The notes beneath the pieces were generated by a model, which had not been told where the DNA came from, ran no database searches, and saw nothing but the letters and a program-made list of their open reading frames with translations. A stretch of 29,373 bases of DNA, taken from contig CABQLM010000019.1 in assembly GCA_902465105.1 (NCBI GenBank), positions 1 to 29,373 of the forward strand. The letters run 5' to 3'. The stretch comes from an uncultured Collinsella sp. Its GTDB lineage: Bacteria > Actinomycetota > Coriobacteriia > Coriobacteriales > Coriobacteriaceae. Numbering within the stretch: position 1 is the stretch's first letter; each line of letters starts with the position of its first letter. This document shows positions 1 to 29,373 of this stretch, one piece after another. The translations under genes were made by a program, and so were the position numbers.

Positions 1-26
1 GGCCCGTGGGTTATACCCTAAGAGCA

Positions 27-49
27 AACCACCCTTTTTAAGGGTGGTT
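27..49. terminator. Short perfect hairpin, possible terminator
   Basis: Ten-base arms (27-36 and 40-49) pair perfectly around a 3-base loop of T residues. The downstream plus strand is only moderately T-rich, so it could end transcription of a gene left of the window, but no such gene is visible. Confidence 0.4.
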
Positions 50-318
50 CTGATTTTGGTTTGCGCCATGTGGGGGTGGTGGCGACGTGCATTTTTGCGA
101 GTATTCTGCAATCGAAGGCCCCTGCATACCGATCTCGGGCGAAAAATCGGGATTTCTCGATGTTTTCTACGAATGATGGGCGGGGTTATGGGCTGGCAGC
201 GTTTGATTTGCAGGGATATTCGCGGTCTTTGGCATTTACCGTGGCGCCCGAAGCCCTTGGTTATGTTGAATACTCCTAAAAATGCACGGTGCTTAGAGGG
301 GGACCTTCACAACAAAGG
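50..318. other. Intergenic region with no supported gene
   Basis: Short overlapping frames exist here, but none has a good ribosome binding site or a recognisable protein. I see no RNA gene. It lies between a hairpin at 27-49 and the lemA terminator. Confidence 0.5.
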
Positions 319-357
319 AAACCGCCCCGCCGAAGTATGCATTCGACGGGGCGGTTT
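319..357 (-). terminator. Terminator hairpin downstream of lemA
   Basis: Sixteen-base arms (319-334 and 342-357) pair with one G-U-type mismatch, just past the lemA stop codon at 394. Read on the minus strand the hairpin is GC-rich and ends in a T-containing stretch, as expected for an intrinsic terminator of lemA. Confidence 0.7.
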
Positions 358-393
358 ATGCATATACCCGATTGAGGATATGCTGCAGATCTG

Positions 394-945
394 TTAGAAC
401 TTGACGGTCGGTGCCTGGCGGGCGGCTTCGGCGGCCTCGAAGCCCTGGCGCTCCTTAAACTGGAAGATGCCGGCAAAGATGACGGCCGGGAAGGTCTGGA
501 TGGCGTTGTTGTAGCTGAGCACGCAGTCGTTGTAGCTCTGGCGCGCGTAGCTCACCTTGTTCTCGGTGTCCTCGAGCGTGGTCTGGAGCTGCATAAAGTT
601 GGTGTTCGCCTTAAGATCGGGGTAAGCCTCGGCCACGGCGAAGAGCTGGCGCAGGGCGCCGGTCAACACGTTGTCGGCTTCCATCTTGGCTTCGGGCGTG
701 GTGGCGCTCACGGCGGCGTTGCGTGCGTTGACCACGGCGGCAAGCGTGTCCTGCTCGTGTTTGGCGTAGCCCTTGACGGTCTCGACCAGGTTAGGGATCA
801 GGTCGTTGCGGCGCTGCAGCTGCGTGTCGATGTTCTGCCAGGCGTTATCAATGCGATTGCGCTTGGTGACCATGTTGTTGTAGATGCCGGCGATGGCGCA
901 GACAATCACAATGACAACAACGATACCGATGATGACGGGAATCAT
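394..945 (-). CDS. lemA: LemA family membrane protein
   Basis: This encodes a 183-residue LemA protein, the usual family length. One hydrophobic segment at about residues 3-23 anchors the N terminus. It is followed by the family core NAWQNIDTQLQRRNDLIPNL and then VETVKGYAKHE, predicted to form long helices outside the membrane. The open frame extends upstream to 1170, but the start at 945 is preferred because GGAG lies five bases upstream and because the membrane anchor then sits at the N terminus, as in LemA homologues. The biochemical role of LemA is not settled. It often occurs with TPM/DUF2207-type membrane proteins, but here it stands alone, divergent from a TetR-type regulator. A terminator hairpin follows at 319-357. 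Family identity is secure; function is not. Confidence 0.95.
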   Translation of the reverse strand: MIPVIIGIVVVIVIVCAIAGIYNNMVTKRNRIDNAWQNIDTQLQRRNDLIPNLVETVKGYAKHEQDTLAAVVNARNAAVSATTPEAKMEADNVLTGALRQLFAVAEAYPDLKANTNFMQLQTTLEDTENKVSYARQSYNDCVLSYNNAIQTFPAVIFAGIFQFKERQGFEAAEAARQAPTVKF

Positions 946-1006
946 GGTGTCTCCGTTTCGAATGGCCGCGGCGGCATGCGCCAGCTGCCGTTGGTATAAC
1001 GCTACT

Positions 1007-1012
1007 AGTATA
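1007..1012 (-). promoter_or_regulatory. Candidate -10 box for lemA
   Basis: On the minus strand the hexamer TATACT lies about 60 bases upstream of the lemA start. I could not find a convincing -35 hexamer at 16-18 bases, so the call is tentative. The site lies in the 211-bp divergent gap shared with the regulator gene. Confidence 0.3.
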
Positions 1013-1156
1013 CCCGCAACGTTTTGCCGTGCCGAACTTTCCGGTAAGCGTTGTGTTTTCGGCGGGGCCGGCACCGGGGCAAAGCGCGCGAGGTACAGGT
1101 GTAAGATATGCGACAGATTGACGAGTGTTGTCTTTGCCCTGAGGATGGTGATACCG

Positions 1157-1741
1157 GTGGACCTTCGCATTAAGAAAACCTACCGCGCCCTGTTCGATGC
1201 CTTCACCGAGCTTCTCGAGGAGCATCGTTTTGAGGACCTGACGGTTGCCATGCTGTGCGCCCGCGCCATGATTCGCCGCACGACGTTCTACAAGCACTTT
1301 CGCGACAAGAACGATTACTTTGCCTTTTATATCGATGAGCTTATGTCGGGCTTGCCGCAAAAACAGCCCGATGAGGCCGGTGCGGTGTCTGCCGAGGACG
1401 TGCGCGCGCTTCGACACGCGATTTTGGACGATGCCATGGATTTGATTCTGACGCACGAGCGGCTCATGGATAACATTTTGGCAAGCAGCATGTCGGGCAT
1501 GTTGACCAGCGTTATTTGCGACCGCATTGCCCGCTCCATCCGCGAGCGTGTGATGAACGTGCTTGCCGAGGATGCCCTGGCCCCCGTGTCACTCGAGACG
1601 ACGTCTGAGTTTGTCGCCGGCGGTATTATTCGACTTTTCACGATATGGTGGGAATCGGGCCACGATCTTGAGCGTCGACCTGAGATAGCCGACGTGGTCG
1701 ATGCGTTGTTTGAGCGGACCATGACACCGGTGCATCACTAG
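1157..1741 (+). CDS. TetR/AcrR family transcriptional regulator
   Basis: A 194-residue protein with a TetR-type DNA-binding head. A helix-turn-helix lies at about residues 28-51, ending in the hallmark RRTTFYKHFRDK. The rest is an all-helical domain without clear similarity by eye, expected to bind a ligand and dimerise. The GTG start at 1157 is chosen because AGGATGGTGAT upstream pairs well with the 16S rRNA tail at proper spacing. An ATG at 1145 is the alternative and would add four residues, but it would overlap that site. The gene is divergent from lemA, so it may regulate itself or lemA from the shared gap. No palindromic operator was obvious. It ends four bases before the 3' end of the opposing tRNA gene. 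Confidence 0.88.
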   Translation: MDLRIKKTYRALFDAFTELLEEHRFEDLTVAMLCARAMIRRTTFYKHFRDKNDYFAFYIDELMSGLPQKQPDEAGAVSAEDVRALRHAILDDAMDLILTHERLMDNILASSMSGMLTSVICDRIARSIRERVMNVLAEDALAPVSLETTSEFVAGGIIRLFTIWWESGHDLERRPEIADVVDALFERTMTPVHH

Positions 1742-1744
1742 GAG

Positions 1745-1834
1745 TGGCGGAGAGAGGGGGATTCGAACCCCCGGAACGCTCTCGCGCTCAACGGTTTTCA
1801 AGACCGCCGCATTCAACCGCTCTGCCATCTCTCC
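1745..1834 (-). tRNA. tRNA-Ser (anticodon TGA)
   Basis: On the minus strand the sequence begins GGAGAGATGGCAGAGCGGTT and closes with the complementary acceptor arm TCTCTCC, a G discriminator and an encoded CCA. The anticodon loop CTTGAAA gives anticodon TGA, reading UCA serine codons. A long variable arm follows the anticodon stem, and the T loop contains GTTCGAATCC; both fit a class II serine tRNA. Length is 90 bases. Confidence 0.97.
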
Positions 1835-1885
1835 GTGAGTCGTAATGATAGCATCGTTTTGAATTTGCAACAGGGAAGGCGAACG

Positions 1886-3667
1886 ATGACGATCACCGAA
1901 ATCGACGAGAAGTTCATGCGCGAGGCGCTGGCGGAGGCGCGAGCCGCCGCGGCGGTGGGCGAGGTGCCCATCGGAGCCGTAGTGGTGCGCGACGGCGAGA
2001 TCGTCGCGAGGGCGCACAATCGGCGCGAGCTCGATCAGGATCCTTCGGCTCATGCAGAGTTCGCGGCCCTGTGCGCTGCCGCTCGGTCGCTCGGCCGCTG
2101 GCGTCTTTCCGATTGTACGGTCTATGTGACGTTGGAACCCTGCTGCATGTGCGCGGGCCTTATGGTCAACGCGCGCGTGGGGCGCTGCGTGTATGGCGCG
2201 GCTGATGCCAAGGCGGGCGCGCTGGGATCCCTGTATGACCTCAATGCCGACTCGCGCCTGAATCATCGGTTCAATGTGACCGCCGGCGTACTGGCGGATG
2301 AATGCCGCGAGCTGCTGAGTAGCTATTTTGGCGGTCTGCGCGGAGCGGGCGGCGCTGATTGCGGTTGTGGGGCCGATCTTGAAGCACACGCCGCTCACGC
2401 CGCAGCGCTTGCAGGTGCCGGTGAGGATGCTGGCACGGCGGTTGACTTTGGTCCTGCATGCCGTCGGCCCCGCCGTGTGCTGCTGGCGATCGACTCCTTT
2501 AAGGGCAGCGTTTCGAGCGCGCAGGCGGAGGCAGCGGTTGCCGAGGGCATGCGCCATGTGTGGCCCGATGCCGAGCTGAACGCTTTGCCGCTGGCAGATG
2601 GCGGTGAGGGGACGCTCGATGCCGTTGCCGCGTGCGGCGGTGAGATTGTGACCTGCGAGGTTGCGGGACCCTTTGGCGATGGTGTGCCTGCCCGGATGTT
2701 AGTGGACGGCGAGCACGAGTCGGTTGTTATTGAGATGGCCGAAGCAGCAGGCATCGGGTACTCACCTTGCACGGAATCGGCGGCGCTGGCTGCTACAACC
2801 TATGGCGTGGGCGAGCTGATGCTCCGTGCAGTTCGTGTCGGGGTAAAGACTATCTATATTGGCTTGGGCGGCAGTGCCACCAACGACGGTGGCGCCGGCA
2901 TGCTGCAGGCGCTGGGCGCGCGTGTGGTCGATGATCAGGGATGCGATGTCGCCCCCGGTCTTGCCGGCCTTGAGCAGGTGGCGAGCGTTGATTTGGCGCC
3001 AGCGCTGCAGGCTTTGGATGATGCTCGTATCGTTGTGCTTTCCGATGTCGAGAATCCGCTCGTGGGGCGTCGAGGCGCACTGGCGGTGTTTGGCGGGCAG
3101 AAGGGCCTGCCGGCGGATGATGTCGAGGCGCTGCGCAGATACGACGGCTGGATGGTCGGCTACGGTCGCCTGCTCGATGCGGCAATTTTCGAGGCGCGAG
3201 CCCAGGGGTTGTTGCGCACACCCGAGGGCGCACGGACATTTGGCTCGGTGCTCGGCGTGCCCGGCGCGGGCGCTGCCGGTGGCTTGGGAGCCGCGTTGCT
3301 GGCGCTCGGTGCGGAGCTGCGCTCGGGTGTAGAGACGGTGCTCGATCTCGTGGGGTTTGACGAGCGCGTGCGCGATGTCGACCTGGTCATAACAGGCGAG
3401 GGCAATATGGACGAGCAGTCCGCCGCCGGTAAGGCGCCGGTGGGTGTGGCTCGCCGCGCCAGGCGATATGGCAAGCCGGTGGTCGCCGTCGTGGGCGGCC
3501 GTGCTGACAACCTGAACGCGGTATATGAGCAAGGTATCGACTTGGTACTGCCGATCTGCCGCAAGCCCATGCCTCTCGACCAGGCGCTCAATCCTCAGGA
3601 AGCCACAACCAACCTCATCTTCGCCGGTGAGTCAGCCGCCCAAGCCTACGACCTCGCTCGCCTCTAA
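1886..3667 (+). CDS. tadA: Fused tRNA adenosine deaminase (TadA) and glycerate kinase
   Basis: One 593-residue frame joins two enzymes. Residues 1-150 are a TadA-type deaminase, which converts A34 of tRNA-Arg to inosine. The zinc site is complete: HAE at 56-58 and PCCMC with C86 and C89. A 45-residue alanine/glycine-rich linker follows. Residues about 197-593 are a GlxK/GarK-type glycerate kinase, which phosphorylates glycerate with ATP. It shows DSFKGS (203-208), ADGGEGT (237-243), GLGGSATNDGG (326-336) and GEGNMDEQS (504-512). Both parts have about full family length. The start at 1886 has GGGAAGG upstream; the frame opens earlier, but into the tRNA. I saw no ribosome binding site or good start near residue 197, so the kinase is probably translated only as part of the fusion. 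The two activities have no known link. Domain calls are strong; whether the fusion stays intact in the cell is unknown. Confidence 0.92.
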   Translation: MTITEIDEKFMREALAEARAAAAVGEVPIGAVVVRDGEIVARAHNRRELDQDPSAHAEFAALCAAARSLGRWRLSDCTVYVTLEPCCMCAGLMVNARVGRCVYGAADAKAGALGSLYDLNADSRLNHRFNVTAGVLADECRELLSSYFGGLRGAGGADCGCGADLEAHAAHAAALAGAGEDAGTAVDFGPACRRPRRVLLAIDSFKGSVSSAQAEAAVAEGMRHVWPDAELNALPLADGGEGTLDAVAACGGEIVTCEVAGPFGDGVPARMLVDGEHESVVIEMAEAAGIGYSPCTESAALAATTYGVGELMLRAVRVGVKTIYIGLGGSATNDGGAGMLQALGARVVDDQGCDVAPGLAGLEQVASVDLAPALQALDDARIVVLSDVENPLVGRRGALAVFGGQKGLPADDVEALRRYDGWMVGYGRLLDAAIFEARAQGLLRTPEGARTFGSVLGVPGAGAAGGLGAALLALGAELRSGVETVLDLVGFDERVRDVDLVITGEGNMDEQSAAGKAPVGVARRARRYGKPVVAVVGGRADNLNAVYEQGIDLVLPICRKPMPLDQALNPQEATTNLIFAGESAAQAYDLARL

Positions 3668-3683
3668 AACCCATCCCCTCGAT

Positions 3684-3752
3684 AAGTTGCGGTGAAATAC
3701 GGAGTGTTTTTGCCTTTAAGGTGCCAATTCAGTCCGTATTCCACCGCAACTT
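3684..3752. repeat. 20-bp inverted repeat with 29-base loop
   Basis: Arms at 3684-3703 and 3733-3752 match at 19 of 20 positions. The pair begins 17 bases after the stop of the TadA-kinase gene. No T-run follows, so it is not a classic terminator. The equal arms and compact size resemble a REP-like or miniature transposon remnant. Confidence 0.7.
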
Positions 3753-4072
3753 CGAGAATGGCCATTCGAGGTTGGCCGCCTTGTGCCTTGGGTCGGACCG
3801 TTTGCCACGAAATGCGACCATCTACTACGTTCAACCGGCCACCTTCGACCATCCCGGAATTTGCAAAAACAAAACCGCAGGTAGAAAGCTTGCCGATTTT
3901 CGAAAAGCCGGCTATGGTTGACCCCTGCGGCCTAAACGTAGTAGATGGGCTCTTTCTGTGGTGCGGCACCAAGCCGGTCATTTTGGGATCGGACTATTTT
4001 GACTACTCATTGGCTGCTCTGGCAATCGGGCTGCAAAAGTAGTCAAAAAAGCTCCGTCCCAAATTAGCTACC
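3753..4072. other. Non-coding stretch with a second inverted repeat
   Basis: Bases 3818-3831 (CCATCTACTACGTT) pair with the complementary run ending at 3948 with one G-U-type difference. A nested 7-bp pair lies inside (3875-3881 with 3924-3930), and TTTTCGAAAA is a perfect palindrome at 3897-3906. Short frames on both strands overlap this segment, but none has a convincing start or known domain. It may be a structured RNA or a dispersed intergenic element. Confidence 0.45.
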
Positions 4073-4101
4073 TTGCTCTGGCGGGCGGGAGCAGGTAAGA
4101 T
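4073..4101 (+). promoter_or_regulatory. Promoter of the SRP RNA gene
   Basis: TTGCTC (4073-4078) and TAAGAT (4096-4101) are separated by 17 bases. This places the start point at about 4108, a few bases before the predicted 5' end of the RNA. It is a good sigma-70-type match for a strongly expressed stable RNA. Confidence 0.7.
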
Positions 4102-4115
4102 ATACCGAGCGCCTA

Positions 4116-4220
4116 GCGCGTTCGATGGGTTCGGATGACGACATGTTCCGAATCTGGTCAGGTCCGGAAGGAAGCAGCCATAAGGAGCCTCTGTCGGGCA
4201 TCCGAATCCATCGAGCGCAC
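4116..4220 (+). ncRNA. ffs: Signal recognition particle RNA, small bacterial (4S) type
   Basis: The RNA component of the signal recognition particle binds Ffh and targets membrane proteins to the translocon. The universally conserved apical segment GGTCAGGTCCGGAAGGAAGC is present around 4158-4177, followed by AGCCATAAGGAGCC. The ends pair to form the long hairpin: TCGATGGGTTCGGATG on the 5' side with CATCCGAATCCATCGA on the 3' side, extended by GCG pairs. Length is near 100 bases, without an Alu domain, as in small bacterial SRP RNAs. The exact ends are inferred from base pairing. A good promoter precedes it. Confidence 0.94.
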
Positions 4221-4232
4221 GGGCTTTCTTTT

Positions 4233-4259
4233 TGCGCGGTTTTACCAAACCGCGCAATG
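4233..4259 (+). terminator. Hairpin just after the SRP RNA
   Basis: TTGCGCGGTTT and AAACCGCGCAA pair closely around a short loop. No T-run follows, but it could help define the RNA 3' end or act with the stronger hairpin at 4300-4340. Confidence 0.45.
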
Positions 4260-4269
4260 CTCGACGCTG

Positions 4270-4369
4270 CGCGCCACCCAGAGCGACAATTTGTCATTCA
4301 AAAGGCAAGGCATGACCAGAAGGTCTATGCCTTGCCTTTTTCATGCCAACTTGTTCGCTCTGGGTGGCG
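4270..4369. repeat. Nested inverted repeat around a terminator
   Basis: Outer arms carrying GCGCCACCCAGAGCGA and its complement (about 4270-4286 and 4353-4369) enclose an inner hairpin at 4300-4340. The inner stem (AAAAGGCAAGGCAT and its exact complement, with a further GACC/GGTC pair) ends in TTTTT, making it a strong terminator on the plus strand and, from the A-run, also on the minus strand. Confidence 0.75.
4300..4340 (+). terminator. Strong intrinsic terminator
   Basis: A 14-bp perfect stem is extended by an inner 4-bp GACC/GGTC stem and followed by T residues. It would stop transcription from the SRP RNA promoter. The A-rich 5' side means it may work in both directions. Confidence 0.75.
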
Positions 4370-4636
4370 CTCGCTGGCTTTGCCAAAACATCGATGGCTA
4401 CGCGTCAGGAGGCGGCGAGGTGTTTGGTGTCTCGCTGGTCCTCGGCTTTGCCTGCGGGATCGCTCGACTACCAAACAGCCCGCCGGCACCGGGGCCACTT
4501 CGTCCAAAAATCACCCGTAAAGGCGCGTTAGCCTAATTAAATCTATCCCTTAAGGAATGCTGCTCGTTGGCGTTGTTTGGAGCGCGGTGGTGATGTGCTT
4601 CAAGAGACAGTGGCATTACCATTTGTTTTTACAAGT

Positions 4637-4678
4637 AAAGAGGCCCGTTTCCCTGGGTTGGGGAAACGGGCCTCTTTT
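4637..4678 (-). terminator. Terminator of surface protein gene, copy 1
   Basis: Seventeen-base perfect arms (4637-4653 and 4661-4677) flank a 7-base loop. A-rich and T-rich flanks allow termination in either direction; it lies 45 bases past the surface gene stop. Confidence 0.85.
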
Positions 4679-4722
4679 TGTCTCTGGGCTTGTGGATTGG
4701 CGAAGACAATAGCCGCTGGCGG

Positions 4723-5736
4723 CTATTTTGAGTTCTTGAGGCGGCGTGTGGCTGTGGCGGTTATTCCGAGTCCCATGGCGGCGATTCCTGCGAGTGCTAT
4801 TGCGCTCGGTGCTGTGTCGCCCGTGTTCGCGAGCTTGCCGGCGGTCGTATTTGCTTGCTTGCCGCTGCTCGTGTTCGCCTGCTTGGTGGAGCTCGATGGA
4901 GCGTCTTTGCCGGTCGCGGGCGAGCTGGCGGGCTGCGCCGTCTCGGCCGGTTGCACTGAGCTGGAGGGTTTTGTCGTCTCGGCGGGTTTCGTTATTTCGG
5001 GCGAGGTGGTCTTATCTGCCGCAGCCTTTGCCTCTTCGTATGCTTTGCAGGCGTCATCATAGGCCGCTTGCGCCTTTTCCAAATCGCCGAGGAGCGCATT
5101 TCGCTTGGCTATGTCCTCGTCGATGTGGGCTTTAGCTTCCTCTGCCTCACTTTCGAAATGCTGAACCTGTTTTTCCTGGCTTTCGAGTCGGCGTTGGTAG
5201 GAGTGAAGATCATCTTCATAAGATTTTTCTCGCCTTTCTGCCGCCATGATCTCACTGCGCAACTGCTTAATATGCTCCTTAATAGCTGTGCTGGGCTCCT
5301 CGTCGCCGAGTGCTTCAAGTGCCTTATCCAATTCTGCCTGAAGGCCGCTTGTCCGGTTGTGGGCCTCATCGTATTTGGCTTGGGCTGCATCGACGTTCGC
5401 TTGCATGGCGGGAAGGGGTTCCCTCCGTTTGACGGCTTCCGCCACCACCATGTCGTAGAGTTCTTGAAATGCGGCAATGTCATCATCGATTTCCGCAAGT
5501 TTCTCGGGACTTGCGGCGTCTTTCGCGGCCTCGAGGTTTTTGAGCGCTTCCTGCATAGCTGCATACGCTCTTTCTTTTGCGGCGGCCGCATCTTCCGTCT
5601 GCAAGGCAACTGCACCGGTGGGGGAGCTGGTTTCTGCCGCGATCGCCGTTACGGGGGCGATTCCCGCGACAAGTGCCGCGGAAAGGGCGATGCCCACAGT
5701 TGCTCGTCTTGCTCTTCTTGCGAGAATGTCGTTCAT
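4723..5736 (-). CDS. Secreted coiled-coil surface protein with LANTG sorting signal, copy 1
   Basis: The 337-residue protein has four parts. Residues 1-34 are a signal peptide: basic NDILARRARRATVG, a hydrophobic core, and cleavage expected near AIAAE. Residues about 45-245 are alanine-, glutamate- and lysine-rich with heptad-like spacing, predicting a long coiled coil. A proline/threonine/serine-rich spacer follows. The C terminus has LANTG (302-306), a hydrophobic segment and RRLKNSK, the layout of a sortase substrate with A in place of the usual P. It is therefore probably attached to the cell wall. GAGGTG lies just upstream of the ATG. A paralogue follows at 6039-7106. The identical leaders suggest shared expression. 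The ligand or role is unknown; adhesion or cell-wall architecture is a guess. Confidence 0.9.
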   Translation of the reverse strand: MNDILARRARRATVGIALSAALVAGIAPVTAIAAETSSPTGAVALQTEDAAAAKERAYAAMQEALKNLEAAKDAASPEKLAEIDDDIAAFQELYDMVVAEAVKRREPLPAMQANVDAAQAKYDEAHNRTSGLQAELDKALEALGDEEPSTAIKEHIKQLRSEIMAAERREKSYEDDLHSYQRRLESQEKQVQHFESEAEEAKAHIDEDIAKRNALLGDLEKAQAAYDDACKAYEEAKAAADKTTSPEITKPAETTKPSSSVQPAETAQPASSPATGKDAPSSSTKQANTSSGKQANTTAGKLANTGDTAPSAIALAGIAAMGLGITATATRRLKNSK

Positions 5737-5952
5737 CTCGGCACCTCATTTCAAGGGTCGGCGACTAACTTGGTAGCACTAATGTAAGTATATCAGGCGG
5801 TTTGCCCGCCATTGATCGGGCGTGCGCGTATACCCCTTGGTTAACAGCCATTAAATCTATCCCTTAAGGAACGCGGCTTGCTGGCGTTGTCTGGGCATTG
5901 ATGGCTACGTGGTTCAAGAGGCGGCGGTGCTGTTGCTTGAATTTTTGCAGTT

Positions 5953-5995
5953 AAAGAGGCTCGTTTCCCTGGGTTGGGGAAACGGGCCTCTTTTT
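5953..5995 (-). terminator. Terminator of surface protein gene, copy 2
   Basis: Seventeen-base arms (5953-5969 and 5977-5993) with one mismatch, nearly identical to the hairpin at 4637-4678 and at the same place relative to the gene. Confidence 0.85.
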
Positions 5996-6038
5996 GTCTC
6001 TTGGCTTGTGGATTGGCGAAGACAATAACCGCTGGCAG

Positions 6039-7106
6039 CTATTTTGAGTTCTTGATGCGGCGTGTGGCTGTGGCGGTTATTCCGAGGCCTGCGGCGGCGA
6101 CTGCTGCGAGTGCGATTGCGCTCGGCGCTGCATCGCCCGTGTTCGCGAGCTTGCCGGCAGTCGTATTTGCTTGCTTGCCGCTGCTCGAGTTCGCCTGCTT
6201 GGTGGAGCTTGGTAGGGCGTCTTTGCCGGTTGCAGGTGAGGCAACGGGCGGTGTCGCCTCGGCGGGTTGCGTTGAGCCGGAGGGAGGCGTCGTCTCGGTC
6301 GGTTTCGTTATCTCGGGCGAGGTGGCCTTGTCTGCCGCGGCCTTCGCCTCTTCGTATGCCTTGCAGGCGTCGTCATAGGCCGCTTGCGCTTTTTTCAAAT
6401 TGTCGAGGAGCGCATCTCGCCAGGCTGTGAACTGGTCGATATTGGCTTTATATTTCTCTACAGCACGTTCACAGTTATTAACTCGGCTTTCCTGATTTCT
6501 GAGGCGGTACTGGAACTCGCGGAGCTCCTCTTCGCAATGGCCTACTTGCGCTTTTGCCGTTACGATCTCACTGTGCAACTGCTTTATTTGCTGTTTAACA
6601 GTTTCGACAAACTCCTCGTAGCCGAGTGCTTCGAGTGTCTTAAGCATCTCAAGTTTCTTGTCTAATTCTGCCTGGAGCTCGCTTACCCGGTTGATGGCCC
6701 CGTCGTATTTGGCTTGGGCTGCATCGATGTCCGCTTGCATGGTGGGAAGGAGTTCCCTCTCTTCGGCGGCTTGCGCCGCCATCTTTTCGCGGTACTCTTG
6801 AAAACGGGCAATGTCATCATTGAATCTCGCAATTTTCTCGGGACTTGCGGCGTTTTTTGCGGCCTCGAGTTTTTTGAGCGCTTCCTGCATGGCTGCATAC
6901 GCTTTTTCTTTTGCGGCGGCCGCATCTTCTGTCTGCGGGGCGCCCGAATTGCCGTTAGCGGCGCTCGTCTGCGAAACGGCCGCACCGGTGGGGGAACTGG
7001 TTTCTGCCGCGATCGCCGCTACGGGGGCGATTCCCGCGACAAGTGCCGCGGAAAGAGCGATGCCCACAGTTGCTCGTCTTGCTCTTCTTGCGAGAATGTC
7101 GTTCAT
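6039..7106 (-). CDS. Secreted coiled-coil surface protein with LANTG sorting signal, copy 2
   Basis: A 355-residue paralogue of the preceding protein. The signal peptide is the same over its first 29 residues, and the C-terminal spacer and sorting signal (LANTG at 320-324, hydrophobic stretch, RRIKNSK) are nearly the same. The central coiled-coil region differs at many positions and contains short insertions, including an alanine/asparagine/glycine-rich piece just after the signal peptide. The pattern of fixed ends and a changing middle points to duplication followed by diversification of the exposed part. The start and GAGGTG binding site match copy 1. The gene is divergent from the ABC exporter genes to its right. 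No sortase is encoded in the window. Confidence 0.9.
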   Translation of the reverse strand: MNDILARRARRATVGIALSAALVAGIAPVAAIAAETSSPTGAAVSQTSAANGNSGAPQTEDAAAAKEKAYAAMQEALKKLEAAKNAASPEKIARFNDDIARFQEYREKMAAQAAEERELLPTMQADIDAAQAKYDGAINRVSELQAELDKKLEMLKTLEALGYEEFVETVKQQIKQLHSEIVTAKAQVGHCEEELREFQYRLRNQESRVNNCERAVEKYKANIDQFTAWRDALLDNLKKAQAAYDDACKAYEEAKAAADKATSPEITKPTETTPPSGSTQPAEATPPVASPATGKDALPSSTKQANSSSGKQANTTAGKLANTGDAAPSAIALAAVAAAGLGITATATRRIKNSK

Positions 7107-7243
7107 CTCGGCACCTCATTTCAAGGGTCGGCGACTAACTTGGTAGCACTAATGTAAATATACCATGCTAGTTGACCCGACACTGGCTGGGTGTGCGCGT
7201 ATGCCCCCCCTGAAAACTGAATCCCGTTAGAAATGACGAGTTG

Positions 7244-7273
7244 TTTACGCTTCTTTTGGGGTGGCGGTACTAT
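7244..7273 (+). promoter_or_regulatory. Candidate promoter of the ABC exporter operon
   Basis: TTTACG (7244-7249) and TACTAT (7268-7273) are spaced 18 bases apart. Transcription starting near 7280 would exclude the upstream GTG at 7261 as a start and supports the ATG at 7318. Confidence 0.4.
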
Positions 7274-7317
7274 CATGGTTCGAATTGAATGTGGATGATG
7301 ATAGGGAGCGCCTATAC

Positions 7318-9180
7318 ATGATTGAGCTGCTCAGGCGTTTTGGTGGTAAGTTTCGCCGATATATGGTGATCGGCCCTGCGTGCAAGCTGATCGAAGTGAT
7401 TTTTGACCTGCTGACGCCGTTGGTGATTGCCCAGATGATCGATAAGGGCATCGGCGCACGCGATGTGAACGCTGTCGTCCACTACGGCATGGCGCTCGCC
7501 GCCATGGCTGTGATCGGCATCTCGTTTACGCTCGTCTGCCAAAAGATGGCGGCGCTCACCTCGCAGGGCATGGGCACCGACATTCGTGGCGCGCTCTACC
7601 AGCACATCAACAAGCTGAGCTATGCCGAACTCGACCGTTTTGGCACGCCGTCGCTCATCACGCGTATCACCAACGATGTCAACCAGGTGCAGCTCGCTGT
7701 GGCGCTGGGCGTGCGCATGCTCATCCGCTGGCCCTTCCTAGCGGTGGGCTCCATGGTCGCGGCCCTTGCCATCGACCTTAAGCTCGGCATGATCTTTTTG
7801 ATCTGCACGCCCGCTATCGGCCTGGTGTTTTGGTTTGTCATGGCGCGCTGTATTCCGTACTACAAGCAGCTGCAGGCAAAGCTCGACCGCATCGCGCTTA
7901 TCTGCCGCGAAGGCCTTTCGGGCGCTCGCGTGGTCCGTGCGTTTGTGCGTGAAGATCACGAGCGCGAGCGCTTTGCCCAAGCCGCCGATGACCAGGCCAA
8001 TACTGCCATCGCGGTGGGCAAGCTCTCGTCGATTCTCAACCCCGTCACGTTTCTTGTGATGAACCTGGGCGTGTGCGCCATCCTGTGGGTGGGCGGCATC
8101 CAGGTCGACGTGGGCGAGCTCACGCAGGGCCAGGTCATGGCGTTCGTCAACTACATGACGCAGACCCTGACCTCCGTCGTGTACGTCGCCAACCTGGTCG
8201 TGGTCTTTACCAAGGCGAGCGCCAGCGCGTCGCGTATCAACGAGGTGCTCAATTGCGTGCCGAGCATCGCTGACGAGGGCAACCAGCCGGTCGCGCTGCC
8301 TGAGCCGGGCAATGTCGCTCCCGTTCCTGCGCTGGGCTTGAGCCATGCGAGCTTCTCGTTTGGCGCCGGCGCTGCCAACGCCGTCAACGATGTGACCCTG
8401 GAGCTGCCGCTGGGCAAAACGCTCGGCATTATCGGCGGCACGGGCAGCGGTAAGTCGACGCTCGTCTCGCTCATCCCGCGCCTGTACGATGCGAGTACCG
8501 GCAGCGTGAGTGTGATGGGCGCCGATGTGCGCACCTGGCCGCTCGACCAGTTGCGCCGTGTGGTCGCGACTGTTCCGCAGCGCGCGTCGCTGATGAGCGG
8601 CACCATCCGCAGCAACCTGACCTGGCGTGACGAGTCGGCGACCGACGAGGAGCTCTGGGCAGCGCTCGATATAGCGCAGGCGAGCGAGTTCGTGCGCAGC
8701 AAGTCGCAGGGGCTCGATGCCCCGGTCGAGGCGGGCGGTAAGAACTTCAGCGGTGGCCAACGCCAACGCCTGACCATCGCGCGCGCCCTGGTGGGCTCGC
8801 CTCAGGTCCTGATCATGGACGACTCCGCCTCGGCGCTCGACTTTAAGACCGACGCGGCGCTTCGCCATGCCATCCGCGAGCGCAATGTGCGCGGTGCCGC
8901 CGAGGGCGGGCTGCCGCTCACGACCGTCATCGTAAGCCAGCGCGTCTCGACCGTGCGCGATGCCGACATGATCTGCGTACTCGACCACGGCTCGGTTGCG
9001 GGCCTGGGCACGCATGACGAGCTGTATGCAAGCTGCCAGCTCTACCGCGAGATTTGCCAGTCGCAGCTGCGACGCGAGGAGCTCGAGGGCCAGCAGGGGA
9101 GTGCGGCGCCCACGTCCGTCCCAAGTCCCGCGTCCGCCCCGGCTGCCCCGGCATCCACTTGCACAAAGGAGGGCTGCTAA
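7318..9180 (+). CDS. ABC exporter, fused permease/ATPase, degenerate-site subunit
   Basis: A 620-residue half-transporter with an N-terminal six-helix exporter domain (about 1-310) and a C-terminal ATPase. Walker A is GGTGSGKST (373-381) and the signature is the canonical FSGGQ (477-481). The Walker B region LIMDDSAS has aspartate (D502) where the catalytic glutamate normally stands, and the switch histidine is glutamine (Q541, in VSQR). These are the changes known from the degenerate-site partner of heterodimeric exporters such as LmrC and TM287. The C terminus has an alanine/proline-rich tail. The start at 7318 follows AGGGAG; an upstream in-frame GTG at 7261 is less likely because a probable promoter overlaps it. 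The stop codon directly abuts the start of the second subunit, so the two are co-translated. The substrate is unknown; drug or lipid export is typical. Confidence 0.92.
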   Translation: MIELLRRFGGKFRRYMVIGPACKLIEVIFDLLTPLVIAQMIDKGIGARDVNAVVHYGMALAAMAVIGISFTLVCQKMAALTSQGMGTDIRGALYQHINKLSYAELDRFGTPSLITRITNDVNQVQLAVALGVRMLIRWPFLAVGSMVAALAIDLKLGMIFLICTPAIGLVFWFVMARCIPYYKQLQAKLDRIALICREGLSGARVVRAFVREDHERERFAQAADDQANTAIAVGKLSSILNPVTFLVMNLGVCAILWVGGIQVDVGELTQGQVMAFVNYMTQTLTSVVYVANLVVVFTKASASASRINEVLNCVPSIADEGNQPVALPEPGNVAPVPALGLSHASFSFGAGAANAVNDVTLELPLGKTLGIIGGTGSGKSTLVSLIPRLYDASTGSVSVMGADVRTWPLDQLRRVVATVPQRASLMSGTIRSNLTWRDESATDEELWAALDIAQASEFVRSKSQGLDAPVEAGGKNFSGGQRQRLTIARALVGSPQVLIMDDSASALDFKTDAALRHAIRERNVRGAAEGGLPLTTVIVSQRVSTVRDADMICVLDHGSVAGLGTHDELYASCQLYREICQSQLRREELEGQQGSAAPTSVPSPASAPAAPASTCTKEGC

Positions 9181-11040
9181 ATGAATCCGTATACTTCTTC
9201 CGGTTCGGTCGCCACGATGACGGCCAACGTGTCCGGCAACGATAACCTCAACGACCTGGGCGACGGTCCGCGCCAGCCCGGCGACCCTGAGCGCTATCCC
9301 GTGGGCGCGGTGACCCGCCGCCTGATGGGCTACGTCCGTCCGCACCGTATTTCGTTTGCGGCGTCGTTTGTGAGCGCCGCCATCTCGGTGATTCTGCAGC
9401 TCTACACACCTATTCTCATCGGCGAGGGCATCGACCTGATCGTTGCTGCCGGGCAGGTGGACTTCGATGCGCTGCTGCCGCTCGTTACCAAACTCGCGCT
9501 CGTCGTGGTGGGAGCAGCGTCCTTCCAGTGGCTGCAGGGCTACTGCGTCAACCGCCTGTCCTACGAAACGGTGTGCGACATGCGCGTGGAGGCGAGCGAT
9601 AAGCTCAGCCGCATGCCGCTCAGCTTTATCGACAGCCATGCTCACGGCGACCTCATGAGCCGTGTGGTCAACGACGTCGACCAGGTGGGCGACGGTCTGC
9701 TGCAGGGCTTCACGCAGCTCTTCACCGGTGTTATTACCATCGTGGGCACGCTCGCGTTTATGCTTTCCATCAACCTGACCATGACGCTTGTGGTGGTACT
9801 CGTCACACCGCTTTCCATTTTTGCAGCCGGCGCCATCGCCAAGCTTTCCAACAAAAGCTTTACGGCACAGCAGCGTATTCAAGGGCAGCTCGGTGGTCAT
9901 ATCGAGGAGTACGTAGGCGAGCAAAAGCTAATCGACGCCTTTGCCTACGGCCCGAACGCCCAAGCGCGCTTCGACGCGCTCAATGCCGAGCTCTACACCG
10001 CGGGCGAGCGCGCGCAGTTTATGGGTTCGCTCTCCAACCCCGGCACGCGCTTTATCAACAACATCATCTATGCCGTGGTCGCTGTGATCGGCTGCGTGGG
10101 CGTGATCACGGGCGTGCCCGCGGCGCTTACGGTGGGCGGCGTGCAGATCTTCCTGTCCTATGCCAACCAGTACACCAAGCCGTTCAACGAGGTCACCAAC
10201 GTCATTACGCAGATCCAGACCGCGTACGCCTCGGCGCGCCGCATGTTTGCGCTGCTCGATGCGCGCGAGCAGGAGCCCGACGCGTCGGACGCCGTGGTAC
10301 TTTCTGCCCCGCAGGGCGAGGTCGCCTTTGAGCATGTGGACTTTAGCTACGTGCCCGACCGCAAACTGCTGCAGGATATCTGCATCGAGGCTAAGCCCGG
10401 CATGCGCTTTGCCCTGGTCGGCCCCACGGGCTGCGGCAAGACGACGCTCATCAACCTGCTGCTGCGCTTTTACGATATCGATGCCGGACGCATCATGGTC
10501 GATGGCAGGTCTTCGCGTGACTACACGCGCGCAAGCCTGCGCCGCGCCTTTGGCATGGTGCTGCAGGATACGTGGCTGTTCGAGGGCACGGTGGCGGAAA
10601 ACATCGCTTACGGTTGCCCCGATGTCACGCGCGAGCAGGTTATCGAGGCCGCCAAGCGCGCGCATGCACACAAGTTTATCGTGCAGCTGCCAGGCGGCTA
10701 CGATACGGTCATCGGCGAGGACGGCGGCACGTTTAGCCAGGGTCAAAAACAGCTGCTGTGCATCGCGCGCGTCATGCTCACCGACCCGGCGATTCTGCTG
10801 CTGGACGAGGCGACCTCGAGCATCGATACCCGCACCGAGCTGCAGGTGCAGGCGGCATTCGACGAGCTTATGGCCGGCCGCACAAGCTTTGTGGTGGCGC
10901 ACCGCCTGTCGACGACCCGCAACGCCGACTGCATTCTGGTCATGCGCGACGGCCAGATTATCGAGCGCGGCACGCACGACGAGCTGCTAGCGGCAGGCGG
11001 CTTCTACGCCGAACTCTACCGCAGCCAGTTTGCCCAGTGA
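9181..11040 (+). CDS. ABC exporter, fused permease/ATPase, catalytic-site subunit
   Basis: A 619-residue half-transporter starting immediately after the partner's stop codon, with AAGGAGGG upstream. After a polar N terminus come six membrane helices (about 50-330) and an ATPase domain. Walker A is GPTGCGKTT (414-422), Walker B is ILLLDEATSS with the catalytic E543, and the switch histidine H574 is present. Its signature is FSQGQ (518-522) rather than SGGQ. In the head-to-tail dimer, this subunit's intact Walker motifs face the partner's normal signature, giving one working site. The other site pairs two altered halves. This complementary pattern is strong internal evidence that the two proteins form one heterodimer. 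The substrate cannot be read from sequence. Confidence 0.93.
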   Translation: MNPYTSSGSVATMTANVSGNDNLNDLGDGPRQPGDPERYPVGAVTRRLMGYVRPHRISFAASFVSAAISVILQLYTPILIGEGIDLIVAAGQVDFDALLPLVTKLALVVVGAASFQWLQGYCVNRLSYETVCDMRVEASDKLSRMPLSFIDSHAHGDLMSRVVNDVDQVGDGLLQGFTQLFTGVITIVGTLAFMLSINLTMTLVVVLVTPLSIFAAGAIAKLSNKSFTAQQRIQGQLGGHIEEYVGEQKLIDAFAYGPNAQARFDALNAELYTAGERAQFMGSLSNPGTRFINNIIYAVVAVIGCVGVITGVPAALTVGGVQIFLSYANQYTKPFNEVTNVITQIQTAYASARRMFALLDAREQEPDASDAVVLSAPQGEVAFEHVDFSYVPDRKLLQDICIEAKPGMRFALVGPTGCGKTTLINLLLRFYDIDAGRIMVDGRSSRDYTRASLRRAFGMVLQDTWLFEGTVAENIAYGCPDVTREQVIEAAKRAHAHKFIVQLPGGYDTVIGEDGGTFSQGQKQLLCIARVMLTDPAILLLDEATSSIDTRTELQVQAAFDELMAGRTSFVVAHRLSTTRNADCILVMRDGQIIERGTHDELLAAGGFYAELYRSQFAQ

Positions 11041-11080
11041 GCAAGCCCGTGGGGCAAATTAATCAATCGACAGACGGTGG

Positions 11081-11108
11081 TTTACATCTGTCACGTAAGT
11101 ACTAAGAT
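11081..11108 (+). promoter_or_regulatory. Candidate promoter of the flavodoxin gene
   Basis: TTTACA (11081-11086) and TAAGAT (11103-11108) are spaced 16 bases apart in an A/T-rich gap. The transcript would have a leader of about 55 bases. Confidence 0.45.
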
Positions 11109-11167
11109 ATTCATCTAATAAATTGCATTAGTGGCTTTAGTTTTGGGGGAAACGAGGCAACGTGACT

Positions 11168-11719
11168 ATGACGTGCTCTTTGGTGGTTAACAGCAAGAGC
11201 GGTAATACCAGGATGGTTTCGGGCGCGATCAAGCGCGCTCTGCAGGCTGCGGGCGTTGAGTTTGTCCATGCCGCGGCATTGAGCGACGATGCGGATGCAG
11301 ATCAGGTTGCGCTCGAGGCGCAGGGCGCCTGCGCGGCCGACACGGTGCTCGTCGGTTTTTGGTGCGACAAGGGCGCGTGCACGCCTTCGGTCGCGACGTT
11401 GCTCTCCGCCTTGCACGGCAAGCGTGTCTTCCTGTTTGGCACCTGCGGTTTTGGCGCCGACCAGAGCTATTACCAGCAGATTATTGATCGCGTGACTTCC
11501 AATTTGGCTGGGGATGCCGAGCTTGCGGGCTGGGCGATGTGCCAGGGCAAGATGGGCCCTGCCGTAAAGCAGCGCTACGAGGCGATGCTTGAGCAAGAAC
11601 CCGAAAACGCGCGCTATAAGATGCTGCTCGACAACTGGTTTGCCGCAAAGGACCATCCCACCAAGGAAGATCTGGACAACATGGCCGCAGCCGCCAAAAA
11701 GGCCGTTTTGGGCGAGTAG
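11168..11719 (+). CDS. Flavodoxin family protein
   Basis: A 183-residue flavodoxin-like protein. The N-terminal strand and loop SLVVNSKSGNTRMV match the FMN phosphate-binding loop (S/T-x-T/S-G-N-T) of flavodoxins. Further segments, GFWCDKGACTP and FLFGTCGFG, fit the loops around the flavin ring. The C-terminal part (MCQGKMGPAVKQRYEAML) resembles a subgroup of gut-bacterial flavodoxins that includes the BilS protein of bilirubin-reduction loci, but no BilR-like reductase is in view. The ATG at 11168 is chosen because it puts the flavin loop at the normal distance from the N terminus; a GTG at 11162 is the alternative, closer to GAGG. It has its own promoter and terminator, so it is a single-gene unit. 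It is probably an electron carrier; its partner is unknown. Confidence 0.88.
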   Translation: MTCSLVVNSKSGNTRMVSGAIKRALQAAGVEFVHAAALSDDADADQVALEAQGACAADTVLVGFWCDKGACTPSVATLLSALHGKRVFLFGTCGFGADQSYYQQIIDRVTSNLAGDAELAGWAMCQGKMGPAVKQRYEAMLEQEPENARYKMLLDNWFAAKDHPTKEDLDNMAAAAKKAVLGE

Positions 11720-11757
11720 ACTTACCGCCGTCGTGCGTGCGAAATAATACAAAAGTG

Positions 11758-11786
11758 AAAGCCTCGAAATCCTCGAGGCTTTTTTC
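11758..11786 (+). terminator. Terminator of the flavodoxin gene
   Basis: The stem AAAGCCTCGA / TCGAGGCTTT is followed by a run of T residues, 38 bases past the stop codon. Confidence 0.85.
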
Positions 11787-11920
11787 TTGACACTCGTGGG
11801 CGCAACGATGGCAAGCGTTTGGGGCGACATTTTCCATCACCCAGAAGTCGAGGCCGTCCTGGACGACACACTCGCATGCGTTCGCTGGATGTATTCAGAG
11901 TGGGACGCACTTTCCGGATA
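11787..11920. other. Intergenic segment without a recognisable feature
   Basis: No convincing gene, RNA or repeat was seen here. It lies between the flavodoxin terminator and the hairpins that end the opposing LtaS-like gene. Confidence 0.45.
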
Positions 11921-11946
11921 CAAAAAAGGCCACATGACGTGGCCTT
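11921..11946 (-). terminator. Minus-strand terminator for the LtaS-like gene
   Basis: AAGGCCAC (11926-11933) pairs with GTGGCCTT (11939-11946); on the minus strand six T residues follow directly. It is similar in sequence to the hairpin at 12055-12075. Confidence 0.75.
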
Positions 11947-12002
11947 CGACTTATATATGTTCAGCGGATACCCCTATGACAAGCCGCGCTCCAACAACAG
12001 GG

Positions 12003-12132
12003 CGTCTGTCCGGGCGGAGGCATATAAGGTTCATCGCGAGTTCCGCACGCAAAGAAGGCCACTTAATGTGGCCTTCGTCTTGCGCAGGACTGTCCGAGCA
12101 GGGAACCTTATATGCCTCCGCCCGGACAGACG
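12003..12132. repeat. Perfect 30-bp inverted repeat enclosing a hairpin
   Basis: Arms at 12003-12032 and 12103-12132 are exact reverse complements over 30 bases. The 70-base interior holds a second hairpin (AAGGCCAC 12055-12062, GTGGCCTT 12068-12075). It sits 27 bases after the LtaS-like stop codon, in the path of that gene's transcript. The structure is much longer than needed for a terminator. Confidence 0.9.
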
Positions 12133-12159
12133 TTTCAGTTGTGGCTCAGCAGCTAGCAG

Positions 12160-14460
12160 CTACTTAATCTTGGTTGTACCCGGTGCCAGGTTGGGGTCGG
12201 TCTCGTTGGCCTCGGTCTGGAAGTGCTCGGTGTACACGTTCTTGCCGTCGCGGAACATCTCGTAGTACTGCATCTTGGCGTAATCCTCGCGCGCCTTGGT
12301 TGCGGCTGCGGCGGCGGCATCGTCACCGGTGACGTTGGAGGAAAGCGCCCAGCGCAGGCTGGCGTCCTCGTAGCCCACCGAGTTGATAGCGGGCAGCGAC
12401 TCGCGCAGCGTCATGTGCGCCTTCTGGTAGTCGGTCAGCGGTGCGCCGATCAGCTGCATAAGCTGCGTGGACAGGTAGTTGGTGGACAGGTCGTCGACCT
12501 CGCTTGTCTGGTCGCAGCCGGCAACGTCGTAGTTGGCCCAGATGATGTAGTCGGTCTGCCACAGACGCTCCTGGTGCGTGGCGTCGTCTTCGCCGGTGAA
12601 CCACTTGTCGTTGAACTTGGACGGGAAGAACGGCTGGTGGTCGCCCCAGAACACCACGACCACCTTGCGGTCGAGCTTGCTCAGGGCGTTGAGGAAGCAG
12701 CGCAGTGCCTGGTCGGACTGCTCGATGCACGAGACATACTCGTCGACATCGGACAGCGTGCCGTCCTCGACGGTCTTGGCGTCCAGGTCGGTCGTGTCGA
12801 TGTTGAGGTGCATCTGCTTGTCGACCGGCAGCAGGCCCGTATCGTAGCCCGAGTGGTTCTGCATGGTCACGTCGAAGATAAACTGCGGATCGGCGTTCTG
12901 GTCGAGCAGCTCAAGAATCTTGTCGTAGGTAGCCTGGTCGGTCACCATGCCGCGCAGGGTATCGGCGCCCTGGAAATCGCTGATGGACAGGAACTGGTCA
13001 AAGCCAAAGTCCTTGTAGACGTTCTCACGGTTCCAGTTGGTCGCGTGGTTGGGATGCATGGCCGTGGTGGAATATCCGAGCGACTTGAACTGCTCGGCTA
13101 AGTTCTCGGTCGTCTCCATGTTGTAGATGGTGTAGGGGTACACGCCCGAGCCCAGGTTGGCCATGGAGTTGCCGGTCATAAACTCAAACTCGGTATTGGC
13201 GGTACCGCCGCCGTAGGCGCTCACATAGAGCTTGCCGCGGCTGAGGCAGTCGGACAGGTTCTTAAAGTACTGCGGACCCTCGTAGCCGGCGCGCATGTTC
13301 TGGTAGATCGACAGATCCGAGAACGTCTCGTTCATGATGGCGATGACCGTGGGCTTCTCGCTATCGAACTGCTCCTTTGCGGCGGCGCGCTCGTCGCTCT
13401 TGGCCGCGTCGGACTTGTTGTAGGCTTTGGCGTACTTTTTGAGCGTGGCCTTGGCATCGTCGACGGAGTAGTCGGCGGGTTTGGGCGGCTTAATGGACTG
13501 CGCCGCGCTAATGAAAGCGGGTAGGTAGCCCTCGCGCCAGTAGCTCTCGAGCGGGCGCCAGGTGTAGACGGTGATGCCGAGGGTGTTGTAGTAGTCGATG
13601 AGCGTGACGTGCGCGGTCACGCCGCCTAGGCACAGCACGGCGACGAGCAGATTGGTGAGCAGCATGCGCTTGGCGTTGGCGGCGCCCTTCTGACGGTGCG
13701 GTGCCACCAGGCCGGCGTACTCGCACAGCAGCATGGCGATGGCGGTAAAGCCCATGGACAGCACGCAGAACAGCGAGATGGAGAAGGTGTAGCCGGTGCC
13801 GGCGACCGCGGCGGCGGTGGAGATGGCCGAAAGGTCGCCCGGCTGGATGGGCATGGACTTAAACGTGATAACGAAGAACTCGGCAATGCCCAGGATAAAG
13901 AGGGCAAAGGCCAGGACCGCGGGGGCTGCGCCGTGGCGCTGGAATAGGAAGAACAAGCCGACCATGAGCGTGGTGATGATGGCCCACTCGAGCAGGATGC
14001 ACAGGGGGTAGACCCAGGTAAAGTCGTGGTTGGACGATACCTCCATGCCCAGCAGCGCAAAGACGCCGGCGAGCAGCAGGCACAGGACGGCGGCGACGAG
14101 CGGTTTGCCCACAAAGGCGCCGCGCAGGCGGGCGAGCTTGCCGGTGGGGGCGGGGGCGTCGGGCGCGGCGAACGCAAAGACGCGCGGGGCGATGCGGTCG
14201 CGTGCGATGCTGGCCCAAGCGCAGCCGGTGAGGATGGCGTTGGTCAGGATGAGCATCACAAAGGCGAGCGGCTCGTTTTGAGCGACGAGGCCCACGGCGC
14301 CCCAAATAGTCAAAAAGACCTGGAACAGGCCGAAGGCGACGCTCCACCCAAGAGCGCCCTTGGCAACGGTGCCCGACTGAGCGCGAATGGCCTTGGCCTC
14401 GCGCAAAACAAGGTAGACGGTCGCCGCAAGACCGACGAGCGAGATGGCGGCAGCGAACAT
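12160..14460 (-). CDS. LtaS-like membrane sulfatase/phosphoglycerol transferase
   Basis: A 766-residue protein with about eight hydrophobic segments in the first 290 residues and a C-terminal sulfatase-fold domain from about 370, expected outside the membrane. Metal and nucleophile motifs of the LtaS group can be seen: IMNETFSD with E378, and GGGTANTEFEFMTG, where T420 is in the place of the catalytic threonine. Later segments (FWGDHQPF and HPNHATNWNRENVY) supply likely metal ligands. LtaS enzymes move glycerol phosphate from phosphatidylglycerol onto lipoteichoic acid; related enzymes decorate other glycans, so the acceptor here is open. The ATG at 14460 has AGGAG seven bases upstream. A GTG at 14475 lies in frame but overlaps this site. 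The membrane part has more segments than the five of standard LtaS. Two hairpins follow the gene. Confidence 0.88.
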   Translation of the reverse strand: MFAAAISLVGLAATVYLVLREAKAIRAQSGTVAKGALGWSVAFGLFQVFLTIWGAVGLVAQNEPLAFVMLILTNAILTGCAWASIARDRIAPRVFAFAAPDAPAPTGKLARLRGAFVGKPLVAAVLCLLLAGVFALLGMEVSSNHDFTWVYPLCILLEWAIITTLMVGLFFLFQRHGAAPAVLAFALFILGIAEFFVITFKSMPIQPGDLSAISTAAAVAGTGYTFSISLFCVLSMGFTAIAMLLCEYAGLVAPHRQKGAANAKRMLLTNLLVAVLCLGGVTAHVTLIDYYNTLGITVYTWRPLESYWREGYLPAFISAAQSIKPPKPADYSVDDAKATLKKYAKAYNKSDAAKSDERAAAKEQFDSEKPTVIAIMNETFSDLSIYQNMRAGYEGPQYFKNLSDCLSRGKLYVSAYGGGTANTEFEFMTGNSMANLGSGVYPYTIYNMETTENLAEQFKSLGYSTTAMHPNHATNWNRENVYKDFGFDQFLSISDFQGADTLRGMVTDQATYDKILELLDQNADPQFIFDVTMQNHSGYDTGLLPVDKQMHLNIDTTDLDAKTVEDGTLSDVDEYVSCIEQSDQALRCFLNALSKLDRKVVVVFWGDHQPFFPSKFNDKWFTGEDDATHQERLWQTDYIIWANYDVAGCDQTSEVDDLSTNYLSTQLMQLIGAPLTDYQKAHMTLRESLPAINSVGYEDASLRWALSSNVTGDDAAAAAATKAREDYAKMQYYEMFRDGKNVYTEHFQTEANETDPNLAPGTTKIK

Positions 14461-14674
14461 GCTGAGACTCCTCACAAACTTAAAACCTACGAAAGCGGGG
14501 GTTTACCCGATTGTTACCTAAATATGCGCTGCAATTGGTGTCTGCGCACAACAACCAGCCATATTAACGCGCACGTGTGGCGGTGTGGCGCAATGTAGTG
14601 GCGACCTGCGCGATAATGGACGGGAATTACACGGAAACGTAAAGGCTTCTTAAAGAATTGGCGAGGATGAGGCG
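14461..14674. promoter_or_regulatory. Divergent promoter region, LtaS-like gene and nitroreductase
   Basis: This gap separates two divergent genes and must hold both promoters. A GATAAT hexamer at 14612-14617 could be a plus-strand -10 box, but its -35 is poor. I could not assign the minus-strand promoter. Confidence 0.3.
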
Positions 14675-15532
14675 ATGAACGAACGGGTTTGTATGACGAG
14701 TACGGGTGACGTGGACGCGGGCGGCTATCCGGTCGAGACGACGGGCAATGCGGTGCTGGACACGTTGGAGCGCCGTTCCTCCACGCGTGCCTTTGCGCGT
14801 GATGACGACGACCGTCCCGTGGCGGTGACCGACGAGCAGCGGGCGGCGATTCTGCATGCGGCGAGCCGTGCGCCGTCGGCGGGCGCCATGATGATGTATT
14901 CCATCGTGAGCATCCGCGAGCAGGCTACGCTGGATCGTCTGGCCGACCTGTGCGACCACCAGCCCATGATCGCCAAGGCGCCCTGGGCACTAATATTTGT
15001 GGTCGATTATGCCAAGTGGATCGATCTGTTTGAGCACGTGGGCTGCTTTGAGCCCGAGTTTGTCGAGCGCACGGGTAAGGCGCCCCGCCGCGCGCCGGGT
15101 TTGGGCGACTTTGCCATCGCGGCCCAGGACGCCGTGATCGCCGCGCAAAACGCCGTGGTTGCCGCCGAGGCTCTGGGTCTGGGGAGCTGCTATATCGGTG
15201 ATATCGTCGAGAATGCCGAGGAAGTTGCCGAGCTGCTCGATCTGCCGCCCTATACCATGCCGCTGTCGATGCTCATCATCGGCGCGCCCCGTAAGGAGCG
15301 TCCGGCCATTGCGCATCCCGTGGTGAACCTGGTGCACGAGGAGCGCTACTGCCGCGCCGATGCTGCGACCATGGACGCGCAGGTGGCCGAGATGGACGCG
15401 ATGTTTCGCCCGCATGCCCGCGAGGTTGGGGAGCGCGTCGTGGACATCTATACCCGCAAGCACACGAGTCCCTTTATGGCCGAGATGAGCCGCTCCATGG
15501 AGTGGTGGTTCAAAAACTGGCTCGGAAAATGA
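14675..15532 (+). CDS. Nitroreductase family protein
   Basis: A 285-residue FMN-dependent oxidoreductase of the nitroreductase fold. The N-terminal RRSSTRAF (33-40) and ASRAPSAGAMM (about 63-73) are the flavin phosphate and ring contacts of the family, and GLGSCYIGD (168-176) is the conserved second-half motif. These enzymes use NAD(P)H to reduce nitro groups, quinones or flavins; the natural substrate cannot be told from sequence. It is longer than the common 200-220-residue members owing to an inserted helical segment (about 110-145) and a C-terminal tail (about 230-285) ending in a tryptophan-rich stretch. The ATG at 14675 has GAGG eight bases upstream; an in-frame ATG at 14693 is possible. 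The gene stands alone between divergent and unrelated neighbours. Confidence 0.88.
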   Translation: MNERVCMTSTGDVDAGGYPVETTGNAVLDTLERRSSTRAFARDDDDRPVAVTDEQRAAILHAASRAPSAGAMMMYSIVSIREQATLDRLADLCDHQPMIAKAPWALIFVVDYAKWIDLFEHVGCFEPEFVERTGKAPRRAPGLGDFAIAAQDAVIAAQNAVVAAEALGLGSCYIGDIVENAEEVAELLDLPPYTMPLSMLIIGAPRKERPAIAHPVVNLVHEERYCRADAATMDAQVAEMDAMFRPHAREVGERVVDIYTRKHTSPFMAEMSRSMEWWFKNWLGK

Positions 15533-15542
15533 CAGATGAGGC

Positions 15543-15559
15543 AAAGGGACAGTCCCTTT
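15543..15559. repeat. Short near-perfect palindrome AAAGGGACAGTCCCTTT
   Basis: Seven-base arms around a 3-base centre, right after the nitroreductase stop. No T-run follows. It shares GGGACAG with the loops of the palindromes at 18021 and 23143, suggesting a related repeat family. Confidence 0.5.
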
Positions 15560-15650
15560 GTCGCATTCCATATCGCCGCGGTGGCCTAAAGGCCGTATAA
15601 ATGTTTATCTAGCTGGGAAAACGATGCCGTGCAAGCGCAGGTCGATTACC

Positions 15651-15656
15651 TATAAT
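15651..15656 (+). promoter_or_regulatory. -10 box of kup
   Basis: A perfect TATAAT lies 35 bases upstream of the kup start. The -35 region is weak, so an activator may be needed. The leader of about 30 bases is too short to hold a riboswitch. Confidence 0.55.
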
Positions 15657-15691
15657 CCCTTCGAACATTAAAGTTGGGAGGAAACCGGCTT

Positions 15692-17719
15692 ATGGAACAA
15701 AAGGCCAAGGAGGCAGCCTCGCACGCTGCGATTCCTGTGAGCATCTCGGCGATGCTCGTCACGCTGGGCGTGGTGTATGGCGATATCGGCACCAGCCCCA
15801 TGTATGTAACCAAGGCGCTCGTCGCCGGCAACGGCGGCATCGGAAGCGTCACGGAGGAGTTCGTGCTCGGCGCGCTCTCCCTTGTCGTGTGGACGGTCAC
15901 GTTGCTGACCACCATCAAGTATGTGCTCATCTCGCTGCGCGCCGATAACCATGGTGAGGGCGGCATCTTTGCCCTGTACAGCCTGGTCAAGCGCTGCGGC
16001 AAGTGGCTTATCATCCCCGCCATGCTGGGTGGCGCCGCGCTGCTCGCCGACGGTATCCTGACGCCGGCCGTTACCGTTACCACGGCCATCGAGGGCCTGC
16101 GCACCATCCCGGCGGTCCATGCCGTGCTGGGCGATGACCAGGGCCGCGTCGTCGCCATTACGCTCGCCATCATCATCGTGCTCTTCTTGGTACAGCGCAT
16201 CGGTACGGCCAAGATCGGTCACGCCTTTGGCCCCATCATGACGCTGTGGTTCCTGTTCCTGGGCGGCACGGGTCTGTTCTTTGTCTTCCAGCGCCCCGCC
16301 GTGCTGCTGTGCCTCAACCCGGTGCGCGGCATCACCTTTTTGCTGAGCCCCAACAACCACGCGGGCATCATGATTCTGGGCAGCTGCTTCCTCGCCACCA
16401 CCGGTGCCGAGGCGCTCTACTCCGACATGGGCCACGTCGGCCGCGGCAACATCTACGCCACCTGGCCGTTCGTTAAGTGCTGCCTGCTGCTTTCCTATAT
16501 GGGCCAGGGCGCTTGGCTTATGAACAACGCTGCCAACCCCGAGCTTATGGGCATTGCCGATCTCAACCCGTTCTACCAGATGCTCGCCCCGGGCCTGCGT
16601 CCCTTTGCCGTCGGCCTTTCCACCGTCGCGGCCATCATTGCCTCGCAGGCGCTCATCACCGGCGCGTTTTCGCTGGTGTCCGAGGCCAGCCGCCTGGACC
16701 TTATGCCGCACATGCAGGTCTTCTACCCTGCCGAGACCAAGGGCCAGCTCTACATCCCCATGGTCAACAACGTCATGCTTGTCGGCTGCGTCATCGTGGT
16801 GCTGCTGTTCCAGAACTCGGCGCATATGGAAGCCGCGTACGGCCTTGCCATTACGCTGACTATGATGTGCACCACGCTGCTGCTCTTCTTCTACCTGCAC
16901 GAGGAGCGCAAGCTCAAGGTTGCTCCGTGGATCTTCGCGGCCTTCTTCCTTTTGCTCGAAGGCTTCTTCTTCGTGAGCTCGCTCACCAAGTTCTTCCACG
17001 GCGGCTACTTCACCATCCTCATGGCTGCACTCATCATGGGCATTATGGTGTGCTGGTACAACGGCACGGCGGTCGAGCAGCGCCAGTTTACGCTGCTGCC
17101 GCTGCGTAGCTACCTGCCGCAGCTCAAGCGCCTGCGCGACGACGACCGTTACGAGCGCATGAGCGACAACGTCGTGTACCTGACCAAGGACACCCATACC
17201 GACTACATCGACCGCGATATCGTCTATTCGATCTTGGACAAGCATCCCAAGCGCGCCCGCGCCTGGTGGTTTGTGAATGTCGAGACCATGGACGAGCCGC
17301 ACACCTTTGCCTATTCGGTCGAGACGTTCGGCACCGACTACGTGTTCCGCGTGCATCTGTACCTGGGCTACAAGATTAACCAGCGCGTCAATGCCTATCT
17401 GCGTCAGGTCGTTCAGGACCTGGCTGCCACCGGCGAGCTGCCGGCGCAGACGCATGACTACTCGGTCTACAAGGATCCGGGCAACATCGGTACGTTCAAG
17501 TTCGTCCTGATTCGTAAGCTTCTGGCGCCCGAAAGCGATGTGGAGCCGAGCGAGCGTACGGCCATCACGCTCAAGTACATCATCCGCCGCGCCGCCGGCA
17601 CGCCTGCACGCTGGTACGGCCTGGAGAACTCCAACGTGAGCTTTGAGTACGTGCCGCTGTTCACCAAGTTCAAGGCCGTGAATAAGATGCAGCGCTTGGC
17701 CCCCAACGAGCGGCCGTAG
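15692..17719 (+). CDS. kup: Potassium uptake protein Kup
   Basis: A 675-residue KUP/HAK/KT family transporter, which brings potassium into the cell by proton symport. The family signature YGDIGTSPMYV (29-39) lies in the first membrane helix, followed by DNHGEGGIFALYSLV near residue 90. About twelve hydrophobic segments fill the first 460 residues, and the C-terminal 200 residues form the expected cytoplasmic domain. The length is typical. The ATG at 15692 is chosen for its GGGAGG site and because the N terminus matches other Kup proteins. It is followed by a small membrane protein and a KdpDE pair, so expression of this locus probably responds to potassium or osmotic state. Confidence 0.96.
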   Translation: MEQKAKEAASHAAIPVSISAMLVTLGVVYGDIGTSPMYVTKALVAGNGGIGSVTEEFVLGALSLVVWTVTLLTTIKYVLISLRADNHGEGGIFALYSLVKRCGKWLIIPAMLGGAALLADGILTPAVTVTTAIEGLRTIPAVHAVLGDDQGRVVAITLAIIIVLFLVQRIGTAKIGHAFGPIMTLWFLFLGGTGLFFVFQRPAVLLCLNPVRGITFLLSPNNHAGIMILGSCFLATTGAEALYSDMGHVGRGNIYATWPFVKCCLLLSYMGQGAWLMNNAANPELMGIADLNPFYQMLAPGLRPFAVGLSTVAAIIASQALITGAFSLVSEASRLDLMPHMQVFYPAETKGQLYIPMVNNVMLVGCVIVVLLFQNSAHMEAAYGLAITLTMMCTTLLLFFYLHEERKLKVAPWIFAAFFLLLEGFFFVSSLTKFFHGGYFTILMAALIMGIMVCWYNGTAVEQRQFTLLPLRSYLPQLKRLRDDDRYERMSDNVVYLTKDTHTDYIDRDIVYSILDKHPKRARAWWFVNVETMDEPHTFAYSVETFGTDYVFRVHLYLGYKINQRVNAYLRQVVQDLAATGELPAQTHDYSVYKDPGNIGTFKFVLIRKLLAPESDVEPSERTAITLKYIIRRAAGTPARWYGLENSNVSFEYVPLFTKFKAVNKMQRLAPNERP

Positions 17720-17780
17720 TCGCCGACAGGCTGCATGGAGTTGGTTTTCGATGGACAAGATTGAGGCCGGGGAGGCAAAC

Positions 17781-17975
17781 ATGGATGCAAAGGCGCTCGA
17801 TGGCCGCGAGGCGGTGGTCGAAATGGTGCGTGAGGCGCGTGTCGACGCCGCCGAAGATCGGTTCCTTACGAACCGTGCCAACATGGATATGGCCGATCGC
17901 GTAATTTCGATCGTGGCACTGGTATTTGGAGCGGTGTGCGTGTGTGCCCTGCTCGCGCACGTGCTATTTGTCTAG
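17781..17975 (+). CDS. Small single-span membrane protein, unknown function
   Basis: A 64-residue protein with a charged N-terminal half and one hydrophobic segment at the C terminus (ISIVALVFGAVCVCALLAHVLF). I do not recognise a family. The start at 17781 is preferred because GGGGAGG lies five bases upstream; an in-frame ATG at 17751 would add ten residues but has only a distant GGAG. It begins 61 bases after kup on the same strand and is separated from kdpD by a terminator-like hairpin. It is probably co-transcribed with kup. A role as a small regulator of Kup or of the sensor kinase is possible but unsupported. Confidence 0.65.
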   Translation: MDAKALDGREAVVEMVREARVDAAEDRFLTNRANMDMADRVISIVALVFGAVCVCALLAHVLFV

Positions 17976-18006
17976 CGACCGCCGGTTGCAAAGGCTATAC
18001 ACTTGG

Positions 18007-18066
18007 AACCACCACAAGGGAAACCACCACAAAGGTGCCTGTCCCCTTTGTGGTGGTTTTTGTTTT
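18007..18066 (+). terminator. Palindromic repeat acting as terminator, ACCACCACAAAGG type
   Basis: AAACCACCACAAAGG (18021-18035) pairs with CCTTTGTGGTGGTTT (18045-18059) and is followed by TTTGTTTTT, a good plus-strand terminator between the small membrane protein and kdpD. A partial direct copy (AACCACCACAAGGG) lies just before it at 18007-18020. An inverted copy occurs at 23143-23177. Confidence 0.75.
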
Positions 18067-18087
18067 TGAGAGAGGGGCGGGACGCTG

Positions 18088-19713
18088 ATGGATGTCCGTA
18101 CGGACGGCGATATTGCCGATAGCTTTTGGTGGCGGCGCACAACGCTGACGCGCCGCACTCCTCTGTATGACGCCTGCGTATCGGTGGGGCTGCTGGTCGC
18201 GGCGACGATTGTGGGCGCGCTGCTCGACCATCCGGGTCTCGCGCCGAGCATCATGATCGTCTATGTGTTCGCCGTTCAGCTGTGTGCATTCTTTACCTGC
18301 AGTCGCCTGTATTGCTTGCTGAGCTCGGCTGCCGCCGTGGCGCTCTACAACTTCTTGTTTGTCGACCCGCGCTACTTGCTGTCGTTTATCGACCGCGGCT
18401 ATCCCGGCATGTTCTTCATCATGTTTGTGGTCTCGCTTGTGTCGAGCTCGATTGCCTTGGCCCTGCGTCGCGCTTTGGCACAGGCTGCCGCCAGCGACCG
18501 CCGCACGCATATGGTGCTCGAGACCAATCGCATGTTGCAGCGCTGCGCCGACGAGCAGCAGATCGTTCACGCCATGGCCACGCAGCTGGCGCGTCTTTCG
18601 GGCTGTCCGGTCGTGTGGTACAGCGCCGACGCCGAGGGCGATGACCTGCTGCCGCGTGCGACATACACGGCCGTGGGCGATGCCGCGCCGGTGCACGAGC
18701 TGGCGCCGCAGATGCCACCGCGGCTCTCGGCGTCCGCCTATGTGGGAACGCCGCTCGATGCTACGTTCGGCGGCTCGGCGTTTTATGGCATCTACCTGAC
18801 GGTTCGCACAGGCGACGGCTTCGCGCGCTCGGGCGACCCCGCCTCGGTGGTGGGCGTGCTGGCTATCGTTGCCGAGCCCGACGTGCTGACGCACGAGGAG
18901 CGGACACTTGCCGATGCTATCGTGAGCGAAGGCGAGCTGGCGCTCGATCGCGCCCGCGCCATGGAGGCCCGCGAGGAGGCGGCGGTGCTTGCCAAAAATG
19001 AGCAGCTGCGCGCCAACCTGCTGCGCTCCATCTCGCACGACCTGCGCACGCCGCTCACCAGTATTTCGGGTAATGCCGATGTGCTGCTCGACCAGGGCTC
19101 GACCGGCACGGCTGTGCTTGACGACCAGACTCGCCGTGGGATGCTCAAATCCATCCGGTCCGATGCGCTATGGCTGAACGCTACTGTCGAAAACCTGCTT
19201 GCCATCACCAAGCTCGAAGGCGGCGGCATGCATCTGTCGACCACGCTCGAGCTGATGGATGACATCGTCGAGGAGGCGCTGCGTCATGTTAATCCTGCGG
19301 TGTGCGAGCACAGTCTGAAAGTGGTTCCGTGCGATGGCCCGGCGTTGGTTAATGTGGACGCGCGTCTGATGGTGCAGCTGGTGGTGAACCTGGTGAACAA
19401 CGCTATTGCCTATACGCCGTCGGGCTCGCATATCGTGATTTCGATTATGGCGAACGATGGACAGGTGACATGTTCCGTCGCCGATGACGGTCCCGGTATT
19501 GCGCCCGAGGAGCAGAGCCGGATCTTTGAATCGTTCTACACTGTCAACCATGGCTTGGCTGATAGCCATCGCAGCGTGGGCTTGGGACTTTCGCTCTGTC
19601 GATCCATTATGTTGGCGCATGGCGGTAGCATAGGGGTCGCGGCGGCCGAACCGCATGGCTCGGTTTTTACGATTGAGCTTCCTGCCGCCGATGTTTCGTT
19701 TGATAAGGAGTAG
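18088..19713 (+). CDS. kdpD: KdpD-type sensor histidine kinase lacking the N-terminal domain
   Basis: A 541-residue kinase equivalent to the C-terminal two thirds of KdpD. Four membrane helices (about 25-125, DUF4118 type, with LYNFLFVDPRYLLSF) are followed by a GAF-like region (about 150-285). The phosphoacceptor domain has H317 in SISHDLRTPLTSISG, and the ATPase domain has the N box VVNLVNNAIAYT (432-443) and DDGPGI (466-471). The long cytoplasmic KdpD/Usp sensor domains of the roughly 890-residue Escherichia coli protein are absent. The ATG at 18088 is preceded by a G-rich GAGAGGGG site. The response regulator gene follows directly. KdpD normally senses low potassium or osmotic stress to control kdpFABC; here kup is the neighbour. 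Confidence 0.92.
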   Translation: MDVRTDGDIADSFWWRRTTLTRRTPLYDACVSVGLLVAATIVGALLDHPGLAPSIMIVYVFAVQLCAFFTCSRLYCLLSSAAAVALYNFLFVDPRYLLSFIDRGYPGMFFIMFVVSLVSSSIALALRRALAQAAASDRRTHMVLETNRMLQRCADEQQIVHAMATQLARLSGCPVVWYSADAEGDDLLPRATYTAVGDAAPVHELAPQMPPRLSASAYVGTPLDATFGGSAFYGIYLTVRTGDGFARSGDPASVVGVLAIVAEPDVLTHEERTLADAIVSEGELALDRARAMEAREEAAVLAKNEQLRANLLRSISHDLRTPLTSISGNADVLLDQGSTGTAVLDDQTRRGMLKSIRSDALWLNATVENLLAITKLEGGGMHLSTTLELMDDIVEEALRHVNPAVCEHSLKVVPCDGPALVNVDARLMVQLVVNLVNNAIAYTPSGSHIVISIMANDGQVTCSVADDGPGIAPEEQSRIFESFYTVNHGLADSHRSVGLGLSLCRSIMLAHGGSIGVAAAEPHGSVFTIELPAADVSFDKE

Positions 19714-19717
19714 CACC

Positions 19718-20431
19718 GTGCCAAACTCTGCTATGAAACCGCTTATTTTGGTTGTTGAGGACGATCCCGCCGTGCGCAACTTAATCGTTGCTGCACTTGA
19801 GGCGCACGGCTTGCGTCATATTGCCGTGGAAACCGCCCACGCTGCCATCGCTGCCGCATCGTCACAGGCACCGAGCGTCGTGTTGCTCGATTTGGGCCTG
19901 CCCGATATGGATGGCGTCAAGGTGGTGGAGTCGGTGCGTACGTGGTCGGGTATGCCGATCATCGTGGTCTCGGCGCGCAGCGAGGATGCGGACAAGATTC
20001 GCGCGCTCGATGCCGGTGCCGACGATTACCTGACTAAGCCGTTTTCGGTCGAGGAGCTCTTGGCTCGCATCCGCACGACGCTCAGGCGCCTTTCGTATAT
20101 GCAAGCAGGAGGCGTGGCTTCCGAGGGGACGTTTGATGCCGGCGAGCTGCATATCGATTTTGATGCCGGCGTCGCATCGATGGCGGGCGATGAGCTGCAT
20201 CTGACACCGATTGAGTACAAGCTATTGTGTCTATTGGCCCATAATGCCGATAAGGTGCTGACGCATCAATTCATTCTGCATGAGATTTGGGGCACGACGA
20301 CCAAAAGCGATCTTGCGAGCCTGCGCGTCTTTATGGGCACGCTGCGCAAGAAGATTGAGTCGGACCCCGCGCATCCGCGTTATATCCAGACACACGTGGG
20401 GATTGGATACCGGCTGGTGACCCAGGGTTAG
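19718..20431 (+). CDS. kdpE: KdpE-type response regulator, OmpR family
   Basis: A 237-residue two-domain regulator. The receiver holds the acidic pair E14-D15-D16, the phosphoacceptor D58 in LLDLGLPDMDG and K107 in YLTKPF. The C terminus is a winged-helix DNA-binding domain ending RYIQTHVGIGYRLV, typical of OmpR/KdpE proteins. The GTG at 19718 is the start because AAGGAG ends seven bases upstream; that site lies within the end of kdpD, so the two genes are coupled. An ATG at 19733 is too far away. It should be phosphorylated by the upstream kinase. Target genes are not shown by the sequence, but kup is the natural candidate here. Confidence 0.94.
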   Translation: MPNSAMKPLILVVEDDPAVRNLIVAALEAHGLRHIAVETAHAAIAAASSQAPSVVLLDLGLPDMDGVKVVESVRTWSGMPIIVVSARSEDADKIRALDAGADDYLTKPFSVEELLARIRTTLRRLSYMQAGGVASEGTFDAGELHIDFDAGVASMAGDELHLTPIEYKLLCLLAHNADKVLTHQFILHEIWGTTTKSDLASLRVFMGTLRKKIESDPAHPRYIQTHVGIGYRLVTQG

Positions 20432-20659
20432 GGGCGCAGTGAGGCAAATGCATCGGATGTGTTTGCCTGGTACTGCATGCGGCAATAAGAATGATGCGTT
20501 AGCGTTCCGGCGCGGGCGGTGTGTAAGCCGGCGTCCCAAGTGCTTTACCAAAATAAAGTGAACGCACAGATTCGTAACCCGCTCGCAACCGTTCTATGGC
20601 ACGATATTGAACGAATGTATGCTATGCGCTCAAATCTTTTGGGCAGAGTGGGAGACAGT
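20432..20659. other. Intergenic region before the hydratase
   Basis: A hairpin with 7-base arms AGGCAAA/TTTGCCT lies at 20442-20468 without a T-run, perhaps a weak end for the kdpDE transcript. The hydratase promoter must lie here, but no hexamer pair with good spacing was found. Confidence 0.4.
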
Positions 20660-22960
20660 ATGGTCAAGCTGTACGAGGACGGTATCTACCTGCGCGGCGG
20701 CAGCGAGGTTGTGCCTGCGGCCGAGGCTGCCGAGCGCGGTATTACGCAGACGCCCGAGGATGCCAAGCGCGGCACCATCGCGTATTCGATTCTCCAGGCA
20801 CACAATACGTCCGGAGATCCCGAGGCGCTCAAGATTCGCTTCGACGCCATGGCGAGCCACGACATCACCTTTGTCGGCATCATCCAGACGGCTCGTGCCT
20901 CGGGCATGGAGCAGTTCCCGCTGCCCTACGTGCTCACCAACTGCCATAACTCGCTGTGCGCCGTGGGCGGCACCATCAACGAGGACGACCACGTCTTTGG
21001 CCTTTCCGCGGCTAAGAAGTACGGCGGCATCTTCGTTCCGCCGCACATCGCCGTCATTCACTCCTTTATGCGCGAGAACTTCGCCGGTTGCGGCAAGATG
21101 ATCCTGGGCTCCGACTCGCACACCCGCTACGGTGCCCTGGGCACCATGGCTGTGGGCGAGGGCGGCGGCGAGCTGGCCAAGCAGCTGCTGCGCGACACCT
21201 ACGATGTCGCCTATCCCGGCGTCGTGGCCATCTACCTCACGGGCGCCCCGCGCCCCGGCGTCGGCCCGCACGATGTGGCGCTCGCCATCATCCGCGCCGT
21301 CTTTGCCAAGGGCTACGTCAAGAACAAGGTCATGGAGTTTGTGGGCCCCGGCATCGCGAGCATGACGACCGACTACCGCAACGGCGTCGACGTCATGACC
21401 ACCGAGACCACCTGCCTTTCCTCCATTTGGGCAACTGACGAGGACACGCACGCGTTCCTGGCCATGCACGGCCGCGGCGACGACTACCGCGAGCTCAAGC
21501 CCGCCGATGTCGCCTACTACGACGGCTGCGTCGAGGTCGATCTGTCGAGCATCAAGCCCATGATCGCGCTGCCGTTCCATCCTTCTAACGGCTTTGAGAT
21601 CGACGAGCTCAACGAGAACCTCGAGGACATCCTTCACGAGGTGGAGCTCGAGGCCGCCAAGATCGGCGAGGGCAAGACGCACTTTAGCCTGCTTGACAAG
21701 ATCGTCGACGGCAAGCTGCACGTGCAGCAGGGCGTTATCGCCGGCTGCTCGGGCGGTAACTACGACTCCGTGGTCCAGGCTGCCCGCGTGCTCAAGGGCG
21801 CCAACACCGGCTGCGGCGAGTTCTCGCTGTCGGTCTACCCCACGAGCCAGCCCGTGGCGCTCGAGCTTACACGCCGTGGCTACATCTACGACCTCATGGA
21901 GGCCGGTGCAATCGTGCGCACGGCATTCTGCGGCCCGTGCTTTGGCGCCGGCGACACGCCCGCCAACAACGGCCTTTCGATCCGCCACACCACGCGCAAC
22001 TTCCCCAACCGCGAGGGTTCCAAGCCGGGCAACGGCCAGCTGAGTGCCGTGGCCCTGATGGACGCCCGCTCCATTGCGGCGACGGCTGCCAACGGCGGCG
22101 TCCTGACGCCGGCGACCGACCTGCCCGAGGAGACTTGGGACGAGGTCTGCGAGTACACCTTCGACGACGCGCCGTACAAAAAGCGTGTGTACTGGGGCTT
22201 TGGCAAGGCGGAGCCTGCCGACGAGCTGGTCGAGGGTCCCAACATCAAGCCGTGGCCCGCGATGGAGCCCCTCGGCGACGATATCCTGCTCAAGGTGTGC
22301 TCCAAGATTATGGACCCGGTCACCACGACCGACGAACTCATTCCCTCGGGCGAGACGAGCTCTTTCCGCTCCAACCCGCTGGGTCTGGCCGAGTTTACGC
22401 TCAGCCGCCGCGACCCGGCTTACGTGGGCCGCTCCAAGGAGGTCGACGCGGTGGAGAAGCGCCGTGTTGCCGGCGAGTCTGCGGGTGATCTGGCGGCACT
22501 CGATGCCGAGCTTTCGGGCGTGTTTGAGGCACTGGCCGGCGCGGGTGTCGCGGCCGATGCCAAGGCCACCGAGTTTGGTTCCATGATTTATGCCAAGAAG
22601 CCGGGCGACGGTTCTGCCCGCGAGCAGGCTGCGAGCTGCCAGCGCGTAATTGGCGGTCTGGCAAACATCGTCCACGAATACGCCACCAAGCGCTATCGCT
22701 CCAACGTGATGAACTGGGGTATGGTGCCCTTCCAGATGGAGGCCGAGCCCAACTTTGAGGTGGGCGACTACGTCTTTGTGCCGGGTATCCGCGCCGCGCT
22801 CGACGGCGACCTGCAGAACATCGCCGCCTATGTGGTCCGTGCCGATGGTGCGGTCGAGCAGATCGAGCTCTACATTGCCGATATGACGGCCGAGGAGCGC
22901 GCTATCGTCAAGGCCGGCTGCCTGATCAACTACAACAAGTTCAAGGCCGCTGCCGAGTAA
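20660..22960 (+). CDS. Aconitase-family hydratase
   Basis: A 766-residue protein of the aconitase superfamily. Three cysteines stand where the [4Fe-4S] ligands are expected: C363 in [10 protein letters not shown] and C424 and C427 in FCGPCFGAG. Substrate-loop motifs include [19 protein letters not shown] and [15 protein letters not shown]. The sequence belongs to the stand-alone hydratase group found in Firmicutes and Coriobacteriia (YbhJ-like) rather than to the citric-acid-cycle enzyme AcnA, so the true substrate is uncertain. The ATG at 20660 has GGGAG five bases upstream; the frame is open farther upstream, but the protein begins [11 protein letters not shown] as in homologues. No citrate synthase or isocitrate dehydrogenase is nearby. 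A large inverted repeat and then a terminator follow. Confidence 0.9.
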
Positions 22961-22975
22961 CGCGCTTAATTGTCC

Positions 22976-23049
22976 GCCCGGGACTTACCCTTTCCCGCCC
23001 GCTCACGCGCTTCGCGAGGGTCGCGTTCGGGAAAGGGTAAGTCCCGGGC
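22976..23049. repeat. Perfect 22-bp inverted repeat after the hydratase gene
   Basis: Arms at 22976-22997 and 23028-23049 are exact complements (GCCCGGGACTTACCC... inward). The 30-base loop contains GCGCTTCGCG, which can fold again. No T-run follows, so it is a stable hairpin but not a typical intrinsic terminator. It may protect the mRNA 3' end or be a mobile palindrome. Confidence 0.85.
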
Positions 23050-23102
23050 TACATTTCTGCGTTCTCGTTGGGTCTTGAGGGACGCTAAAAATAGACTTGC
23101 TT

Positions 23103-23136
23103 GAAGTCGCCTCTGTTATCGGGGCGGCTTCTTTTT
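23103..23136 (+). terminator. Intrinsic terminator of the hydratase gene
   Basis: GAAGTCGCC pairs with GGCGGCTTC (one G-U pair) and is followed by TTTTT. It lies about 140 bases past the hydratase stop. Confidence 0.75.
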
Positions 23137-23142
23137 ATCGAA

Positions 23143-23177
23143 AACCACCACAAAGGGGACAGGCACCTTTGTGGTGG
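23143..23177 (-). repeat. Inverted copy of the ACCACCACAAAGG palindrome
   Basis: This is the reverse complement of the hairpin at 18021-18059, including the loop (GGGGACAGGCACC here, GGTGCCTGTCCCC there). On the minus strand it is followed by TTTTCG. Sharing of the loop as well as the stem shows that this is a true repeated sequence. Confidence 0.85.
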
Positions 23178-23183
23178 CTCGAT

Positions 23184-23402
23184 TCGTCTCAATCTGTAAC
23201 ATCTTGGCCGCTAAAAGTGGGCTTGGTGTTACAGATTTAGATTTTCGATTTGGGTGTCTTCTGTTCGTCTCGATCTGTAACAGATAGAGCTCTATTTGCC
23301 GATTAGATGTTACAGATTGAGACAAACGGCTGCTGCCGGTCATTTCATCTTGATTTGTAACATCTGGAGCCATAAACAGTCGCTAGATGTTACAGATTGA
23401 GA
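23184..23402. repeat. Array of three palindromic units with fixed geometry
   Basis: Three units each have a left arm resembling TCTCAATCTGTAACATCT and a right arm resembling AGATGTTACAGATTGAGA. The 10-bp cores (ATCTGTAACA and complement) lie at 23192/23227, 23273/23308 and 23353/23388. The gap between the cores is 25 bases in every unit, and the units repeat every 80-81 bases. Loops differ between units, while arms are conserved. It ends about 180 bases before clpB. Confidence 0.9.
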
Positions 23403-23466
23403 TAGTAAGGGGACGAGGCCGTAGCGGGTGAGCGCACCTGCTCCCTATCTTTCAATCACTCAGAAA

Positions 23467-23502
23467 ATCTTATATATAGAGACTTAGATTTATGTATAAG
23501 AT
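23467..23502. promoter_or_regulatory. A/T-rich dyad in the clpB promoter region
   Basis: Twelve-base arms ATCTTATATATA (23467-23478) and TATGTATAAGAT (23491-23502) are complementary with one mismatch. The segment is the most A/T-rich nearby and holds TATAAG, so the clpB promoter probably lies here. The dyad does not match CIRCE, HAIR or CtsR sites known to me. Confidence 0.45.
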
Positions 23503-23541
23503 CGTACAAAGCTGGCAACAATACTTCTCGAACAACGTGAA

Positions 23542-23559
23542 GCCGCCCCGTAGGGCGGC
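23542..23559 (+). promoter_or_regulatory. Leader hairpin of clpB
   Basis: GCCGCCC and GGGCGGC pair perfectly around a 4-base loop in the 5' untranslated region, nine bases before the strong binding site AGAGGTGAT. It might influence translation, for example with temperature. Confidence 0.45.
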
Positions 23560-23580
23560 CACCCCAAGAGAGGTGATTCC

Positions 23581-26208
<2,628 letters not shown>

Positions 26209-26253
26209 ATTGTTGGGCCATGTCATAAAATCTACCGGCAGTCTCTAAACGCC

Positions 26254-26290
26254 AAGGGCGGCGGATCCAATTGGGTCCGCCGCCCTTTTT
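26254..26290 (+). terminator. Terminator of clpB
   Basis: AAGGGCGGCGGATCC pairs with the complementary GGGTCCGCCGCCCTT around AATT and is followed by T residues. It lies about 45 bases past the clpB stop. Confidence 0.92.
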
Positions 26291-26340
26291 CGTGCGACAA
26301 TCGATGATGCTGAACGGATGCGATGCAAGGAGCTATGCAG

Positions 26341-26514
26341 ATGAAAGACGAGATCAAGACAAGCGCGCCGGCGCCCAAGCCCACGTCCAAACCGGCGCCC
26401 AAGCCGCGCGACTCCTATATTCGAGCCGAGAACGAGGATGATGACGGTTACGACCCCTACAGCGACCGACGTCCCGAGCGCGAGCCGATGTTCGAAGCCG
26501 ACCCCTGGCGCTAG
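26341..26514 (+). CDS. Small charged proline-rich protein, unknown function
   Basis: A 57-residue protein without hydrophobic segments. The first half is rich in lysine and proline (APAPKPTSKPAPKP), the second half strongly acidic and aromatic-containing (ENEDDDGYDPYSDRRPERE). Both halves are likely disordered. The ATG at 26341 has AAGGAG eight bases upstream; ATGs at 26323 and 26335 are before or too close to that site. The good binding site and position after the clpB terminator support a real gene. I do not recognise a family. It ends 14 bases before the convergent stop of the next gene. Confidence 0.6.
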   Translation: MKDEIKTSAPAPKPTSKPAPKPRDSYIRAENEDDDGYDPYSDRRPEREPMFEADPWR

Positions 26515-26528
26515 CTCTTGCGGGACGT

Positions 26529-28115
26529 CTAGTCCTGAGCCTTGATGCTCGGCAGGAGAATCTGAGCGAGGTAGTCGGTCTCGAGCTTGGTCGCAGCGTC
26601 GGCCTTGCCGTCTTTACCGACCAGTACGTTCTTGATCTGGCTATAGGTGTAGCGGTTGCCGGTCGTGAGCTCGATAAGCTCAACTGCAGTGTCCATGGGG
26701 TAGGTCGACACGGGGTCTTGCGTTCGTCCGTTGATGGTCTGGGGCACCACATACGGATAAACGGGGCCGCTGGCGTAGACGGTGTAGCCGTTGCCGAGGT
26801 TTGCCGCACCCAAAACCGCGTCGCCCTCATCGGGCGTAAAGCTCTCGCCGTCGCGCACCGTGACAAGCGTCACAAGCGACGTGTTCGTGTCGCCGTCCAG
26901 ATAAATGCACAGCGTGTTGCCGTTTTGCCAGGTTGCGACCTTGCCATACCACTCAACCGGAATATCGAGCTGATACAGGTCCGTTGCCTTATGCCGAGCA
27001 TCGGCATCGCGCGCGGCCTGCGCTTCGCTCGCGCTCACGGCATTGACGGCGGCGTCGCGCCGCGCGGTTGCCGCCTGCTGGAGCACCTTGGCGGTGGCGG
27101 CGGAGCTCGCGCCTCCCTCCTCGGCATATTTGGCCGCGGCATCGATCTGTTCGTCGGTCACTGTGTCTGCCGAAGGTACCTTAAGCTTAAAGGTGGCCTG
27201 GGCACTCAAATCCTGCCCGTCGCTCTTTACGCTGACCTGCGCCTTGGTGGTCGGCACGGTGTAAATGGTACCGTCGGCTGCGATGGGGGACCCAGCGATG
27301 GAGAGCGTATAGTCACCGGGCAGCAGCTTGATGCCGTGACCGTGCTCGTCAACGTAGAGTGTTTCGCTCACAGAAGAGCCGTCGGAGTCCTGGCCACTCA
27401 CCTGCACGGGGATCTTTGAGCCGGTGGAGCAGTCGAGCCCCGCGGCATGTACGCCAATTTGCACCGACATCATGGTATGGGCGTTTGCGGCAACCACGGC
27501 GGCCTGCTCTTGCTGATATCCGTTCCAGGCAGCATAGCCTGCGCCGCCGGCGACGAGCGCGACGGCAACAACGCCTGCCACCATCAGGTTGCGTCGCTTG
27601 GGCGACATCTTGCGGTGACGGGCCTCGGCTTCGTGTGCCGAGGGAACGGAGGGCAGGGGAATATCGCCCATGGCGATGGTCTCGTCCACGGCAGGTGCGG
27701 AGCCCAGGCCGGGAAGCTCGCGGGTGAGCGAGTCGTCGCCGGGCAGGTTGCTGAGCAACATAGTTTCTTCGTTGGAGTTCGTACTCGGCTGGTCGTTGGC
27801 CTTGGATTCGGAATAGGACGTCGCATCCTCAGCGTTGACGGTCCCCCCATCTTCGGTCGCGGCATCATCGGGGGCGGTGCCATCCGAGTCGGCGCTATCG
27901 CTGCGGGCGTTACCGGCGGCTTCGGCGTCAGTACCGCTATTTGCATCTTGTTCACCGTCGCCCGAATCGTCTTCGTGCACTTCGTCCTGCGCGTCGATAA
28001 ACGTCTCGTCAAACGCAATCTCGTCAAGCGAAATCCGGTCTAGGCTCTCCAAGGCCTCGGCGCACGCTTCTGCGTCTTGGGCCGCATCCACTTGGCCCAT
28101 CGTCTCATCTTTCAT
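26529..28115 (-). CDS. Uncharacterised membrane-anchored protein with acidic N terminus
   Basis: A 528-residue protein not assigned to a family. Residues 1-165 are acidic and low in complexity (many D, E, S, A), probably cytoplasmic and disordered. After the basic stretch RHRKMSPKRR comes one membrane helix at about 177-197, rich in alanine and valine. The rest, about 330 residues, should lie outside and includes a beta-rich segment (LYVDEHGHGIKLLPGDYTLSIAG, about 270-300) that looks like a carboxypeptidase-regulatory or PEGA-like fold, then an alanine-rich helix and a final mixed domain. The ATG at 28115 has GGGGGA upstream. The layout (inside tail, one span, outside domains) resembles envelope stress or cell-wall sensors such as TcaA, but the resemblance is only in architecture. 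Confidence 0.8.
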   Translation of the reverse strand: MKDETMGQVDAAQDAEACAEALESLDRISLDEIAFDETFIDAQDEVHEDDSGDGEQDANSGTDAEAAGNARSDSADSDGTAPDDAATEDGGTVNAEDATSYSESKANDQPSTNSNEETMLLSNLPGDDSLTRELPGLGSAPAVDETIAMGDIPLPSVPSAHEAEARHRKMSPKRRNLMVAGVVAVALVAGGAGYAAWNGYQQEQAAVVAANAHTMMSVQIGVHAAGLDCSTGSKIPVQVSGQDSDGSSVSETLYVDEHGHGIKLLPGDYTLSIAGSPIAADGTIYTVPTTKAQVSVKSDGQDLSAQATFKLKVPSADTVTDEQIDAAAKYAEEGGASSAATAKVLQQAATARRDAAVNAVSASEAQAARDADARHKATDLYQLDIPVEWYGKVATWQNGNTLCIYLDGDTNTSLVTLVTVRDGESFTPDEGDAVLGAANLGNGYTVYASGPVYPYVVPQTINGRTQDPVSTYPMDTAVELIELTTGNRYTYSQIKNVLVGKDGKADAATKLETDYLAQILLPSIKAQD

Positions 28116-28270
28116 ATATCCCCCAAGCTCAATATCGGGACAACAATGTACCCAAAAATAGGGCCATATAAAGCTGATGAACGATATGTCAGCCGATTTA
28201 ATCTGAGTTTCGATTTCACGGCGAAGACAGGCCACAATCCGGTTCTGTCGCTTTGGACGCGCGCAACAGC

Positions 28271-28310
28271 AAAAGCCCCCGGAAAGCAGACGAATCGCTT
28301 TCCGGGGGCT
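28271..28310 (-). terminator. Terminator of the DUF5692-like gene
   Basis: GCCCCCGGAAAGC pairs perfectly with GCTTTCCGGGGGC around a 9-base loop; on the minus strand TTTTGC follows. It lies about 65 bases past the stop codon at 28376. Confidence 0.85.
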
Positions 28311-28375
28311 GCACATGACGCAAGATTGCGGCGCCAACTAAGTACGCCTACATCCAAATGCGGGCGACGAACACG

Positions 28376-29373
28376 TTACTCGGCGTGTGCGTAATCCACC
28401 TTGGCGCGACGAGCGGTAGCCTTCTCCCAATCGCTGGTGCCCTCAAAGACATCCTGCTTGTAGGGATTGCGGCCGAGCTTCTTGGCGCGGTAGGCGATGT
28501 AGATGATCGCGGCGACGTTAGCGATCAGCGCGGCAATCGAGACCGCGGTAGCGGCGCCGGGGTCGAGCGTGGAGTGGGTCACAAAGATGGACTCCTCCTG
28601 GAAGTACGGGAACACCTGGGCAAACATGCACCAAATAGCCAGCGTAAAGGCGCGGTTCTGGATCCAGCCGCCCTTGTTCCAGATAAAGGCGGCGACGGTG
28701 GGCGCCAGCAGCAGCGCAAAGCCGCAGAACCAGGAGTGGGTGGGCAGGCAGTTGTAGGTGTAGCAGAAGTTCCAGATATCGTAGGCGATGATGTAGACCC
28801 AGGTCATGTCGGGCCACAGCATATCGGTCTGATCCTCGGAGGCGTAGACGCTCCACCAGCCGGTCATGCAGAAGATGTTGATGATACCGGCGATGCCGTT
28901 GAACACGTTGTTCCAACCGGCCAGCTGCGTGGCGCCCTCGGAGGTGACCCACGTGGACTCGCCCAGGACAAAGAAGTGATAGGCGCTCTCAAAGTCGGAA
29001 ACGACGGCGATCATGATGTTGATGGCAACGATCACAAACGGCCACGCGCGGAACCAATGCGCCTTGCCGATTTTGCCCCACTGGTACTTGATGGCAATGA
29101 AGCCCCAGCAGCCGGCCAGCGCCGCGTACACCTTGGCGTAGTGGAACCAGCTGTTCTGGTACACATGGGTAGGGTTGGTGAGTGCCCACTCGGCGCCCTG
29201 CGAAACGCCGATGGCGATGGCGATGCAGTAGATGGTCATCGCCAGCGGAGCCACACCAAAGATGATGGCCGCGCCGAGCTTGGTGCGGCGGCCGACCTCG
29301 TTGAGCACGATCAGGCCGATAAAGACCATCGCCCAGCCGGCCCAGTGGATAAGGGTATCGCTACCCCAAACAT
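28376..29373 (-). CDS. Multi-spanning membrane protein, DUF5692-like (5' end beyond window)
   Basis: The frame stays open to the window edge, coding at least 331 residues, so the N terminus is missing. Upstream of the internal methionine at 29329 the frame still reads VWGSDTLIHWAGWA, so that methionine is not the start. About eight to nine hydrophobic segments rich in tryptophan and other aromatics alternate with short loops. The C-terminal tail is basic (YRAKKLGRNPYKQDVFEG). The sequence resembles the DUF5692 family of Coriobacteriia and Firmicutes, whose function is unknown; aromatic membrane residues such as YIIAYDIWNFCYTYNCLPTHSW are striking. A terminator follows. The family name is given from memory and should be read as probable. 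Confidence 0.82.
   Translation of the reverse strand, partial: VWGSDTLIHWAGWAMVFIGLIVLNEVGRRTKLGAAIIFGVAPLAMTIYCIAIAIGVSQGAEWALTNPTHVYQNSWFHYAKVYAALAGCWGFIAIKYQWGKIGKAHWFRAWPFVIVAINIMIAVVSDFESAYHFFVLGESTWVTSEGATQLAGWNNVFNGIAGIINIFCMTGWWSVYASEDQTDMLWPDMTWVYIIAYDIWNFCYTYNCLPTHSWFCGFALLLAPTVAAFIWNKGGWIQNRAFTLAIWCMFAQVFPYFQEESIFVTHSTLDPGAATAVSIAALIANVAAIIYIAYRAKKLGRNPYKQDVFEGTSDWEKATARRAKVDYAHAE

Follow-up and report, generated by a model that had tools for sequence, protein, structure and literature searches.

Phased arrays of inverted repeats between genes in a clade of Collinsella: candidate docking sites for a DNA-binding protein

Introduction

Three long inverted repeats follow one another at nearly constant intervals ahead of a clpB gene in a contig of an uncultured Collinsella sp., which raises the question of what kind of element they form and what it may do. 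The original prediction, made from the window (the whole stretch of 29,373 nucleotides that was analyzed), described three palindromic units and named three options, namely protein-binding sites, structured RNAs and a REP-type mobile palindrome. The three units are confirmed as members of a large family, whose spread, geometry, variation and genomic places bear on each of these options.

The Array Upstream of clpB

The units of the window (Table 1) start 81 and then 80 bases apart, and in each of them TCTGTAACA (with one base changed in unit 3) opposes TGTTACAGA over exactly 25 bases, within the general form TCTCRATCTGTAACA, 25 bases, TGTTACAGATYGAGA, from which units 1 and 3 deviate by one or two bases. 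The arm common to all units is shorter than the 19 bases first proposed, namely 15 bases of the TCTCRATCTGTAACA type (with two changes in unit 3), and the pairing that the arms had been said to keep for the most part reaches out to 19 bases in unit 3 only (84%), while in unit 1 two of the 15 positions are mismatched. Between the end of the array and the start codon of the downstream gene, which we take to be clpB, following the name given in the original prediction, lie 178 bases, and the core of unit 3 starts 227 bases 5′ of the ATG, like the nearest unit in most array-carrying relatives.

Other inverted repeats lie close by. Directly behind the aconitase gene, positions 22976–23049 hold an inverted repeat whose 27-base arms are 93% complementary and enclose a loop of 20 bases. 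In the clpB leader, an AT-rich inverted repeat, ATCTTATA..TATAAGAT (23464–23502), is part of a clade-conserved block and is possibly a promoter or stress operator; the block is similar in outgroups, but both arms are not kept there.

Table 1. Units, spacers and neighbors of the array in the window.
Feature	Position	Strand	Description
Array unit 1	23187..23241		inverted arms 23187-23201 and 23227-23241, 25-base interior, central AAAA
Outer spacer, units 1-2	23242..23267		
Array unit 2	23268..23322		inverted arms 23268-23282 and 23308-23322, 25-base interior, central ATTT
Outer spacer, units 2-3	23323..23347		
Array unit 3	23348..23402		inverted arms 23348-23362 and 23388-23402, 25-base interior, central AAA
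Second, different palindromic repeat CCACCACAAAGG..CCTTTGTGGTGG	23145..23177		adjoins array; divides modules here in relatives
clpB, downstream neighbor	23581..26208	+	875 aa; matches in 42/43 genus genomes; context, outside array
Aconitase-family gene, upstream neighbor	20660..22960	+	PF00330; context

Distribution of the Family

A genome search for the arm core, 25 bases and the opposing core, as the original prediction had proposed, gave 54 units at ≤3 mismatches in the nearest genome (G001) and no match for a reversed control pattern, hence the window units are far beyond chance. Further copies clearly exist and their arms are conserved, which sets aside the local chance duplication that had been allowed for. 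With one mismatch allowed, 22 of 43 Collinsella genomes are array-rich (24–60 units each), two hold one unit and 19 hold none. The 22 array-rich genomes are exactly those whose ClpB is 99% identical to that of the window (one tight clade); the other 20 genomes with a ClpB match are at 83–92% identity (in two cases across a portion of the protein), and in the remaining genome no match reached the cut-off. In a class-wide sample, 22 of 396 genomes match, every one of them Collinsella, and no match was found in the 356 sampled genomes of other genera (152 genera). Among the matches listed for named genome contigs (80 of at least 120 loci), all are Collinsella and many are labeled C. aerofaciens, a common human gut bacterium.

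No match to the window array was found among 50,697 phage records; of 72,556 plasmid records, one matched, itself from C. aerofaciens. This “plasmid” record, NZ_OY725717.1 (L300), comprises 899,693 bases with 21 array-like places; the one place examined has ordinary sugar-uptake genes, and the record probably represents a piece of chromosome. Two viral contigs also matched, one at a clade site and the other with a lone unit, which may be a chance match. The outgroup genome G055 has one unit at the clpB place, within a stretch resembling that of the window, probably acquired by transfer.

Equivalent phased arrays with other arms were not found in 400 kb each of G055 (16% of the genome) and the array-free G049 (23%). 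An inverted repeat of G049 was considered as an equivalent and ruled out: this hairpin repeat, GGTGGCATAG..CTATGCCACC, has 13 copies in 400 kb (L251:7813, L256:483 and 11 more in L254-L265), keeps a fixed arm distance (13 cases), is conserved over its full length including the loop, is not phased in arrays and looks like an ordinary REP-like family. In G055, an 8-base word, TGTCGCAG, which resembles the arm core TGTTACAG, recurs every ~11 bases at L240:13075-13190 and L240:14980-15050, with its orientation switching within the cluster. Among the matches listed from titles and abstracts of the open-access literature, to which the search was confined, no description of the C. aerofaciens arrays was found, and passages from PMC8040213 and PMC7771070 do not describe them either.

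Geometry and Base Pattern

The strict geometry originally described, with a 25-base gap between cores and a repeat every 80–81 bases, is exact in the window and near-universal across the family. Among distinct sequences, with no more than one mismatch allowed in each 8-base core, 379 of the 385 within-unit gaps at 24–26 bases measure 25, five measure 26 and one measures 24; the same count holds four gaps below 20, 36 at 40–42 and three at 53–55, which may be partial matches inside interiors. Of the 260 between-unit gaps at 37–40, 254 measure 39 or 40, and the same list also has 33 gaps at 20–24 and seven at 48–70. Neighboring units start 80 or 81 bases apart in 285 of 294 distinct pairs, the rest being 79 (six), 78, 160 and 235.

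The likeness that had been noted between the interiors is real but looser than stated, and takes the form of a position pattern across 241 distinct units: two free bases come first, TAG prevails next, G/C-rich positions follow, and the center is A or T in 478 of 482 symmetrized counts. Each half-site comprises the conserved blocks TGTTACAGAT and AGA, with a weaker YCTA inside and an AT-rich WWW outside. A/T periodicity is weak at 10 bp and stronger at 7 and 17. The edges of the outer spacer, scored for A or T on the same strand, are alike in 176 of 294 cases, unlike in 93 and occupied by another base in 25, and position d = 28 (d being counted from the center) is complementary across the outer spacer in 80 of 255 cases, fewer than the 121 expected, an expectation that depends on row orientation. 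Both signals hint at a coupling of neighbors, and both are inflated by related sequences.

Pairing and Constraint

An inverted repeat invites the explanation that its arms pair in transcripts or extruded DNA (structured RNA or cruciform) and act in transcription or mRNA stability. The 15-base arms are perfect or near-perfect, and, as single strands, all three units of the window fold better than shuffled sequences (z −7.3, −4.9 and −4.7), which is expected, as any inverted repeat folds so. The covariation in the arms that the original prediction proposed to look for was assessed over 440–458 distinct units and is absent at the two most variable arm positions (C in about half of the arms, T in the others), where pairing would require the arms to match: at d = 23, 235 of 458 pairs are Watson-Crick against 221 expected and 141 are mismatched against 149, and at d = 28, the corresponding counts are 216 of 458 against 207 and 202 against 208. 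Paired changes are slightly above shuffles at the nearly invariant positions d = 22 and d = 25–27 (z 2.7–6.5), an excess that rests on ~1–3 sequences of 440 each. At most of the positions tested, self-complementarity of the interiors falls below that of shuffled sequences (d = 1, z −14; d = 5, z −8), the arrays use all gene orientations, and among Rfam families none came near threshold, with four weak matches in window positions 22000–24500 (the best scoring 17.6 bits, where the cut-off is 37). Since the variable arm positions do not covary and the interiors are anti-self-complementary, hairpin DNA or RNA is disfavored, the structured-RNA option of the original prediction with it, and we consider this explanation very improbable.

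Conservation is concentrated in the arms. In 861 orthologue-like unit pairs, per-site change is 0.030 in the arm core, 0.139 in the outer arm, 0.173 in the AT-rich edge, 0.185 in the interior and 0.300 in the outer spacer; the contrast between arm and spacer is somewhat inflated, as the pairs were picked by interior and spacer similarity and the units detected by arm pattern (≤4 mismatches in 18), which favors conserved arms. The cores change about ten times less than the outer spacers, and hence the arms are probably under constraint. Positions d = 14–17 and d = 25–27 are nearly invariant, variation is free at positions 23, 24 and 28, and the A/T bases of the center are retained. The suggestion of selection for the palindrome is better put as selection on each arm and on the spacing.

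At the clpB locus (66 pairs, 12 sequences), divergence is 0.050 in the arms, 0.147 in the interior and 0.166 at fourfold sites of clpB, so that the interiors lie near the synonymous rate, and it is 0.077 in the 154 bases before the ATG and 0.378 in the 40 bases adjoining the array (ungapped, by position). At the gene for release factor RF3 (prfC), L210 and L212 are 0.007 apart in prfC but have different nearest units; array alleles there are off the gene tree, and therefore the arrays recombine between strains, which blurs the rate estimates.

Genomic Places and Neighboring Genes

Arrays lie between genes at about 20–25 places. When grouped by flank similarity, 237 arrays (a redundant set) form 25 site clusters, some of which merge adjacent arrays of duplicated modules. 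At least two different array sequences are held by 18 of the 25, which therefore recur across strains or copies, and a single array sequence by the other seven. None of the 25 site-cluster representatives overlaps a called gene, the calls being those of a simple codon-based script that missed at least one gene, and their gene context is tandem in 11, divergent in six, convergent in five and unclassified in three. The neighbors include glutamate synthase, Nramp, PTS and glycosidase genes with LacI regulators, DeoR, RF3, DJ-1, GmrSD, an EF-Tu-family protein, glycogen phosphorylase and others, and the tabulation of neighboring genes that had been called for yielded, in the flanks scanned, a diverse set without a common function. 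Because all gene orientations are used and the scanned flanking genes are diverse, a single promoter- or terminator-type role does not fit. In L297, L298 and L160, modules of PTS, family 1 glycosidase and LacI genes, ~5 kb each, terminate in an array. Along the chromosome of G015, 15 of 17 loci lie ≤700 kb from dnaA (58% of the chromosome), the loci cluster, and the two chromosome arms are unequal; the bias toward dnaA is suggestive only.

Two sites illustrate how arrays vary in place. The nearest unit starts 226–227 bases before the ATG of clpB in 16 of 17 unit-carrying clade genomes and 244 in one; four of 21 readable clade genomes have no unit within 700 bases, and one further genome is cut by a contig end. 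The RF3 site holds at least two units in 11 of 21 clade genomes and is empty in the other 10, and the last unit found begins 187–195 bases before the ATG in ten genomes and 275 in L211, where a further unit with a 26-base gap escaped the search pattern. This polymorphic presence at both sites implies that single arrays are dispensable. Units are gained or lost whole, as in L180, which is without unit 2 of the window at the orthologous place. The aconitase-clpB locus carries up to two arrays, the third entry in G041 being a single array that a run of N interrupts.

The nearly fixed distance to the clpB and prfC start codons, the palindromic form of the site, and the sugar-uptake and regulator genes among several neighbors would all suit operators through which a transcription regulator acts on neighboring genes, i.e., a dispersed regulon. 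However, five of the 22 classifiable site clusters are convergent, so that the array lies 3′ of both genes, the scanned neighbors have no function in common, and multiple sites of ~61 bp are unusual for a simple repressor; a regulon of this kind is hence quite unlikely.

Mobility and Module Boundaries

Dozens of intergenic copies per genome, presence/absence polymorphism and local duplication of arrays (together with the adjoining repeat at clpB, and with sugar-uptake modules) are also what would be expected of a REP/BIME- or MITE-type family that was multiplied by a transposase, either Y1/RAYT or a DDE enzyme for which the arms would serve as terminal repeats, and is now mostly immobile. Y1 transposase matches occur in 37 of 43 Collinsella genomes, including 22 of 22 array-rich against 13 of 19 array-free ones, an association that favors a mobile origin, though confounded by kinship; their presence in those 13 speaks against one. 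Of the Y1 search suggested at the outset, the outcome was that the genes are there but no arm (two mismatches allowed) lies beside them in 10 loci examined, six longer stretches and four from the search, of 85 listed rows. Moreover, 359 of 361 distinct interiors are private to one site cluster and two occur at more than one, the variable arm positions do not covary, and the arms remain conserved in place. Stray arms are rare as well, since in G040 63 of 65 exact arms have another within ~120 bases and only two are far from another, 1.4 kb from the next exact arm. The REP-type option of the original prediction is disfavored by the site-private interiors and the Y1 findings, and we judge a mobile origin unlikely.

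IS110 and IS3 elements were considered as makers of the arrays, as they lie near some of them, and were rejected, the stretches examined showing no arms at the element edges. At L157:4240-5720, an IS3-like element whose first protein has two HTH is inserted in the second palindromic repeat, adjoining an array.

That second palindromic repeat (CCACCACAAAGG..CCTTTGTGGTGG around GGACAGGCA) divides small cassettes and arrays between aconitase and clpB in L272-L291. The cassettes encode two protein families of ~190–224 aa, and two members scanned had no Pfam match. At several sites elsewhere the repeat is likewise found close to arrays, and the array-poor G055 and G049 contain its core word.

Gene modules are found between arrays at the aconitase-clpB locus and in the PTS/glycosidase cluster, and G040 is without one module that arrays bound in G001 and G015 (by gene sizes), which would agree with the arrays being recombination or module-boundary sites that let gene cassettes swap between them. 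At the clpB locus, however, it is the second palindromic repeat, more than the array, that bounds the cassettes, and at the two loci where cassettes were sought no recombinase was linked to them, so there is little reason to expect that such swapping explains the arrays.

A Proposed Nucleoprotein Array

The arrays share one architecture, are limited to a clade, recur at intergenic places, conserve arms and spacing, and show no covariation at the most variable arm positions. The best explanation, to which we assign a probability of roughly 0.6, is that the units are double-stranded, phased binding sites for a putative sequence-specific protein, which would assemble on them into a regular nucleoprotein array. 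This reading is favored because the conserved half-sites vary without covarying, the inner gap and the period are nearly invariant, and the spacers are freer. Among the three options of the original prediction, protein-binding sites thus survive best, while the other two have lost ground.

In the proposed arrangement, each unit would be occupied by two copies of the putative protein on double-stranded DNA, each reading a half-site of ~20–24 bp (TGTTACAGATYGAGAYWWW), and the two copies would face each other across the rigid 25-bp interior with its A/T tract at the dyad. Neighboring units would stack every 80–81 bp into a regular protein-DNA complex, probably wrapped or polymerized, with a dimer of long half-sites in each unit and a looser contact between units. 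We infer that a protein binds, that neighbors cooperate, and that the role would be in chromosome structuring or insulation rather than in the control of one regulon, the structural or insulating role being favored over a regulon because arrays lie behind, before and between genes of many kinds. More tentatively, and with considerable doubt, the arrays may belong to a dedicated C. aerofaciens nucleoprotein system: a protein specific to the clade would assemble on the inverted pairs, helically phased at 80 bp, in roughly twenty fixed places between genes, and would act in the manner of insulators or chromosome-folding anchors.

No evident candidate for the binder was seen among 49 protein entries scanned near arrays (four of them entered twice), and no second full-scoring ParB/Noc-type protein tracks the arrays. 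HTH_ParB has a weak second match in nine array-rich genomes and in G055, and a stronger second match in G041 is another protein; the second-match protein was dropped as a binder for its nuclease-like character (stretches of G015, G048, G055 and G041), the weak match being presumably a DUF1016/PDDEXK-type nuclease. If the proposed reading is true, regular multi-unit docking arrays that hold their spacing to the base but leave the spacer sequence mostly free would amount to an unusual chromatin-like device, and even if they prove ordinary, the arrays are highly polymorphic strain markers.

Comparison With Known Systems

Known systems were compared by their defining features, and REP/BIME, MIRU, CRISPR and chromosome-organizing sites each share one or two traits with the arrays. 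REP/BIME elements with RAYT (Y1) likewise have many intergenic palindromic copies, alternating orientation in small arrays and strain polymorphism, whereas the Collinsella arrays lack covariation at variable arm positions, have rigid 25/80–81 bp phasing and interiors private to each site cluster, and their arms are absent beside the Y1 genes checked. The MIRU/VNTR loci of mycobacteria resemble them in tandem units of ~80 bp, a few dozen intergenic loci and copy number changes by whole units, but the Collinsella units are inverted pairs in which mainly the arms are shared, while spacers differ between units and sites.

With CRISPR, the arrays have in common constant short repeats with regular variable spacers. 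In contrast to CRISPR, their repeats alternate in orientation, they form many tiny arrays, their spacers, which show a pattern of W/S bases, diverge in place, and the whole window array matches no phage record; a cas family was not found among the same 49 nearby protein entries. The original judgment that the array is not CRISPR-like is therefore shared here, on the grounds of inverted repeats and of spacers that diverge in place.

The sites of Noc, SlmA and MatP are single and 13–20 bp long. Together with the BIMEs bound by gyrase or IHF, they offer the parallel of palindromic protein sites scattered over the chromosome, binding to the Collinsella arrays being predicted. Unlike the Noc, SlmA and MatP sites, those of Collinsella are multi-unit and phased, with units of ~61 bp, and belong to one species complex.
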